Shown: one piece after another, positions 1-64,000 of the stretch
Layout: every line of letters starts with the position of its first letter
How positions within the stretch are numbered: the stretch's first letter is position 1
Assembly: GCA_002862125.1 (NCBI GenBank)
Contig: PHSP01000003.1
Coordinates: 930,001 to 994,000, forward strand
From: Methylobacter sp. KS41
GTDB lineage: Bacteria; Pseudomonadota; Gammaproteobacteria; Methylococcales; Methylomonadaceae
Length of the DNA stretch: 64,000 bases
Reading direction: 5' to 3'
Program-made: the position numbers and the translations under genes
The notes under the pieces: generated by a model
Told to the model about the DNA's origin: nothing
Database searches by the model: none
Seen by the model: only the letters and a program-made list of their open reading frames with translations

Positions 1-710
1 CCGCCAGCGCGGTTGCTGTAACAGGCAACAAATTCAACACTTATCAACTTTTAAAAAAGCATCATATCGCTACCGTGCCAACCCGGATGTTCACTGGCGC
101 TGCTTGGGATAGAAATAGCGATGACCTGCAGCTGATGCAGGAGCTTGCCGGGTTAAGCTCCGCCAGTCCGGTCAGCATAGCCGGTCAATGGCTGGTAAAG
201 CCCGTTGACGGCGTTGGCTGTACGGATAGTTATATACTTACTGACCGGCAAGATTTTGAGCAAATGCGCCCGCGAAAAGGCCGTTATGTTATCCAGCCGC
301 ATATTCAGGGAAAAAAAACCAGTTTATCCTGCCTGTTCAAACAAGGGCGCGGCTGGTTATTGTGCGCCAATTTGCAGCAATTCGACATAACCGGCCGGCA
401 ATATTCTTTGTCAAAAATAATTGTGAATTATGATTCTGAAATAAGCGTGTATCAGGACTTAGTTGCTGATATAGCTCGCGCCTTGCCTGAATTATGGGGC
501 TATGCCGGTATCGATTTAATCGAAACGCCGGAACAACAATTTGTACTTGAAATAAATCCGCGCCTGACCACTTCATTCGCTGGCATTAACGCGGCATTGG
601 GCATTAATGTTGCCGGAATCATTCTGCAATTGCTGGAAGGACAGCCGGCTATTAAATCAGATTGCAACAAACCCGTAACCATTGACGTGAAACAACATGA
701 ATCAGACTAA
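1..710 (+). CDS. ATP-grasp protein of the H4MPT/C1 pathway type (5' partial)
   Basis: The frame is open from base 3 to the stop at 710, so the gene begins outside the window; the GTG at 75 is internal. The visible part is the C-terminal two thirds of an ATP-grasp ligase: the pre-ATP-binding stretch (NKFNTYQLLKKH, bases 27-65), a GKTSLSCLF strand, and the Mg-ATP-binding end with FVLEINPRLTTS. ATP-grasp proteins of this kind lie beside H4MPT biosynthesis genes in methylotrophs, and the next gene supports that; the exact ligase reaction is not shown. It overlaps its downstream neighbour by 14 bases, which suggests translational coupling. Confidence 0.75.
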   Translation, partial: ASAVAVTGNKFNTYQLLKKHHIATVPTRMFTGAAWDRNSDDLQLMQELAGLSSASPVSIAGQWLVKPVDGVGCTDSYILTDRQDFEQMRPRKGRYVIQPHIQGKKTSLSCLFKQGRGWLLCANLQQFDITGRQYSLSKIIVNYDSEISVYQDLVADIARALPELWGYAGIDLIETPEQQFVLEINPRLTTSFAGINAALGINVAGIILQLLEGQPAIKSDCNKPVTIDVKQHESD

Positions 711-1761
711 TATGATTGGCTGGGATATAGGCGGGGCGCACGTTAAAGCGGCGGTTATTAATCATGAAGGCGTGATAATCGCGGTTTATCAGCAGCCCTG
801 TCCGTTATGGAAAGGGCTGGATCAATTGCGCGGCGCAGTAACCCGCATCATGCGGGAAGCATCCGGCGAGCATTATCGCCATACCGTCACCATGACCGGA
901 GAGCTGGTTGATTTGTTTGAAAACCGGGAAGATGGCGTCAAGCAGATCATCGATACCATTACTAATATGCTGCCTCAAAGACGTTGCTTACTATTTGCAG
1001 GCCTTGAGGGCTTCATGGATTCGGGTCAGGTTCAAGCCAGTCACTATCAAGCGATAGCTTCCGCAAACTGGCTGGCCAGCGCGTCTTTCGCGGCGCAAAA
1101 GGCGGGCGGCGGACTATTTGTCGATATAGGCAGCACCACCACGGATATTCTTCTGCTCAATGACGGCAAGGTTCTGGCGGAAGGTTACACCGATTACCAG
1201 CGCTTGCTATCCAGGGAGCTTATCTATACGGGCATCGTTAGAACGGCGGTGATGGCGGTTGCGCAGACCGCGCAGGATCAAGGCAGGGAACTCGGCTTAA
1301 TGGCGGAGTATTTCGCTACGATGGCGGATGTCTACCGCGTCACCGGAGAACTTAATGAACACCACGACCAATGCGAAACGGCGGATGGCGCGGAAAAAAC
1401 CGTAATGGCCAGCGCCAGGCGATTATCGCGCATGATAGGCAGTGATTTTTCCCCTAGTGAGCTGCCTCGCTGGCGGGAATTTGCTGAAAATATTCGCGCC
1501 CGGCAGCTGCAAAAAATACAGAGAGGCTGTGAATACCGTATCCAGCAGGCGCATTTCCCTGAAAACAGTCCGCTGATTGGCGCTGGAATAGGGCGGTTTT
1601 TGGTAAAACATCTCGCGCAGGTGTACGGTTATCCTTACCTCGATTATTCCGGCTTATTTCCGCAATCCGCGATTCAAGCCGGCTTGACCGTGGCGGATTG
1701 CGCGCCGGCGGTTGCCGTGGCCTGTCTGGCTAGAGAGTTTTACGGAATCGAGTGCGTTTAG
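697..1761 (+). CDS. H4MPT-linked C1-transfer pathway protein, hydantoinase/oxoprolinase-like
   Basis: A 354-residue cytosolic protein with two actin-fold phosphate loops, one at the N-terminus (IGWDIGGAHVKAA) and one near residue 145 (LFVDIGSTTTDIL). This arrangement belongs to the hydantoinase/oxoprolinase-related family known only from H4MPT-using C1 organisms (recalled as TIGR03123). The biochemical reaction is not established; a role in making or using H4MPT is inferred from family distribution and from overlap with the ATP-grasp gene. Full family length, with no lesion seen. Confidence 0.8.
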   Translation: MNQTNMIGWDIGGAHVKAAVINHEGVIIAVYQQPCPLWKGLDQLRGAVTRIMREASGEHYRHTVTMTGELVDLFENREDGVKQIIDTITNMLPQRRCLLFAGLEGFMDSGQVQASHYQAIASANWLASASFAAQKAGGGLFVDIGSTTTDILLLNDGKVLAEGYTDYQRLLSRELIYTGIVRTAVMAVAQTAQDQGRELGLMAEYFATMADVYRVTGELNEHHDQCETADGAEKTVMASARRLSRMIGSDFSPSELPRWREFAENIRARQLQKIQRGCEYRIQQAHFPENSPLIGAGIGRFLVKHLAQVYGYPYLDYSGLFPQSAIQAGLTVADCAPAVAVACLAREFYGIECV

Positions 1762-1884
1762 TGTAAAATCATGATTGCTTCAGGGCTATGCGGAGTATGT
1801 ATCACTATACTCTCCGTGTTGTTGATCAATGCCGGTCCCAAAAGGTAGAATTGCTTATGTTTGCTGATCTTAAGATTTTTCCAG

Positions 1885-3135
1885 ATGAATGAGCCTGTTG
1901 CCCCGGCCAAGCCGGTGAAGGTCAAACCCGAGGCCAATTCCGTAGGCAAGCCGGTTAAGGTCAAGTCCGAAGGCAGCGCCGGACGCAAGCCGGTTAAGAT
2001 TAAACCCGAGACAGGTTCCGGACCCAAGCCGGTCAAGGTTAAACCCGAGGCCGGTTCCGGAGCTAAACCCGCGAAAGCCGTAGCCGGTCCTGAACGCAAA
2101 CCCCGTACTCGTCCGGCGCGTAAGGCTGCAAAAAAAGCGAAACCTAAAACGCCGGTTGTTAATTTCAGGCGCAGGCTGGCCTGGATAAGTCTTGAGGTGC
2201 TAGGCTTGGTGGTTACTTTGGTAGCAACCATCATGGTGCTTTTAGGTTATTCGGCTAACCGGTTTTCAGGCACCAGTTTTTTTACCAGCTTGCTGCCATT
2301 TGCAATCGGCGTTTTGGGCTTGATCGTGGCGATGGCGGTCTTGCTGATTGGCTGGTGGAAGATGCGGAAATGGTCGGAGGACAAAGCCTCGCTATTGCCG
2401 CCGGTTCTGTCCATCTGTCTAGCGCTGATTATTGGCTGGTTCTCGATGCAGGATCAATTCGCAATGGCTCGCGGCCACTTCCGCACGCTGGTCGGCGGCA
2501 AGCAGGAGGCCGGAAGGGTGACAGTGGCGCATCAGGTCTATGCAGCCTACCGCCGTTACGATCCGGCGCAATTGCAGCAAATGGTTCAACGCGCGCAGGA
2601 ATATGACCCGGTCATCAAGGAAGCGGCCAGGGAATTTGATATTGACCCTAATATTTTGCAAGGCATCGCCGCGACGGAGTCATCCTTTTTGCCGCGCGAT
2701 AGCGCGGACGGGGGGCGCGGATTATTTCAAATTACCCGTGTGCCAAAAGCCATAGTGGAACAGGCCGGCAAGCATCTGTCGGAGCGCCAGCTTTCCTTGC
2801 ACAATCCCAGGCACAATGCATTCCTTGCCGCAGCCACATTCAAATACTATTTGGCCCAGATGAATGATGATTTGTTTCTGGGCTTGCTGGCCTACAATAT
2901 CGGTCCCGCTAACGGCGGTCTTCAATTTATCATGCAGCAGTATGGCGCGACTGATTTTGTGACCATACAGCCTTATTTGCAGCTGCTGCCGCGCGATTAC
3001 CCTATTCGCGTCTTATCCTATTCGCTGGCTTTCAGGCTGTGGCAAAAGGAAGGAAAACTGCCCGCTTATGAAGAAGGAAAAAATGCCATCCACATACAAC
3101 GTATCGGGATACCAGGCTTGCTGGCGGATTTTTAA
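1885..3135 (+). CDS. Membrane-anchored lytic transglycosylase with Lys/Pro-rich repeat N-terminus
   Basis: About 416 residues from ATG 1885 (an in-frame TTG lies at 1861; neither has a strong Shine-Dalgarno site). The first 75 residues hold five degenerate copies of a 13-residue unit starting KPVKVKPE. Three hydrophobic helices follow (about residues 100-121, 137-158, 171-187), then a soluble SLT (transglycosylase) domain from about 240. The domain has the catalytic glutamate in ATESSF, the GLFQIT motif and AYNIGP. It should cleave peptidoglycan glycan strands in the periplasm. The basic repeat tail would be cytoplasmic or on the far side of the membrane from the SLT domain. The hydrolase call is firm; the role of the tail is unknown. 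Confidence 0.85.
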   Translation: MNEPVAPAKPVKVKPEANSVGKPVKVKSEGSAGRKPVKIKPETGSGPKPVKVKPEAGSGAKPAKAVAGPERKPRTRPARKAAKKAKPKTPVVNFRRRLAWISLEVLGLVVTLVATIMVLLGYSANRFSGTSFFTSLLPFAIGVLGLIVAMAVLLIGWWKMRKWSEDKASLLPPVLSICLALIIGWFSMQDQFAMARGHFRTLVGGKQEAGRVTVAHQVYAAYRRYDPAQLQQMVQRAQEYDPVIKEAAREFDIDPNILQGIAATESSFLPRDSADGGRGLFQITRVPKAIVEQAGKHLSERQLSLHNPRHNAFLAAATFKYYLAQMNDDLFLGLLAYNIGPANGGLQFIMQQYGATDFVTIQPYLQLLPRDYPIRVLSYSLAFRLWQKEGKLPAYEEGKNAIHIQRIGIPGLLADF

Positions 3136-3214
3136 TAGTTTCTTTAGCCGTAAATTTATGGCGGATTGCCTTAAACTATCCCGTTTAAAGCTGAAAGCAC
3201 AAAAAGATAGAAAA

Positions 3215-3571
3215 TCAACCAATTGTACTGGCTTCAAGGTCGGCAATTTCAACGACGGCCTCGCCTGCTGTCAGCAATTCCTGAGCGCGAGGAAATACCT
3301 GAGTCAAAATGCTTTGCAAGCGGCGGTTCGTGACGTTGCCACAAGTAACCCAAAGCAATTGCGGCGGTGTACCCAAACGCAATACCATCTCCACGAAATC
3401 ACTGTCTTTGCTGATAATTACGGCGTCCTGTTGACGCGCCTTATGAAAGATCTGCTCGTCTTCTGCGTCGCCTAAATCCAGGTCGAATAATGCATGGGCG
3501 TCCACTTTAAATGTCTGATTAAGCCAGCTAGCCAATTGTGGCGGCAGTTGCGCATCAATCCAATAAATCAC
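3215..3571 (-). CDS. DUF5615-family PIN-like toxin
   Basis: About 118 residues if started at the GTG at 3571 (VIYWIDAQLPPQLA). That start overlaps the TGA of the upstream gene as GTGA, so it is preferred over the longer frame from 3619. The N-terminal acidic IDAQLPP, DLGDAEDEQI and IISKDSDF are the acidic positions of DUF5615 PIN-like proteins, the toxin half of VapBC-like pairs with DUF433. RNase activity is inferred from the fold family. The partner lies immediately upstream. Confidence 0.75.
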   Translation of the reverse strand: MIYWIDAQLPPQLASWLNQTFKVDAHALFDLDLGDAEDEQIFHKARQQDAVIISKDSDFVEMVLRLGTPPQLLWVTCGNVTNRRLQSILTQVFPRAQELLTAGEAVVEIADLEASTIG

Positions 3572-3789
3572 GCTACCAACCGTTCCAGATTCGCCCGGCG
3601 GGCGGCATACAACAGACACGCCTGAATGTCTTGCATCTCCAAATCAGGAAAATCTTGCAAAATTTCCTCACTGCTTACGCCTTCGCCCAACATTTGCAAA
3701 ATATCACTGACGCGAATTCTCATGCCGCGAATGCAAGGCTTGCCTCCGCACTGAAGCGGGTTATGGGTGATTCTTGTCTCTAAGTTCAT
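3568..3789 (-). CDS. DUF433 antitoxin-like protein
   Basis: A 73-residue protein beginning MNLETRITHNP, with the DUF433 hallmarks GGKPCIRGMRIRV and a helix-turn-helix-like C-terminal half (EEILQDFPDLEMQDIQACL). The ATG at 3789 is chosen from the family start. The frame stays open much further upstream, but that part is an unrelated membrane-protein remnant. Stop and downstream toxin start overlap (GTGA). Expected to neutralise the DUF5615 partner and repress its own promoter. Confidence 0.75.
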   Translation of the reverse strand: MNLETRITHNPLQCGGKPCIRGMRIRVSDILQMLGEGVSSEEILQDFPDLEMQDIQACLLYAARRANLERLVA

Positions 3790-3899
3790 TGTAATGATTC
3801 CATTTATAATCAATATTGTTACTTTAACATAAATTTTGTTGGGCTTTATTTCGGGTTTATGTGTTTGCTTAACAAGATTGGCGCATAAAAAATTCAGAC

Positions 3900-4146
3900 T
3901 TGCTTTGACAATATTTTCCGGTTCCTCAGCGCCCGGTAAAAAAATAAACGCAGCGAACGCGGCGATTAAGTGTTTTAGCGAGCGGCCGCTGATTACGCCC
4001 AATGCGCTATAAATTGGAGCATCAAAAAATTCCAGCAGTTTCGAGGCGGCATAGGCAATGATAATGCCCCAAATGTATTTGTTGCCATTTAATCCGGAAT
4101 CAAAAAGATGCCCCGATATGTCATGGAACGCTATCGCGCACCATGA
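3900..4146 (-). pseudogene. Possible C-terminal remnant of a ceramidase-like membrane protein
   Basis: The minus-strand frame reads WCAIAFHDISGHLF, then two hydrophobic stretches ending AYAASKLLEFFD and ISGRSLKHLIAAFAAF. This resembles the last two helices of alkaline ceramidase-like proteins (the SGHSLKHL motif), from memory. There is no start codon, the N-terminal helices are missing, and the frame runs unstopped into the DUF433 gene. I treat it as a decayed fragment; identity is tentative. Confidence 0.35.
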
Positions 4147-4147
4147 C

Positions 4148-4360
4148 CTACTCTTCTGGAATACGACCTTGGCGGCGCTGCAACAGCAGGGAGCGAATGC
4201 GCTGGCCTTGCTCGAGGCGAGTCTTTTCCTGTCCGGCCCGAAGTTTTTCCGCCGCTTCTTTGGCTACGCCTTCCTGACGGGTTCGCCAGCCATCAATGGC
4301 AAGCTGCGACGCCAGCGTTCCCAGAAACACGCCAAGGGCGATTTGCAGGATGAGTTTCAT
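4148..4360 (-). CDS. Small membrane-anchored hypothetical protein
   Basis: A 70-residue frame with one N-terminal hydrophobic helix (LILQIALGVFLGTLASQLA), then a basic, charged, probably coiled tail (RQEGVAKEAAEKLRAG). The helix-plus-amphipathic-tail plan is plausible for a real small inner-membrane protein, but the upstream Shine-Dalgarno site is weak and I do not recognise a family. It lies between the HbpS-like gene's terminator and the ceramidase-like remnant, all on the minus strand. Confidence 0.5.
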   Translation of the reverse strand: MKLILQIALGVFLGTLASQLAIDGWRTRQEGVAKEAAEKLRAGQEKTRLEQGQRIRSLLLQRRQGRIPEE

Positions 4361-4408
4361 CGTGATTTTTGTTTGAATTGAACCAAGCTTTCCGCCCCCA
4401 TCGTGTGA

Positions 4409-4441
4409 ACAAAAAAGCCGCTGAATTTAATACAGCGGCTT
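4409..4441 (-). terminator. Rho-independent terminator of the HbpS-like gene
   Basis: On the minus strand a 9-bp perfect stem (AAGCCGCTG / CAGCGGCTT) with a 9-nt loop is followed by a T-run. It lies just downstream of the stop at 4459. Confidence 0.85.
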
Positions 4442-4458
4442 TATCATCCAATTTAAAC

Positions 4459-5241
4459 TTATTTTACTTGGGGTAAGCTTATCCCGCTTTCTCCATGTCC
4501 ACAGTCAGGATGGCCCCAGCCACTAGCGCTAACCCCGTTCATCTGAGTTGCCGGCGATGTGATGTCGTATACGATATTGTCAGGACGGGTATTATCGCCG
4601 CTGACGCTGATTTTTGAGGGAACATAATCCAGGTTAAGGGAAGACCGTATATACCAAGCTCTATTGTGATCAGCGCAAGACGAGTCGCCGCTGACGCCGA
4701 TTGCGCCCACTATTTCTCCGGAGCTATTATAGAGCGCCAGACCTCCGCCAAATACGTTAACACCGCCAATTTTCAACCCGACTAAAGGGTCATTAGGCTG
4801 TCCATAGTTTTTCGACGGACCTTTATAAGCGGCGTCGGTGTTTACCGGGTTGCTAAATTGCAGGCCAAACAGGCTGCCGCCGGGCTGGGTAGCCGTGTAG
4901 AGGTTGGCTGTGGAAAGGGCCAGGCCGGGGAGGCTGAAGGCATTAGCCGTATTGGCTTTTTGGGCTGATATGGCGCGGCTTCCAGGCCATTGAGAGCCAC
5001 GGTCGGCGCCACTAAATGCTACGGCGCAAACGACGCCGTCCCTATTGACAATGGTGGCCCACGACTCTAAGTTGAAACCATGACCCTCCGCTAATGCGCC
5101 AACTAAGGCTGATTTTAGGGAACCATGATCCGGTAAGCCTTTGCAGCTTGATCTTGCCGAATCATCTGAATCAGCTAACGCAACATTGGATGCTGCAGCC
5201 AAGGAACCTATCAGCGCCAAATTAAGAATGGTTTTTTTCAT
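4459..5241 (-). CDS. Secreted HbpS/GlcG-domain protein
   Basis: 260 residues. Residues 1-23 form a Sec signal peptide (MKKTILNLALIGSLAAASNVALA, cleavage after ALA). The rest has the HbpS/GlcG (DUF336) fold pattern: SWATIVNRDGVVCAVAFSG, then RAISAQKANTANAFS, GGVNVFGGGLALY and GEIVGAIGVSGDSSCADH. HbpS-type proteins bind haem or degradation products and often act as extracellular sensors or scavengers; a ligand cannot be read here. Four cysteines in the mature part (SSCKG, VVCAV, SSCAD, PDCGH) could form disulfides. The gene has its own terminator and a structured leader, so it is probably monocistronic. Confidence 0.8.
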   Translation of the reverse strand: MKKTILNLALIGSLAAASNVALADSDDSARSSCKGLPDHGSLKSALVGALAEGHGFNLESWATIVNRDGVVCAVAFSGADRGSQWPGSRAISAQKANTANAFSLPGLALSTANLYTATQPGGSLFGLQFSNPVNTDAAYKGPSKNYGQPNDPLVGLKIGGVNVFGGGLALYNSSGEIVGAIGVSGDSSCADHNRAWYIRSSLNLDYVPSKISVSGDNTRPDNIVYDITSPATQMNGVSASGWGHPDCGHGESGISLPQVK

Positions 5242-5365
5242 TATTATTTTCTCTTATATTAAGGTTGGGAAGAAGTTAAAATTATTTGCGGAACTTGAAC
5301 CCGATTAGCCTGGATTTTTTGCGGAGTATGCTTTCAGTCATGCCCCCCTTGGCACAACACATACA

Positions 5366-5398
5366 AACCGGCTCCACGGCGTAACCATGATGCCGGTT
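5366..5398 (-). promoter_or_regulatory. Structured leader hairpin upstream of the HbpS-like gene
   Basis: A 7-bp outer stem (AACCGGC / GCCGGTT) encloses a 5-bp inner stem (CATGG / CCGTG, one G-T pair) with a TTACG loop. It lies about 125-155 bases before the start codon and has no T-run, so it is not a simple terminator. I checked by eye for c-di-GMP, cobalamin and fluoride riboswitch motifs and saw none. Confidence 0.4.
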
Positions 5399-5556
5399 AT
5401 CCTCGAGGTCAGGTTTTTGGGATTCGCGGCTTTCTACTCCTCTCTTGCCGGGTTCAAATTCTGCGGATGAAGTATTTCATAAAATAAAATTGATTACAAT
5501 GTTGCCTTAGAAATCAAGCCTGTAGGATACGCGGTGTATACCATTGAATGTCAAAA

Positions 5557-5579
5557 GGTACGCGCAGCGTACCCTACCA
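5557..5579 (-). repeat. REP-type palindrome with GTAG head
   Basis: Read on the minus strand: GTAG, then GGTACGC, a 3-nt centre (tgc) and GCGTACC. A GTAG tetranucleotide followed by a short palindrome is the form of REPs handled by RAYT proteins, two of which lie about 5 kb away. Confidence 0.55.
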
Positions 5580-5581
5580 AA

Positions 5582-6133
5582 TTACCACTGCGACTCGCCG
5601 GTTTCCGGGTCATACATTTCGTGGACAATTTTATGCCGGTTGGCAATGAGTTCTTCAATGCTTGGCGAATTGCTCATGGCGCGCGAAATAGCCAGCTTCA
5701 TGGCTTCGTAGTTGGTTCGGTATAAATCCTTGCGATCCACGTCAGGGTTAGCCGCGCATTCGGGCGCTATCCAAAGCATCGCAATGATGCACAGTTCGTT
5801 GGCTTGATCGGCGGGTATGACACCATCGATAACGCTGTCGAGAACGGCATCGGCAATGGCCGACTGCACCGGCCCGCCGAATAGATTCACATAGGCAGTG
5901 GATTTAATGGTGACTTTGGGAACCATGATCGTTGCAGGGCGCACTTGCTGGTTGCAGGCGCGGATGGCAAACATGCGGGTATGGCCTTCAGTTTGTCCCA
6001 TCAGGGTGGCAAAGGCATTGCCCGCAGGGCCTTTGACGCTGCCGATCAGGATTTCGGGCATGGCGTCGGTGCCCTGGCCTTCGCTGGAAAACACGGTCGC
6101 TTCGCCGGTTCTGAACCAAATTGTATCTGACAT
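5582..6133 (-). CDS. Formaldehyde-activating enzyme (Fae) paralogue
   Basis: 183 residues, Fae-like throughout: RTGEATVFSSEG, EILIGSVKGPAGNAF, PATIMVPKVTIKS, GPVQSAIADAVLDSVIDGVIPADQANEL and NYEAMKLAISRAM. Fae condenses formaldehyde with H4MPT in the methylotroph cytosol. Compared from memory with canonical Fae, the catalytic histidine of the VAHIDLIIG motif is replaced here (TDAMPEILIG), and the protein is about a dozen residues longer. It is therefore better called a Fae homologue (Fae2/Fae3-like) that may bind formaldehyde or the pterin without the normal catalysis. A Shine-Dalgarno-like purine run precedes the ATG. Confidence 0.85.
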   Translation of the reverse strand: MSDTIWFRTGEATVFSSEGQGTDAMPEILIGSVKGPAGNAFATLMGQTEGHTRMFAIRACNQQVRPATIMVPKVTIKSTAYVNLFGGPVQSAIADAVLDSVIDGVIPADQANELCIIAMLWIAPECAANPDVDRKDLYRTNYEAMKLAISRAMSNSPSIEELIANRHKIVHEMYDPETGESQW

Positions 6134-6691
6134 TAGTTAACCCCAAAAAGAGAAATAAAATGGAGCGGGCATTCTATGACGTATGATCAGGGGCGGCAAT
6201 AGTTATGTGTTTTTGCCGGAAAACGGTGATGATAAAAGGGTGGGGAAGTCGTAGTGATAACTTAACCATGCGCCATTAAAATAAATCTGGCTTCGGCTCC
6301 GCTCAGCCAACGCGGCAAGAACGGTCCATGCCAACAGGATTGCGCGGAGGAAGGAATGCGCGGCGTGAGAATATGCGTGTTATACGATGCCCTGGTATTT
6401 TTTGACAGGCAGGGAACTTCCTGTCCCTTTTTAATGAGTTTATTTACAATTATGTCACCGCAATTGACCCGTTCTAAAATGCGGGCATTTCAGAACGGGT
6501 CAATTGAAAAAATATGCTGAAGGTAATGATTCAGGATAGGTTAATGTCAATTCATTAGCATGATCTCCGCAATCAAGGCAATTGTCCCGCCTTTCGCGCC
6601 GATGCATCGAAACCTAAGCGGCCTGCCGGTTGCTTCGCCCGTTCGCAGAGATTTTTTTAAATAAGGCAAGTCATTCAATTTCCAGGAGAAA
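6134..6691. other. Gene-free interval with a long palindrome
   Basis: 558 bases between divergent genes with no convincing frame. Apart from the palindrome at 6461-6506 and the promoters that must lie here, nothing recognisable was seen. Confidence 0.6.
6461..6506. repeat. 46-bp near-perfect palindrome
   Basis: Perfect 15-bp arms (CAATTGACCCGTTCT / its complement) enclose a second perfect 6-bp stem (AAATGC / GCATTT) with a GG centre. Only two unpaired bases interrupt it. No T-run follows on either strand. It could be a protein-binding site, a MITE relic or a cruciform. Confidence 0.7.
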
Positions 6692-7807
6692 ATGAAATCC
6701 ATGAATAAAAGTTCCGTTATCACTGTTTTCAGCCTGCTCATGCTTTTTGCAGAATGCGGCGTAGCCGGGCAATACACGCTGCCCGTGCAGCTGGATTATA
6801 GCCTTATAAAAAGAGCCTTAAAAACCCAGCTTTATAAGGGAGAAGGCAATACCGCCGAACTGTGGAATGACAAGCAGGGTTGCAGTTTCTTAAAGCTTTC
6901 CGGTCCCGAGGTCAGCGGGCAACAAGGTCAAATCAAATTGATAAATAATCTGCAGGCGCGGTTTGGAACAGGCCTTGGCAAAGGGCAGTGCGTCACGCTC
7001 TTTGAATGGGGCGGCGTATTGGAAACCCTGCAACAGCCAACCATCAATTCCGCTCAAACCGTCTTGAGCCTGCCGCTTACCAAAGTGACGGCTACTGACA
7101 GGGAAGGCCGCTCGGTAAGCAACAAGCAAATTCAGGAGTTGATTAATCGCTTTGTCGGGCCCAAGCTGTCAGCCGTTAAAATTGATTTAAACGAATCGCG
7201 CGCGGATATTGAAAAAACGGTGACTGAGTTTTTGCCCAGGGAGAATGCAGCTGAAGTCAAGGCTATGCTCAATACCTTAAAATTCAGCAGCGCTGACGCC
7301 AGCGATAACGGCGTCGCCATTAAGCTGGCCTTCGATGCGCCTGTAAAAGCGGCGGCAAAAAAACCCGAGGCCCCGTTAACCGAAGCCGAACAAAAGCAAT
7401 GGCAAGCCAGCTGGCAGGAATGGGACAGGTTTTTGAGCAAGGCCATTCAACAGGCTTCCGATGACGCCAAATCACCGCAATTGCGCGATGCCTTGACGGA
7501 GATTTTGCTGGAATCGCGCAGCGCGTTTCAGGCGGGCTTAAAAGACCATGACGCCGGCGGCGATGATCCGGTGCGGGTGTTTTTTACCCAAACCTGGCAG
7601 CGTCTTGCGCCTGAATTAAAGACGCTGGCAAAAGAACTGCCGGAAATACAAGGCTTGCGTTACATGACTTTTATTACGGCTACCGATGTGCTTTATGAGC
7701 TTGAAAACCTGGGCGCGCCTTTGGGCCTGGATATTTCTTCCGATGGCCTGCGCAGGCTGGCGCGCATCCTGATTGCAGGCAAGCAGCAACATGCGGAAGC
7801 TAAATAA
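6692..7807 (+). CDS. Secreted protein of unknown function
   Basis: 371 residues preceded by a good Shine-Dalgarno sequence (AGGAG, 5 nt before ATG). Residues 1-26 look like a signal peptide (SVITVFSLLMLFAECGVAG). The mature part begins with a beta-rich half (LPVQLDYSLIKRALKTQLY, LKLSGPEV, QCVTLFEWGG, TVLSLPLTKVTA). A helical, charged second half follows, with a Pro/Glu linker near 225 (KKPEAPLTEAEQKQWQASW). The first half recalls lipid-binding tubular folds, but I cannot assign a family. It stands alone between divergent and convergent neighbours. Confidence 0.75.
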   Translation: MKSMNKSSVITVFSLLMLFAECGVAGQYTLPVQLDYSLIKRALKTQLYKGEGNTAELWNDKQGCSFLKLSGPEVSGQQGQIKLINNLQARFGTGLGKGQCVTLFEWGGVLETLQQPTINSAQTVLSLPLTKVTATDREGRSVSNKQIQELINRFVGPKLSAVKIDLNESRADIEKTVTEFLPRENAAEVKAMLNTLKFSSADASDNGVAIKLAFDAPVKAAAKKPEAPLTEAEQKQWQASWQEWDRFLSKAIQQASDDAKSPQLRDALTEILLESRSAFQAGLKDHDAGGDDPVRVFFTQTWQRLAPELKTLAKELPEIQGLRYMTFITATDVLYELENLGAPLGLDISSDGLRRLARILIAGKQQHAEAK

Positions 7808-7867
7808 GCTGAAGATGATTCTGTTGCTACGCCTTTTTTCCCGTCATTTAAAACTATAAATTTCGGG

Positions 7868-8734
7868 TCACTCTTTCAAAACGCTATCGCACAGCGCGGG
7901 CAATACCGGCGGCTTTGGCGGCTTTTGGGGAACGGCAGGGTGTTTGGCCTCTTCCGAAAACCACCAGGCCAGTCCGGCATCGCAGCCGTCGCCTGGCGGC
8001 AATGGCGTCTGGCCCTGGCAGTAATAATTGTTCCTAGGGCACTTGAGGCGGACGTGAAAGTGATCGTCATGTTTCCACCAGGGCCGGATTTTTCTTAGCC
8101 ACTCATGGGAAGCGTAGCGGAAACACAGTTCCCGCTTCACGCTGGGATTGACGAAAATCCGGTCGACTTCAGGCATTCGCGACGCCGCTTCAAGCACTTT
8201 TTCATTGGCCGGCGACCACTGAGAGTAATTTAGCGCATCCGATTGGCCTGCCAGCACCGATGGCGCGCTCCAGGTTTCGCGTTCATTAAACGCCAGCGTG
8301 CGGCTTTCCGCCTGCTTCGACAGCAAAAACCAGATATCGGCATCAAGCCCGGTTTGATGGCTGCGATGTCCGCTTAAGGCCGGTCCGCCGCGAGGTTGTC
8401 CCAAGTCGCCAATAAGCAGCTCGCCCAGATGCTGTCCGGCGGCGGTTCGCCCCAGTTTTTCAATAAACTGTTTCAAGTCCGGGTGGCCAAAGTACCGGTT
8501 TCTTGACAGCCGCATGATTTGATACCCTGCGCCATTGGCCGGCACGGAAACCGCGCCGCTGATGCATCCGCCATTATAGGTTCCGATGCTCTGGGCGTTT
8601 GCGCTTTTGGTTGGCCGGGTTATCCTTGACCACTGTTGCGCTTCAGACGCTGCAAGACATTCTGAAGACATAGCCGTTAACAAGATACTGCTAAAAAATA
8701 GAACTTTTATATTTAACACGCTGGCGCCTGACAT
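7868..8734 (-). CDS. mepA: Penicillin-insensitive murein endopeptidase (peptidase M74)
   Basis: 288 residues from the ATG at 8734; the frame extends to 8776 but the signal peptide (LNIKVLFFSSILLTAMSSECLA) favours the shorter start. LAS-metallopeptidase features are present: IGDLGQPRGGPALSGHRSHQTGLDADIWFLL holds the first zinc His/Asp set, and HDDHFHVRLKCP holds the last His-x-His. MepA cleaves D-Ala-mDAP cross-links in periplasmic peptidoglycan. The end is Pro/Lys-rich (PQKPPKPPVLP). Expressed leftward, convergent with the preceding gene. Confidence 0.9.
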   Translation of the reverse strand: MSGASVLNIKVLFFSSILLTAMSSECLAASEAQQWSRITRPTKSANAQSIGTYNGGCISGAVSVPANGAGYQIMRLSRNRYFGHPDLKQFIEKLGRTAAGQHLGELLIGDLGQPRGGPALSGHRSHQTGLDADIWFLLSKQAESRTLAFNERETWSAPSVLAGQSDALNYSQWSPANEKVLEAASRMPEVDRIFVNPSVKRELCFRYASHEWLRKIRPWWKHDDHFHVRLKCPRNNYYCQGQTPLPPGDGCDAGLAWWFSEEAKHPAVPQKPPKPPVLPALCDSVLKE

Positions 8735-9208
8735 AAAACTGCATAAAACCCATTGAGCCGGTATTTTACACGACAAGCAATGGACTTGCGTTGATGCCGC
8801 CGGTTCAGTGAAAAAAATTTCCTCATAAACGGCTTAACCTAAAACTGTCCTAAATGCCGTTCGACGGGCGAAACTTGATAAAAAACGCTAATTTAAGATA
8901 GACTGGCATAAATAGAGTGTGCTATAAAACAGGTTCTGTTTTTCTTAAAAGTTTTGTCTTGTTTTACCGTCGGTTACTTAAGGGATGCGCCGGAAATGGC
9001 TGCTTCAATGGGTAACGCCAGCGCCTTCGTTTGATCGCGGCTCTACGTCTATGTTCAGCAGAGTTTTGCCGGAAGGCGGTTTCACTCAGATGGCGGTTTG
9101 CTTATTACCAAGCCGATAAAAAAAATAGTATGGCGGCTTCATTAAAATTTTCTAGCGCTCTGCTAATATTGAGGAGTTTGGTTTTTTTAACTTAAAGGGG
9201 ATCTATTC
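8735..9208. other. Intergenic region upstream of the pilin gene
   Basis: About 470 bases with no credible gene. It must contain the divergent promoters of mepA and pilA. I looked for a sigma-54 GG-N10-GC signature before pilA and did not find a convincing one. Confidence 0.5.
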
Positions 9209-9667
9209 ATGAACGCATTACCTAACAAAAAAGCACAACAAGGTTTTACCTTGATCGAATTAATGATCGTGGTCGCGATCATTGGCATATTGGCGGCGGT
9301 GGCGATACCGGCCTACAATGATTATACGCAGCGCGCGCAAATGTCAGATGCATTCACCATGGCTGATGGAATGAAGATAGCTATTGCTGAGTTTGCTCAA
9401 TCAAATGGGTCTTTTCCAGCCGCTACCGACATTACTGCTGGTATAGGAGCCCCAGTAACTGGTAAATACGGTACTGCTGCTACTACGGCGGATACCGGTG
9501 TAGTTATTGTCACTATGGGTGCGGCTGGTGTCGTAGGTGCAGATATTGCTGGTACAACAGTTACCTTCACCCCTCCCGCACTGGCTGGGTTATCAGGAGC
9601 TTTTACTTGGACATGTACATCGACAGCAAAACAAAAATTTCTGCCTAAAACATGCGCGGGCGTTTAA
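9209..9667 (+). CDS. pilA: Type IV major pilin
   Basis: 152 residues with an AAGGGG ribosome-binding site. A short leader [12 protein letters not shown] precedes the prepilin peptidase site [25 protein letters not shown]; Glu5 of the mature protein is present. The C-terminal globular part is Thr/Ala/Gly-rich with a typical disulfide pair (TWTCTS ... PKTCAGV). It is the structural subunit of type IV pili. The gene is monocistronic and followed at once by REPs and two tandem terminators. Confidence 0.95.
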
Positions 9668-9721
9668 TCCAGCCCGGTAGGGTGAGCAACGCTTTTCTGC
9701 CCGCCATAACCATAACCGCAT

Positions 9722-9774
9722 AACCAACCCAACACAAACCATCCAATCCTTCACCGGGTTGGGTGGTTTTTTTT
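9722..9774 (+). terminator. pilA terminator, first copy
   Basis: Stem CCCAAC / GTTGGG extended by CC-AA / GGTT across one bulge, with a loop of about 24 nt and a run of eight T. It is 55 bases after the pilin stop. Confidence 0.7.
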
Positions 9775-9871
9775 GATCACCTTTGGGTGTTATTGGTGGG
9801 CAAAACCGTCTGCCCACCCTACAAAATGGGCAACGCTTTTCTGCCCGCCACAACCATAACCGCAACCACAT

Positions 9872-9924
9872 AACCAACCCAACAAAAACCATCCAATCCT
9901 TCATCGGGCTGGGTGGTTTTTTTT
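9872..9924 (+). terminator. pilA terminator, duplicated copy
   Basis: The same stem and T-run as at 9722-9774 with a few substitutions, 150 bp downstream; it was duplicated with the REP unit. Confidence 0.6.
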
Positions 9925-10091
9925 GATCACCTTTGGGTGTTATTGGTGGGCAAAACCGCCTGCCCACCCTACAAATGGGCAACGCTTTTCTGCCCACCCT
10001 ACATGACAACTGCGGACAAAACCGCATTTCCCGCCCTGCATTTACCGCCTGTTGCTATACTGAATGAATCCGCTGGCCTACACCAATTACT

Positions 10092-10658
10092 ATGTCACGT
10101 TATCGACGCGCCGACATTCCTGGCGCAACTTACTTTTTTACTGTGGTCACCTACCGCCGTCGTCCGATTCTTTGTGACGCTCCGGTGCGCGCGGCATTGC
10201 GTGACGCTATCAAAACCGTGCAATCGCGGCATCCCTTTACCATCGATGCCTGGGTCTTATTACCCGACCATTTGCATTGCGTTTGGACATTACCGCCGGG
10301 CGACGCTAATTATTCGATGCGTTGGGTCTTAATAAAACGGATGGTTTCCAATGCATGCGCCCAACATTATCATTTAACGGATTGGATGACGGCATCCAAA
10401 ATCAAACATCGCGAATCAACCTTCTGGCAACGGCGTTACTGGGAACATTGCATTACTACGGAATTGGATTATGCGCATCACCTTGATTACATTGCCATCA
10501 ATCCGGTTAAACATGGCTTGGTGACGCGTGTACGGGATTGGCCCTATTCGACTTTTCACCGCGATGTCACGCGGGGCATTTATCCGCTGGATTGGGCTGG
10601 AACACCCGGCACACCGGCTTTGGCGCAACCCGGTAAGGCGCAATCCATAACCCGGTAA
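10092..10658 (+). CDS. REP-associated tyrosine transposase (RAYT, Y1_Tnp)
   Basis: 188 residues. Single-strand transposase signatures: YRRADIPGATYFFTVVTYRR at the N-terminus, the metal-binding His-x-His in LLPDHLHCVW (His60/62), FWQRRYWEHCI, and the Tyr-bearing helix DYIAINPVKHGLV followed by WPYSTFHR. These proteins cut and join REP hairpins. It appears intact, and REPs lie on both sides. The last residues (QPGKAQSITR) are encoded by a 22-bp tandem array, so the natural C-terminus may have been replaced. Confidence 0.9.
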   Translation: MSRYRRADIPGATYFFTVVTYRRRPILCDAPVRAALRDAIKTVQSRHPFTIDAWVLLPDHLHCVWTLPPGDANYSMRWVLIKRMVSNACAQHYHLTDWMTASKIKHRESTFWQRRYWEHCITTELDYAHHLDYIAINPVKHGLVTRVRDWPYSTFHRDVTRGIYPLDWAGTPGTPALAQPGKAQSITR

Positions 10659-10692
10659 GGCGCAATCCACAACCCGGTAAGGCGCAATCCAT
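10627..10692 (+). repeat. Three tandem 22-bp repeats
   Basis: Three copies of a 22-bp unit beginning AACCCGGTAAGGCGCAATCC, differing only at the last base. The first copy and part of the second encode the end of the upstream RAYT. The GGCGCAAT core is half of the adjacent REP palindrome. Confidence 0.85.
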
Positions 10693-10729
10693 AGGGCGCA
10701 ATAGGCGATAGCCGTATTGCGCCGCATGA
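10691..10729 (+). repeat. REP element, left copy
   Basis: A palindrome with arms GGCGCAATA / TATTGCGCC. This 39-bp segment is the exact reverse complement of 11326-11364, so the two copies bracket the broken RAYT in inverted orientation. Confidence 0.85.
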
Positions 10730-10785
10730 AAGGCATAATTGTCATCCACTACTTTGTTACAATGCGGGGATAATGAGGATTAACA

Positions 10786-11323
10786 ATGCCTGACTATCGC
10801 CGTTACCGCATTCCAGGCGGCACTTATTTTTTTACCGTCAATCTTTTGCAGAGGCACCCCAATGATTTATTGATCCGCCATATTGGTGTTCTTCGGCAAG
10901 CGGTCAAGGAAACCCGTAAACGCTGGCCTTTTCACATTGATTCCTGGGTGGTTCTTCCTGAACACTTGCATTGTATTTGGGCGCTACCTGAAGGCGATGA
11001 TGATAATTCCAACCGCTGGCGAGTTATTAAACAAACGTTTTCCAAGGCATTGCCCATGATCGAACGGCGTTCCGCCGTACGTGTTGCCCGAGGCGAGCGA
11101 GGAATTTGGCAGCGGCGTTTTTGGGAGCATACCATTGTTGATGATGCATGATTATGCGGCGCATGCCGATTATTGCCATATCAACCCGCTAAAATAGGGT
11201 TTGGTTAAACAGGTGGCGGATTGGCCTTATTCGACATTTCACCGGGATGTGGCGCGGGGGCTTTATCCGATTGACTGGGCAACTTCAATACCCTTGCTTG
11301 ATGTTGACGGGGAGCGGCGTTGA
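10786..11323 (+). pseudogene. Second RAYT gene, frameshifted and with a nonsense codon
   Basis: The first 121 codons encode YRRYRIPGGTYFFTVNLLQR, the His-x-His motif (LPEHLHCIW) and IWQRRFWEHTI. The frame then breaks near 11148 by a 1-nt change (GCA TGA TTA). The other frame continues DYAAHADYCHINPLK, hits TAG at 11195-11197, then reads GLVKQVADWPYSTFHRDVARG to a stop at 11321-11323. Two independent lesions inside the catalytic Tyr helix mean it is dead. It is paralogous to the RAYT at 10092 but clearly diverged. Confidence 0.85.
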
Positions 11324-11325
11324 AC

Positions 11326-11364
11326 TCATGCGGCGCAATACGGCTATCGCCTATTGCGCCCTAT
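11326..11364 (-). repeat. REP element, right copy
   Basis: Exact inverted copy of 10691-10729, directly after the end of the broken RAYT. The remaining bases to 11637 show no gene. Confidence 0.85.
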
Positions 11365-11637
11365 GTAATGCAACTTATCGGGTTGCCCGCCATAACCATC
11401 CCAAACGTTTAATGCCGCCGTTTTCTTTGTGCCATGAAAGAAAGCTCTGCGCAGGGAAACATGCTCTCCACTGTTTTTTGGATTCAAAATGCACCGGCCG
11501 GCATTTCCGTACAGCCTTGTTTCGGTTTACTTATAGCCGGATTTTACGGCGATATGTTTCATTCATTGGTAACAATCCGCGTTTATTATTTCAGCCGGGA
11601 TGATTGCTTCCCGATAAAAAAATAACTGGAGAAATAT

Positions 11638-13338
11638 ATGAAAAAGATTATCGCAACCGCCCTGGCCGTCGGTCTGGGCGGTGTTTCCATGGGGGCTGTC
11701 GCTAAACCCCAAAAAATTGATCATGTACTGCTGATTAGCATTGACGGCATGCATGCGCTGGATTACGTCAACTGTTCCAAGGGCATCAGCGGTGTGAACG
11801 GCGGCTCTCCTTATTGCCCCAATCTTGCGGCGCTAGGCGCGACCGGCATCAACTATTTACAGGCATCAACATCACGTCCCTCTGACTCCTTTCCAGGGTT
11901 AATGGCTCTGGTAACCGGGGGCACGCCACGCACGGTTGGCGCTTACTATGATGTCTCCTATGACCGGGCGCTAAACCCGCCCGCCATCGCCACCGGAAAT
12001 GGCGTTGCCGGAGGAGCGTGCACGCCCGGCGCAACGCCAATCGGCACCAGGACGGAATATGAAGAGGGGATAGATCTTGACCAGACAAAATTGAATGGCG
12101 GCGCGCCGAGTGGCGACGGCGGGATCAATGCAATTGATCCGAAGAAGCTCATACGCGATCAAAACTGCAAGCCCGTCTATCCGTGGAATTTTGTGCGCAC
12201 AAATACAATTTTTGGCGTAGCGCATGCGGCTGGAATGTACACTGCATGGTCCGACAAACATCCGGCATATTCCTCCGTTTCAGGTCCCGGTAACGGAAGC
12301 AACCTGAACGACTACTATTCGCCTGAAATCAACTCCACCGTGATTCCTCTCCCTGGCGTAGTGACTCCGACTGGAGCGTCCTGCGCCGCCATCCGGGACA
12401 ACACCCATACCGGAGCTTGGTCGGACAGTTTCGATAATATCCAGTGCTATGATACGCTGAAGGTGAACGGCATCCTGAATCAGATCAGTGGAAAGCGCCA
12501 TGACGGATCGATGGAAGCTCCGGTTCCCGCCATCTTTGGAATGAACTTTCAAGCGGTTAGCATCGGCGAGAAGCTCATCGAGAAATCCGTGGGTAAGACA
12601 GGCGGTTATATCGACAACGAGGGACGCCCATCGGACGCGTTGTTGAATGAAATCCAGTTTGTGGACGCGGCGATCGGCCAATTTGTGGACGCTCTACAGG
12701 CTCACCACAAGCTGGACTCAACGTTAATCGTGATTGCAGCTAAGCACGGCCAGTCAACGATCGACCCGGCCCGGTTCTCCCCCAACGTAAACTCACCGGC
12801 CACAATTCTGGATAATGCCGGACTGTTGCCGCTTTCTGAATCTCCTAGCAACCCTACCGGCATCGGCCCTACAGAAGACGACATTTCCTTGATTTGGCTG
12901 AATGATTCCAGCAAAACCGAAGAGGCGGTTGCGATGCTTCAGCAACAATCGCCGCCAACGAATAACGTCGCGGGTATTGGCGAGATTTATTCAGGCGCGG
13001 GTCTGAATCAGTTGTTCGGCAAGGATTCACGGACTCCCGATATCATCGTGACACCCAATGTCGGCGTTATTTATACAGGCAGCAGCAAGAAGCTTTCAGA
13101 GCACGGCGGCTGGTCACATGACGACACCAACACAGTTCTGTTGCTTTCGAACCCGAGTTTCGAAGCCAAGACTGTGAACGCCCCGGTTGTGAACATGTCT
13201 GTCGCGCCGACGATACTGCATGCGCTGGGACTTAACCCATACGAACTTGAGTCTGTACGTATCGAGCATACGCCATTATTGCCGGCGCTGCCCTTTCTAC
13301 ATTCCAGGGTTTGGGCGGACAGGGAAAGTGAAGACTAA
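11638..13338 (+). CDS. Secreted phosphodiesterase/nucleotide pyrophosphatase-like protein
   Basis: 566 residues with a good GGAG site. Signal peptide MKKIIATALAVGLGGVSMGAVA. Alkaline-phosphatase-superfamily metal sites: LISIDGMHALDY (first Asp), SRPSDSFPG with Ser84 in the place of the nucleophile, AAKHGQ, and SEHGGWSHDD near residue 485. It should hydrolyse phosphodiester or phosphate-monoester substrates outside the cytoplasm; the substrate is not readable. The long insertion between residues 105 and 200 is Gly/Ala/Pro-rich. It stands alone and is followed by a terminator. Confidence 0.85.
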   Translation: MKKIIATALAVGLGGVSMGAVAKPQKIDHVLLISIDGMHALDYVNCSKGISGVNGGSPYCPNLAALGATGINYLQASTSRPSDSFPGLMALVTGGTPRTVGAYYDVSYDRALNPPAIATGNGVAGGACTPGATPIGTRTEYEEGIDLDQTKLNGGAPSGDGGINAIDPKKLIRDQNCKPVYPWNFVRTNTIFGVAHAAGMYTAWSDKHPAYSSVSGPGNGSNLNDYYSPEINSTVIPLPGVVTPTGASCAAIRDNTHTGAWSDSFDNIQCYDTLKVNGILNQISGKRHDGSMEAPVPAIFGMNFQAVSIGEKLIEKSVGKTGGYIDNEGRPSDALLNEIQFVDAAIGQFVDALQAHHKLDSTLIVIAAKHGQSTIDPARFSPNVNSPATILDNAGLLPLSESPSNPTGIGPTEDDISLIWLNDSSKTEEAVAMLQQQSPPTNNVAGIGEIYSGAGLNQLFGKDSRTPDIIVTPNVGVIYTGSSKKLSEHGGWSHDDTNTVLLLSNPSFEAKTVNAPVVNMSVAPTILHALGLNPYELESVRIEHTPLLPALPFLHSRVWADRESED

Positions 13339-13451
13339 ACCGGCCGCTTATAATTAAAATAGAGCCGGCTGTCCGTTTGCCGGTAACAGAAGGAAACTAA
13401 AACAGAAGCTGCTAGATACCAAAGCAGCATCTGCATTTCCTCTACATATTA

Positions 13452-13483
13452 AAAGGCTTGCTGAAATCATCCGGCAAGCCTTT
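13452..13483 (+). terminator. Rho-independent terminator of the phosphodiesterase gene
   Basis: Perfect 10-bp stem AAAGGCTTGC / GCAAGCCTTT with a 12-nt loop and T-run, about 115 bases after the stop. Confidence 0.85.
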
Positions 13484-13754
13484 TTTATGGGGCCAGCAAT
13501 GGCGTTCAAACAGAGACAGGCTGATTACGAAAGTAATATGCTGTTATCAACAAGTAATTGAATCATTGCCATGTGGTGTTTGCCACAGCTAGAAACGGTA
13601 TTAAACAGTCTGGCATAAGTTATTAATCGATATTCGTAGCAACTATTCAGCTACGGCATTAACTGGTCAGTCAAAATTTTTTGAAACAAGAATGCAATTG
13701 AACAGATGGTAAATAAAAACAATGGACAGACTGTATCGAAATGTCTAGTCAAGG

Positions 13755-13850
13755 TTATGGCTTTTCGATACCCGCCTCGGTAGCCTTGACGACGGCTTCG
13801 ATCTTGTCGCCTACCTTGAGGTTAGCGCAGCTTTTCGAACCGCTGGACCT
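13755..13850 (-). pseudogene. C-terminal remnant of a DUF5666-like protein
   Basis: The minus strand reads KSCANLKVGDKIEAVVKATE followed by AGIEKP and a stop, with no start codon. The phrase LKVGDKIEA resembles the beta-barrel repeat of DUF5666-type proteins. It directly follows the diguanylate cyclase gene and shares its GC-rich codon choice, so both may have arrived together. Confidence 0.4.
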
Positions 13851-13857
13851 CATCCCA

Positions 13858-15243
13858 TTATTTTACAATCACCTTATTCCGCCCCGATTCTTTGGCTGAA
13901 TATAGCGCCTCATCGGCGCGCTTGATAAGGTCCAGCTCACCAGCCACATCGAGTTCAGGATAAGAGGTGATCCCGACGCTGATCGTAACGCGGATTACTT
14001 GGTCGCCATCTGCTACCGACGTTTCTTCCACCATGCGCAGTAACCGCTCTCCGATATCCCGTGCATTCTCCTTTGAAGCGGCAGGAAGGATGACCAAAAA
14101 TTCCTCGCCACCGTAGCGCATGAGAATGTCTCCCTCGCGAAGGGCCGCACGCGCTGTTTTCGTGACCTGCATAAGCACCCTGTCTCCTGCGAGATGACCA
14201 TAGGTATCGTTCACCTTCTTGAAATGATCAATATCGAACAACATGATACCGAGTGGCCCGGTCGTGCGGACCGCACGGCTGAACTCCTCGCTGAGCCTCG
14301 CCATGCCAAAACGGCGGTTATAAATGCCGGTCATCGGGTCAAGAGCCGCAAGCTTTTGCAGTCTGTCGTGCGTAAGGGCGTTGTTCATCGCAAGCGCCAT
14401 GCCCTGGCCGAACAGGTCGAGGAGTGACTTCGCCTCATTGGTAAAGCCAGCGGCGCTTGCCAGAATGATCGCGCCGAGCGGAACGCCCTTGTAGAGCACC
14501 GGATCGACAATCACTTCGCGCGGACGGAAGTCCGTCAGGACCCCTTCAACGGCAACGTCATCGGGCAGACCCACACACATACGCTTTTGGGTCTGCATGG
14601 CAAGCCGCACGTGGTCGCTGCTTCTCAGGGAATCAGGAGTGCGTATTCCCTGGGATGCCGTGACATTCATTTCGCCTTCTGTTGCGATCAATATGGCGCC
14701 TGCGTTCGCGTTCGTATGCTGAAGCAGTTCCTGAAGAGCTTTGTTCACCAGGACATCCAAATCCAATTGACTCGCAAGCATCGCGCTGAAGGAACTAACA
14801 GCGGCATCTCTACTGTGCGAGGCTGCAAGGGCCTTGACAAGATAATTGAAGGCCTTTCCGCTTTCGCCTATCTCGTCCTCTGAATCCACCGGTATGTAAC
14901 AGACTTCAGGCGTGCATTTATTCGCATCCCCGGTCCGCGATATTTCCATGAGGTTGGCTTCAACGAATCTCATGCGATCAGCCAGAATGTGCAGCTTGCT
15001 GCCGACGACGTTACGTGCCAGCCAGATATTGGCTCCGCCGACAACGAAGCCCGCTGTCATAGTCGCCGCGAAAAACCAAGGGGTCAGCACATGCTCCGTC
15101 GGCACGCCCATCATGACTACAAAAAATGGAAAGACGAGACCCATAACAAGACCGAGACCTGTCATCCAGATGGCAAGATCAGTAAATACTTTACGTGTCA
15201 GACGAATCACGGCGCTCCTTCTGTTGGCTGGAAATTTATTCAC
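13858..15243 (-). CDS. Membrane diguanylate cyclase (GAF-GGDEF)
   Basis: 461 residues. Two transmembrane helices (about 22-45 and 54-75), a HAMP-like linker to 135, a GAF-like domain (about 150-280, DLDVLVNKALQELLQHT ... GAIILAS), and a GGDEF domain from about 295. The active site is GGEEF at 378-382. An intact product-inhibition site RxxD (R369-D372) lies five residues before it, so the enzyme should make c-di-GMP from GTP with feedback control. The start is GTG at 15243 with a poor Shine-Dalgarno site. Codon use is more GC-rich than the flanking genes, which hints at transfer. Confidence 0.9.
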   Translation of the reverse strand: MNKFPANRRSAVIRLTRKVFTDLAIWMTGLGLVMGLVFPFFVVMMGVPTEHVLTPWFFAATMTAGFVVGGANIWLARNVVGSKLHILADRMRFVEANLMEISRTGDANKCTPEVCYIPVDSEDEIGESGKAFNYLVKALAASHSRDAAVSSFSAMLASQLDLDVLVNKALQELLQHTNANAGAILIATEGEMNVTASQGIRTPDSLRSSDHVRLAMQTQKRMCVGLPDDVAVEGVLTDFRPREVIVDPVLYKGVPLGAIILASAAGFTNEAKSLLDLFGQGMALAMNNALTHDRLQKLAALDPMTGIYNRRFGMARLSEEFSRAVRTTGPLGIMLFDIDHFKKVNDTYGHLAGDRVLMQVTKTARAALREGDILMRYGGEEFLVILPAASKENARDIGERLLRMVEETSVADGDQVIRVTISVGITSYPELDVAGELDLIKRADEALYSAKESGRNKVIVK

Positions 15244-15528
15244 CTAAAGCACAAAGATCATTCCTTGTACAATTTTCAATTACATGATTAAGACATCAAC
15301 AGCACGTCCTGCTTGTGTTACGCGATAACACAATAATTGTAGTGCTAGCAAGAAAGGCAATTTGACATTCTATCATTATACAAAAGGGAGCATCTATTAA
15401 TTGAAATTAAAACCATCTAAAAACAATATTGCCGATTTTTTTGAATTTATTTCAAAATCCGGGTGAATTGAAGTAAAAAACGCTTCAAATCTCCTGCGTT
15501 TGGGTTATTTCCCCGTATTTACGCGGTT
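15244..15528. other. AT-rich intergenic region
   Basis: 285 bases upstream of the cyclase gene and before the transposase fragment; no gene or terminator was recognised. Confidence 0.4.
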
Positions 15529-15855
15529 TTGGAGTTCTATGACCAAAAGAACGGTTTGTCCCGCGATCCCATTGAGTTTACCTGGATCAGCACACTGGTA
15601 GGTAATGTGAAGAATGCCATCACAGGCACTTATCATGCGATAAACCCCAAGCATTTACCTCGTTACCTGGCCGAATTCTGCTACCGCCATAACCGGAGGT
15701 TTCAGCTGGAAGACATGCTACCCCGCTTTGTTTATGTTGCTGTGAGAACGCCCCCTATGCCAGGCCGGCTTTTGAAATTAGCTGAGACTTATGGTAATCA
15801 GGAAAAAACTTTGGTCTCGCCACTCAATTTCATCAAAAAGTCATCTTATAAATGA
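15529..15855 (+). pseudogene. C-terminal fragment of an IS1595/ISXO2-type transposase
   Basis: A 108-residue open frame matching only the end of ISXO2-like DDE transposases: EFTWISTLVGNVKNAITGTYHA, then HLPRYLAEFCYRHNRRFQLEDM. The zinc-ribbon N-terminus and first catalytic Asp are missing, and no start codon fits. A dead insertion-sequence scrap. Confidence 0.75.
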
Positions 15856-15934
15856 AACAATAGGTGCAGTTAATGGCTCATTGTATAATTAGCTCCAGTT
15901 TTTACAGTCTGATAACTTAAGGATTAATTGACGC

Positions 15935-16675
15935 ATGACTCCAGATAAACCCTCCATCCGCCGCCGCGGCATTTATTTGTTACCTAATCTGTTTACTACG
16001 GGAGCCTTATTTGCCGGTTTCTATGCCATTACTTCGGCGATGGGCGGACGCTTCGAGACGGCTGCCGTAGCTATTTTTATAGCGATGATACTGGATGGAA
16101 TGGATGGCCGGGTGGCCCGGTTAACGAATACGCAGAGTGAATTCGGCGCTCAATACGATAGTTTGTCGGATATGGTTTCGTTTGGCGCGGCGCCAGCGCT
16201 GGTCATGTATTTATGGGCGTTTTCCAGCCTGGGCAAGGTTGGTCTGTTTGCAGCCTTTGTTCACATGGCGGGCGGCGCTTTAAGACTGGCCCGCTTTAAT
16301 ACGCAATTGACTTCCGCGGATAAGCGTTATTTTCAAGGCTTGCCCAGTCCGGCAGCGGCGGCTATTCTTGCCGGATTTATCCTGATCAGTCTGGAGTATG
16401 GTTACGATATTGAAATATTTAAGTATATTGCACTGCTGTTAACCATCAGCACCGGCTTGTTGATGGTGAGTAATTTCAGGTATTCCAGTTTCAAGGAAAT
16501 CGATTTAAAAGGCAAAGTGCCTTTTTTTGTAACTATTGCCGTTATGTTGGGTATCGCTTTTGTGATGGCGCATCCGCAAACAATGCTGTTTTTATTATTT
16601 TTGGGCTATGCGATTTCCGGCCCGGTTATTACTTTGATTATGCGCAAGCGTAGATTACAAGGGCGTAAAGCGTAA
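15935..16675 (+). CDS. pssA: CDP-diacylglycerol-serine O-phosphatidyltransferase
   Basis: 246 residues, polytopic. The CDP-alcohol phosphotransferase signature is complete: DGRVARLTNTQSEFG AQYD SLSD (D-G-x2-A-R-x8-G-x3-D-x3-D) at about residues 56-80. Several hydrophobic helices follow. It makes phosphatidylserine, the precursor of phosphatidylethanolamine, in the inner membrane. It sits 247 bases before leuA; pssA near branched-chain amino-acid genes is a familiar arrangement. Confidence 0.95.
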   Translation: MTPDKPSIRRRGIYLLPNLFTTGALFAGFYAITSAMGGRFETAAVAIFIAMILDGMDGRVARLTNTQSEFGAQYDSLSDMVSFGAAPALVMYLWAFSSLGKVGLFAAFVHMAGGALRLARFNTQLTSADKRYFQGLPSPAAAAILAGFILISLEYGYDIEIFKYIALLLTISTGLLMVSNFRYSSFKEIDLKGKVPFFVTIAVMLGIAFVMAHPQTMLFLLFLGYAISGPVITLIMRKRRLQGRKA

Positions 16676-16922
16676 AATCTGCTTGAGGGAAAATTATCAT
16701 TCGCGTATAGTCAACATCATGATTATTCAAGACACTTCGCATTTCAAAAACATGTTTGCTGTCACAATGACCGCCGGGGCAAGCTTGCGTGCGTGGTCAT
16801 GCCTCTCTTTAAGATTCCTGCCCTGATGGGCATACAATCTTTTTCATTCAATTAGCTAAATCCCCCCCTTATTTATTTATATCAACACAACTGTTGATAT
16901 ATCTCCATGAATGGAGTTTTTT

Positions 16923-18467
16923 ATGAAAGACAAGTTAATTATATTTGATACGACCTTGCGCGATGGCGAACAAAGCCCCGGCGCATCCATGACCCGCGAT
17001 GAAAAAATCAGGATTGCAAAGGCGCTTGAACGCTTAAATGTTGATGTCATCGAGGCGGGGTTTCCTGCCGCCAGTCCGGGAGATTTTGAATCCGTTCAGG
17101 CCGTTGCCAATATCATAAAAGACAGCACCGTCTGCGGCTTGGCCAGGGCATTGGATAAAGATATAGACCGCGCCGGGTCGGCGCTTAAAGGCGCTATTCG
17201 CTCGCGGATACATACTTTTATCGCCACGTCGCCGATCCACATGCAAATGAAATTGCAAATGACGCCGGAACAAGTCATTGACCATGCTGTTAAAGCGGTT
17301 AAACGCGCACGGCAATATACCGATGATGTCGAATTTTCTCCTGAAGATGCCGGACGCTCCGAAGAAGATTTTTTGTGCCGGATACTTGAAGCGGTTATCG
17401 ATGCGGGCGCTACCACGCTAAATATACCCGATACCGTGGGTTACAGTGTTCCTCAACAATTCGGCGAGACTATTGCGAATTTGATTAAACGCATACCCAA
17501 TTCGGATAAAGCGATTTTTTCCGTGCATTGCCATAATGACTTGGGACTGGCGGTGGCTAATTCCTTGTCGGCGGTCATGAACGGCGCTCGCCAGATTGAA
17601 TGCACTATTAATGGCTTGGGCGAACGCGCAGGCAACGCTTCACTGGAAGAAGTAGTGATGGCTGTTCGCACCCGTCATGATGTGTTCAACTGCCGGACAA
17701 GCATAGATACCCGAGAAATTTTGACCTGCTCAAAACTGGTTTCATCCATTACCGGCTTTCCTGTACAGCCTAACAAGGCTATCGTCGGCGCTAACGCCTT
17801 TGCTCATGAAGCCGGCATCCACCAGGATGGCGTATTAAAAAGCCGCGAGACTTACGAAATCATGCGCGCTGAAGATGTCGGCTGGACAGCTAATCGCATG
17901 GTGTTGGGCAAGCATTCAGGGAGAAATGCCTTTAAAAGCAGAATGACTGAATTGGGTTTTGAGTTTACTTCGGAAGAAGATCTCAATGACGCTTTTTCAC
18001 GCTTTAAGCAGTTGGCGGATAAAAAGCACGAAATTTTCGATGAAGATTTACAGGCTTTGATTTCAGAAGCCGGTTTTGAGTCGGAAGATGAATATGTCAA
18101 ACTTATCTCGTTGCATGTATGCTCGGAAACAGGCGAAATACCCAACGCAAAAGTAACCTTGCGGCTAGAGAACAAGGAAGTTATGGGCAGTTCCAGTGGC
18201 GGCGGCGCTGTGGATGCCAGCTTGAAAGCCATTGAAAAACTGGTTAATACCAAAGCCACTTTAGAGCTATATTCGGTTAACAACATTACCAATGGCACGG
18301 ATGCCCAGGGCGAAGTTACTGTGCGTCTTGAAAAGTCCGGCCGGATAGTTAATGGCCTGGGTGCTGACACGGATATAGTGATTGCCTCGGCGAAGGCTTA
18401 TATCAATGCGGTAAACAAGCTGAACAGCCCGGACCAGCGCAGACATCCTCAGAAAGGGGATGTTTGA
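16923..18467 (+). CDS. leuA: 2-isopropylmalate synthase
   Basis: 514 residues from ATG 16923, chosen because GGAG lies six bases upstream; the ATG at 16911 overlaps that site. Signatures: [18 protein letters not shown] at the N-terminus, [15 protein letters not shown] (metal-binding His-x-His) and [21 protein letters not shown]-terminal LeuA regulatory domain from about residue 390 includes [16 protein letters not shown]. It condenses acetyl-CoA and 2-oxoisovalerate in leucine synthesis; the C-terminal domain is the site of leucine feedback. No attenuator was recognised upstream. Confidence 0.97.
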
Positions 18468-18583
18468 GTCAGGCAAGGCGGTCATGACGGATTTTTTAAA
18501 CTTTTTGAAGGGCGGCTTTATACGCCATCCGGTGAATAAAGCCGCCACTACAGTCTTGTATATTGCGGACTGGGAGGTTGAAA

Positions 18584-19279
18584 TTGGATAATGCGCTTCG
18601 CTTGCAATATCTGGAGGCCATGGGCATTGATGTCTGGCTGCCCAGGGGGTCAGTGCATGGTGAGCAGGCGTTTTCACCTGAAGTTATTGATAATGCTGGA
18701 CCGGAAATAACTGCATCGGCAACTGATAACTGGGATGAACTGCAAGCTGAAGTTGCTGGCTGCACAAAATGCGCTTTGTGTAAAACACGGACCCAAACGG
18801 TGTTCGGCTTAGGTAATAAACAGGCGGATTGGATGCTGGTTGGAGAAGCGCCCGGACAACATGAAGACGAACAAGGTCTTCCCTTTGTAGGAAGCGCGGG
18901 TCTATTGTTAACGGAAATGTTACGAGCTATTGGGCTGACTAGGGATGAAGTCTTTATTACCAACATACTAAAGTGCAGGCCGCCTAATAATCGTGATCCC
19001 CGCGCCGATGAGGTTGAAAGCTGCAACGATTATCTGCAACGGCAGTTGAAGCTGATTCAACCCAAGATCATTCTGGCGGTCGGCCGCATAGCGGCGCAAA
19101 CCTTGTTGAAAACAGATATGACTTTGGCTAGGCTAAGAGGCAAGGTGCATGCTTATAATAATACGCCGGTTGTTGTTGTTTATCATCCTGCGTATTTGCT
19201 GCGATCATTGCCTGAGAAACGCAAAGCCTGGCAGGATTTACAATTGGCTATACAAACAGTTAAAGAGTGTGAAGGTTGA
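18584..19279 (+). CDS. Uracil-DNA glycosylase, family 4-like
   Basis: About 231 residues from TTG 18584, which follows a GGGAGG site by six bases; TTG 18563 is also open. Iron-sulfur cysteines CTKCALCKTRTQTVFG, the active-site motif GEAPGQHEDEQGLPFVGSAG, the FITNILKCRPPNNRDP motif and VVVYHPAYLLR identify the family 4 type. It removes uracil from DNA. It overlaps or abuts rimI, a common pairing. Confidence 0.92.
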   Translation: MDNALRLQYLEAMGIDVWLPRGSVHGEQAFSPEVIDNAGPEITASATDNWDELQAEVAGCTKCALCKTRTQTVFGLGNKQADWMLVGEAPGQHEDEQGLPFVGSAGLLLTEMLRAIGLTRDEVFITNILKCRPPNNRDPRADEVESCNDYLQRQLKLIQPKIILAVGRIAAQTLLKTDMTLARLRGKVHAYNNTPVVVVYHPAYLLRSLPEKRKAWQDLQLAIQTVKECEG

Positions 19280-19281
19280 AC

Positions 19282-19821
19282 ATGCGTGGATTGATAGACA
19301 AAATAAAAAATTTAGTGATTTATGACGCCGACCGGGAGTTCTATGCCAAAGTATTTCCCGATTCTGTGGAGAGAAAAGATTTGCTTCGGTTGAGAACAAT
19401 GACGCATGCCGATTTGCCCAGCGTGCTGGAAATAGAAAGAAAAAACTATCAATTCCCCTGGGAAGAAGACATATTCACAGACTGCTTTAAAGCCGGGTAC
19501 AGCTGCTGGGTATGCGAATTACAAGAGAAAGTGCTGGGCTATAGCCTGCTTTCAATTGCTGTGGGTGAAGCCCATATACTCAATATCTCTGTTGATCCTT
19601 CCGAGCAGAAACAGGGCATTGGCCGTAAAATGCTGGAACACCTGATCGAAGTAGCCAGAGGACGAGCTGAAACGGTTTTTCTGGAAGTCAGGCCCACGAA
19701 TACTGCAGCAATCGCACTTTATGAAGATGTAGGTTTTAACGAAATAGGCGTTAGAAAAGGCTACTACCCCGCCGAAAATGGACGTGAAGACGCCATCATG
19801 CTGGCTTTGGAATTGTTTTAA
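19282..19821 (+). CDS. rimI: Ribosomal protein S18 alanine N-acetyltransferase
   Basis: 179 residues from ATG 19282 with GAAGG six bases upstream; an in-frame TTG at 19276 overlaps the previous stop. GNAT features: LRTMTHADLPSVLEIERKNYQFPWEEDIF, LNISVDPSEQKQGIGRKMLEHL (acetyl-CoA loop Q-x-x-G-I-G) and FLEVRPTNTAAIALYEDVGF. It acetylates the N-terminus of S18. About 35 extra N-terminal residues (MRGLIDKIKNLVIYDADREF...) precede the usual start of the domain. Confidence 0.9.
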   Translation: MRGLIDKIKNLVIYDADREFYAKVFPDSVERKDLLRLRTMTHADLPSVLEIERKNYQFPWEEDIFTDCFKAGYSCWVCELQEKVLGYSLLSIAVGEAHILNISVDPSEQKQGIGRKMLEHLIEVARGRAETVFLEVRPTNTAAIALYEDVGFNEIGVRKGYYPAENGREDAIMLALELF

Positions 19822-19949
19822 ACAAGCGCTCGAAATTATTCCAAGATTTTAGTCGCCACAAAGACACGATGTTTTTAACTTTAGACTTTCGTAGCGTCTT
19901 CGCGGGTTTATAGTCTTAGGGCTGTCTTACTTTACGCAGACTGCACGGT

Positions 19950-20744
19950 TTATTTCAGATTATCAGTTACATGCGGCTCAATGAGCTGGTACATGAGCTG
20001 GTGCATTTTTGGGCTGCCGGCAATCACGTTCCCTGATTCCAGATAATTGTCGTTAAAGGAAAAATCCGTGATAACGCCGCCCGCCTCTTTGATTAACAAG
20101 ATGCCTGCCGCCACATCCCATTCCATTACGCCTATTTCCCAAAAACCGTCCAGCCGGCCGGCGGCAACATAAGCCAAATCCAGCGCTGCCGCGCCCGCAC
20201 GGCGGATTCCTGCGCATTCAGTAGTTAATGCCCGGAACATGCCCAGATAAGCATCAAGGTGTTTATCTGTTTTAAAAGGAAATCCTGTGCCGATTAATGC
20301 GCCTTTTAAACTGTTTTGATTGGTAACTCTAAGGCGGCGGTTATTTAACATGGCCCCCCCGCCGCGTTTGGCTGTAAATAATTCATCGCGCAGGATGTCA
20401 TAAACGACTCCGACCTCCAGCCTGCCCTTGTGTTTTAAGGCAATGGAAACTGCATATTGAGGGAATCCATGCAAAAAATTAGTCGTGCCATCCAGCGGGT
20501 CTATGACCCAGACAAAATCATTGCCCTTATGCTCGCCGCTTTCTTCCGCCAGAATGGCGTGTTCAGGATAGGCAGCCTTGATGATGCCAATAATTTCCCT
20601 TTCGGCCATGCGATCAACTTCGCTGGCATAATCATTTTTACCTTTTTGGTCGACGTGCAGGCGGCTGACATTATCGGCGGAGCGGAGGATCAAGTCGCCA
20701 GCGCTTCTAGCGGCACGGACGGCAATATTAAGCATGGGTTGCAT
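19950..20744 (-). CDS. suhB: Inositol-1-monophosphatase family protein
   Basis: 264 residues from the ATG at 20744 (MQPMLNIAVRAARSAGDL, matching the known SuhB start); the frame runs further upstream without support. Metal-site motifs: LAEESGEHKG, WVIDPLDGTTNFLHGFP and EWDVAAGILLIKEAGG. It hydrolyses inositol phosphate and in gammaproteobacteria also acts with Nus factors on rRNA transcription. Divergent from trmJ, the usual arrangement. Confidence 0.95.
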   Translation of the reverse strand: MQPMLNIAVRAARSAGDLILRSADNVSRLHVDQKGKNDYASEVDRMAEREIIGIIKAAYPEHAILAEESGEHKGNDFVWVIDPLDGTTNFLHGFPQYAVSIALKHKGRLEVGVVYDILRDELFTAKRGGGAMLNNRRLRVTNQNSLKGALIGTGFPFKTDKHLDAYLGMFRALTTECAGIRRAGAAALDLAYVAAGRLDGFWEIGVMEWDVAAGILLIKEAGGVITDFSFNDNYLESGNVIAGSPKMHQLMYQLIEPHVTDNLK

Positions 20745-20830
20745 AGGCGGATTTTCAATGAGCAGATAAAAGCTCAATGATAACAAATCTTTTGGTAAAC
20801 TTGGCTTATTTTTAACGAGGGGCGACGCCG

Positions 20831-21556
20831 TTGCTGTCACATATAAAAATTGTTCTGGTCGAAACAACGCATCCCGGTAATATCGGCGCGGTTGCCCGCG
20901 CCATGAAAAACATGGGCATGGCTAATCTTTGGCTGGTTTCGCCTAAAATTTTTCCTAGCGCCGACGCAACAGCAAGAGCTTCGGGAGCTGACGATGTTTT
21001 AGCAAGGGCCACGGTATGCAAGAGCCTGCAGGAAGCCATTGCTGACTGTCAGATGGTAATAGGCGCCAGCGCGAGGTGCCGGACCATTAGCTGGCCGGAA
21101 ATGACGCCACGGGAATGCGCCGGGAAAGTTGTCATAGCGGAACCCGGCAATAAAGCCGCTATTATTTTTGGCCGGGAAAATTCAGGCTTAAAAAATCATG
21201 AACTGGATTTGTGCCATTTTCTGCTTAGAATTCCCTGCAACAGCGAATACAGTTCTTTGAATATTGCAGCCGCGGTTCAGGTCGTTTGCTATGAGCTATT
21301 TATTGCGGCCGGCGTGCAAGAGGCCGCGGTTATTGGCGATAAAGGCAAAGTTCCAAAGGCTACAGCCATGCAAATGGAATCCTTTTATGCGCATTTATCC
21401 CAGACATTAACTGATATTGGTTTTATGGATCCGGATAAATCAAAATCCATTATGCGCCGTTTGCGGCGGATTTATAATCGCGTGCATCTGGATACGAAAG
21501 AACTGGACATACTCAGGGGCATATTAAGCATGTCTCAAGATAATCAAAAGAAGTGA
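20831..21556 (+). CDS. trmJ: tRNA (cytidine/uridine-2'-O-)-methyltransferase
   Basis: 241 residues starting at TTG 20831 with GAGGGG upstream. SPOUT features: IVLVETTHPGNIGAVARAMKNMG, AAIIFGRENSGLKNHELDLC and IPCNSEYSSLNIAAAVQVVCYEL (the C-terminal knot). It methylates position 32 of tRNAs. The neighbours suhB (divergent) and iscR (downstream) give the standard gammaproteobacterial synteny. Confidence 0.93.
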   Translation: MLSHIKIVLVETTHPGNIGAVARAMKNMGMANLWLVSPKIFPSADATARASGADDVLARATVCKSLQEAIADCQMVIGASARCRTISWPEMTPRECAGKVVIAEPGNKAAIIFGRENSGLKNHELDLCHFLLRIPCNSEYSSLNIAAAVQVVCYELFIAAGVQEAAVIGDKGKVPKATAMQMESFYAHLSQTLTDIGFMDPDKSKSIMRRLRRIYNRVHLDTKELDILRGILSMSQDNQKK

Positions 21557-21687
21557 GTGTTGGACATGAACGCGCTGTATGCCGGTTTTATGCTGAGCCC
21601 GGAATAAGGGCGTAAATCAATCGGCATTGGCATTTCAAGCAGCGAAATTTTTTAAGAAAGTTCCTAATGCATAGACAAGCATAAAAG

Positions 21688-21715
21688 TTGACTATTTAGG
21701 TTGGTAAAGTATTAT
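21688..21715 (+). promoter_or_regulatory. Probable iscR promoter
   Basis: TTGACT and TATTAT separated by 16 bases, 38 bases before the iscR start. The TTGACTATTTAGG stretch overlaps the -35 box and loosely recalls an IscR type 1 site, compatible with autorepression, but the match is imperfect. Confidence 0.5.
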
Positions 21716-21752
21716 TATCATAATTTACTTATTTTCATGGGGGGATTCTCTT

Positions 21753-22253
21753 GTGCGTTTAACTACTAAAGGCCGTTATGCAGTATCGGCAATTCTTGAT
21801 CTGGCTTTTCACAGCCAGATAAAACCGGTTACATTAACCGATATCGCGGCTCGTCAAACTATTTCCCTGTCTTATCTGGAACAGTTATTTGCGCGCTTGC
21901 GGCGGGCCAATATTGTGAAAGGCATTCGTGGGCCCGGCGGCGGCTATACGCTGGCAAGCAATGCGGATGAAATCAATATTGCTGATATTATTGCTGCCGT
22001 TGACGAACCTATTGATGCAACTAAATGCGGCGGCGATGCAAATTGTCAAAATGAGAAGGCGTGTTTAACCCACGATCTTTGGATGGGCTTGAGTGAACAA
22101 ATCAGTAATTATTTAAAGGGTATCACCCTAGCTCAGCTCCTGGAAAAACAACGTGTTCAGGAGATTGCCAAAAGGCAGGAACAGGATGCTCAGCTAGTTA
22201 TTGAAATACATCGTCATTCGGAATTGGTATCCAATTTGAATGATTTACTTTGA
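21753..22253 (+). CDS. iscR: Fe-S cluster-sensing Rrf2-family regulator
   Basis: 166 residues from GTG 21753. Rrf2 winged helix: MRLTTKGRYAVSAILDLA and ISLSYLEQLFARLRRANIVKGIRGPGGGYTLA. The three cluster-ligand cysteines are present in CGGDANCQNEKAC. It senses the [2Fe-2S] state and represses its own operon. It overlaps the desulfurase gene by 14 bases. Confidence 0.95.
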   Translation: MRLTTKGRYAVSAILDLAFHSQIKPVTLTDIAARQTISLSYLEQLFARLRRANIVKGIRGPGGGYTLASNADEINIADIIAAVDEPIDATKCGGDANCQNEKACLTHDLWMGLSEQISNYLKGITLAQLLEKQRVQEIAKRQEQDAQLVIEIHRHSELVSNLNDLL

Positions 22254-23349
22254 TCACAATGCTACGACGCCCCTCGACGGACGGGTGTTGGAAGCGATGT
22301 TGCCTTTCCTTAAATCATTCTATTGCAATCCGTCCAGTTTATACCGGCAAGGGAGAATTGTTCGCAGCGCTATCGATGCAGCAAGGGAACAAGTTGCCGC
22401 TTTGGCCGGCGCCGCGCCCTCGCAAATCATTTTTACCAGCGGCGGCACCGAGTCGAATAATCTGGCATTGGCAACATTGCCACGCCAGGGCAGGCTCGCC
22501 ATTTCCGCTACTGAACATCCTTCTATTACTGAGCCAGCCCTGCGTTTAAAAAAACTTGGAACCCGGTTAAATATCGTCAATGTGGATGCCAACGGAATGA
22601 TTGCGCAAGATGCAATTGATAAACTCATTAAAGAAAAGCCGGATCTGGTTTCGATCATGCTGGCAAATAATGAAACCGGGGTAATCCAGGATTTAGCTTC
22701 CTATGCCAGGCAATTAAGTGCAAACGGCATTATGGTTCATACTGATGCCGTACAGGCGCTAGGTAAAATACCGGTCAATTTTAAACAGCTCGGTGTTCAT
22801 TTGATGTCGTTGTCCAGCCACAAAATCTATGGGCCTAAAGGCTGCGGCGCACTGGTGTTTGAAAAAGGCGTAGAGATACTCCCCGTCCTCCTTGGCGGAG
22901 GACAGGAACAGGGGATAAGGGCAGGGACAGAAAATGTCGCCGCCATCATCGGATTTGGAAAAGCTGCGGAACTTGCTAGAATCGAACTTGCCAAACGCTA
23001 CGATCGACTGCTGGCTTTAAGAGAGCAGCTGGAGACCGGTTTAAAAACCATACCAGGCTTATCCATTTTTGCCAGTCAGTCGAACCGCTTGCCGAATACC
23101 GTCCAGTTTGGCATCCCTGAAATCGATGGCGAAATGCTGCTGATGAAACTGGATCAAAAAGGGTTTGCCGTTTCCAGCGGATCAGCGTGCGCCAGCGGCG
23201 GCGGCAGTCCCAGTCCAGTGCTCATTGCCATGAATGTAGAGGATGGGCTCGCAAAAAGCGCAATCCGCATCAGTTTGGGTTTGGCTAATACTGAAGCGGA
23301 AGTTTTTGAATTCATTAATCAATTAAAAGTCTTGGCTTGCCAAGCATGA
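22240..23349 (+). CDS. iscS: Cysteine desulfurase (IscS/NifS-like)
   Basis: 369 residues, shorter than the roughly 404 of enterobacterial IscS. PLP enzyme motifs: [49 protein letters not shown] (PLP lysine), [15 protein letters not shown], and the active cysteine loop [10 protein letters not shown]. It mobilises sulfur from cysteine for Fe-S assembly. Coupled to iscR by overlap and 10 bases before iscA. No iscU, hscBA or fdx follows. Confidence 0.93.
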
Positions 23350-23359
23350 AGAGAGTGTT

Positions 23360-23686
23360 ATGTCTGTTACGTTAACTGAAAGTGCAGCGCGTCAAATTAA
23401 AAAACAGCTGGAAAAACGTGGTAAAGGAATCGGTTTAAAATTGGGCGTAAAAAAGTCCGGCTGTTCGGGTTTTGCTTATACCCTGGACTATTCTGATACG
23501 CTAAATGAAAATGACGCTGTGTTTGAAGATTTCGGCGTTAAGGTCATCATAACTGAAAGCGATCTTGAATTTGTTGACGGCATAGAGCTGGATTATCGCA
23601 GAGAAGGTATTAATGAGGCTTTTAAGTTTAATAACCCCAATGTTAAAGGAACATGCGGATGCGGAGAGAGCTTTTCTGTAAGTTGA
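23360..23686 (+). CDS. iscA: A-type Fe-S carrier protein
   Basis: 108 residues, full length for the family. The three conserved cysteines are in [14 protein letters not shown] and [11 protein letters not shown]. It delivers or holds Fe-S clusters. Last gene of the short isc cluster. Confidence 0.93.
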
Positions 23687-24182
23687 GCCATGCTGGAGCC
23701 CGGAGTTGCGTTTCCAAGAAGTCAGAATCGTAGAGCGTGAAGCAATTGCTTGGCGTGAATGCAAATAGTTCAGGTTAGAAATGTTATGGCAATAATAATT
23801 TGGACTGTTGCTGCAATTAGCTGAAACTAAATGTCCTCTTTTGCCCTGAAATTACGGTCAAGATTGACTGGCGGATATGTGAGCCGAAGAACGCAGGCGC
23901 ATACGAAATCTTTAGATTTAAGCAAATGACTGGAAAACCTGCAATCCTGCCTGCCTTTTTTGACGGCATTTCCGGGCTAAGCAGAAGGCGTGTTTGTTCT
24001 TGATGATTTTTGTTAATCTCAATATTGGCCGATGCGGCGGCCGAAATGGGGGTTCAATATATTGCCAAACTTGACAGTAAGTCTAGGCGCTGGAATTTTT
24101 CCGCGCCTGGATTTACCAAAAAGTGTTGGGCGCTGTTCCAAGCTCAGGAGCAGTTTGTTTTTATGGCGAAGGAGTTTAAGTT
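23687..24182. other. Intergenic region
   Basis: About 495 bases after iscA with no coding frame, terminator or repeat that I can defend, apart from an AAGGAG ribosome-binding site at its right end for the next gene. Confidence 0.4.
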
Positions 24183-24764
24183 GTGAAAATGTTTAATTTT
24201 TTAAATGCGTGTTGCTCGTTGGGTATCGTGCTGGCGCTAGCCGATAATGTTTATGCGTTTGGTTTGAGCGATATTACCGGCGCAGTCGAAACTTTAGAAG
24301 CAGCGCGGCAAGCCCCAATAGCGCCTGTGCCAAGTGCCGGCACTGCTGCCGGAAATAGTTTGACAGGGCTGTTAATGCAGCAATTAGGAGTGACGCAACC
24401 GCAAGCGGAAGGAGGGGCCGGGGCGTTATTCCAATTAGCGAAAGCCAAAATGCAGGGAGCGGCTTTTACAGAGCTAAGTAATTCCGTCCCAGGCATGCAA
24501 GGCTTATTAGCTGCTGCGCCCGTTGCAAATCCAGCCGGCGCCGGTGGTCTGCTAGGAAATTTAGGAAGTTTGGCGGGTAATTCAGGTGGAACAATTGGAG
24601 CAGTTGGAAATTTAGTCGGCTTGGTAAGTTCTTTTCAGCAACTTGGGTTGTCGCCAAGCATGGTGCAAAAATTTGTACCGGTCGTTTTGCAGTATGTTCA
24701 GGGTAATGGCGGAAGCGCCGTTTCCAGTCTTTTACAATCTGCACTAGTGGGCGGCGGGACGTAA
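24183..24764 (+). CDS. Secreted DUF2780-family protein
   Basis: 193 residues from GTG 24183 (AAGGAG eight bases upstream). Signal peptide ends near NVYA. The body is helical and Gly/Ala/Leu-rich with the DUF2780 pattern: LLMQQLGVTQPQAEGGAGALFQLAKAKM, then FTELSNSVPGMQGLL, then FQQLGLSPSMVQKFVPVVLQYVQ. Family function is unknown. It is convergent with secA. Confidence 0.8.
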   Translation: MKMFNFLNACCSLGIVLALADNVYAFGLSDITGAVETLEAARQAPIAPVPSAGTAAGNSLTGLLMQQLGVTQPQAEGGAGALFQLAKAKMQGAAFTELSNSVPGMQGLLAAAPVANPAGAGGLLGNLGSLAGNSGGTIGAVGNLVGLVSSFQQLGLSPSMVQKFVPVVLQYVQGNGGSAVSSLLQSALVGGGT

Positions 24765-24976
24765 TTTTTTCTTAGCTCTCAAGTAACTCGTTTCCCGGCG
24801 GGAGTTTTATCTTTGTCAAGGTTTGACTGTTTCCCGTCAGCTCATTGAGCGGCGCAACCTTATAAGGAATCAGCGGCAGCGTGCCGGAAATTTCCGGCAA
24901 TGCGAGATTTAATAAGGACCTGTATTTTTAATACTTGTCATTTAACGTGCATTGACATTTCAGCCGCCCGGAAAAT

Positions 24977-25011
24977 AAAAAAGGCAGGAAACATCCGTTT
25001 TCTGCCTTTTT
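24977..25011 (-). terminator. secA terminator, possibly bidirectional
   Basis: Stem AAAAAGGCAG / CTGCCTTTTT with a 14-nt loop just beyond the secA stop. A/T-runs on both sides would allow termination from the convergent gene too. Confidence 0.8.
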
Positions 25012-25032
25012 CTGGTCATATTGGCAAAGTTT

Positions 25033-27750
25033 CTAACTCAATTTACCATGGCATTGCTTGTACTTCTTTCCTGAACCGCAAGGGCAAGGATCATTACGAC
25101 CCACTTTATTGCCTGTACGTACATAGGGTTGCTCCGGCGCCTTTGCTTCTTCCGCGGGGACCTGATGCTCATCAAAATCATCCAGAGCAGGAGCTGCCGC
25201 ATGTTCAAAGTGCATTTCTCTTGGGGCCTGCATTTGTTCATCAATTGCCTGAACATCTTCTTCCTCCCTGACCTGAACTTTGAACAGAATTCCTATCACT
25301 TCATATTTGATATGCTCCAGCAGGCTGGTGAACATTTCAAAGGCTTCGCGCTTGTATTCCTGCTTGGGATCTTTTTGCGCATAACCTCTAAAGTGGATGC
25401 CCTGACGTAAATAATCCATCGCCGCCAGATGCTCTTTCCAACTGGAATCCAATACTTGCAGCATCACTGATTTTTCAAAATGCTGTAATACCTCTTGACT
25501 GATCTGTTGTTCCTTTTCTTTGTGATTTTGTTCCAGAATATCAATAATACGGGTACGCAGGCCAGCCTCCAGCAGGTTATGATCTTCATCCAGCATAAGC
25601 TGTACGGGTATTTTGACATTAAACTCCTGATGCAGATGCTCTTCCAGGCCCTTTATGTCCCATTGCTCAACCATGGTTTTTGCAGGGATATACTGGGTAA
25701 TCACATTATTGACTACATCTTTGCGTATGGCCGTGATAATGCCGGAAATTTCCTTGGCCGCCATCAATTCATTACGCTGAGCGTAGATAACCTTGCGCTG
25801 ATCATTTGCAACATCGTCATAAGCCAGGATTTCCTTACGCATGTCAAAATTGCGTCCCTCGACCTTGCGTTGAGCATTTTCAATAGACCGGGTCACCCAG
25901 GGGTGCTCGATTGCCTCGCCATCACCCATGCCAAGCTTTTTCATCAAACCGGCGACACGGTCAGAGGCAAAAATACGCATCAAATCGTCCTGAAGGGACA
26001 GATAAAAACGAGTTGAACCAGGATCGCCTTGCCGCCCGGAACGGCCTCTTAATTGGTTATCTATGCGGCGAGACTCATGACGCTCTGAGCCGATAACATG
26101 CAATCCGCCATTGGCAAGCACCTGATTGTGCCTATCCAGCCACGCGCCACGAATTTTTTCCTTTTCAGCTTCACTGGCATCTTCGCTTAAGGTTTTCAGT
26201 TCCGCGTCCAGATTGCCGCCCAGGACAATATCCGTACCCCGGCCTGCCATATTGGTAGCGATAGTGACCGCGCCCGGCATGCCCGCTTGCTGGATAATAT
26301 GAGCTTCACGTTCATGCTGCTTGGCATTAAGCACTTCGTGTTTAATGCCCTGTTTTTTTAGCAATTCGGAAAGACGTTCAGAATTTTCAATGGAGGTAGT
26401 GCCTACTAAAACCGGCTGGCCACGGCTGACACAGTCTTTAATATCATTAGCGACAGCGATGTATTTTTCGTCGGCGGTCAAGTAGACCAGGTCGCCCAAA
26501 TCCTTGCGAATCATGGGGCGATGCGTTGGAATAATCACGACTTCAAGACCATAAATCTTGTTCAGCTCAAACGCTTCGGTATCGGCGGTGCCCGTCATGC
26601 CTGAAAGTTTTTCGTACAGGCGAAAATAGTTTTGGAAGGTGATTGAAGCCAGCGTCTGGTTTTCACTGTTAATGGTGACATGTTCCTTCGCTTCAATAGC
26701 CTGATGCAGCCCTTCAGACCAGCGCCGTCCGGGCATTATCCGGCCGGTAAACTCATCAACGATAACAACTTCATTATTTGCGACAATGTAATCTACATCT
26801 TTTTTGAATAATACATGCCCGCGCAAGGACGCATTGAGATAGTGCATGAGACGAATATTGGCTGCATCATAGAGGCTGGTTCCCTCGGCCATTAAACCAT
26901 GTCCAAGCATCAGGCGCTCAACCCGTTCATGACCGGCTTCGGTCAGATATACCTGGCGTATCTTCTCATCAACCGTATAATCGCCAGGCTCCTCGTTGCT
27001 TTCCTGTCTGGTCAGGTATGGTATGATTTCGTTGGCTTTAATATAGATTTCGGTGCTTTCTTCAGTTGGTCCGGAAATGATCAGCGGTGTTCTCGCTTCA
27101 TCGATAAGAATAGAATCCACCTCGTCAACGATGGCAAAGCTTAAGTCGCGCTGGACTTTTTGCTCCAGGCTAAAAGCCATGTTGTCACGCAGATAATCAA
27201 AACCAAATTCGTTATTTGTGCCGTAGGTAATGTCAGCCGCATATGCTTCACGCCTTGGCGCATGTTCCATTTGGCTGATGATGACTCCCGTCGTCATCCC
27301 CAGAAAAGCATAAAGTCTGCCCATCCATTCAGAGTCGCGCTTGGCCAGGTAGTCATTTACCGTCACAACATGGACGCCGCGTCCCGGCAAGGCATTCAAA
27401 TAGGCGGCCAAGGTTGCCATCAAGGTTTTACCCTCGCCGGTTTTCATTTCCGCTATTTTTCCGTCATGAAGGAACATGCCGCCTATCAGTTGCACATCGA
27501 AGTGACGCATGCCAAAGACTCGCGAAGATGCTTCCCTGACCGCTGCAAAAGCTTCCGGAATAAGGTTATCCAATTTTTCGCCTTGCGCCAGACGATCACG
27601 AAATTCCTGGGTTTTTGCTTTTAATGCCTCATCAGGTAGTTTTTCGTATTCCGAAGCCAGAGTATTGATCTTCTTGACCAGCTTCATTTTCTTCTTTACA
27701 AGCCTGTCGTTACGGCTCCCTACAACAAGTCTAACCAGCTTACCCAGCAT
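25033..27750 (-). CDS. secA: Preprotein translocase ATPase
   Basis: 905 residues from ATG 27750 ([16 protein letters not shown]); 13 codons further upstream are open but unsupported. Motifs: [16 protein letters not shown] (Walker A), [19 protein letters not shown] (Walker B plus two-helix region), [34 protein letters not shown], and the zinc-binding SEC-C tail [14 protein letters not shown]. It powers Sec export at the inner membrane. Monocistronic with its own terminator. Confidence 0.98.
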
Positions 27751-28222
27751 GTTTTTTTCCGGTGTGAATTTAGTAAATGATTGAATCAAAACCTTCGATT
27801 ATATACTATCTAGCGGCTTAGATACAGCTAAAAACATATTTGTCCCGAATAAGGCAATCTTGAAGCCATTGTTGACAAAATACCGTTCTTCAAGGACTTA
27901 ATAATACACGCATAAATCAAGTATCGGATCGATGCATTAAAATTCTTGCTTCCTACCTCGATAAACCAAAAACATATTGACAAGACAATGTAAAAAATAG
28001 AACCTCTAATCCATTTGAATACAAAAGTTCCACAGCGGAAATAAAACGCTACATCCAGCAAATCGCCCGGACAAAACAAGCGCATCGGCATTTAAACAAT
28101 GTAATGAATCTTTAATCTGTAAAAATACGAACAGTCCCTTCGGAAAATGGATGTCAGAAGCTACAAAACGTCACTCAAGGCATAACAAAGCTAATGCATA
28201 ATATGTTTTTATCCATGACCAG
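27751..28222. other. Intergenic region between divergent secA and the SCO-peroxidase gene
   Basis: About 470 AT-rich bases. An 87-codon minus-strand frame (27828-28091) exists but has no ribosome-binding site or recognisable content. Promoters for both genes must lie here. Confidence 0.4.
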
Positions 28223-30175
28223 ATGCCCATGACTTATTTATTTACATGCGGTTTTTTGAACAAACTGAACCAACCGTTAATACTTCTAGTGATACTGGGT
28301 GCTTTGATGATTGACTGCTCACATGCGGATACAAAGCCGCCGGTACAGTCGCAAACACTCGCGCCTGGTTATGGGGCGCTGGAATTTTCCGCGCCGGAAC
28401 CAGGGTCGTACATGCTACCCGTATTAGGTTCCGCTGCTGATGGAAAGGTGCTGGATACGCAAGGCAATGCCTTAACATTGCACAGTTTAATGGGGGACAA
28501 AGTCGTCCTGCTCAGTTTTATTTATTCAACCTGTAGCGATGTCAATGGTTGTCCGCTAGCGACCACGGTTTTTCATAAAATCAAAAACCGTCTGAAAAAA
28601 GAGCCCGGGCTGGCAGACAAATTGAGATTGATCACGCTAAGCTTTAACCCCGTGCATGATACGCCTGAAATGATGCGACACTATGGACAGGCGCTACAGG
28701 ACAAAGGTGTTGAATGGCGTTTTTTGACCACCCGCTCAGAGCAGGATTTACAACCTATATTGGAGCATTACAAGCAAAATATTCAAAAAGTTAATGATGC
28801 CAAGGGCAACTTCACCGGCACTTTTTCGCATATTTTGCGTGTTTACCTGATCGACAAAAACAAACAGCTACGCAATATTTACAGCGTTGCATTCCTGCAT
28901 CCTGATACGCTGATTAACGATATTAAAACCTTGTTGCAAACTGAACCCGAACAGGCGGTTGCTCAATTCAGCGGGCAAATAAGCTCCGTCCAGCCTGACT
29001 TGTATGCTCCGGGTGACAATAAATCAAATTACGAACACAGCGATTATCAAACGCATTCTATTGCGTTAACCGACCGTGCCGGACAGGCGGCGAATTTACT
29101 CAAAACCGTTAAAAAGCCTCCATTGGGCTTGCCCCCGGTTCCCGTGCCGGAAAATAATCCTTTAACCCAAGAGAAAGTAAGCCTGGGGAGAAAATTGTTT
29201 TATGACCGCCGTTTGTCGCTTAATAACACTTTCTCTTGCGCCATGTGCCATGTGCCTGAACAAGGCTTTACCAGCAATGAAATGGCGACAGCCGTTGGTA
29301 TTGAAGGGCGCACGGTAAGGCGCAATTCACCCGCTTTGTATAATATCGCTTATGCCCAATCGCTGTTTCATGACAGCCGTGAAACGACTCTGGAGCAACA
29401 GATATGGGCGCCTTTGTTGGCTCATAATGAAATGGCTAACCCGTCCATAGGCTACGTCATAGAAAAGATTAACAACAGCGCGGATTACAACGGTCTGTTT
29501 AAGAAAGCATTCGGCAAAGGACCCGGCATGGAAACCATAGGCATGGCGATTGCAAGTTATGAACGTACGCTAAACTCCGCCAATTCAGCTTTTGATCGCT
29601 GGTATTATGGTAAAGACAAACAAGCGCTGGACGCAAAAGCGCAACATGGTTTTCAGCTGTTTAACGGAAAGGCAAACTGCTCCGCTTGTCACTCCATAGG
29701 CAGGAACCACGCATTGTTTACCGATAATAGCAACCATAACACAGGGATAGGCTATGCCGAAGCGATGGCCAAAACAGATAAAACCCAACGCGTTCAGGTA
29801 GCTCCGGGAGTCTATGTTGACGTTGAAGCCAAGCTGATAACAACAGTTGCAGAAATCAAGCCCAACGATTTGGGCCGGTATGAAGTCACGCAAAAACCTG
29901 AAGACCGCTGGAAATATAAGACACCATCATTACGTAATGTGAGTTTAACGGCGCCTTACATGCACAACGGAGTTTTCACAACGCTGCAACAGGTAGTGGA
30001 GTTTTATAATCGGGGCGGCATTGCCAATGAAAATCTTGACCCATTAATCAAGCCATTGAATTTAACTGCGCTGGAAGTAGCCGATTTAACAGCTTTTTTA
30101 GATTCGCTGACAGGCGATAATGTAAAGGAATTGGTTGCTGATGCATTTGCCGCACCCATTGGAGACATTCAATAA
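28223..30175 (+). CDS. SCO domain fused to di-haem cytochrome c peroxidase (MauG/CCP)
   Basis: 650 residues. An N-terminal hydrophobic signal or anchor (LILLVILGALMIDC) is followed by a SCO/thioredoxin-fold domain (about 55-245). Its Cys pair is C104-x5-C110 (YSTCSDVNGCPLA) rather than the usual CxxxC, with a His in FSHILRVYLID (His203). After a linker comes a complete bacterial di-haem peroxidase: CAMCH at 339-343, CSACH at 486-490, and TPSLRNVSLTAPYMHNG near the C-terminus. It acts in the periplasm. The SCO part suggests copper or redox handling; the peroxidase part may reduce H2O2 or oxidise a protein. The two are in one frame with no stop. Confidence 0.9.
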   Translation: MPMTYLFTCGFLNKLNQPLILLVILGALMIDCSHADTKPPVQSQTLAPGYGALEFSAPEPGSYMLPVLGSAADGKVLDTQGNALTLHSLMGDKVVLLSFIYSTCSDVNGCPLATTVFHKIKNRLKKEPGLADKLRLITLSFNPVHDTPEMMRHYGQALQDKGVEWRFLTTRSEQDLQPILEHYKQNIQKVNDAKGNFTGTFSHILRVYLIDKNKQLRNIYSVAFLHPDTLINDIKTLLQTEPEQAVAQFSGQISSVQPDLYAPGDNKSNYEHSDYQTHSIALTDRAGQAANLLKTVKKPPLGLPPVPVPENNPLTQEKVSLGRKLFYDRRLSLNNTFSCAMCHVPEQGFTSNEMATAVGIEGRTVRRNSPALYNIAYAQSLFHDSRETTLEQQIWAPLLAHNEMANPSIGYVIEKINNSADYNGLFKKAFGKGPGMETIGMAIASYERTLNSANSAFDRWYYGKDKQALDAKAQHGFQLFNGKANCSACHSIGRNHALFTDNSNHNTGIGYAEAMAKTDKTQRVQVAPGVYVDVEAKLITTVAEIKPNDLGRYEVTQKPEDRWKYKTPSLRNVSLTAPYMHNGVFTTLQQVVEFYNRGGIANENLDPLIKPLNLTALEVADLTAFLDSLTGDNVKELVADAFAAPIGDIQ

Positions 30176-30305
30176 ACAGGACTTCATCTGGTATAGCTGT
30201 CAGAAAACCGAGCGATTTTTTATTTTTACAAGACCATCATCTGTTTAAGAACAGATTTACTATGAAATTAACCGGCAAAAATCGGCCCACGGCTCTGCCG
30301 AAAAT

Positions 30306-30905
30306 TCAGTTTTGAATCGTGTCGCGGCCAGGAGATGCGTCCGGCTGGTTTGTTATACCAGTATCTTTGGTGATCTTGTTTATGAAATTCGGGACCAATC
30401 CCTCGGAAAAACCGGCGATGAAAGCCCAGACGATGGCTTTGGCAACATCTGCATTCGTGGCGGGAATGGTCATAGCGACAAAATCGCTGAAGGTCTTGTA
30501 CTCCTCCTTTCCCGATGCAAAGACCGGAAATAGCGCCCCCTGCACAAAACCGGCCATAAAAATTGTATACAAAACAAAAGCAAAAACCCCGCCGACAAAA
30601 GGGGATAAATAGATTTGGATAATGACCAGCCGTTCGGTCATTACGTCCGGCTTTTCAGTCTTCACCATGCTCAAGTTCTGAATACGCCGGAAGCTATTGA
30701 CCGCCCCGCCCACGGTTCCGGACACAAAAATCAGCGTCTCATACGGAATCATTCCAAATTTGGCGAGAATGGCTGTCGTAGCCATAGCAACGACGACCAT
30801 AATAATCACAATGGCGACATGGGTCGCCTGACTAGGTTGCGCGCAGGATTTTGTCTGGGTGTTGTCAGTTGTGTTCATGGGATGCAAAGCGTTTGATTTT
30901 TCCAT
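30306..30905 (-). CDS. Polytopic membrane protein of unknown function
   Basis: 199 residues with about four hydrophobic segments (HVAIVIIMVVVAMATTAILA, ETLIFVSGTVGGAV, LVIIQIYLSPFVGGVFAFVL, KAIVWAFIAGFSEGLVPNFI). It has a polar N-terminus with two possible starts (Met1 or Met10) and a polar Asp/Thr tail. I do not recognise a family. It stands alone on the minus strand between the peroxidase fusion and the his operon. Confidence 0.65.
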   Translation of the reverse strand: MEKSNALHPMNTTDNTQTKSCAQPSQATHVAIVIIMVVVAMATTAILAKFGMIPYETLIFVSGTVGGAVNSFRRIQNLSMVKTEKPDVMTERLVIIQIYLSPFVGGVFAFVLYTIFMAGFVQGALFPVFASGKEEYKTFSDFVAMTIPATNADVAKAIVWAFIAGFSEGLVPNFINKITKDTGITNQPDASPGRDTIQN

Positions 30906-31477
30906 TGACTAATATGCCCATACATAGTGAGTTGCCTTAAATGATTTTGTCATTATCTTTTGACTTATCCTGCAGGCCTGCCAATTAAAGCGCGAGTTGT
31001 GAATATAACATTGGATGCTTCCTGATAAAACGACATATTGCCGTTAGCGTCCATTTTCTTTTTTTATGACACTTTTTGTGCACGGGTTTCAATAAAATTG
31101 GTTACCATGCCAGCCGTCAGTGATGAATAAAAGCGGCGATGTAGAAAAGTAATCTCCACTATTTCAATCATCATAAGTGCAGTCTGTGTCAACTTGGTCT
31201 GAAAAGGAAGCGTTTCGCCTTGATCTTACGGTATACTTTTCAGTCGCTTTTGCCGGTAATTAAAACGAAAATCCAAATCCAATCAAGCTCATTTCAATGC
31301 ATTTAATCGGGTGCAATTTGCTGTGTCAGCGCCGGCTCCGGCTTTCGCGCCCTTTGTGTTCCATTTGCCCAAGCCGTTAAGTGGTTCCGGATTGGTAGCC
31401 TGTCGGTTATGATAAATCACTTGGCTGACTTAAAATTATGTGCGTAAAAGCGCTATCCACTCAACTATATCTAAAAA
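30906..31477. other. Intergenic region upstream of the his operon
   Basis: 572 bases. The his promoter must be here. I looked for a histidine leader peptide (a run of His codons) and found none. No terminator or repeat was recognised. Confidence 0.4.
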
Positions 31478-32071
31478 ATGACTCAACGAATCGCCGAAGT
31501 AGAGCGTAATACGCTCGAAACCCAAATTAAAATCAAAATCAATCTGGATGGAACAGGTCAAGCCTCTTTCGTAACGGGCGTTCCTTTTCTTGACCACATG
31601 CTCGATCAAATCGCCAGGCATGGCTTGATAGACATGGATATCGATGCTCACGGCGATTTGCATATCGACGCTCATCACACGGTGGAGGATATCGGCATTA
31701 CTTTAGGTCAGGCGTTTGCCCAGGCTATTGGAGACAAAAAAGGCATTTGCCGCTATGGACATTCTTATGTTCCATTGGATGAAGCCTTGTCCCGGGTAGT
31801 CATCGATTTTTCAGGACGCCCCGGTTTGTTTTATGACGTTAAATACCCGAAAGCTATGATAGGCGGTTTTGACGTGGATTTATTCAGGGAGTTTTTTCAG
31901 GGTTTTGTCAATCATGCCGGCGTGACTTTGCATATCGATAGCTTGAAGGGCGCAAATTCCCATCATGTCGCGGAAACCATTTTTAAAGCTTTGGGAAGAG
32001 CCATACGCATGGCGATTACCGCTGATACAAGAATGGCGGGTATAATGCCGTCAACCAAAGGCAGTCTTTAA
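31478..32071 (+). CDS. hisB: Imidazoleglycerol-phosphate dehydratase
   Basis: 197 residues, the monofunctional dehydratase without the phosphatase domain of enteric HisB. Metal-binding motifs: [39 protein letters not shown] and [24 protein letters not shown]. It catalyses the sixth step of histidine synthesis. First gene of a six-gene his block; hisG, hisD and hisC are not in the window. Confidence 0.97.
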
Positions 32072-32168
32072 AATAATATAGGTGCAAGGCGCAAGGTTAA
32101 TGGCGAAAAAGCCCTATAATTTGCGTTTTGCACCCAGTTCCTTTTTTTATCTTTAGCCTGAATTTCTT

Positions 32169-32813
32169 ATGTCTTCTGTTGCAGTTATTGATTATGGAAT
32201 GGGTAATTTGCATTCAATTGCAAAAGCCCTGCAACACGCTTCTCCTCCTGATGCAGACGTGCAAATCGTTGCCGATGCAGAGGTGATTTTGCAGGCGGAT
32301 CGCGTGGTTTTCCCCGGAGTCGGGGCGATACGCGATTGCATACAGGCGCTCAATAAATCGGGTTTATCTGCTGTTATCCAAAGTGTCGCCAAAACTAAAC
32401 CGCTGCTGGGTATTTGCCTGGGGATGCAGGCGTTATTGACGGACAGCGAAGAAAACGGCAATATTGATGGATTGGGTATTATTCCAGGGCATGTCGTGCG
32501 TTTTCCGGATAATTTAATGGATAGCCAGGGTAATACCCTGAAAATTCCACACATGGGATGGAATCAAGTGCATCAAAAACCGCACCCATTATGGAACAAG
32601 ATTCCACAAGACAGCCGGTTTTACTTTGTGCATAGTTACTATGCAATACCTGATGATGCGTCTGTGGTAGCGGCAACCACGGAATATCCGGATGCTTTTG
32701 CCTGCGCTTTGGCTCAAGATAATGTTTTCGCCGTACAATTTCACCCGGAAAAAAGTCAGGCGGTCGGTTTGCAACTGCTAAACAACTTTTTACATTGGGA
32801 TGGTCAAGCTTAA
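32169..32813 (+). CDS. hisH: Imidazole glycerol phosphate synthase, glutaminase subunit
   Basis: 214 residues. Class I amidotransferase: [16 protein letters not shown], the nucleophile in [19 protein letters not shown], and the catalytic His/Glu in [10 protein letters not shown]. It feeds ammonia to HisF. 97 bases after hisB. Confidence 0.97.
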
Positions 32814-32845
32814 ATATATTTAAAGTTGTTAAGGATTCAGTAGTT

Positions 32846-33586
32846 ATGTTGTTAATACCCGCTATCGATTTGAAAGAAGGCAAATGTGTGCGTTTACGCC
32901 AGGGACGAATGGAAGATGATACGGTTTTTTCTGATGATCCAGTGGCTGTCGCCGGTAAATGGGTTGCCGCCGGCGCGAAAAGAATTCATTTGGTCGATTT
33001 GGATGGCGCTTTTGCCGGCAAGCCGGTCAATGCCGGTATCATTAAAGCGATAGTCGCCGCTTTTCCCGATATCCCTGTGCAGATAGGCGGCGGTATTCGC
33101 GATGAAGAGACTATTCAGGCTTATCTGGATGCGGGCGTGGAATACGTCATTATCGGCACCAAGGCGGTTAATGAACCGCATTTCGTCAGTAACATGGCAT
33201 TGGAATATCCCCGGCATATCATTGTCGGGCTGGATGCAAAAAACGGTAAAGTGGCGATTGACGGCTGGTCGAAGCTGTCCAAGCACGATGTGATCGATTT
33301 GGCGCAACACTTTGAAGCGGATGGGGTGGAGGCCATTATTTACACCGATATTTCCAGAGACGGCATGATGCAGGGTGTTAATATTGAAGCCACCGCACGA
33401 TTGGCGCGGGCAATCAAGATTCCCGTTATTGCCTCGGGCGGCATTACCAATATCGAGGATATCAAGGCTTTGGGCGCCGTGGCTCATGAAGGCATTATGG
33501 GCGCAATCACCGGACGGGCGATTTATGAAGGCACGTTGGATTTTGCCGAAGCTGAAAAATTAGCAGAATCGTATGGCATGTCATGA
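32846..33586 (+). CDS. hisA: Phosphoribosylformimino-5-aminoimidazole carboxamide ribotide isomerase
   Basis: 246 residues from ATG 32846 (AAGGA about ten bases upstream); a longer frame begins inside hisH but lacks family support. TIM barrel with [47 protein letters not shown] and [15 protein letters not shown]. Its TGA overlaps the hisF ATG. Confidence 0.97.
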
Positions 33587-34356
33587 GTTTAGCTAAGCGA
33601 ATTATTCCCTGCCTGGATGTCGATAACGGCCGCGTGGTTAAAGGCGTCAAATTTGTTGACATTCGCGATGCCGGCGACCCGGTCGAAGTCGCCCGGCGTT
33701 ATGACCGTGAAGGCGCGGACGAGATCACTTTTCTGGACATTACCGCCACGCATGACAACCGCGACACGATTGCGCATGTCGTTGAGCAGGTGGCCAGTGA
33801 AGTATTCATCCCGTTGACGGTAGGCGGCGGCATCAGAACCCTCGGCGATATCCGCCGTATGCTCTATGCGGGCGCGGACAAAGTCGGCATTAACAGCGCG
33901 GCGGTGAATAATCCGGAATTTGTCCGCAAGGCCGCAGAGCGTTTTGGTTCGCAATGTATTGTTGTCGCCATTGATGCAAAAAAAGTCAGCCAGCCGGGCG
34001 AAGCCGGCCGTTGGGAAATTTTTACCCACGGCGGACGCAAGGCTACCGGCATAGACGCGGTTGAATGGGCAAAAAGAATGGCCGGCTACGGTGCGGGAGA
34101 AATCCTGTTAACCAGTATGGACAGAGACGGCACGCGGGAAGGTTTTGATTTACCGCTAACCCGTGCTATCAGTGAAGCGGTATCCGTGCCGGTTATTGCC
34201 TCGGGCGGCGTGGGTAATCTGGATCATCTGGCGGATGGCGTAATTGAGGGCAAAGCGGATGCCGTATTGGCGGCCAGTATTTTTCACTTTGCCGAATACT
34301 CAATACATCAAGCCAAAGAGCACATGGCGTCACGCGGCATAGAGATGCGCATATGA
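33583..34356 (+). CDS. hisF: Imidazole glycerol phosphate synthase, cyclase subunit
   Basis: 257 residues. TIM barrel with [19 protein letters not shown] (catalytic Asp11 region), [36 protein letters not shown] (the second catalytic Asp) and [12 protein letters not shown]. It partners HisH to make IGP and AICAR. Overlaps hisA and hisI by ATGA junctions. Confidence 0.98.
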
Positions 34357-34745
34357 ATGTTCCGTGGCTGGATGAAATACGCTGGACAGAAGGTCTGGTT
34401 CCTGTTATCGCGCAACAGGCAGATACGGGGAAAGTGCTTATGTTCGCGTGGATGAACCGTGAATCCTTAGGCTTAACAGTCGAGGAAGGTTATGCGGTTT
34501 ACTGGTCCAGGTCGCGCGGAAAATTATGGCGCAAAGGTGAAGAGTCAGGGCACAGGCAGAAAGTTACCGGTTTGTTTCTGGATTGTGATGAGGATGTGAT
34601 CCTGCTCAAAATTGAACAGGAAGGCGGCATCGCCTGTCATACCGGACGCGAAAGCTGTTTTTACCGCCATCTGGTTGATGGAAGATGGCAGTCTGTAGAG
34701 CCGGTATTGAAAGATCCTAAAGAAATTTATACCAAAAATGAGTGA
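34353..34745 (+). CDS. hisI: Phosphoribosyl-AMP cyclohydrolase
   Basis: 130 residues, the single-function form. Motifs: [59 protein letters not shown], which hold the zinc cysteines and Mg-binding aspartates. It opens the adenine ring of PR-AMP. Overlaps hisE by eight bases. Confidence 0.97.
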
Positions 34746-35055
34746 CGTATTACGACAATTAGCCGGAATTCTGGAGCAGCGTAAACAGGAGTCAGCCGAT
34801 AAATCTTATGTGGCTAGTCTTTACGCGAAAGGACTGGATGCTATTTTGAAAAAAATAGGTGAAGAGGCGACAGAAACGGTTATTGCCGCCAAAGACGGCG
34901 ATAAAAAACAAATTATTTATGAAACCGCTGATCTGTGGTTTCATTGTATGGTATTGCTGGCCGATCAGGGTTTGGGACCGGATGATGTCTTGCAGGAATT
35001 GCAACGCCGTTTCGGCTTGTCCGGCTTGGATGAAAAAGCGCAGCGCAGCAAATAA
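34738..35055 (+). CDS. hisE: Phosphoribosyl-ATP pyrophosphatase
   Basis: 105 residues with the all-alpha NTP pyrophosphohydrolase pattern: [31 protein letters not shown] and [16 protein letters not shown] (acidic Mg-binding pairs). It removes PPi from PR-ATP. hisE directly before tatABC is a common gammaproteobacterial arrangement. Confidence 0.97.
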
Positions 35056-35080
35056 TATCAATTAGTTATTGGAGCAGGAA

Positions 35081-35296
35081 ATGGGCATCAGCGTCACGCA
35101 ATTGTTAATTGTACTGGTTATCGTGATTGTGCTTTTTGGCACAAAAAAGCTGCGCAATGTAGGCGCGGATCTGGGTGGGGCCATCAAAAGTTTTCGTGCC
35201 GCCGTCAAAGAAGGCGAAGAAGATAAAAAACAGGCCGAAAATGAAGATGAAGCCATAGAAGGCGAAGTTACTTCCAAGAAAAGCGAAAAAGTCTGA
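35081..35296 (+). CDS. tatA: Twin-arginine translocase subunit TatA
   Basis: 71 residues from ATG 35081, preceded by GGAGCAGGAA. One N-terminal helix ([19 protein letters not shown]) with the F-G hinge, then the amphipathic helix [19 protein letters not shown] and a charged tail. It forms the Tat pore. One base separates it from tatB. Confidence 0.96.
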
Positions 35297-35297
35297 T

Positions 35298-35624
35298 ATG
35301 TTTGATATAGGATTTTCCGAGCTTCTTATGGTCGGTTTGGTCAGTTTGTTGGTAATAGGCCCTGAGCGGCTGCCTAAAGTGGCTCGAATTGCCGGTTTCT
35401 GGATAGGCAAGTCGCGCTCCATGCTGGCTTCGGTCAAGGCGGAAATCAAAGAAGAATTGCACGCGGAAGAGCTCCGCCAGCTATTAAAAGAGCAGGCGGA
35501 TCTGCAGGAGTTTCATGCTGCGATCAATGAAACAGCAGATGCCGCATCTTCTATTAAAGCCTCGCTTTCAGCGTTACCGGAAGAGACTCTTTCAGACGCT
35601 AAGCAGCCAGATGAACCAAAATAA
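35298..35624 (+). CDS. tatB: Twin-arginine translocase subunit TatB
   Basis: 108 residues: [30 protein letters not shown] with the family's Glu and G-P-E-R-L-P hinge, then a long amphipathic and coiled region. It receives twin-arginine substrates together with TatC. Overlaps tatC by 14 bases. Confidence 0.96.
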
Positions 35625-36414
35625 AAGCGAAGAGGCTGAACAGCCTTTTATCAGTCATCTGATCGAATTGCGTAATCGCCTGTTAAAGGTGATTTTATGC
35701 GTCTTGGTGGTGTTTTTGGGTCTGGCTGCATACGCTAATCAGATCTACAGCATCCTGGCCGGACCCTTAATGAAGCACATGCCAAAAAATAGCACGATGA
35801 TTGCTATTGACGTGGCATCGCCTTTTTTTACGCCATTCAAGCTGGCGCTGGTTGTTGCTGTTTTTATTTCCGTGCCTTTTATCCTTTATCAGTTTTGGGC
35901 GTTTGTAGCGCCAGGGCTGTATAAGCGCGAACGGCGAATGATTTTGCCGCTGCTTATCGCAAGTACGCTGCTGTTTTACCTGGGTGTGGCCTTTGCCTAT
36001 TTTGTGGTTTTTCCGCTGGTATTTGGCTTCCTGACAGCTGCTGCGCCAGTTGGCGTTGCAGTAATGACGGATATTACCAAGTATCTGGATTTTGTTTTAA
36101 CCCTGTTTTTTGCATTTGGTATTTGTTTTGAAGTGCCTATATTCACCATTGTACTGGTTTGGTCAGGATTGGTAACTCCGGCAGCCCTTGCCGAAAAACG
36201 CCCTTATGTTATCGTCGCTGCATTTATCATTGGCATGCTGCTGACTCCGCCGGATGCTATTTCGCAAACCCTGTTAGCTATACCTATGTGGATGTTGTTT
36301 GAAGCAGGCTTGTTATGTTCGCGTTTATTTGTCCGTAAAGAAAGCAGTGACGGATATCCTGACGAAGCAGAGCTGGAAACCGGATTGAATAAAATCGAAC
36401 ATAAAAAGAATTAA
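35611..36414 (+). CDS. tatC: Twin-arginine translocase subunit TatC
   Basis: 267 residues from ATG 35611 ([25 protein letters not shown]), the family start; the frame is open further upstream inside tatB but in the wrong register for it. Six helices, with the signal-binding loop around [12 protein letters not shown] and the [10 protein letters not shown] and [25 protein letters not shown] motifs. The Tat system would export folded periplasmic redox proteins. Confidence 0.97.
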
Positions 36415-36721
36415 GCGGATCTCAATAACGCCGGCTATGGAATGGCGCCCGTTGCCCGGCGAGCGAAGCCGCCGCGCCTGCGCCAACCTCGAAAAATCAT
36501 TTCGCTACAAGGTTTACTAAGGTAAATCAGTAAATTAAGTTGACGCTAGTTAATGCGGTTTCACACCATAAGGCGGACGAAAAGTCAGATACGCATTTAA
36601 AATATTAATGAAATTGGTTGTTAAGCTACCGGAGTAGAGTTAAAGCGACCGCCTCGGTAAAGAATATTCTGATACGTAAAGACGCTTTCATCAGCAATCA
36701 TTCATGGTCTTTTGATAGGAT
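36415..36721. other. Intergenic region between convergent tatC and the GlcG-like gene
   Basis: 307 bases with no gene and no clear rho-independent terminator. Confidence 0.4.
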
Positions 36722-37150
36722 TCAAACCCCTGCAAAAAACCCCGAAGCTTCTATCCCTGCAATCGCACAACGTTCGTCCTGGTCAGATACATCGCCGCTG
36801 ATGCCGACGGCGCCGATGAGCTTATTGTCCGCATCCCGGATCAGAACGCCGCCGGGAACCGGCATTATCTTTCCATCGGCTACGTCTATCAAGGCATTCA
36901 TAAAATCCGGGCGCTGTGCGGCCACACCCGCCAGACTGCGCGATGACACGCCCATGTTGACTGCGCCCCAGGCTTTTGCCGTGGCGATTTGCTGTCTGAT
37001 CATAGTTGCGCCATCTTCCCGTTGCAGGGCCTTTACATGGCCCGCGGCATCCAGCACCACTACAGTCAGGGGGGCCAGATTTAATTCTCTCGCTATATGC
37101 ACGGCTGTGTTTATAATAAGGTTGGCTTGTTTCAATGTTAATACTGTCAT
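36722..37150 (-). CDS. GlcG/HbpS-family protein (DUF336)
   Basis: 142 residues from ATG 37150 (MTVLTLKQANLIINTAVHIA); the longer frame overlaps tesA and is unlikely. Family pattern: LTVVVLDAAGHVKALQREDGAT, IATAKAWGAVNMGVSSR, MPVPGGVLIRDADNKLIGAVGISGDVSDQDERCA. No signal peptide, so it is cytosolic, unlike the secreted relative at 4459. Family members bind haem or small metabolites; function here is not readable. 13 bases downstream of tesA, probably co-transcribed. Confidence 0.85.
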   Translation of the reverse strand: MTVLTLKQANLIINTAVHIARELNLAPLTVVVLDAAGHVKALQREDGATMIRQQIATAKAWGAVNMGVSSRSLAGVAAQRPDFMNALIDVADGKIMPVPGGVLIRDADNKLIGAVGISGDVSDQDERCAIAGIEASGFFAGV

Positions 37151-37163
37151 CAGTAACTCTCGT

Positions 37164-37772
37164 TTATTTAAGTAGGGGAAAAAGGTAAGGCTCAATTTTT
37201 TCTTCAAGTTTGGGTTGCGCCTTGGCATTAGGGTGTAGTCCGTCAGCTTGCATCAAATCCTTATTCAGCACGATATCTTCAAGAATAAAAGGAACTAATG
37301 GAATATCCAGCTCTTTGGCTAATTGCGGATAAACATTGTAAAACATATCAACGTAACGTTTACCGTAATTGGGTGGAATTTTCATGCCCAGCAAAATTAC
37401 TTTTGCCCCCGATTTTTGAGCGCGGCGGACAATTCCGGCAAGATTATTTTTCATTTCTACGGGCGATAGGCCGCGCAACCCGTCATTAGCGCCCAGTTGA
37501 AGTAATACTATATCAGGCTTCTGGGCTGTTAAAACCGGGTCTATACGCGCCAAGCCGCCTGCAGTGGTTTCACCGCTGATACTGGCATTGCTGATGCTGT
37601 AATTATGCCTGGTTTCAAGCAGTTTTTTCTGTAGCAAGGCAACCCAGCCTTGTTCAACTTCTATTCCGTAACCGGCGCTGATACTATCTCCAAAAACTAC
37701 TATTACTGGCGGCTTGGCCATGGCGGACATGGACATTAATGAAACTATCACGGCAAATAAAAATCTACGCAT
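37164..37772 (-). CDS. tesA: Periplasmic GDSL esterase (TesA-type thioesterase/lysophospholipase)
   Basis: 202 residues. Signal peptide MRRFLFAVIVSLMSMSAMA. SGNH blocks: VVFGDSISAGYG (nucleophile Ser), SGETTAGG, LGANDGLRG (oxyanion Gly/Asn) and DGLHPNAKAQ (catalytic Asp/His). It hydrolyses acyl-CoA, lysophospholipid and aryl esters in the periplasm. Divergent from ybbA with one base between the starts, the classic tesA-ybbAP arrangement. Confidence 0.94.
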   Translation of the reverse strand: MRRFLFAVIVSLMSMSAMAKPPVIVVFGDSISAGYGIEVEQGWVALLQKKLLETRHNYSISNASISGETTAGGLARIDPVLTAQKPDIVLLQLGANDGLRGLSPVEMKNNLAGIVRRAQKSGAKVILLGMKIPPNYGKRYVDMFYNVYPQLAKELDIPLVPFILEDIVLNKDLMQADGLHPNAKAQPKLEEKIEPYLFPLLK

Positions 37773-37773
37773 T

Positions 37774-38463
37774 ATGGAAACTCAAGTTAATCAAACACCA
37801 AATAACATTATAGTAACGGAAAACCTTGGTAAATCGGTGGTAACTTCCGAAGGAAGATTGCATATCTTGTCATCGATAGATTTGATAATCAAATCTGGTG
37901 AAAGTATTGCCATCGTAGGTGAGTCCGGCTCGGGAAAATCAACATTAATAAGCTTGCTAGCCGGATTGGATACGCCAAGCTCCGGATCAATCAGCCTAAA
38001 TGGAAAACTATTAACCGAAATGAATGAAGACGGCAGGGCAGCCATGCGTAATGAGCTGATTGGCTTTGTTTTTCAGTCATTTCAATTATTGCATGGTCTC
38101 ACCGCTTTGGAAAATGTTATGCTCCCTTTGGAATTAAACGGTGATAAACATGCTAAATCAGCTGCTACCGCGTTATTGCATAGGGTGGGTTTGGCTCATC
38201 GTTTATCACATACGCCAAAACAGCTTTCCGGCGGCGAACAGCAACGCGTCGCCTTGGCCAGAGCTTTTGTTACCAAGCCCGCTATTCTTTTTGCAGATGA
38301 ACCTACAGGAAATCTGGACAGTAAAACCGGCGCGACTATCATCGATTTACTTTTCGAGCTTAATCTTGAAAACCTTACCACGTTGATTCTGGTGACACAT
38401 GACCACGCCCTGGCAGCCCGCTGTCAAAGAACCATTGAATTGGATGCCGGGTGCATGGTATGA
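37774..38463 (+). CDS. ybbA: ABC transporter ATP-binding protein YbbA
   Basis: 229 residues from ATG 37774; an earlier in-frame ATG lies inside tesA. Walker A GESGSGKSTLISLLAGLD, Q-loop FVFQSFQLLHGLTALENV, signature LSGGEQQRVALARAF, Walker B ILFADEPTGNLD, switch His VTHDH. MacB/LolD-like class. It works with YbbP; its TGA overlaps the ybbP ATG. Confidence 0.93.
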   Translation: METQVNQTPNNIIVTENLGKSVVTSEGRLHILSSIDLIIKSGESIAIVGESGSGKSTLISLLAGLDTPSSGSISLNGKLLTEMNEDGRAAMRNELIGFVFQSFQLLHGLTALENVMLPLELNGDKHAKSAATALLHRVGLAHRLSHTPKQLSGGEQQRVALARAFVTKPAILFADEPTGNLDSKTGATIIDLLFELNLENLTTLILVTHDHALAARCQRTIELDAGCMV

Positions 38464-40943
38464 GCCGTTTTAATCTCGCGCTACGATTGTTATGGCGTGA
38501 TAGCCGCTCCGGCGAACTGACGATACTGATACTGGCTTTAATTATTGCCGTGACCAGTTCAACAGCCATTGCAGTATTTTCAGACCGGCTGCAACGCACC
38601 ATGACTGATCAGGCCGCCGATTTTTTGGCTGCCGATTTGGTGATAGCAAGTCCCGGCCCGGTTCTTGCCGGTTGGCTAGAAAAGGCAATGCAACTCAATC
38701 TGACGCAAGCGAGAGCGCTGGAATTTTCCAGTGTCTTGATCGAACATGATGAACTGTTGCTGGCCGGCATTAAAGCCGTCAGTTCGGCGTATCCGTTGCG
38801 GGGCTTTTTAAAAACGACAACAGGGAATTATTCGGACGAAACAATTGCCCGCAATGGGCCGGAGAAGGGAACAGCCTGGCTTGAAAAGCGCATATTGCCG
38901 GCGTTGAAACTTAAGTTAGGCGACCAGTTAACAGTAGGTGAAAAACAGCTGACCATCACCCATATCATTACCTACGAACCCGACAAAAAGGGCGATTTTT
39001 ACAGTTTTTCTCCGCGCGTGATGATTAATGAAGCTGACTTGCAGGCTACCGGAATTTTGCAGCCGGGCAGTCATGTTCACTACTTTTTTCAATTTACCGG
39101 GGAAGCCAAGGCATTGGCAGAGTTCAAGCAATGGATTAAACCTCGGTTAAATCCATCACAACGTATCCTGGATATTCATGAAGACCGGCCTGAACTGGGC
39201 GCGGCATTGAATCGCGCGGAACGTTATCTGGGATTATCCAGCATATTGGTTATTTTAATTTCCGGCGTAGCCATTGCCATGGCGACCCGCCGCTATACCG
39301 AGCGGCATTTTAACGCCACCGCCATATTGCGTTGTCTGGGTTGTAAGCAGAATGAGATACTCTGGCTTTATTGCAGTCAATTTATCGTGCTTGGGTTGGC
39401 GGCTAGCATCTTGGGTTGTCTGTTTGGCTGGTTTGCACAAGAAGCTTTATTCCATTTACTGAAAGGATTACTGCCGCAGCACGTCTCCAGGCCCGGTTTA
39501 TCGTCGGTTTTTTTCGGTTTTATCATTGGCATGGCGGTTTTATTAGGATTCGCCCTGCCACCCTTATTACGGCTTAAACAGGTGTCTCCGCTCCGGGTGT
39601 TGCGCCGGGAACTGGAGCCTTTGCCAAGCAGCGCCTGGCTTATCTATGGTTTATCCATTGGCATTATTGGCCTGTTAGTCTGGAAATATACGGAAGATAT
39701 TCAGATGACGGCAACCATTTTAGGCGTTGGGCTGATAACTTTGCTGACGCTGGGTTTGCTGGTTTATGGCTTGTTGAATTTAACCCGTGCAGTGCTGCCG
39801 TCCATGAGCTTGACCTGGCGTTTTGGGCTGCAAGGGCTATTAAGGAACAGTCGCGCTAGCGTCAGTCAAATACTGGCTTTCAGTATTACTTTGGCCGCCA
39901 TGGCGCTTAGTTTCACCGTGCGTACCGATTTGATCGATAGCTGGCAAAAGCAATTACCTGATAATGCGCCCAATCATTTTGCGCTGAATATTTTTCCCGG
40001 CCAGCAGGCCGCCTTTAAACAGGAACTGCAACAGCAGCATATAAACGGAAGCCGGTTTTATCCTGTGGTTAAAGGCCGTCTGGTGGAAATCAATCACATC
40101 CCCGTGCAAAAAATTGTCAGTAAAGACTCTCAAGGCGAAAATGCCACGCATAGAGAGTTAAGTCTTACCTGGACAAAAGAACTGCCTGAGGAGAATAAAA
40201 TAGTCGCCGGAAATTGGTGGAATAATCAACGGGCCGGCTTAGTATCGGTTGAACGGAAACTGGCCGATAGCCTGAAAATACAGCCAGGCGATCTTTTGAC
40301 ATTTACAGTTGGCAGCCAACAAATTAATGCGACGGTTGCCAGTATCCGTGAACTCAGATGGGATACCATGAAGCCTAACTTTTATATGATTTTCTCGCCC
40401 GGTACGCTGGATGCTTATCCCAGCACTTTTATCACCAGCTTTTATTTGCCTGAAACACAAAAAAACGTATTAAATGCATTGGTAAAAAAATATCCCGGCA
40501 CGACCATTCTGGAAGTTGATTTAATATTGCGGCAATTTAAAACCATACTGACTCAATTGACAAAAGCGATCAACTACTTGCTTTATTTCGCCTTAATGGC
40601 GGGATTTACCGTGTTGTTTGCAGCCGTTTATGCTACCCTGGACACCCGGATTTATGAAGGCGCGTTAATGCGAACGTTAGGCGCGAATCGTTCATTGTTA
40701 AGAAAAACCCAAATTATTGAATTTACGGTGCTGGGGCTTATTTCCGGTTTACTGGCTGTAATTATTTCAGAAGCCATAATTTATGCTCTATATACGCAAG
40801 TGATGAATATGGAGTACCGCCCCAGCCTGTATTTATGGGCGGTCATGCCTTTTACAGGAGCTTTATTTATTGGGATGGCCGGATGCCGGGGCGTAAGACA
40901 TGTGCTTAATAAATCTCCACTACGCGTTTTAAGGGAGCTATAA
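38460..40943 (+). CDS. ybbP: FtsX-like ABC permease YbbP
   Basis: 827 residues from ATG 38460 (ATGA overlap with ybbA). Two FtsX/MacB-type permease repeats: an N-terminal helix (LTILILALIIAVTSSTAIAVF), helices near residues 265-395 (SSILVILISGVAIAMATRRYTER, LRLKQVSPLRVLRREL) and a C-terminal set ending NKSPLRVLREL. Two large periplasmic domains lie between. The substrate of YbbAP is not firmly known; the pairing with TesA suggests envelope lipid or hydrophobic-compound handling. Confidence 0.92.
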   Translation: MSRFNLALRLLWRDSRSGELTILILALIIAVTSSTAIAVFSDRLQRTMTDQAADFLAADLVIASPGPVLAGWLEKAMQLNLTQARALEFSSVLIEHDELLLAGIKAVSSAYPLRGFLKTTTGNYSDETIARNGPEKGTAWLEKRILPALKLKLGDQLTVGEKQLTITHIITYEPDKKGDFYSFSPRVMINEADLQATGILQPGSHVHYFFQFTGEAKALAEFKQWIKPRLNPSQRILDIHEDRPELGAALNRAERYLGLSSILVILISGVAIAMATRRYTERHFNATAILRCLGCKQNEILWLYCSQFIVLGLAASILGCLFGWFAQEALFHLLKGLLPQHVSRPGLSSVFFGFIIGMAVLLGFALPPLLRLKQVSPLRVLRRELEPLPSSAWLIYGLSIGIIGLLVWKYTEDIQMTATILGVGLITLLTLGLLVYGLLNLTRAVLPSMSLTWRFGLQGLLRNSRASVSQILAFSITLAAMALSFTVRTDLIDSWQKQLPDNAPNHFALNIFPGQQAAFKQELQQQHINGSRFYPVVKGRLVEINHIPVQKIVSKDSQGENATHRELSLTWTKELPEENKIVAGNWWNNQRAGLVSVERKLADSLKIQPGDLLTFTVGSQQINATVASIRELRWDTMKPNFYMIFSPGTLDAYPSTFITSFYLPETQKNVLNALVKKYPGTTILEVDLILRQFKTILTQLTKAINYLLYFALMAGFTVLFAAVYATLDTRIYEGALMRTLGANRSLLRKTQIIEFTVLGLISGLLAVIISEAIIYALYTQVMNMEYRPSLYLWAVMPFTGALFIGMAGCRGVRHVLNKSPLRVLREL

Positions 40944-41015
40944 TAGCGTTAAAATATTCAGATTCTGTTCATAATGAATCGATAAACTGTAACAAAACTC
41001 ACAAAGGTAATAAGT

Positions 41016-41411
41016 ATGAAAAAATTAACAACCAGTATTGTTCTTATCGGCGGCGTGTTGCTCTCGGGTTGCTATAGTTATGGAGGCTATCAGCCCACCG
41101 TCGACAGCTATAATGATCCCAATGCCTACCGGATAAACCAGGATATGGCGGAATGCAAGCAGCTTGCCAGTGAAGCATCGGGCGGAACCGCAAAAGAAAC
41201 CGCCATAGGCGCGGGAACCGGAGCCTTGATTGGGGCTGCTGGCGGCGCGATTGTCGGCGCATTCACCGGAAATCCAGGGGCGGGCGCCGCCATTGGCGCG
41301 GCGGCGGGCGGTTTCGGCGGCGGCGGATATCAAGGCATGAGCGCGGAACAAAAATACAAAAACGCCTACAACAACTGCATGAGCGGTCGCGGCCACAAGG
41401 TTGTCAGATAA
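41016..41411 (+). CDS. Glycine-zipper lipoprotein
   Basis: 131 residues. Lipobox LLSGC after a signal sequence (MKKLTTSIVLIGGV), so the mature protein starts at Cys19 and is probably outer-membrane bound. A glycine-zipper region (AIGAGTGALIGAAGGAIVGAF, then GAGAAIGAAAGGFGGGGY) at about 65-105 could insert in or lie on membrane. Two cysteines flank the zipper (AECKQL, NNCMSG). Function unknown. Confidence 0.85.
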   Translation: MKKLTTSIVLIGGVLLSGCYSYGGYQPTVDSYNDPNAYRINQDMAECKQLASEASGGTAKETAIGAGTGALIGAAGGAIVGAFTGNPGAGAAIGAAAGGFGGGGYQGMSAEQKYKNAYNNCMSGRGHKVVR

Positions 41412-41511
41412 TTGAATAATCTTTAACATCCGCCTTACTACAACACAGGGATGTGTTGTCAAAGCCGTTAAGCGCCTTTTCCCATAAAACCATTTTATTG
41501 TATTGATCCGG

Positions 41512-42258
41512 TTAAATTGTGAGTTTTTCTTCCAGGCTTGATTTCGAGCTTTTGGAGAACCGCAAAAGAAAAGGCGACAGGTAACGCTCGCTGTCTTCTG
41601 AATACATCCGGTGAGATTTGTAAATCGTCAATAATGTAGTGGCGGAAGCGGCTGCGGTCCGGCTAAAAGTCAGCGCTGAAACTTTGGCATTGTTATGGCT
41701 GTAGCCACGAAAATCTGTTCGATGGACTAAATAAAATCCCGCTGCTGATGCTGCTAAAGAAAATTTTGCCGCCGCATGCACTGGAAGCAACAGGTAAAAC
41801 AATCCATGGCTGGATAATAATCGACCGGCGCATGTAATTAAATCAACAAATGGCAATTGATCGTTGTGTCTGGCAACTTTTCTAAGGGGATTTGCAGTCT
41901 TGCTGTGATTTTCAAAAAATGGCGGGTTGCAGATAATAAGATCAAACCGGCAGCCGGCTGAGCTGGCAAAGCATTGAATATCCTGGTGTACCGCCTCGAG
42001 ATGATCTACCCATGGACTATTGTTGAAATTAATCCGGGCTTCCTCGTAACACTGTTGCGTCAATTCCACCGCCGTCACATGCGCCGCTCCCAATTGCGCC
42101 GCCATCAACGACAACACGCCGGTTCCAGCGCCGATATCCAAGACCCGGTCACCAGGATTAACCGGCGCCATGGCGCCAAATAAAACAGCGTCCGTGCAAA
42201 CTTTCATTGCTGATTGCTTCTGGATAACAGAAAATTGCTGAAAGCGGAAGGCTGACAT
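41512..42258 (-). CDS. trmN6: tRNA1(Val) adenine-37 N6-methyltransferase
   Basis: 248 residues. Starts MSAFRFQQFSVIQKQSAMKVCTDAVLFGA, as YfiC-type enzymes do. SAM-binding loop VLDIGAGTGVLSLMAAQ, catalytic LIICNPPFFENHSKT (N-P-P-F/Y). It methylates A37 of tRNA1(Val). Convergent with the lipoprotein gene. Confidence 0.93.
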   Translation of the reverse strand: MSAFRFQQFSVIQKQSAMKVCTDAVLFGAMAPVNPGDRVLDIGAGTGVLSLMAAQLGAAHVTAVELTQQCYEEARINFNNSPWVDHLEAVHQDIQCFASSAGCRFDLIICNPPFFENHSKTANPLRKVARHNDQLPFVDLITCAGRLLSSHGLFYLLLPVHAAAKFSLAASAAGFYLVHRTDFRGYSHNNAKVSALTFSRTAAASATTLLTIYKSHRMYSEDSERYLSPFLLRFSKSSKSSLEEKLTI

Positions 42259-42296
42259 ATTGCCGCTACTGCCAGCCTACTTTCTCATAATACCCA

Positions 42297-44024
42297 TTAT
42301 AAACGGTAAAGCGGCTCCAAGCTTTTATCCTCGGGAGCTGCTGTTTTTTCTCGGGCTTTATTTTCAGTAAATGCCTGAAACAGTTTTTTGCCTTGCCACT
42401 GGCCAACTTCTTTGCCATATAAAGCGTGGTTTAAAAGCAGAATTTCGTCTCTCAACCGGGCGTCACAAAATGCAGAAACGGCTCCCAGATTCGAGACATT
42501 AAATTTTTGCCGTCCCCATTCAAGCAAGGCGTCTTTAGCAGCTACGGCATCGTTTTTCGCGCAGGCATTTTTCAGGTTCTGAATGCACGCTTTTAAATTT
42601 ATTTCTGAGTCATCATTTTCAATAACGGGTTTTGCGATTCTGCGTTTGGTTAGGAAAATAATCACTGTCATTAACCAGCCAGCGGCTAAAAATACTGAAA
42701 CCCACAACCAGATATTGGTTTGTTGCGGGTTTTGGATAACTGGACCGGTTTGAATCTTCTGCGGAGATAATGACGTAGCCGCCGGAGCGGATACAGGCTG
42801 AGTTCCGGCGCCAGCAAGCACGGTGAGCGTTGTTTCCGGGATTCTCGCTATTTCCATCCTCTGGCTTTTAGTATTAAACCAGGGGATCTCAATGGCGGGC
42901 AATGTGTAACTGCCCGCTTTTGAGGGAATAAGGGCAATTTTTTCTTCCCTGAAAGCCAGAAGCCCATCGGATTTTTTTTGTTCATGTAACACCGGCTGGT
43001 CAGGATAGGCTTTTAACTGATCATTAGTATTGGTAGTATTCAATTCAGGAAGCTGACCGACTGTCGTGCCTTTTGCCACTAAAGTCAAGGTTCTGGTCAA
43101 AGGTTCACCGGCCTTCATTTGTTTAATATCCCCTGACCATTCCTGGGTTAAAACCAGTTGTTCCGCCGGTAGCCAATGCTTACCATTAAAAGATGCAGGA
43201 ACCGGTTTTACATCCAGTGTTATTGCTTTGGATTCGACCCGTTTGGTTCTGGTCATCTGGGAGTTAAAAAAACCATTAAAACTGGGGCGGCCGCTAGTCA
43301 GAACTTCGGCGGTTAACACCAATGGCTTGATTGTTAATTTGCCGCTTTTTTGGGGGAAAATGGCATACTTTCTCTCCGTCACCGAGTAATTCACCCCGTT
43401 AACCTGCGTATTATAATTGCTGTCATCGCCTAGCTTTTCAATAACCGCGTCCGCCAATTCGGGTTCATTCAAGCGGGCTTGAGAAATGTCAACTTTTGTG
43501 TATAGACGCAAGGTATAGAAAACCTGGGATTGTATATAGGGGTTTTCCGGTATCGCCTCAACTTCCAGAAACAAATCCTCATCGGTATTGACAGCTTTGT
43601 CCGGCGATCCTTCAGTAACCAGAACGGCGGAAGGTTGACTGACATCCTTGCCAAAGTTGACCGGTGGAATTACCAGATCACCCGCCTGTTTAGCCATTAC
43701 ATTAAGCGTCCACTTGATAGTTTTGCTGGATTTTCCATTGATCCACGATGAACTGCTGCTGTTGCTTTGGCTGAGTATGGAAAAATCCTGTTCCAACGGA
43801 CTGAAATCCGGGTCATCGTCTGGCGACTCAGCCGCAGTAAAAATGATCTGGAAGGAGTCATCAATGCTGACCGGATTACGATCCACGGATACACTGATGT
43901 TCACCGCAAAGGCGCTTTGTGGAATCAGAATTAATAACAGCGGAAAAAACACTAAAACAGTGAAAAACCGCATCTCGACTTCAGGTTTAAGTAATTTTTT
44001 TATTGCGCTCATAGTCTTCATCAT
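42297..44024 (-). CDS. batD: BatD-like oxygen-tolerance protein
   Basis: 575 residues, or 558 if started at the internal Met of MRFFTVLVFFPLLLILIPQSAFA, the signal peptide. BatD features: ISVSVDRNPVSIDDSFQIIFTA, then repeated immunoglobulin-like periplasmic domains (KTIKWTLNVMAKQAGDLVIPP, YTLPAIEIPWFNT), a C-terminal helix (WLWVSVFLAAGWLMTVIIFL) and a cytosolic helical tail. BatD normally acts with the MoxR ATPase and the von Willebrand proteins BatA and BatB; none is adjacent here. Confidence 0.85.
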   Translation of the reverse strand: MMKTMSAIKKLLKPEVEMRFFTVLVFFPLLLILIPQSAFAVNISVSVDRNPVSIDDSFQIIFTAAESPDDDPDFSPLEQDFSILSQSNSSSSSWINGKSSKTIKWTLNVMAKQAGDLVIPPVNFGKDVSQPSAVLVTEGSPDKAVNTDEDLFLEVEAIPENPYIQSQVFYTLRLYTKVDISQARLNEPELADAVIEKLGDDSNYNTQVNGVNYSVTERKYAIFPQKSGKLTIKPLVLTAEVLTSGRPSFNGFFNSQMTRTKRVESKAITLDVKPVPASFNGKHWLPAEQLVLTQEWSGDIKQMKAGEPLTRTLTLVAKGTTVGQLPELNTTNTNDQLKAYPDQPVLHEQKKSDGLLAFREEKIALIPSKAGSYTLPAIEIPWFNTKSQRMEIARIPETTLTVLAGAGTQPVSAPAATSLSPQKIQTGPVIQNPQQTNIWLWVSVFLAAGWLMTVIIFLTKRRIAKPVIENDDSEINLKACIQNLKNACAKNDAVAAKDALLEWGRQKFNVSNLGAVSAFCDARLRDEILLLNHALYGKEVGQWQGKKLFQAFTENKAREKTAAPEDKSLEPLYRL

Positions 44025-44247
44025 TAATTTTCATTCATGCGTGGCGGCCATTCTTATTAGAAGTTCGCAAACGCTCCTCTATTTTAAGCTTTGTCCGACA
44101 AAGAATACCGGTAAAAGTGCAAAATAGACACTGATGAATAGACAAAATGCCGGGTTTGCGGAGAGTAACTCGACGCGGGTTAGGTGTCCAGAAAAGTCGC
44201 TGATTCCATACCGGTCGGCTGATGAAACCGGAGTGGCTACTGCCTTA

Positions 44248-44943
44248 TCAGGAAACTGTTTCGAAATATGCTCCGACACCCGCAGTCAAGCCCATAGCTA
44301 GCGCGCCCCAGAAAGTCACCCGGAAAGAACCCTTAATCAGGCTGGAGCCGCCGGTATAAGCGGCTAAAGCGCCCAGCAAGGCGAGAAACAGCAAAGACGC
44401 GGATGACACATAAACGATTAAATTCGCATCAGTGGCGAACATGACAATCAATAGCGGCAGCACAGCGCCAATGGCGAAGGTGGCTGCCGACGTCAGCGCC
44501 GCTTGAATGGGGCGGGCAGTGCCTAGCGCGGAAATACCCAGTTCATCACGGGCGTGCGCGCCAAGGGCATCGTGTTTCATGAGTTGTTCGGCAACTCTTC
44601 CGGCTAGTGAAGGATTGAGTCCTCGCGCAACGTAAATGGCTTGCAGCTCTTTTTGTTCATGATGTACATTTTCTTCCAGTTCTTTGCGCTCACGCGCCAA
44701 ATCGGCCTGTTCGGTATCGGCTTGCGAACTGACCGACACATATTCCCCGGCCGCCATCGACATGGCCCCGGCGACGAGACCCGCGACGCCGGCCAATACG
44801 ATATCGTTATGCGCGGCATTGGAGGCGGCAATCCCGACGATTAAACTTGCTGTCGAGACGATGCCGTCGTTTGCGCCTAATACGGCGGCGCGCAGCCAGC
44901 CGGTCCGATGAGTTCTGTGTCTTTCACGATGGTGAGGTAACAT
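44248..44943 (-). CDS. VIT1/CCC1-family metal transporter
   Basis: 231 residues. N-terminal LRAAVLGANDGIVSTASLIVGIAA and the metal-site helix AGAMSMAAGEYVSVSSQADTEQADLARE are diagnostic of VIT/CCC1 proteins. A charged helical arm (RKELEENVHHEQKEL) and three C-terminal helices follow. It is expected to move Fe2+ or Mn2+ across the inner membrane. Preceded by an intergenic region and not obviously in an operon. Confidence 0.92.
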   Translation of the reverse strand: MLPHHRERHRTHRTGWLRAAVLGANDGIVSTASLIVGIAASNAAHNDIVLAGVAGLVAGAMSMAAGEYVSVSSQADTEQADLARERKELEENVHHEQKELQAIYVARGLNPSLAGRVAEQLMKHDALGAHARDELGISALGTARPIQAALTSAATFAIGAVLPLLIVMFATDANLIVYVSSASLLFLALLGALAAYTGGSSLIKGSFRVTFWGALAMGLTAGVGAYFETVS

Positions 44944-45296
44944 TGGTTTTCCTTGATGGGGTAGTAAGGATAATTGCTATCAGTCAAGAGCTCATTAATT
45001 TACATTTCAATGTCTTAATCTGACGGAATTATAACTGATGACTACAAATAAAACTGCTAAATTGCATAGCATCATTTTCGCATTTATGTTGCGCCTGGGA
45101 TTTATAGACGCAACAGCAAAACCCCGCATAGCTGTTCTGGATTTTGAATTAAAAGACGTGACATTTGCCTCCGGTGTACTAGCATAAAATACCAGGGATA
45201 GCAGGCTCTTATCGCATCTTTGCGGCCTGGATGCCGGTAAGACGAGCTATTTTATGGTTATGAATAAATTGTCAGGTGGCAAGGCTTTTGATTACT
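44944..45296. other. Intergenic region holding a gene remnant
   Basis: 353 bases between genes both read leftward; the only coding-like content is the short plus-strand frame at 45038-45187. Confidence 0.5.
45038..45187 (+). pseudogene. N-terminal fragment of a DUF3280/DUF2380-type protein
   Basis: A 49-codon frame: a signal-like start (KTAKLHSIIFAFMLRLGF), then AKPRIAVLDFELKDVTFASG and a stop. AxxRIAVLDFEL-D is the beginning of the DUF3280/DUF2380 family, which I recall as a neighbour of PQQ-dehydrogenase and associated ABC genes. Only the first strand survives, so it is a truncated gene. The intact PQQ-associated ABC cluster starts about 1.1 kb downstream. Confidence 0.55.
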
Positions 45297-46121
45297 TTAG
45301 ATCGGAGGTTGTCTTTCGCCAGTCGCTTTAACCAGAACTGTATCGCCGACGGTTAAGGCTCCGCACTGATTGTGCAGGGCATTTTGACCAAAATAGACGT
45401 TATTTTGCCATTTTCTGATACGGTTAAGCGTTCTGAGAGGTTCCTTGCCGGCTTGAGCTGTTTCGGGATCAATCGTTGGGATGGCGCAGCGGGAGCAGGG
45501 CTTGGGTAATCTGAAATCAATGGTTCCAATGCTGATTTCCCGCCAGCTGTCTTCGGCATAGGCCGGGCAGCCGGAAATAACCAGATTGGGCCTGAAACGA
45601 ATCATCGGTAAATTTAACTGCATTTCCCGGTTTAATGAAACCAGTGAGTCTTCTGAAATAATCAGAAAAGGAAAGCCGTCAGAAAATGCCACGTTGTCAG
45701 AATGCCGGCCATATTGAGGATCAACCTGCCGTATCATCTCATCGGGTTGATAAACCAGCCGGCAGTCCAGGTTTAAAAAATGGCTCAGCCATTGGTCAGC
45801 CTCCCGTGAAACGCTCCGTGCATCGCATTGGTCGCGCCATATCGTGCTATTAATAATATCGCCATCAGCCGGTGTTAAGGACAGTGACAGGTCTTCCATT
45901 CCTGATGCGGACAGAATCAGGTGATTGCCGGTGAGCGCCGTTTTAATTAAAGCCATTCCCGGCAATTTGCGTTGGCTCAGGAATTGCGCGTCTTGGTCAA
46001 TAAGCATCCATTTCCGGTCGTATTGAAGTCCTGTTTTGGTAACCGGCCAGCTTGTCACACTAATGCCTGCTAAGGATTTTACCGGATAGAGGGTTATTGC
46101 GCTTAATGTGATGGGTGTCAT
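45297..46121 (-). CDS. MOSC domain protein, YcbX-like
   Basis: 274 residues. An N-terminal MOSC beta-barrel (ITLYPVKSLAGISVTSWPV, RKWMLIDQDAQFLSQR) and a MOSC domain with FRPNLVISG, LPKPCSRCAIPTIDPETA (the conserved Cys) and VYFGQNALHNQCGALTVGD. MOSC proteins bind molybdenum cofactor and reduce N-hydroxylated compounds or carry sulfur. Full length. Confidence 0.92.
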   Translation of the reverse strand: MTPITLSAITLYPVKSLAGISVTSWPVTKTGLQYDRKWMLIDQDAQFLSQRKLPGMALIKTALTGNHLILSASGMEDLSLSLTPADGDIINSTIWRDQCDARSVSREADQWLSHFLNLDCRLVYQPDEMIRQVDPQYGRHSDNVAFSDGFPFLIISEDSLVSLNREMQLNLPMIRFRPNLVISGCPAYAEDSWREISIGTIDFRLPKPCSRCAIPTIDPETAQAGKEPLRTLNRIRKWQNNVYFGQNALHNQCGALTVGDTVLVKATGERQPPI

Positions 46122-46307
46122 ATTGGGTCGGCCTTTATTCCGGAAAAAATCAGACTGGGAAAAATAATGTTGATTGAAGTTTAAGTGAATTAATTCCGGG
46201 TATCCATAGTAAAAATGATCTGCTGCTTAAAGTAAACTTTTGCGAAAACTAATAAAAAATTTGCGAATCCGTTAGAATTACAAAACATGAAATTTTACAG
46301 TTAGGAA

Positions 46308-47507
46308 ATGATGCATTCAATTAACTTAGTTTTTAGGATAATTATTAATGTTTTACTGATTATTCCTTTATTCAGTGCGGGGTCCGTTTATGCAAAAGCT
46401 AAGCAAGCCATTGATATTGCTTATTTGACTCAAGAGCAGAGTGTGCCGCCTCCGTTATCCAATCTGGATCCTTTTATTAAAAACAAGGGCATTGTAGGAG
46501 CTGAGCTCGGTGTTAGCGATAACAATACCACCGGAGAATTTACCGGTCAGCAATTTAATTTGAAAAAAATTATTGCGCCCCTGGATGCTAATGTTGCTGA
46601 TGTGTTTAATAAAGAGCTTGGCAATAAATTTCAGTTTGTTGTGGTTAACTTGCCGGCAGAGCAGATAAACCAGCTAGCCGATTTGCCTGCCGCCAAGCAA
46701 ATGCTGTTATTCGATGTGTCAACAACGGATGATGCGTTACGCAATGAACAATGCCGCAGTAATGTTTTGCATATTTTGCCCAGCCGGGCCATGCGGGCGG
46801 ATGCCTTGGCGCAATATATGATGAAAAAGCGCTGGACCAAATGGTTTCTGGTCATTGGGCCTGCCCAGGAAGATCGTTTATATGCCGATGCTGTCAAACG
46901 CGCCGCCAAGCGTTTCGGCATGGAAATAGTGGCGGAAAAAACCTGGGAACATACCTATGACGCCAGGCGCACGGCTCAATCGGATGTGGCTGTATTTACC
47001 CAGGTCGATGACTATGATGTATTGGCGGTTGCCGATGAGCAAGGGCTATTTGGCGAATATCTTGACTACCGGACCTGGCTTCCAAGACCGGTGATTGGAA
47101 CTCAAGGGCTGGTCGCCACTTCATGGCACAGAAATCATGAACAATGGGGCGCGGTGCAGATTCAAAGCCGCTTCAAGGAAAAGGCGGGGCGCTGGATGGA
47201 AGAGCAGGACTATGCGGCTTATTTAGCTGTTAGAGCGATCGGGGAGGCGGCGACGCGCACAAAATCCAATGATGTAAAACCGGTTAAGGATTATATGTTG
47301 AGTGATGCGTTTACATTGCAGGGATACAAAGGCGAGCCTTTATCCTTTCGCTCCTGGGATGGACAATTGCGGCAGCCTGTTTTGCTGGCTGCTCCCCGGT
47401 CATTGGTTGCTGTCGCTCCCGTTGAAGGGTTTCTGCATCCAAAAACTGAACTCGATACCTTGGGTTATGATCAACCCGAATCACAATGTAAATGGGACAA
47501 GCAATAA
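46308..47507 (+). CDS. PQQ-dehydrogenase-associated ABC substrate-binding protein
   Basis: 399 residues with a signal peptide ending SVYA. A periplasmic-binding fold of the branched-chain amino-acid type: IDIAYLTQEQSVPPPLSNLDPF, then LGVSDNNTTGEFTGQQF. This is the form found only in the four-gene ABC set beside quinoprotein alcohol dehydrogenases (recalled as TIGR03863). The ligand is unknown. First gene of the cluster; a TTAGGAA site precedes the ATG. Its stop overlaps the next ATG (TAATG). Confidence 0.88.
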   Translation: MMHSINLVFRIIINVLLIIPLFSAGSVYAKAKQAIDIAYLTQEQSVPPPLSNLDPFIKNKGIVGAELGVSDNNTTGEFTGQQFNLKKIIAPLDANVADVFNKELGNKFQFVVVNLPAEQINQLADLPAAKQMLLFDVSTTDDALRNEQCRSNVLHILPSRAMRADALAQYMMKKRWTKWFLVIGPAQEDRLYADAVKRAAKRFGMEIVAEKTWEHTYDARRTAQSDVAVFTQVDDYDVLAVADEQGLFGEYLDYRTWLPRPVIGTQGLVATSWHRNHEQWGAVQIQSRFKEKAGRWMEEQDYAAYLAVRAIGEAATRTKSNDVKPVKDYMLSDAFTLQGYKGEPLSFRSWDGQLRQPVLLAAPRSLVAVAPVEGFLHPKTELDTLGYDQPESQCKWDKQ

Positions 47508-48469
47508 TGAAAAGAAAAGGTTTATGTCTGCTCTTATTACTGGCATTGGCAGGGGCGGTTCAAGCTGAAACGGTTTTTGTCACGCTGGAAAAAGATAATG
47601 CCTTGGCTGTGGTTGATCCGGTGGAAGGCAAGCTAATCAAAACAGTGCCTGTCGGTCAACGCCCCAGAGGCATTGCCATCAGCCCGGATAATAAGTTTTT
47701 GTATGTCGCTGTTAGCGACGACAATGCCATAAAAATTTTCGATGCCGGGACTTTGAAAGAAGCCGGTAAATTACCGTCAGGTGATGATCCCGAGACCTTT
47801 GCGTTAAATCCCAAAGGCGACCGGCTTTATGTATCAAACGAAGATGACAGCCAGGTGACTGTTATTGATATCGCCAAGAAAAAAGCCATCAAGCAAATCA
47901 AGGTGGGCGTAGAGCCTGAAGGGATTACCGTTAGCCCGGATAATAACTGGCTTGTCAGCGCCTCTGAAACGACCAATATGGTGCACTGGATAGATGTCAA
48001 AACCAATGCTATCGTGGAAAATACCCTGGTTGATCCGCGTCCGCGGGCGGTCAGCTTTACAGCGGATAGTAAACAGCTGTGGGTAACCTCGGAAATGGCG
48101 GGAACATTATTGATTCTGGATGCCGCGGCCAAACAGATTATCAAAACTGTCAAGTTTGAGGTTTCTGGCGTTACCTCCGATAAAATTCAGCCGGTTGGCG
48201 TTGTCATTGATAAAGACGGGAAGAGAGGCTACGTTGCTCTGGGGCCAGCAAACCGCGTGGCGGTGATTAATGCGCAAACATTTGAAGTGGAAAAAGTGCT
48301 GTTGGTCGGTCACCGGGTATGGAATCTGGCGTTTTCTCCCGATCAAAAGCGCCTCTATACCACTAACGGCGTCAGTAACGATATTTCCATTATTGATCTG
48401 GATAGTCAAACTGTAACTAAATCAGTCGGCGTAGGGAATTATCCCTGGGGCGTTGCAGTAAAGCCATGA
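47507..48469 (+). CDS. PQQ-associated YVTN beta-propeller protein
   Basis: 320 residues from ATG 47507 (MKRKGLCLLLLLALAGAVQA signal peptide); GTG/ATG options upstream lie inside the previous gene. Seven-bladed repeats of the YVTN kind: LAVVDPVEGKLIKTVPVGQRPRGIAI, LYVSNEDDSQVTVIDI, PEGITVSPDNNWLVSASE, YTTNGVSNDISIIDLDS. A periplasmic partner in the quinoprotein-linked ABC set (recalled as TIGR03866). Overlaps the ATPase gene by ATGA. Confidence 0.9.
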   Translation: MKRKGLCLLLLLALAGAVQAETVFVTLEKDNALAVVDPVEGKLIKTVPVGQRPRGIAISPDNKFLYVAVSDDNAIKIFDAGTLKEAGKLPSGDDPETFALNPKGDRLYVSNEDDSQVTVIDIAKKKAIKQIKVGVEPEGITVSPDNNWLVSASETTNMVHWIDVKTNAIVENTLVDPRPRAVSFTADSKQLWVTSEMAGTLLILDAAAKQIIKTVKFEVSGVTSDKIQPVGVVIDKDGKRGYVALGPANRVAVINAQTFEVEKVLLVGHRVWNLAFSPDQKRLYTTNGVSNDISIIDLDSQTVTKSVGVGNYPWGVAVKP

Positions 48470-49206
48470 AGCCATCCATAGCATTATCCATCGAGGATTT
48501 AAGTTTCTCTTATAGCGGCAAGAAAGCGCTCGATCATGTTGGTTTTAAGATATGTTCGGGTGAATGCACGCTGCTTCTAGGCCCTAACGGCGCAGGCAAA
48601 AGCACTTTATTTTCGTTGATTACCCGTTTGTATGATACCCGTGAGGGCCGTATCGAGTTATGTGGTTTCGATATCAAGAAGCAAACACGCAGCGCCCTGG
48701 CAAAACTGGGCGTGGTTTTTCAGCAAACCACGCTGGATATGGATTTGTCGGTGATGCAAAATTTACGTTATCACACCGCCTTGCACGGCATGGGGCGCAA
48801 GTTGGCGGCACAGAGAATTCAACAGGAGCTGGAGCGCCTGGATATGTACGAACGCCGAAATGAAAAAATTCGCCAGCTTAATGGCGGTCACCGGCGGCGC
48901 GTGGAGATTGCCAGGGCATTATTGCATAAACCGGCTTTGCTGTTGCTGGATGAGCCCACCGTGGGTCTGGATGTGCCCAGCCGGTTAGCCATAGTCGATT
49001 ATGTGCATCAGTTGGCCGCCGATGAAAAGCTGGCGGTTTTATGGGCTAGCCATTTAATCGATGAGGTCTATCCGGACGATCATTTGATTGTGCTTCATAA
49101 AGGCCGGATTAAAGCCAACGGCACGGTAGATGAAGTTCTGAAACTGACTGATTCTACGATGGTAAAAGATGCTTTTTATACTCTTACACAAGGAGAGCAG
49201 GCGTGA
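48466..49206 (+). CDS. PQQ-associated ABC transporter ATP-binding protein
   Basis: 246 residues. Walker A LGPNGAGKSTLFSLITRL, Q-loop VVFQQTTLDMD, Walker B LLLLDEPTVGLD, switch His WASHLIDE. The signature loop is LNGGHRRRVEIARALL, with N and H instead of the usual LSGGQ; this variant is, from memory, normal for the PQQ-linked family. In Pseudomonas the homologous set belongs to the ped region for lanthanide- or PQQ-dependent alcohol oxidation. Overlaps the permease gene (GTGA). Confidence 0.92.
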   Translation: MKPSIALSIEDLSFSYSGKKALDHVGFKICSGECTLLLGPNGAGKSTLFSLITRLYDTREGRIELCGFDIKKQTRSALAKLGVVFQQTTLDMDLSVMQNLRYHTALHGMGRKLAAQRIQQELERLDMYERRNEKIRQLNGGHRRRVEIARALLHKPALLLLDEPTVGLDVPSRLAIVDYVHQLAADEKLAVLWASHLIDEVYPDDHLIVLHKGRIKANGTVDEVLKLTDSTMVKDAFYTLTQGEQA

Positions 49207-50069
49207 CTAATCAGCCGGGAGCGGATTTGCATTTGCCCGAACGGCGCAGGGCGGAACCGTCCGGCGTGAATATACTTCATTACTGGCGCGCAATGTGGGG
49301 GATTATCGGGCGTGAGTTATGGCGTTTTGTTACCCAGCGCGAGCGCTTTATTTCCGCGTTGGTCAGGCCTTTGGTCTGGCTGTTTGTTTTTGCGGCTGGA
49401 TTTAGGGCGGCATTGGGCCTTGCCATCACGCCGCCCTATGAAACCTACATACTTTATGAGGTTTATATTACGCCGGGGCTGTGCGGTATGATCCAGTTAT
49501 TTAATGGCATGCAGAGTTCCTTATCAATGGTTTATGACCGGGAAATGGGTAGCATGCGGATACTGATGGTATGCCCGTTACCGCGCTGGTTTTTATTGCT
49601 CAGTAAATTATTGGCGGGTACGGCGGTATCTATTTTGCAAGTCTATGTGTTTTTAGTAATCGCCTGGTTTTATGGCATAAAGGCCCCTTGGCAAGGTTAC
49701 CTGTGGGTGCTGCCCGCGCTTATGCTGTCAGGGTTAATGTTGGGGGCTTTAGGGTTGTTGTTGTCATCCTTCATAAAACAATTGGAAAACTTTGCCGGGG
49801 TCATGAACTTCGTGATTTTCCCCATGTTTTTCATGTCGACTGCTCTGTATCCTTTATGGAAAATGAAAGAATCCAGCGCTTTGCTTTATAACCTGGCAAA
49901 ATACGATCCCTTTTCACATGCTATTGAGTTAATAAGATTTTCACTGTATGGACAGTTTAATCAGGAGTCCTTCATTTATACGCTGGTTGCTTTTATTGTC
50001 TTCATGACCGCCGCGATCATTGGCTATAATCCATCAAAAGGGATGATGGTGAGAAAAGGGGGCGCTTAA
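49203..50069 (+). CDS. PQQ-associated ABC-2 permease
   Basis: 288 residues from GTG 49203. Six ABC-2-type helices, with LVRPLVWLFVFAAGF, QLFNGMQSSLSMVYDREMGSMRILMVCPLPRWF, GLLLSSFIKQLENFAGVMNFVIFPMFFMS. It pairs with the ATPase to form an exporter-type complex (recalled as PedC-like). Last gene of the cluster; no quinoprotein dehydrogenase follows in the window. Confidence 0.9.
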   Translation: MTNQPGADLHLPERRRAEPSGVNILHYWRAMWGIIGRELWRFVTQRERFISALVRPLVWLFVFAAGFRAALGLAITPPYETYILYEVYITPGLCGMIQLFNGMQSSLSMVYDREMGSMRILMVCPLPRWFLLLSKLLAGTAVSILQVYVFLVIAWFYGIKAPWQGYLWVLPALMLSGLMLGALGLLLSSFIKQLENFAGVMNFVIFPMFFMSTALYPLWKMKESSALLYNLAKYDPFSHAIELIRFSLYGQFNQESFIYTLVAFIVFMTAAIIGYNPSKGMMVRKGGA

Positions 50070-50454
50070 AGAGTCAACTGTATCGATATAAGCGCGGGGT
50101 GATTGCATCACAGAACTTAACGGACAATTCCCGGAAAAATGCCGGGTTAGGCTGCCGGCGGTTTGCATAAATGATTGCGGTGGAACACGAAAGGCAGGGT
50201 CAACTAAAAAAGCTACGAATTCATTTAATCTTAAAGTATAGTGTTCAGGACTATGGACAACATACATAAAGCACTTGAAAAGTTTTGTGATCGTGGTAAG
50301 TTTACCCCTTAAGCAGGCACGCTTTTGTCAGGGATCATAAAATTAACAGTGCTTACTTATTGCTAGCCCTACTTAATAATACGTTGAGCAATGATTCATC
50401 GATTTAATAAATAAAATTAATAATAAATAAAATTACCTAATGTGAGGATGAGAA
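50070..50454. other. Intergenic region
   Basis: 385 bases, AT-rich towards the right. No gene longer than about 20 codons with a start is convincing. No terminator was recognised. Confidence 0.4.
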
Positions 50455-50976
50455 ATGAGTAATGAAGAAAACGCCAAGCAAGAAGAAAACGTTCAGCAAG
50501 AAGAAAATGTTAAGCAAACTGTAGATTCGGCAAAAAATATTGCCGGCGGTCTGGTTTCTTCATTCTTGGGTTTAAAAGAAAAAAACCCAAAAGTGTTTTA
50601 TGGGAGCATTGGGGGGGTAGCGGTGCTGCTTCTCTTAATGATGACCATGGGGGGCGGCGGTTCAAAACCCACTATCTCCGGGCCGGTTCTTAAAGATCTT
50701 GCGATAGGGCAGCGTTATATATTGAAGAGCGCTAATGCCTATGATCCATCTGCTACAGTCCGTTTGGTAGCAACGCCTGGAGCGATTGCGGCTTATGACG
50801 ATACTGAAGAAGCCGATAGAAGCGGAGCCTGCCAGCATATACCTCAGGGAACTCCTGTTTCCGTCGTGGAATTCGCTGATGCCTATGGAAAGCAAAAAAC
50901 CTATGCCAAGGTCAAGATCGAAGACGGCGAGTGCAAAGGTAACGAAGGTTGGGCTTTAGCAATTGATGTTCAATAG
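50455..50976 (+). CDS. Single-pass membrane protein with SH3-like periplasmic domain
   Basis: 173 residues with a GAGGATGAG site. A polar cytoplasmic start carries a tandem QEENV(Q/K)Q repeat (residues 6-22). One helix follows (VFYGSIGGVAVLLLLMMTMG, about 47-66), then a periplasmic part that looks like a bacterial SH3: LKDLAIGQRYILKSANAY, then VRLVATPGAIAAYDD, then GTPVSVVEFADAYG and AKVKIEDGECKGNEGWALAIDV. Two cysteines could pair. Family not recognised; a binding or scaffold role is a guess. Confidence 0.7.
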   Translation: MSNEENAKQEENVQQEENVKQTVDSAKNIAGGLVSSFLGLKEKNPKVFYGSIGGVAVLLLLMMTMGGGGSKPTISGPVLKDLAIGQRYILKSANAYDPSATVRLVATPGAIAAYDDTEEADRSGACQHIPQGTPVSVVEFADAYGKQKTYAKVKIEDGECKGNEGWALAIDVQ

Positions 50977-51032
50977 AAATTAAAGTTTGACAGATTTTTA
51001 AAAATATCTATAATGAGCGGATAAATTTCAGT

Positions 51033-51107
51033 GCGGGAATAGCTCAGTGGTAGAGCACAACCTTGCCAAGGTTGGGGTCGCGAGTTCGAATCTCGTTTCC
51101 CGCTCCA
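51033..51107 (+). tRNA. tRNA-Gly (GCC)
   Basis: A full cloverleaf: acceptor GCGGGAA / TTCCCGC, D-arm AGCTCAGTGGTAGAGC, anticodon loop TTGCCAA (GCC), T-loop GTTCGAATC, encoded CCA. Confidence 0.97.
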
Positions 51108-51117
51108 ATAAACAAAT

Positions 51118-51147
51118 AAAAAAGCCGCGAATTGTCGCGGCTTTTTT
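51118..51147 (+). terminator. Terminator between the two tRNA genes
   Basis: Perfect 13-bp stem AAAAAAGCCGCGA / TCGCGGCTTTTTT with an ATTG loop. It separates tRNA-Gly from tRNA-Cys. Confidence 0.85.
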
Positions 51148-51160
51148 ATTTCACCTTTTA

Positions 51161-51234
51161 GGCTGCGTAGCAAAATGGTTATGCAGTGGCCTGCAAAGCC
51201 ATCTACGCCGGTTCGATTCCGGCCGCAGCCTCCA
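51161..51234 (+). tRNA. tRNA-Cys (GCA), likely island attachment site
   Basis: Acceptor GGCTGCG / CGCAGCC, anticodon loop CTGCAAA (GCA), T-loop GTTCGATTC, encoded CCA. A tyrosine integrase remnant begins about 150 bases downstream in the same direction, the usual position for an element integrated at a tRNA 3' end. Confidence 0.97.
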
Positions 51235-51387
51235 ATAGTGAATCCAAATAGGTGCAAAGAAGTCCAAAAGCCCGCAAGTTATCTGACTTGGCGGGTTTTT
51301 TTATTGTCCAGTGAAATGCAACAAGATGCATTGACATACCGTCATTGGTGGCGGTACATTCAATTTTTTACCGGAGCGTGTACCCGT

Positions 51388-51813
51388 CTGCCGCTATCCG
51401 ATACCGCCATTAAGAACGCCAAACCCACCAACAAGCCATATAAAATGCAGGATGAGAAAGGTATGTACTTACTGGCTCATCCCAATGGCGGCAAATACTT
51501 CCGATATGATTACCGCTTTGACGGTATGCGCAAAACCTTAGCATTGGGTACTTACCCAGTCACATCACTTAAAGAAGCCCGAGACAAACGAGATACCGCC
51601 AAAAAACAAATTGATGGCGGTATAGACCCAACGAAAACAAAAAAGCGGTCAAGTCATCAAAAGCCGAAAGCGCGGCAAATAGCTTTGAAATTATTGCCCG
51701 TGAATGGGGCTTGAAAAAAGTTAATGAGTGGGATGATAAAAATAACCGCTCCAAACGGGTGCTTGAGCTAAATATTTTTCCCTGGCTTGGCAGTAAACCG
51801 ATATTTTATCTAA
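51388..51813 (+). pseudogene. Tyrosine integrase, N-terminal fragment
   Basis: Reads PLSDTAIKNAKPTNKPYKMQ, then FDGMRKTLALGTYPVTSLKEA, the arm-binding domain of P4-type integrases. A CTG stands where the start ATG is expected. A frameshift near 51645 in an A-run moves the continuation (NSFEIIAREWGLKKVNEW) to another frame. The gene is then cut by the insertion sequence at 51814. Confidence 0.85.
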
Positions 51814-53922
51814 CCCATCTTCGTGACTCCAGTCGCCCTAAGTTATTGATTTTTGGTTACCGGCGGTTTTCATTTCGAAAAAACCCTTTAAAATCAATGC
51901 TCATTTTTCGCTCTCTCTTGTAGTGCCATCCATTTAGGTTTGCATCTTGATTTTTTCCGGAATAGCGCCCATGCTAGAGCCATGTATATTCGAAGAACCA
52001 AAACTAAAACAGCGGATCATGGCGAAGATTCCTATACCTATCGGATCGTTGAATCCGTGCGTGAGGGAACACAAGTCAAGCAACGTACGCTACTCAATCT
52101 GGGCAAAGACTTTGCCATTGAGCCCGCGCACTGGCCCTTGCTTGCGGCCAGCATTGAACAGCTTCTGCAAGGCTCAGCGCCGCGCCAAGACGAGTTGTTT
52201 CATTTAGAGGATGATGCCGGTCAACTTCTGGAGGCCGCCGCCGTGCGCTATAGCGACCTCATCATCGCGAAACTGGCGCAACCGGTGGCGGCAGCGACGC
52301 CCGGGCAGGATTATCATAGTGTCGGCATTAATCATATCGAAGCCCATCAAGCCCGCAGCATCGGCGGGGAAACGTTGGCGTTGCATGCGGTCATGCAGTT
52401 GCAGCTGGATCAGAAGCTTGCCGCACTGGGCTTTAACAAAATCGATGCCGCGGCGGCATTGGGCAGCATCATAGGGCGCATGATTTCACCCGGCAGCGAA
52501 CTGCAGACCCATGACTGGCTGCAAGCACGTACCGGCCTGGGTGAACTGCTTGATCATGACTACGGCAGCACCAGTCTGACGCGCCTGTACACCATCAGCG
52601 ATAAGTTGCTCAAACACCAGTCGGCGCTGGAAACTTTTCTGGGTGCTCAGGAGCAGACCTTATTCGATTTAAACCGGAGCATCGTCTTGTACGACTTGAC
52701 CAACACCTATTTTGAAGGCCAGTGCGCCCAAAACCCCAAGGCCCGGTTCGGCCGCTCCAAAGAAAAACGCCGTGATTGCCCATTGGTGACCTTAGGTCTG
52801 GTTCTGGATGGCAATGGCTTCCCGCTCAGCAGCCAGGTCTTTCCAGGCAACGCCAGCGAGCCCGCCACGTTGGCGCTGATGCTGGACGGTCTGCAGGGGA
52901 AAAATCCATTAGCCGGAGAAAAACCGGTCATTATCATGGATGCCGGCATTGCCAGCGCTGACAATCTCGCCTGGTTAAGCGCGCGCGGTTATCTTTACCT
53001 GGTGGTCAGCCGGGAACGCTACCTACAAGATCCCAGAGACCAGGATAATGCCGTACTGGTTAGGGAAACCGGACAGAGCAAAGTCAGCGTTTACCGCACA
53101 ATCGATGCAGAAACCGGGGAAACCCGGCTCTATTGCCACTCCGATCAAAAAGCCAAAAAAGAACAGGCCATCCGCAACCGCTTCCACGTTCGTCTGGAAG
53201 AGGGGCTCGACAAGCTCCATGCCGGTTTGGACAAAAAAGGCACGATCAAAAACTACGCGAAAATACTCGAACGCATTGGCCGGCTGCGCGAAAAAAACAG
53301 CCGCGTCGCGCAAGACTACCGCATTGAAGTCATTGCTGATGACGCGAAAAACAACGCCATCCGTATTGAATGGCAGCGTGAACCCAAAAGTGAACAAAAA
53401 GACCGGCACTGCGGAGTTTACTGCCTGAGAACCACTACTCCGGACTGGTCGGAAGAACAATTGTGGTCAACCTATATCATGCTGACCGAGATCGAAGCCA
53501 CGTTCAGAAGCTTGAAAACCGACCTCGGCTTACGTCCAGTTTTCCACCATAAAGAAGAACGCGTCACCGGACACTTGTTCATTACTTTAATGGCCTACCA
53601 TCTGGTGCATACCCTGCGCTATCAACTCAAGCAGCAGGGTATCCATTTAAGCTGGGACAGCATACGCAACATTATGTCGACCCAACAACGCCTCACGATT
53701 ACCTTGCCGACAGAGGATAATAAGACCATTCACCTGCGCACAACAACCCAAGCCGAAACACGCCAAAAACAACTATACGCAGCCTTAAGTATCAAACCTG
53801 ACCTGATAGGTAAATGTAAGACGATTATTGATAAGAAAAAATATGTAGTGCCATTTGAGATAAATTAAAATTTTAACTTATTGAAATAACAAGAAATTAT
53901 CAGTAGAATTCACGAAGATGGG
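51814..53922 (+). mobile_element. IS1634-type insertion sequence, copy 1
   Basis: 2109 bp with terminal inverted repeats CCCATCTTCGTGA / TCACGAAGATGGG. Flanked by the 4-bp direct repeat CTAA (51810-51813 and 53923-53926), read here as the target duplication. It splits the integrase gene. Copy 2 has the same length and nearly the same sequence in the opposite orientation. Confidence 0.9.
51982..53868 (+). CDS. IS1634-family (IS4-like DDE) transposase, copy 1
   Basis: 628 residues from ATG 51982 (MYIRRTKTKTADHGEDSYTYR); a 14-codon upstream extension is open. IS1634 features: a coiled N-terminal half, YDLTNTYFEGQCAQNP, the first catalytic Asp region PVIIMDAGIASADNLAWL, and the YREK-like Glu region YIMLTEIEATFRSLKTDLGLRPVFHHKEERVTGHLFI. 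Intact, so transposition is possible. Confidence 0.93.
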   Translation: MYIRRTKTKTADHGEDSYTYRIVESVREGTQVKQRTLLNLGKDFAIEPAHWPLLAASIEQLLQGSAPRQDELFHLEDDAGQLLEAAAVRYSDLIIAKLAQPVAAATPGQDYHSVGINHIEAHQARSIGGETLALHAVMQLQLDQKLAALGFNKIDAAAALGSIIGRMISPGSELQTHDWLQARTGLGELLDHDYGSTSLTRLYTISDKLLKHQSALETFLGAQEQTLFDLNRSIVLYDLTNTYFEGQCAQNPKARFGRSKEKRRDCPLVTLGLVLDGNGFPLSSQVFPGNASEPATLALMLDGLQGKNPLAGEKPVIIMDAGIASADNLAWLSARGYLYLVVSRERYLQDPRDQDNAVLVRETGQSKVSVYRTIDAETGETRLYCHSDQKAKKEQAIRNRFHVRLEEGLDKLHAGLDKKGTIKNYAKILERIGRLREKNSRVAQDYRIEVIADDAKNNAIRIEWQREPKSEQKDRHCGVYCLRTTTPDWSEEQLWSTYIMLTEIEATFRSLKTDLGLRPVFHHKEERVTGHLFITLMAYHLVHTLRYQLKQQGIHLSWDSIRNIMSTQQRLTITLPTEDNKTIHLRTTTQAETRQKQLYAALSIKPDLIGKCKTIIDKKKYVVPFEIN

Positions 53923-54218
53923 CTAAAGATATTTTGGGCTGTTTACGGCGAGTTGAAGATCGTGGAACTATTGAAACCGCACACCGAACCCTGCAAATAT
54001 GCGGACAGGTTTTCCGTTATGCAGTGGCTGCCGGCAGAGTGGATCGAGATATAACACCGGATTTACGCGGCGCATTGCCGCCCGCCAAAGGTGAACACTT
54101 CGCAGCTATTACCGAACCGAAACAAGTAGCGGAACTATTAAGGGCAATCGACAGTTATCAAGGCTCATTACCTGCCGTTTGCGCGTTAAAGTTTGCGCCG
54201 CTGGTTTTGCCCGCCCAG
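53923..54218 (+). pseudogene. Tyrosine integrase, central fragment between two insertion sequences
   Basis: Codes for DILGCLRRVEDRGTIETAHR, then GQVFRYAVAAGRVDRDITPD, then GEHFAAITEPKQVAELLRAI, the core-binding part of the integrase. Restoring both target sites shows frameshifts that predate or are independent of the insertions: the SKP-to-DIL join is out of register, and one T is missing before the GCCCGCCCAGG that should encode ARPGELR. Confidence 0.85.
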
Positions 54219-56327
54219 CCCATCTTCGTGAATTCTACTGATAATTTCTTGTTATTTCAATAAGTTAAAATTTTAATTTATCTCAAATGGCACTACATAT
54301 TTTTTCTTATCAATAATCGTCTTACATTTACCTATCAGGTCAGGTTTGATACTTAAGGCTGCGTATAGTTGTTTTTGGCGTGTTTCGGCTTGGGTTGTTG
54401 TGCGCAGGTGAATGGTCTTATTATCCTCTGTCGGCAAGGTAATCGTGAGGCGTTGTTGGGTCGACATAATGTTGCGTATGCTGTCCCAGCTTAAATGGAT
54501 ACCCTGCTGCTTGAGTTGATAGCGCAGGGTATGCACCAGATGGTAGGCCATTAAAGTAATGAACAAGTGTCCGGTGACGCGTTCTTCTTTATGGTGGAAA
54601 ACTGGACGTAAGCCGAGGTCGGTTTTCAAGCTTCTGAACGTGGCTTCGATCTCGGTCAGCATGATATAGGTTGACCACAATTGTTCTTCCGACCAGTCCG
54701 GAGTAGTGGTTCTCAGGCAGTAAACTCCGCAGTGCCGGTCTTTTTGTTCACTTTTGGGTTCACGCTGCCATTCAATACGGATGGCGTTGTTTTTCGCGTC
54801 ATCAGCAATGACTTCAATGCGGTAGTCTTGCGCGACGCGGCTGTTTTTTTCGCGCAGCCGGCCAATGCGTTCGAGTATTTTCGCGTAGTTTTTGATCGTG
54901 CCTTTTTTGTCCAAACCGGCATGGAGCTTGTCGAGCCCCTCTTCCAGACGAACGTGGAAGCGGTTGCGGATGGCCTGTTCTTTTTTGGCTTTTTGATCGG
55001 AGTGGCAATAGAGCCGGGTTTCCCCGGTTTCTGCATCGATTGTGCGGTAAACGCTGACTTTGCTCTGTCCGGTTTCCCTAACCAGTACGGCATTATCCTG
55101 GTCTCTGGGATCTTGTAGGTAGCGTTCCCGGCTGACCACCAGGTAAAGATAACCGCGCGCGCTTAACCAGGCGAGATTGTCAGCGCTGGCAATGCCGGCA
55201 TCCATGATAATGACCGGTTTTTCTCCGGCTAATGGATTTTTCCCCTGCAGACCGTCCAGCATCAGCGCCAACGTGGCGGGCTCGCTGGCGTTGCCTGGAA
55301 AGACCTGGCTGCTGAGCGGGAAGCCATTGCCATCCAGAACCAGACCTAAGGTCACCAATGGGCAATCACGGCGTTTTTCTTTGGAGCGGCCGAACCGGGC
55401 CTTGGGGTTTTGGGCGCACTGGCCTTCAAAATAGGTGTTGGTCAAGTCGTACAAGACGATGCTCCGGTTTAAATCGAATAAGGTCTGCTCCTGAGCACCC
55501 AGAAAAGTTTCCAGCGCCGACTGGTGTTTGAGCAACTTATCGCTGATGGTGTACAGGCGCGTCAGACTGGTGCTGCCGTAGTCATGATCAAGCAGTTCAC
55601 CCAGGCCGGTACGCGCTTGCAGCCAGTCATGGGTCTGCAGTTCGCTGCCGGGTGAAATCATGCGCCCTATGATGCTGCCCAATGCCGCCGCGGCATCGAT
55701 TTTGTTAAAGCCCAGTGCGGCAAGCTTCTGATCCAGCTGCAACTGCATGACCGCATGCAACGCCAACGTTTCCCCGCCGATGCTGCGGGCTTGATGGGCT
55801 TCGATATGATTAATGCCGACACTATGATAATCCTGCCCGGGCGTCGCTGCCGCCACCGGTTGCGCCAGTTTCGCGATGATGAGGTCGCTATAGCGCACGG
55901 CGGCGGCCTCCAGAAGTTGACCGGCATCATCCTCTAAATGAAACAACTCGTCTTGGCGCGGCGCTGAGCCTTGCAGAAGCTGTTCAATTCTGGCCGCAAG
56001 CAAGGGCCAGTGCGCGGGCTCAATGGCAAAGTCTTTGCCCAGATTGAGTAGCGTACGTTGCTTGACTTGTGTTCCCTCACGCACGGATTCAACGATCCGA
56101 TAGGTATAGGAATCTTCGCCATGATCCGCTGTTTTGGTTTTGGTTCTTCGAATATACATGGCTCTAGCATGGGCGCTATTCCGGAAAAAATCAAGATGCA
56201 AACCTAAATGGATGGCACTACAAGAGAGAGCGAAAAATGAGCATTGATTTTAAAGGGTTTTTTCGAAATGAAAACCGCCGGTAACCAAAAATCAATAACT
56301 TAGGGAGACTGGAGTCACGAAGATGGG
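54219..56327 (-). mobile_element. IS1634-type insertion sequence, copy 2
   Basis: 2109 bp, inverted relative to copy 1, with the same CCCATCTTCGTGA ends. Flanked by the 4-bp direct repeat CCAG (54215-54218 and 56328-56331). Only a few substitutions distinguish it from copy 1, including Ser/Arg in the transposase at LAA(S/R)IEQ. Confidence 0.9.
54273..56159 (-). CDS. IS1634-family transposase, copy 2
   Basis: 628 residues, same start context and motifs as copy 1; the difference seen is Arg for Ser at LAARIEQ. Intact. The near identity shows that one copy came recently from the other or from a common source. Confidence 0.93.
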   Translation of the reverse strand: MYIRRTKTKTADHGEDSYTYRIVESVREGTQVKQRTLLNLGKDFAIEPAHWPLLAARIEQLLQGSAPRQDELFHLEDDAGQLLEAAAVRYSDLIIAKLAQPVAAATPGQDYHSVGINHIEAHQARSIGGETLALHAVMQLQLDQKLAALGFNKIDAAAALGSIIGRMISPGSELQTHDWLQARTGLGELLDHDYGSTSLTRLYTISDKLLKHQSALETFLGAQEQTLFDLNRSIVLYDLTNTYFEGQCAQNPKARFGRSKEKRRDCPLVTLGLVLDGNGFPLSSQVFPGNASEPATLALMLDGLQGKNPLAGEKPVIIMDAGIASADNLAWLSARGYLYLVVSRERYLQDPRDQDNAVLVRETGQSKVSVYRTIDAETGETRLYCHSDQKAKKEQAIRNRFHVRLEEGLDKLHAGLDKKGTIKNYAKILERIGRLREKNSRVAQDYRIEVIADDAKNNAIRIEWQREPKSEQKDRHCGVYCLRTTTPDWSEEQLWSTYIMLTEIEATFRSLKTDLGLRPVFHHKEERVTGHLFITLMAYHLVHTLRYQLKQQGIHLSWDSIRNIMSTQQRLTITLPTEDNKTIHLRTTTQAETRQKQLYAALSIKPDLIGKCKTIIDKKKYVVPFEIN

Positions 56328-56678
56328 CCAGGCGAGTTAAGGGCGGCAGAGTGGCAGCATATCGACCTTGACGCTAAAGAATAGCGTTATTTTGTATCAA
56401 AAACCGAAGTACAGCATATTGTTCCGCTATCTAATCAGGCCGTGGCGATAATGCAAGAACTCCACCCGCTTACCGGGCATGGACGTTTTATATTCCCGTC
56501 TGAACGCACGCCGCGTGGCGATAGATGTATGAGTGAAAACACTCTGAATGCGGTATTAAAACGGCTTGGTTACGGTAAAGATGTAATGACCGCCCACGGT
56601 TTCAGGACAATGGCCGAAGCAGCGCTATCCATCACGTTATGTTATCGATTATGGCTTGCTGGTTGCAGATTCGCGTAA
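56328..56678 (+). pseudogene. Tyrosine integrase, C-terminal fragment
   Basis: Begins GELRAAEWQHIDLDAKE (the first catalytic Arg), followed by TAG where Trp is expected, then RYFVSKTEVQHIVPLSNQAVAI, then LHPLTGHGRFIFPS and AHGFRTMAEAAL (the H-x-x-R box). The end is out of frame and the catalytic Tyr is lost. With its other fragments this integrase is certainly dead. Confidence 0.85.
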
Positions 56679-56722
56679 AATCCTATGGGACTTTAGTGTC
56701 GTTTGTTTAAATTCACCCAGAA

Positions 56723-56851
56723 ATGGCACAACGGGCAAGGGAAATGATACGCAAAGCCAAACGGGAAAAAGATTATCAATTCGTACTGGCGTATATATTA
56801 GGGTATAAACTAAGATTACTAATGAACCACAATAAACCGGAGTGGCAATAA
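56723..56851 (+). CDS. Small basic ORF upstream of the ParD-like gene
   Basis: 42 codons: MAQRAREMIRKAKREKDYQF, then VLAYILGYKLRLLMN, ending PEWQ. Its TAA overlaps the next ATG (TAATG). It may be a small coupled gene or the tail of a lost gene; no family is recognised. Confidence 0.3.
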   Translation: MAQRAREMIRKAKREKDYQFVLAYILGYKLRLLMNHNKPEWQ

Positions 56852-57108
56852 TGGCTACCGAAGCATTTACTATTAGAGCTGAAACAGAAATCGTACATAA
56901 ACTGGACGACCTAGCTGGATCACTAGACAGATCGCGGAATTATTTAGTCAATCAAGCCATAAAGGAATATCTGGAAACTCACGCCTGGCAAGTTGAGAAA
57001 ATCACCCAAGGCATAGCCGCCGCTGATCGTGGTGAATTGGTTGCTCATGATGACGTCATGCGTGAAATGGAAGACTTGATCGAGCGCAAAGCCAAAGGTA
57101 ACGCGTGA
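56851..57108 (+). CDS. Ribbon-helix-helix antitoxin (ParD/CopG-like)
   Basis: 85 residues from ATG 56851, with GGAG eight bases upstream (GTG 56842 is the longer option). RHH pattern: EAFTIRAETEIVHKLDDLAG, then SRNYLVNQAIKEYLE, and a C-terminal toxin-binding tail (DVMREMEDLIERKAKGNA). Its TGA overlaps the toxin GTG. It should bind the operon promoter and the toxin. Confidence 0.88.
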   Translation: MATEAFTIRAETEIVHKLDDLAGSLDRSRNYLVNQAIKEYLETHAWQVEKITQGIAAADRGELVAHDDVMREMEDLIERKAKGNA

Positions 57109-57431
57109 AAATAGTCTGGACCGAACCGTCCCGACAAGATTTACGTGACATTTTTATATACATTTCCGAAGACAATACGAAAGCCGCTCGCGCTTTGCTT
57201 TCCAAAATTAAAGAACGAGCTATTCTACTTCAAGACAATCCGCTCATAGGACGAATTGGCCGCGTAGATGGAACGCGGGAATTAGTGATCACAGGAACCC
57301 GGTACATCTTGCCATATCGTGTAAAAGAAAATCAAATTCAGATTCTGGCTGTTTTTCATGGTGCAGACAATGGCCGGATAATTTTTAATTCGGCGCATAT
57401 AAATAATAAAAAACATGGAAATCATCGATAA
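57105..57431 (+). CDS. ParE/RelE-superfamily toxin
   Basis: 108 residues from GTG 57105. MKIVWTEPSRQDLRDIFIYI, NPLIGRIGRVDGTRELVI, RYILPYRVKENQIQILAVFHG: the typical RelE/ParE order. ParE members act on gyrase and RelE members on mRNA; which applies is not clear, but the RHH partner favours ParE. It overlaps the helicase gene by 17 bases. Confidence 0.88.
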   Translation: MKIVWTEPSRQDLRDIFIYISEDNTKAARALLSKIKERAILLQDNPLIGRIGRVDGTRELVITGTRYILPYRVKENQIQILAVFHGADNGRIIFNSAHINNKKHGNHR

Positions 57432-60400
57432 CATAAATCATCTGCTCGGGGATAATCTCAAACAGACGATAAAACCGGGTTCAAAGTTAAAGATCGCTGC
57501 ATCCTGCTTTTCAATTTATGCATTCGAGGCATTAAAGAAGGAACTGGAAAATATTGCTTCTCTTGAATTCATTTTTACCTCGCCAACCTTTGTGCCCAAT
57601 GAGGTCACGGACAAAATCAAAAAAGAACGCCGTGAATTTCATATTCCCAAAGCCGAACGTGAGCGTAGCTTTTATGGCAGTGACTTTGAAATCCAGCTCA
57701 AGAATAAACTGACACAACGGGCTATCGCCAAAGAATGCGCAGACTGGATGCGCCGCAAAGCCATTTTTCGCTCTAATCGCGGCAAAGCGCCTATGCAACA
57801 GTTTGCCTGCGTGCAAGGTAAAGAGTCTGATGCGGTTTACATGCCGTTGCATGGCTTTACCGCCGTTGATCTTGGCTATCAACATGGTGATGCGGTATCG
57901 AATATGGTCAACAAAATGGACGAGCCAACAATCACGCCAACGTACTTGAGTCTCTTCGATCAAATCTGGAATGATGCCGAGAAACTGGAAGATGTTACCT
58001 CACGCCTCTGTGACCATATTGCTTCGGTTTATCAGGAAAACTCGCCAGAACGCATCTATTTCCTGATGCTCTACAACATCTTTAATGAGTTTCTGGAAGA
58101 CCTAAACGAAGATGTACTGCCCAATGATCGCACCGGCTATCAGGATAGCCTGATTTGGCAAAAGCTCTTTAACTTTCAGAGAGACGCGGCTGCCGGCATT
58201 ATTAATAAACTGGAAACCTATAGCGGCTGTATTCTTGCCGACAGTGTAGGCTTGGGGAAAACCTTTACCGCGCTGGCGGTCGTTAAATATTACGAGCTGC
58301 GCAATCGTTCGGTCCTGGTGCTTTGCCCCAAAAAACTGGCTGACAACTGGTTAAACTATAACCGTAACCTTAAAACCAATATTTTTGCTAAAGACCGTTT
58401 CAATTACGACGTGCTTTGCCACACCGATCTGCAAAGAACCAGCAGCGAATCGTTTGGCACACCGCTCAACCGCATCAACTGGGGTAATTACGATCTGGTC
58501 GTCATCGATGAATCGCATAACTTCCGCAACAACGATGCTTTCAAAGACCGGGAAACGCGCTATCAAAAGTTGATGAATGCCGTTATCAAGGAAGGCGTTA
58601 AAACCAAAGTGCTGATGCTCTCGGCCACTCCAGTCAACAATCGCTTCAATGACTTGCGGAATCAACTCGCGCTTGCCTATGAAGGCAATCAAGAAATTCT
58701 TAGTAAAAAGCTACGCACAAATAAAAACATCGACGAGATTTTTCGTAGAGCGCAGGCTAGCTTTAATCTTTGGTCTAACTTGCCACCTGAACAGCGCACA
58801 GCCAAAGCCATTTTAGGCGCTTTGGACTTTGACTTTTTTGAGTTACTGGATAGCGTGACCATTGCCCGGTCGCGCAAACATATTGAGACCTTTTACGACA
58901 CGAAGGACATCGGCAAATTCCCCGAACGCCGTAAACCGCTGTCATTCCACAGTCCGCTTACGCACCGGACTGACGTGATTGGTTTTAACGAGATTTTTGC
59001 ACATCTTTCGATTTTAAAATTAGCTGTCTACGCGCCTATCAGCTACATTCTGCCCAGTCGGCTGGCTAAATATGAAGCGCTCTATGACACGGAAGTGGGT
59101 GGGGGTAAAAGCAAACTTAAACAGTCGGATCGTGAAAAAAGCCTACAGGCGTTAATGACAATCAACTTGCTCAAGCGCCTTGAAAGTTCTATTCAATCTT
59201 TCCGGTTAACCCTGCAAAAACTAAAAGACAAGCATCTCGGCACGCTCTTAAAAATCAGCGATTACAAGAAAACCGGCAAGGATATTCGCTTTGCAGACCT
59301 TGCCGCCGCCTACGAAAATGCCGAACCAGACGAAGACGATTTTCCTGAACCGGATGATGCAAAGATTGGCGGCAAGATTCAGATCAGTTTGTCCGACATG
59401 GATTTGCCATCGTGGGAACATGAATTAAAGGCCGATCTATTGGTCATTGACGCACTCCTAACCGAGATGCACAAAATCAAGTCTACTGAAGATGCCAAGC
59501 TCCAGCATCTTAAAGCCCAAATCGACAACAAGCTGGCTGTGCCCATTAATCCAGGCAACAAGAAGATTTTGATTTTCACGGCGTTCGCTGACACTGCCAA
59601 CTATCTGTATGAGCATATTGCTCCCAGTCTGCTGCAAAGTCATCAGTTGCATACAGGCAAAGTCACCGGCGGTGACAGCCCAAAATCTACACTCAAACAA
59701 AACTATGATTTCCAATCCCTGCTTACGCTCTTTTCGCCACTTTCAAAAGAAAAAGCCGCCATTTTGCCGAATGAGCCTAACGAAATTGATATTCTTATCG
59801 GCACGGATTGCATATCCGAAGGCCAAAACCTTCAGGATTGCGACTATCTGATCAATTACGATATACACTGGAATCCCGTGCGCATTATTCAGCGTTTCGG
59901 GCGTATTGACCGTATTGGCTCGCAGAATGCCAGCATCCAACTGGTCAATTACTGGCCGGATATTACCTTGGACGAATACATCAATCTTAAAGAGCGCGTT
60001 GAAAACCGCATGATGATTGCCGATGTCACCGCCACCGGTGATGACAACGTGTTAAGCGCACAATCCAACGATGTATCCTATCGCAAGGAGCAACTACGGC
60101 GCTTGCAGGAAGAAGTGATTGAAATGGAAGACCTTAAAACCGGCGTTTCCATTACCGATCTTGGCCTCAATGATTTTCGGATGGATTTGCTTAATTATGT
60201 AAAGACTAACGGTGATATGATCGGTATACCCAGTGGCATGCACGCTGTCGTGCCTGCCGCTCCAGAACGCGGCTTGTTGCCTGGCGTTATTTTTACCTTG
60301 CGCAACCTAAACCAGGGCGTCAACGTCAACCAACAAAACCACCTGCATCCATATTACCTGGTCTATATCAGCCAGGCCGGTGACGTGATTACCAACCACA

Positions 60401-60723
60401 CCGAAGTCAAACGCCTGCTCGACTTGGTTCGTAGTGCCTGCAAGGGCCAAAGCCAAACTATCGCCGATGTTTGCCGGTTGTTTAATCAGTCCACTGAAGA
60501 CGGGCGCAACATGCAGGCTTATTCTGATTTGCTCGGCAAGGCCATTCGCTCCATGATTGACGTGCAGGAAGATAAAGACCTCGACAGCCTGTTTAGCGGC
60601 GGTCGCACCACGGCGCTGATTAACACCATTGCCGGCCTGGATGACTTTGAGCTGATTACTTTTCTGGTTATTCAGGATAAGGATGAGGGAAAGGATGAAA
60701 GAGGAAGGATGAAGGCTGAATGA
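57415..60723 (+). CDS. SNF2/SF2 helicase with PLD-like N-terminus (defence-type)
   Basis: 1102 residues. The N-terminal 150 residues (KLKIAASCFSIYAFEALKKEL) look like a phospholipase-D-type fold without an obvious HKD pair. Helicase motifs: Walker A LADSVGLGKT (276-284), DESH box VVIDESHNFRN (365-368), LMLSATPVNN, then IGTDCISEGQNLQDCDYLINYDIHWNP and QRFGRIDRIGSQN. Such helicases accompany DUF4391 and type III-like methyltransferase genes in defence islands. The last residues (DKDEGKDERGRMKAE) come from a heptanucleotide repeat array, not the native C-terminus. ATGA overlap with the next gene. Confidence 0.88.
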   Translation: MEIIDNINHLLGDNLKQTIKPGSKLKIAASCFSIYAFEALKKELENIASLEFIFTSPTFVPNEVTDKIKKERREFHIPKAERERSFYGSDFEIQLKNKLTQRAIAKECADWMRRKAIFRSNRGKAPMQQFACVQGKESDAVYMPLHGFTAVDLGYQHGDAVSNMVNKMDEPTITPTYLSLFDQIWNDAEKLEDVTSRLCDHIASVYQENSPERIYFLMLYNIFNEFLEDLNEDVLPNDRTGYQDSLIWQKLFNFQRDAAAGIINKLETYSGCILADSVGLGKTFTALAVVKYYELRNRSVLVLCPKKLADNWLNYNRNLKTNIFAKDRFNYDVLCHTDLQRTSSESFGTPLNRINWGNYDLVVIDESHNFRNNDAFKDRETRYQKLMNAVIKEGVKTKVLMLSATPVNNRFNDLRNQLALAYEGNQEILSKKLRTNKNIDEIFRRAQASFNLWSNLPPEQRTAKAILGALDFDFFELLDSVTIARSRKHIETFYDTKDIGKFPERRKPLSFHSPLTHRTDVIGFNEIFAHLSILKLAVYAPISYILPSRLAKYEALYDTEVGGGKSKLKQSDREKSLQALMTINLLKRLESSIQSFRLTLQKLKDKHLGTLLKISDYKKTGKDIRFADLAAAYENAEPDEDDFPEPDDAKIGGKIQISLSDMDLPSWEHELKADLLVIDALLTEMHKIKSTEDAKLQHLKAQIDNKLAVPINPGNKKILIFTAFADTANYLYEHIAPSLLQSHQLHTGKVTGGDSPKSTLKQNYDFQSLLTLFSPLSKEKAAILPNEPNEIDILIGTDCISEGQNLQDCDYLINYDIHWNPVRIIQRFGRIDRIGSQNASIQLVNYWPDITLDEYINLKERVENRMMIADVTATGDDNVLSAQSNDVSYRKEQLRRLQEEVIEMEDLKTGVSITDLGLNDFRMDLLNYVKTNGDMIGIPSGMHAVVPAAPERGLLPGVIFTLRNLNQGVNVNQQNHLHPYYLVYISQAGDVITNHTEVKRLLDLVRSACKGQSQTIADVCRLFNQSTEDGRNMQAYSDLLGKAIRSMIDVQEDKDLDSLFSGGRTTALINTIAGLDDFELITFLVIQDKDEGKDERGRMKAE
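60679..60718 (+). repeat. Heptanucleotide array A (helicase tail)
   Basis: AAGGATG-type heptamers (AAGGATG, AAGGATG, AAAGAGG, AAGGATG, AAGGCTG) with one 5-base interruption. It encodes the final dozen residues of the helicase and abuts the four-helix-bundle start. Confidence 0.75.
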
Positions 60724-61118
60724 AAGATTTGCGAATCAGAACTAAGGAGTTCGCCCTGCGGGTTATACGTTTGTATTCATCGTTGCCTACAAGTGCCGAA
60801 GCGCAAGTGCTAGGCAAGCAACTACTGCGTTCTGGCACCTCTGTCGGTGCACATTATCGAGAAGCGATTCGTGCCCGGTCAAATGCTGAATTTATCAGCA
60901 AACTTGAAGGCGGCATGCAAGAGCTGGAAGAAAGCAGCTACTGGCTGGAGCTATTAGCCGAAGCACACATCTTTACGCCTGAAAAACTTACGCCGCTGAT
61001 GGCTGAAGCCGATGAACTCATGGCCATTCTGACGACATGCGTAAAAAAAGTTAAGGCGGAAGGCAGAAGAGTGAAAGATGAAGGTAGAAGGCTGAAGGAT
61101 GAAAGTTGCGCGCAATGA
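60720..61118 (+). CDS. Four-helix-bundle protein (S23 / 23S rRNA intervening-sequence type)
   Basis: 132 residues. LRIRTKEFALRVIRLYSSLP, then LGKQLLRSGTSVGAHYREAIRARS, then FISKLEGGMQELEESSYWLELLAEA, then ELMAILTTCVKKV: the four helices of the S23/IVS family (related to Avd proteins of diversity-generating retroelements). Biochemical function is not known. The C-terminal KAEGRRVKDEGRRLKDES is encoded by a heptamer array with a 7-residue period. Heptamer arrays lie on both sides, and the gene sits between two genes that normally adjoin. Confidence 0.88.
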   Translation: MKDLRIRTKEFALRVIRLYSSLPTSAEAQVLGKQLLRSGTSVGAHYREAIRARSNAEFISKLEGGMQELEESSYWLELLAEAHIFTPEKLTPLMAEADELMAILTTCVKKVKAEGRRVKDEGRRLKDESCAQ

Positions 61119-61148
61119 TTTCATCCTTCATCTTTCCTCCTTCAGCCT
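61053..61148 (+). repeat. Heptanucleotide palindrome B
   Basis: Eight purine-rich heptamers (AAGGCGG, AAGGCAG, AAGAGTG, AAAGATG, AAGGTAG, AAGGCTG, AAGGATG, AAAGTTG), a 12-base centre, then four complementary heptamers (TCATCCT, TCATCTT, TCCTCCT, TCAGCCT). It spans the stop of the four-helix-bundle gene and the start of the DUF4391 gene. Confidence 0.8.
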
Positions 61149-61774
61149 TATTTTCCAAGGTATTACCCAAGAATAAAATCTATGAGCACGCAAAGCCGAG
61201 TAGCGTCGTGCGTGAGCAATTTGTCACGCAGGTAGACAAGATTGTTTGGCAATACAAATTAGCGCCTGAAACGGTAAACTTGCCCGCAAAACCCAGTGTG
61301 CCGGAAATCCAGATTTTTTCAATCGTCCTAAAAACACCGGACCTCAGCGAGGATGTCTTGCGTTGTATTGACCAAGCCATTCCTTTCCCCATCATTTACC
61401 AGCTCACTTTTGAAGACCGCATTAAAGTTAAGGCAGCTTACAAACGCCCCAATGACGCCAACGCCAGTAAATGGGTGGTTGATAGTTACTTCGAGACCGG
61501 CTGGTTGCCCAATGACGCAGAACGCGCTGAACTGCCCGTTGCACTGGACTTGGACGGGCTTTATGAGCAAATGCTAAGACGGCTCCTGCCGCTGCCGGCG
61601 CGAGCAGGTGAAACCATCAAAGCCCAAGTGGAACGGCTGGGTTTACTTCGCGGTAAACAAAACGAATGCCGCAAAATGGAAGCCCGTTTACAAAAAGAAC
61701 AACAATTTAATCGCAAGGTGGAATTGAATGCACAATTGCGCCAACTGAAGCTTGAATTGGCAAAGCTCATGTAA
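61115..61774 (+). CDS. DUF4391-family protein
   Basis: 219 residues from ATG 61115 (TTG 61106 also open). VLPKNKIYEHAKPSSVVREQ, then VDKIVWQYKLAPETVNLPAK, then IPFPIIYQLTFEDRIKVKAAYKR, and a coiled C-terminus: DUF4391, a constant companion of PLD/SNF2 helicases and type III-like methyltransferases. Function is unknown. The first dozen residues (ISSFIFPPSALF) overlap the complementary arm of repeat B, so the native start may have been rebuilt. Confidence 0.85.
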   Translation: MISSFIFPPSALFSKVLPKNKIYEHAKPSSVVREQFVTQVDKIVWQYKLAPETVNLPAKPSVPEIQIFSIVLKTPDLSEDVLRCIDQAIPFPIIYQLTFEDRIKVKAAYKRPNDANASKWVVDSYFETGWLPNDAERAELPVALDLDGLYEQMLRRLLPLPARAGETIKAQVERLGLLRGKQNECRKMEARLQKEQQFNRKVELNAQLRQLKLELAKLM

Positions 61775-61835
61775 ACCAAGCTGATTTTGTGTAAAGTACA
61801 CGTAACGTCAATCAAAAACGGATAAGGGCAAAAAA

Positions 61836-62086
61836 ATGAACGCGGTCGAGTTTCAAGCGACCGTCCTAACGGCGTGATTACCTTACCCGGCAATCAACAA
61901 TCCTGGAACGGTAAAAAAATTAAAGTTATTCTATTAGATGAAGCTAGCCTCGATGCAACAGAAATAGCAGCCAAGGAATCAACCTCTGAAGCTGATTTTT
62001 TCAACTGTGCGGGGATATGGGAAAACCGCGACGACATCAATCAGGAATCCATACGCGCTAAGGCATGGCGGGATAATATACGGTGA
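61836..62086 (+). pseudogene. VapB-like antitoxin, frameshifted
   Basis: Begins MNAVEFQATV, then one base is missing near 61865 (GTCCTAACGGC where GTC CGT AAC GGC is expected). The correct frame goes on NGVITLPGNQQSWNGKKIKV and ends WRDNIR. Its TGA overlaps a GTG that starts a 13-residue PIN-domain stub. Confidence 0.7.
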
Positions 62087-62124
62087 TACTTTGCGATACC
62101 CATATCCTGATTGAATTTTATTAA
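62083..62124 (+). pseudogene. Truncated VapC (PIN) toxin start
   Basis: GTG start, then ILCDTHILIEFY and a stop. This is the first strand and first acidic residue of a PIN toxin, cut off after 13 codons. It is in GTGA overlap with the broken antitoxin, so both halves of the pair are dead. Confidence 0.65.
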
Positions 62125-62182
62125 GCCATCCTATCGAGCTGACGCGAAAAATCTTAAATACACCATAGACAAGGAAAAAAAC

Positions 62183-62398
62183 ATGATTACCAAAGAACAA
62201 CTCAAAGACGAAATTAATACGGTGGAAGATCCACAAACATTGGAATTGATTTATCAACTGCTGTTAAAAATAAAACAAGGTAACATCCCGCAAAAACTGA
62301 CACTGACAAACTGGTTGCTTGAAAATATGCAGGGCTTAGGCAATTTAAACTTACCCGATAGAAAAGAAACCGATAGAGAAATACCTTTCCAACCATGA
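62183..62398 (+). CDS. Antitoxin-like small protein upstream of VapC
   Basis: 71 residues from ATG 62183 (MITKEQLKDEINTVEDPQTL), with a purine-rich site upstream. It is helical, with ELIYQLLLKIKQ in the middle and a polar C-terminal tail (DRKETDREIPFQP) suited to toxin binding. Its TGA overlaps the vapC ATG, which is the main reason to call it an antitoxin. Confidence 0.7.
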   Translation: MITKEQLKDEINTVEDPQTLELIYQLLLKIKQGNIPQKLTLTNWLLENMQGLGNLNLPDRKETDREIPFQP

Positions 62399-62811
62399 AA
62401 GCGTATTTATTGGATACCAATGTTATCTCAGAAATAATGACAACTGAGCCAAACCAACGCGTCATTGATTTTTTGGCCCATTTAAAAGAGAGTTATTTAT
62501 CTGTCATTACGCTACATGAGTTGTACTATGGATTGCAGCTTTTGCCCGAAGGACAACGGCGCAACACAATAGCAAGTAAATTACAAAACCTGCTCACTCA
62601 CTATAACGATTACATCATGCCCATTAATCAGGCAATAGCACTTCAAGCCGCTGTATTACGCGCTGATGCCAAGCAACAAGGACGAATAGTTCATTTGGCG
62701 GATGCTTTAATTGCGAGCACGGCAAAAGTAAATAATTGGATAGTCGCCACCCGAAACACCAATGACTTTATAGATAGTGGGGTTGACATCATTAACCCTT
62801 GGACTATTTGA
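62395..62811 (+). CDS. VapC-type PIN-domain toxin
   Basis: 138 residues. Acidic PIN residues: YLLDTNVISEIM, SVITLHELYYGL, IVHLADALIASTAK and VATRNTNDFIDSGVDIINPW. Expected metal-dependent RNase on tRNA or mRNA, held by the upstream protein. Intact. Confidence 0.9.
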   Translation: MKAYLLDTNVISEIMTTEPNQRVIDFLAHLKESYLSVITLHELYYGLQLLPEGQRRNTIASKLQNLLTHYNDYIMPINQAIALQAAVLRADAKQQGRIVHLADALIASTAKVNNWIVATRNTNDFIDSGVDIINPWTI

Positions 62812-62974
62812 ACCCTGAAAATTGCCGCTTTTAGACCGCGCAACTTGCCATCTGCCAGTTACTCAACACACAAGCCTAGCCATGTCCGACAAACTCAAAC
62901 TACACAGCCCCGATTTTACGCAAGCCAACATCGCCAAACTGGCCGAACTGTTTCCCAACTGCGTGACAGAAATT

Positions 62975-63047
62975 AGGGATGAAGGTGGAAGGATGAAGGA
63001 TGAAAAAAAACCGGACGGTTCATCCTTCATCCCTCAGCCTTCATCCT
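62975..63047 (+). repeat. Heptanucleotide palindrome C
   Basis: Four heptamers (AGGGATG, AAGGTGG, AAGGATG, AAGGATG), a 17-base centre AAAAAAAACCGGACGGT, then TCATCCT, TCATCCC, TCAGCCT, TCATCCT. Translated in frame as RDEGGRMKDEKKPDG then SSFIPQPSS. Confidence 0.9.
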
Positions 63048-63240
63048 TGGATATAGGCTTTCGTGTCCTGAAAATCGACAGCTCCAACATGAAGGACGTT
63101 TACTACACGCCTGACGCGGTGCAACAAACCCACCTTTTTGACCAGATCGACAATATCCGCGAAGGCCGCACCGCTGAAGATTTGCTGTTCCAGGTGCTGC
63201 TGGATTGGGGCGTGGATTTGACGCTGCCCATCACTATGGA

Positions 63241-63356
63241 AAGGATGAAGGTTGAAGGAGGAAGGATGATGGAGGAAGTTGGTAAAGATGAATTAGGAAG
63301 GATGAAGGATGAAAAAAAACAGGACAATTCATCCCTCAGCCTTCATCCTTCATCCT
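63241..63356 (+). repeat. Heptanucleotide palindrome D
   Basis: About ten degenerate purine heptamers, a 17-base centre AAAAAAAACAGGACAAT (13 of 17 bases as in palindrome C), then TCATCCC, TCAGCCT, TCATCCT, TCATCCT. Translated in frame within the Mod C-terminal domain, between DLTLPI and VFFVDD. Confidence 0.9.
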
Positions 63357-63593
63357 TCAAAGAATACCAAGTTTTCTTTGTCGACGATAACGCCCTGGCC
63401 GCCTGTTTCGATGCGGATATTAACGAGGCTTTCGTCAAGGAACTAGCCGCCCGTCATCCGCTGCGGGTCGTGTTCCGCGATGCCGGATTTGCCAGCGATA
63501 GCGTGAAAATCAACATTGAGCAAATCTTTAAGTTGCTTTCGCCAAGCACTGAGATTAAAACTCTGTAAAAGTATTAGTAATTGGAGAGCCAAC

Positions 63594-63812
63594 ATGAATC
63601 CACAACAAACAAATACCGCGCATAGTCTTTACGCACTCTACGAAACGCTACCTAATGAGGTTCAGCAGGCTTTTCTTGTGGAATTGTTGCAAAAAAAACA
63701 TCAAGAGCTGGAAGACTTGGCGTTTGCTCTCGCCTGTAAGCAGGCTAAAGATGAAAATCAGTTTCTAAACGAACAAGAAACACAGGCATTTATACAAAGT
63801 TTGTCGCAATGA
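63594..63812 (+). CDS. Antitoxin-like small protein
   Basis: 72 residues from ATG 63594 (MNPQQTNTAHSLYALYETLP). Helical and acidic, ending ETQAFIQSLSQ. Start chosen by a GGAGAGCC site just upstream; a longer frame overlaps the Mod remnant. Its TGA overlaps the next ATG, as in the other toxin-antitoxin pairs here. Confidence 0.7.
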   Translation: MNPQQTNTAHSLYALYETLPNEVQQAFLVELLQKKHQELEDLAFALACKQAKDENQFLNEQETQAFIQSLSQ

Positions 63813-64000
63813 AAATTGAAATCAGCAAGCGTTTTGTAAAAGACACGCAAAAAATCACCGACAAACGGATCTTGGCAAAAATCCAGCGGGTTTTGCTTGA
63901 AGCCAGTCAAATTGAAAGCCTGACAAACTTGAGCGATTTAGAAGAAATGTCCGGTTTTCCTAACTTTTATCGAATAAAATTTGATTACCGTTACCGCATC
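63809..64000 (+). CDS. RelE-superfamily toxin (3' partial)
   Basis: The first 64 codons before the window ends: MKIEISKRFVKDTQKITDKR, then ILAKIQRVLLEA, then MSGFPNFYRIKFDYRYRI. The order of helix pair then FYRIKFDYRYRI strand fits RelE/HigB-type toxins. Coupled to the upstream gene by ATGA. Confidence 0.8.
   Translation, partial: MKIEISKRFVKDTQKITDKRILAKIQRVLLEASQIESLTNLSDLEEMSGFPNFYRIKFDYRYRI

What the first reader, a model, noticed from the sequence alone, without database searches (positions are those of the whole stretch)
60679..63356. A family of translated heptanucleotide palindromes inside genes
Seen: four arrays of AAGGATG-like 7-mers (60679-60718, 61053-61148, 62975-63047, 63241-63356). 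In three, a purine-rich array is followed by its complementary array, giving a hairpin; C and D share an A8-C-M-GGAC-type 17-nt centre. All lie in coding sequence and stay open, giving a 7-residue period (KDEGRRL-type) and an SSF/PSS-type return arm. Known analogues are heptanucleotide STRR repeats of cyanobacteria and palindromic elements in rickettsial proteins. Inference: a mobile or expanding palindromic element that tolerates insertion in frame.
Basis: partly seen in the sequence, partly recalled or inferred. Interest (0 to 1): 0.75.

Follow-up and report, generated by a model that had tools for sequence, protein, structure and literature searches.

The report
Heptamer hairpin elements carrying IVP genes
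The repeats are the paired arms of small hairpin elements: one here carries a gene of the kind found in inserts of ribosomal RNA genes, two others are empty copies inside a defence gene, and similar hairpins made of 7-letter repeats surround most such genes examined in quite different bacteria.

Summary
Arrays A and B flank a PF05635 gene (IVP, 23S rRNA intervening-sequence protein, 60720-61118) and fold with that gene in the loop. In 14 of 14 homologous loci printed (of 29 returned) the helicase and DUF4391 genes abut without it. Arrays C and D are gene-less hairpins in a type III mod gene; some homologues carry in-frame hairpins at the same sites, others none, and the window copy lost about 450 residues between two hairpin sites. 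In the host genome the arrays lie almost only here (20 of 24 hits). Elsewhere the plan recurs: 72 of 89 IVP genes tested have inverted flanks beyond controls and period 7 stands out; 64 of 89 show clear arrays, of 47 heptamer classes. One Acidobacteriota genome has 87 candidate gene-less hairpins in 640 kb. I read these as relatives of rRNA intervening sequences (IVS) living in protein-coding operons. A published 23S IVS also has heptamer repeats at its arm (PMC4990558), which supports kinship and limits novelty. Processing and spread are inferred.

The parts
57415..60723 (+). SNF2-type helicase gene; its last codons are replaced by array A
   Evidence: Pfam SNF2-rel_dom, Helicase_C; PADLOC best match HKD+Snf2; homologues end differently
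60674..60720 (+). array A: left (purine-rich) arm of the IVP-carrying element
   Evidence: 7-nt row; pairs with the return arm of B
60720..61118 (+). IVP gene (PF05635), 132 aa, in the loop of the hairpin; its tail is translated array B
   Evidence: E 2e-19, residues 8-105
61053..61149 (+). array B: purine-rich array plus return arm (61120-61149), right end of the element
61106..61774 (+). DUF4391 gene; about 17 native N-terminal residues lost, frame begins in the return arm
   Evidence: Pfam E 4.8e-61; 14 homologues
62882..63568 (+). remnant of a type III mod gene without its middle; open frame from 62822
   Evidence: PADLOC MTase_III; 26 residues against 470-499 between two landmarks
62975..63048 (+). 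hairpin C, at the joint between site 1 and site 2 of mod
63241..63357 (+). hairpin D, site 3 of mod

Best explanation
The arrays are the inverted arms of small IVS-like elements. One (about 60674-61149) carries an IVP gene and sits between two genes of a defence cassette; C and D are gene-less relatives inside mod. Shown: arms, gene, absence of the element in homologues, replacement of target sequence, in-frame tolerance, loss of the mod middle between two hairpin sites, and heptamer-built inverted flanks around most sampled IVP genes in other bacteria. Inferred: the element is transcribed with its operon and folds into a stem with the IVP gene in the loop; the stem is cut by RNase III as in 23S rRNA IVSs; slippage by 7 nt and hairpin-templated recopying keep the arms long and matched; the IVP protein binds the hairpin and helps it persist or spread. 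The cassette probably reached this host with its elements already in place.
For: IVP gene between paired arms. Empty site in 14 of 14 printed homologues. Hairpins present at some mod sites and absent at others, one 30-nt arm shared between different sites in three genomes. Flanks of IVP genes beyond the 99th percentile of shifted controls in 28 of 30, 25 of 30 and 19 of 29; lag-7 identity 0.43, 0.34 and 0.41 against 0.24-0.26. IVP co-directional with both neighbours in 65 of 83, against 34 of 54 for other adjacent pairs. 28 of 30 AAGGATG-hairpin genomes carry PF05635 against 57 of 349 and 64 of 237 in two samples. In the Coxiella 23S IVS, passages report tandem GACAGAT heptamers of varying number before the S23p ORF, at the RNase III cut site (PMC4990558).
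Against: No movement was observed and no enzyme identified. Gene-less hairpins were absent from 800 kb of four IVP-bearing Methylomonadaceae genomes, so IVP is not sufficient for them. Gene-less hairpins in G250 show no operon orientation bias (48 of 72 against 192 of 306), unlike IVP elements. 17 of 89 IVP genes did not pass the arm test. In the family set a locus's own arms were the best match for its left arm in only 5 of 30 (20 of 30 in the rich set). G254 and G263 have the hairpin pattern without IVP; the G254 pattern looks like another palindrome. The 28-of-30 comparison mixes phyla.
Confidence: 0.6

Rival explanations
1. Local growth only: replication slippage made 7-nt arrays, template switching copied them into palindromes, and the IVP gene is a bystander.
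For: Unit number and order vary between homologues; excess of heptamer repeats in bacteria is noted in print and tied by some to polymerase slippage (PMC4692102, passages).
Against: Does not explain 72 of 89 IVP genes with matched inverted flanks, nor the same hairpin plan in many phyla.
Confidence: 0.15
2. REP-like palindromes: gene-less hairpins are moved by an unrelated transposase such as a RAYT, and IVP elements are one special case that exploits the same hairpins.
For: High copy and intergenic placing in G250: 73 of 87 centres outside ORFs of at least 400 nt, while 6678 of 8000 random points lie inside.
Against: Many heptamers, not one conserved sequence; association with IVP genes. RAYT genes were not searched for.
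Confidence: 0.15
3. A regulatory or translational device: the arrays give overlapping start/stop and Shine-Dalgarno-like units that couple neighbouring genes.
For: Array A supplies the ATGA overlap of helicase stop and IVP start; IVP genes lie between co-directional genes.
Against: Heptamer identity is not conserved (47 classes in 64 loci), and homologous operons do without them.
Confidence: 0.07
4. The IVP gene is the accessory protein (Avd) of a diversity-generating retroelement.
For: PF05635 resembles Avd (PMC10053308, passage).
Against: The six reverse-transcriptase matches of the host all lie outside the window. A template/variable repeat pair was not searched for.
Confidence: 0.03

Closest known systems
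23S rRNA intervening sequences (IVS) with an S23/IVP ORF (Coxiella case, PMC4990558: abstract start and passages seen)
   Same: IVP-family ORF between terminal inverted repeats; 428 nt there, about 476 nt here; heptamer repeats at the arm, variable in number between strains there
   Different: Here the element lies between or inside protein genes, not in rRNA; many heptamers; gene-less copies; RNase III cutting not tested
REP/REPIN palindromes (PMC3116915 and PMC3733652: search listings only)
   Same: short, numerous, mostly intergenic palindromes
   Different: arms of 7-nt tandem units of many sequences; associated with IVP genes
Heptanucleotide repeats of cyanobacteria and Xanthomonas (PMC4692102, passages), and the 7-nt repeat stems TDNGATT/NNTGAGT of the Nostoc trnL intron P6b (PMC4476775, passages)
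   Same: 7-nt units, sometimes inverted to form stems, intergenic or in introns
   Different: no IVP gene mentioned in the passages seen
TAACTGA direct repeats of Beggiatoaceae (PMC4679880, abstract start in listing)
   Same: 7-nt unit, intergenic
   Different: 169 direct and one indirect repeat set, so not palindromic
Rickettsial palindromic elements in proteins (recalled, no call)
   Same: palindromes inserted in frame in genes
   Different: not compared here

Membership tests
23S rRNA IVS | encodes an S23/IVP (PF05635) protein | tested here: met
23S rRNA IVS | terminal inverted repeats forming a stem around the ORF | tested here: met
23S rRNA IVS | location in 23S rRNA | tested here: not met
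   between helicase and DUF4391 genes; no rRNA match in 40 of 60 IVP loci of two sets scanned
23S rRNA IVS | excision by RNase III | not testable with these tools
   inferred only
Avd of a diversity-generating retroelement | reverse transcriptase next to the gene | tested here: not met
   none of six RVT_1 matches of the host lies in the window
Classical transposon or MITE | target-site duplication at the ends | tested here: inconclusive
   replacement rather than duplication at two junctions, but homologues are diverged
REP/REPIN | conserved palindrome with a GTAG or CGTC tag and a RAYT | not tested
   tags recalled from the title of PMC3733652; RAYT not searched

The most novel reading that the evidence does not exclude
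IVP (S23) genes define a large class of mobile intervening elements, widespread in bacteria, whose ends are not a fixed sequence but any of many 7-nt tandem units kept complementary between the two arms. They invade operons and even reading frames, give rise to gene-less hairpins that reach high copy in some genomes, and are a main source of the excess of heptanucleotide repeats in bacteria; the 23S rRNA intervening sequences are only their best-known members.
Probability: 0.4. Interest if true: 0.9.

Novelty: new variant of a known kind. Interest (0 to 1): 0.75.

Why it matters
It would say what many IVP or four-helix-bundle genes of unknown function belong to, give a cause for the recurrent heptamer repeats of bacteria, and show how palindromes enter proteins in frame. 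It links rRNA intervening sequences to a wider set of elements inside mRNA operons, here in a defence cassette where two hairpins seem to have caused a deletion of the methyltransferase domain.

Tried and rejected
Rfam on 57000-64000 gave five weak microRNA matches far below their gathering scores. In the PDB search the many TAL-effector rows have no stretch that passes on its own and were set aside; 2rld is the one proper match. The idea that AAGGATG is the one element sequence failed: 47 heptamer classes in 64 array-bearing IVP loci. The idea that IVP-bearing genomes are always rich in gene-less hairpins failed: 0 in 800 kb of four such genomes, and 0 in 400 kb of two genomes without IVP. 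In the palindrome search of G250 other periods gave 1 (5), 14 (6), 49 (8), 13 (9), 16 (10) and 1 (11) candidates against 87 for period 7; most of the period 6, 8 and 10 ones printed are one octamer family. With stricter arms: 69 for period 7, 68 for 14, 23 for 8, at most 1 for the rest of 4-13. Of the 87, six fit none of the seven heptamer families that I named by eye, and at least one is plain GC-rich sequence.

Full report
What is in the window. The arrays were confirmed at the stated places in open frames. Between arrays A and B lies a PF05635 gene, the family named after proteins encoded in 23S rRNA intervening sequences. Its start codon lies at the end of array A and its C-terminal tail is translated array B. 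Folding 60670-61155 as RNA pairs the outer part of array A with the return arm of B and leaves the gene in the loop; z -3.62, no shuffle of 100 folded as well. The arm score of 22 exceeds all 116 control placements in the window (maximum 17).

Host genome. With up to two mismatches the 16-mer occurs 24 times in 4.74 Mb; 20 hits lie in this 2.7-kb stretch. In the family sample 16 of 201 genomes have a match with up to one mismatch; many of these are single hits and may be chance. In G031, G050 and G071, of three other genera, all such hits lie in the mod locus. I infer that the cassette moves between hosts together with its elements. In the plasmid collection 23 records hold an IVP relative; the closest are 71% identical (Pseudanabaena) and 66% (a Chloroflexota plasmid). 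The Chloroflexota copy stands between a helicase and an N6 DNA methylase and has AAGGATG-type arms.

Empty site of the IVP element. I printed 14 of 29 non-window DUF4391 loci. In all 14 the helicase ends in a conserved tail and DUF4391 starts within a few bases of it. In the window the last few helicase codons and about 17 first residues of DUF4391 are missing and the element stands there: a replacement, not a clean insertion with a duplication.

Hairpins in the mod gene. G031 and G050 have a hairpin at site 3, G071 at sites 1 and 2, G126 a one-unit hairpin at site 3; G023 has none at the sites compared. At site 3 the inserts are 37 (window), 27 (G031, G050) and 7 (G126) residues longer than the empty copies. 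The return arm TTCATCCTTCATCCCTCAGCCTTCATCCTT is identical in G050 site 3, G071 site 2 and window hairpin C, which suggests copying between sites. Five intact homologues have 470-499 residues between NCVTE and DIGFRVLK; the window has 26. Its left flank matches site 1 and its right flank site 2 of G071, so a deletion between two hairpins is the simplest account of the missing middle.

How general it is. Of 30 such genomes 13 of 13 (3-25 matches each) and 15 of 17 carry PF05635: 28 of 30, all over the curated cut-off. Samples not chosen for hairpins give 57 of 349 in the phylum (53 over the cut-off) and 64 of 237 in the family (51 over it); the 14 control genomes give none. Phyla differ between these sets, so this is an association only. 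Over the 30 genomes the raw pattern count and the IVP count correlate (Spearman 0.52); the raw count includes overlapping registers.

IVP flanks. Local alignment of the upstream flank to the reverse complement of the downstream flank passed the 99th percentile of shifted controls in 28 of 30 loci from hairpin-rich genomes, 25 of 30 from the host family and 19 of 29 from the phylum (25 of 29 at the 95th). Identity at lag 7 is 0.432, 0.339 and 0.406 against controls of 0.256, 0.252 and 0.241; lags 14 and 21 are raised too, other lags by at most 0.03. A strong array is present in 25 of 30, 17 of 30 and 22 of 29, against 12 of 116, 3 of 118 and 4 of 116 control windows; the 64 loci fall in 47 heptamer classes, and where both sides score the class is the same in 24 of 49. 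Seventeen of the 30 family loci are one orthologous place between cysD and cysN, so that set is not 30 independent cases. IVP runs with its upstream neighbour in 77 of 86, with its downstream one in 75 of 86 and with both in 65 of 83; other adjacent pairs agree in 34 of 54 (a simple ORF caller). Named examples stand between csx2 and cas1, helicase and N6 methylase, drmD and pglX, with arm scores of 24, 19 and 33 against control maxima of 12, 10 and 13.

The cysD-cysN place. Of 30 loci 23 could be read: 7 have a 36-45 nt spacer, 5 an IVP element of 419-442 nt, 11 other or degraded inserts. In the five filled loci the short spacer is not recognisable. Arms of 17 orthologues pair better within a species than when swapped in 97 of 136 pairs, 8 ties, 31 the other way; the pairs are not independent.

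Gene-less hairpins. In 640 kb of the Acidobacteriota genome G250 a de novo search found 87 period-7 candidates of 48-119 nt; 81 fit one of seven heptamer families, 12 of them AAGGATG. With slightly stricter settings G250 gave 19 in 240 kb, G248 4 in 160 kb, mononucleotide-shuffled sequence 0 in 400 kb, window 1-57000 none and 272 kb of family loci none. 73 of 87 centres lie outside ORFs of at least 400 nt, while 6678 of 8000 random points lie inside; flanking ORFs are co-directional in 48 of 72, like the background 192 of 306. Four IVP-bearing Methylomonadaceae genomes had none in 800 kb and two without IVP none in 400 kb. So proliferation of gene-less hairpins belongs to some genomes only.

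Reading. The plan, an S23/IVP gene between inverted repeats, is that of the 23S rRNA IVS, whose stem is cut by RNase III (PMC4990558, abstract start and passages). The same passages report tandem GACAGAT heptamers, two or three by strain, before the S23p ORF, with the RNase III site at the first repeat. The heptamer arm is thus in print for one rRNA IVS; what is new here is that it recurs with many heptamers around IVP genes in protein operons, with gene-less copies and in-frame insertions. None of 40 IVP loci scanned (20 of 30 from each of two sets) has an rRNA match. I therefore call this IVS-like, not a 23S IVS. Transcription, cutting, and help by IVP are inferred from plan and orientation; template switching and slippage are inferred from the unit variation and the within-species matching of arms.

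Print. Ten searches of an open-access library turned up papers on heptamer repeats, on trnL intron stems, on rRNA IVSs and on Avd proteins. Apart from the Coxiella passages I saw none that joins IVP genes to heptamer arms, but most hits were seen only as listings, and subscription journals and preprints are not covered.

Noticed in passing
G250 (L195-L206, L372-L391): A second palindrome family with arms of CACAGAGA/CACAGAGG units (period 8) and a variable centre; 49 period-8 candidates in 640 kb.
   Followed up: partly
L166 1980-2100 (G031, mod site 2): A different palindrome (GGCTTTAGCCTCGACTGG type) sits at the mod site where G071 has a heptamer hairpin.
   Followed up: no
window 62111-62811: A PIN-domain gene with a small upstream frame, toxin-antitoxin-like, lies between DUF4391 and the mod remnant.
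   Followed up: no
G250 and G262 hairpins: Centres of hairpins with different heptamers look alike, roughly TTAAGAC-N-GTCTTAA; judged by eye only.
   Followed up: no
L328 and L332 (G083, G141), cysD-cysN: Other inserts stand there next to what looks like the right heptamer arm of an IVP element.
   Followed up: no
window 9686-9995 and 1908-2061: Unrelated tandem repeats: a 150-nt unit about twice and a 39-nt unit about four times.
   Followed up: no
host genome: Four of six reverse-transcriptase matches have the same score, E-value and frame length, as if copies of one mobile element.
   Followed up: no
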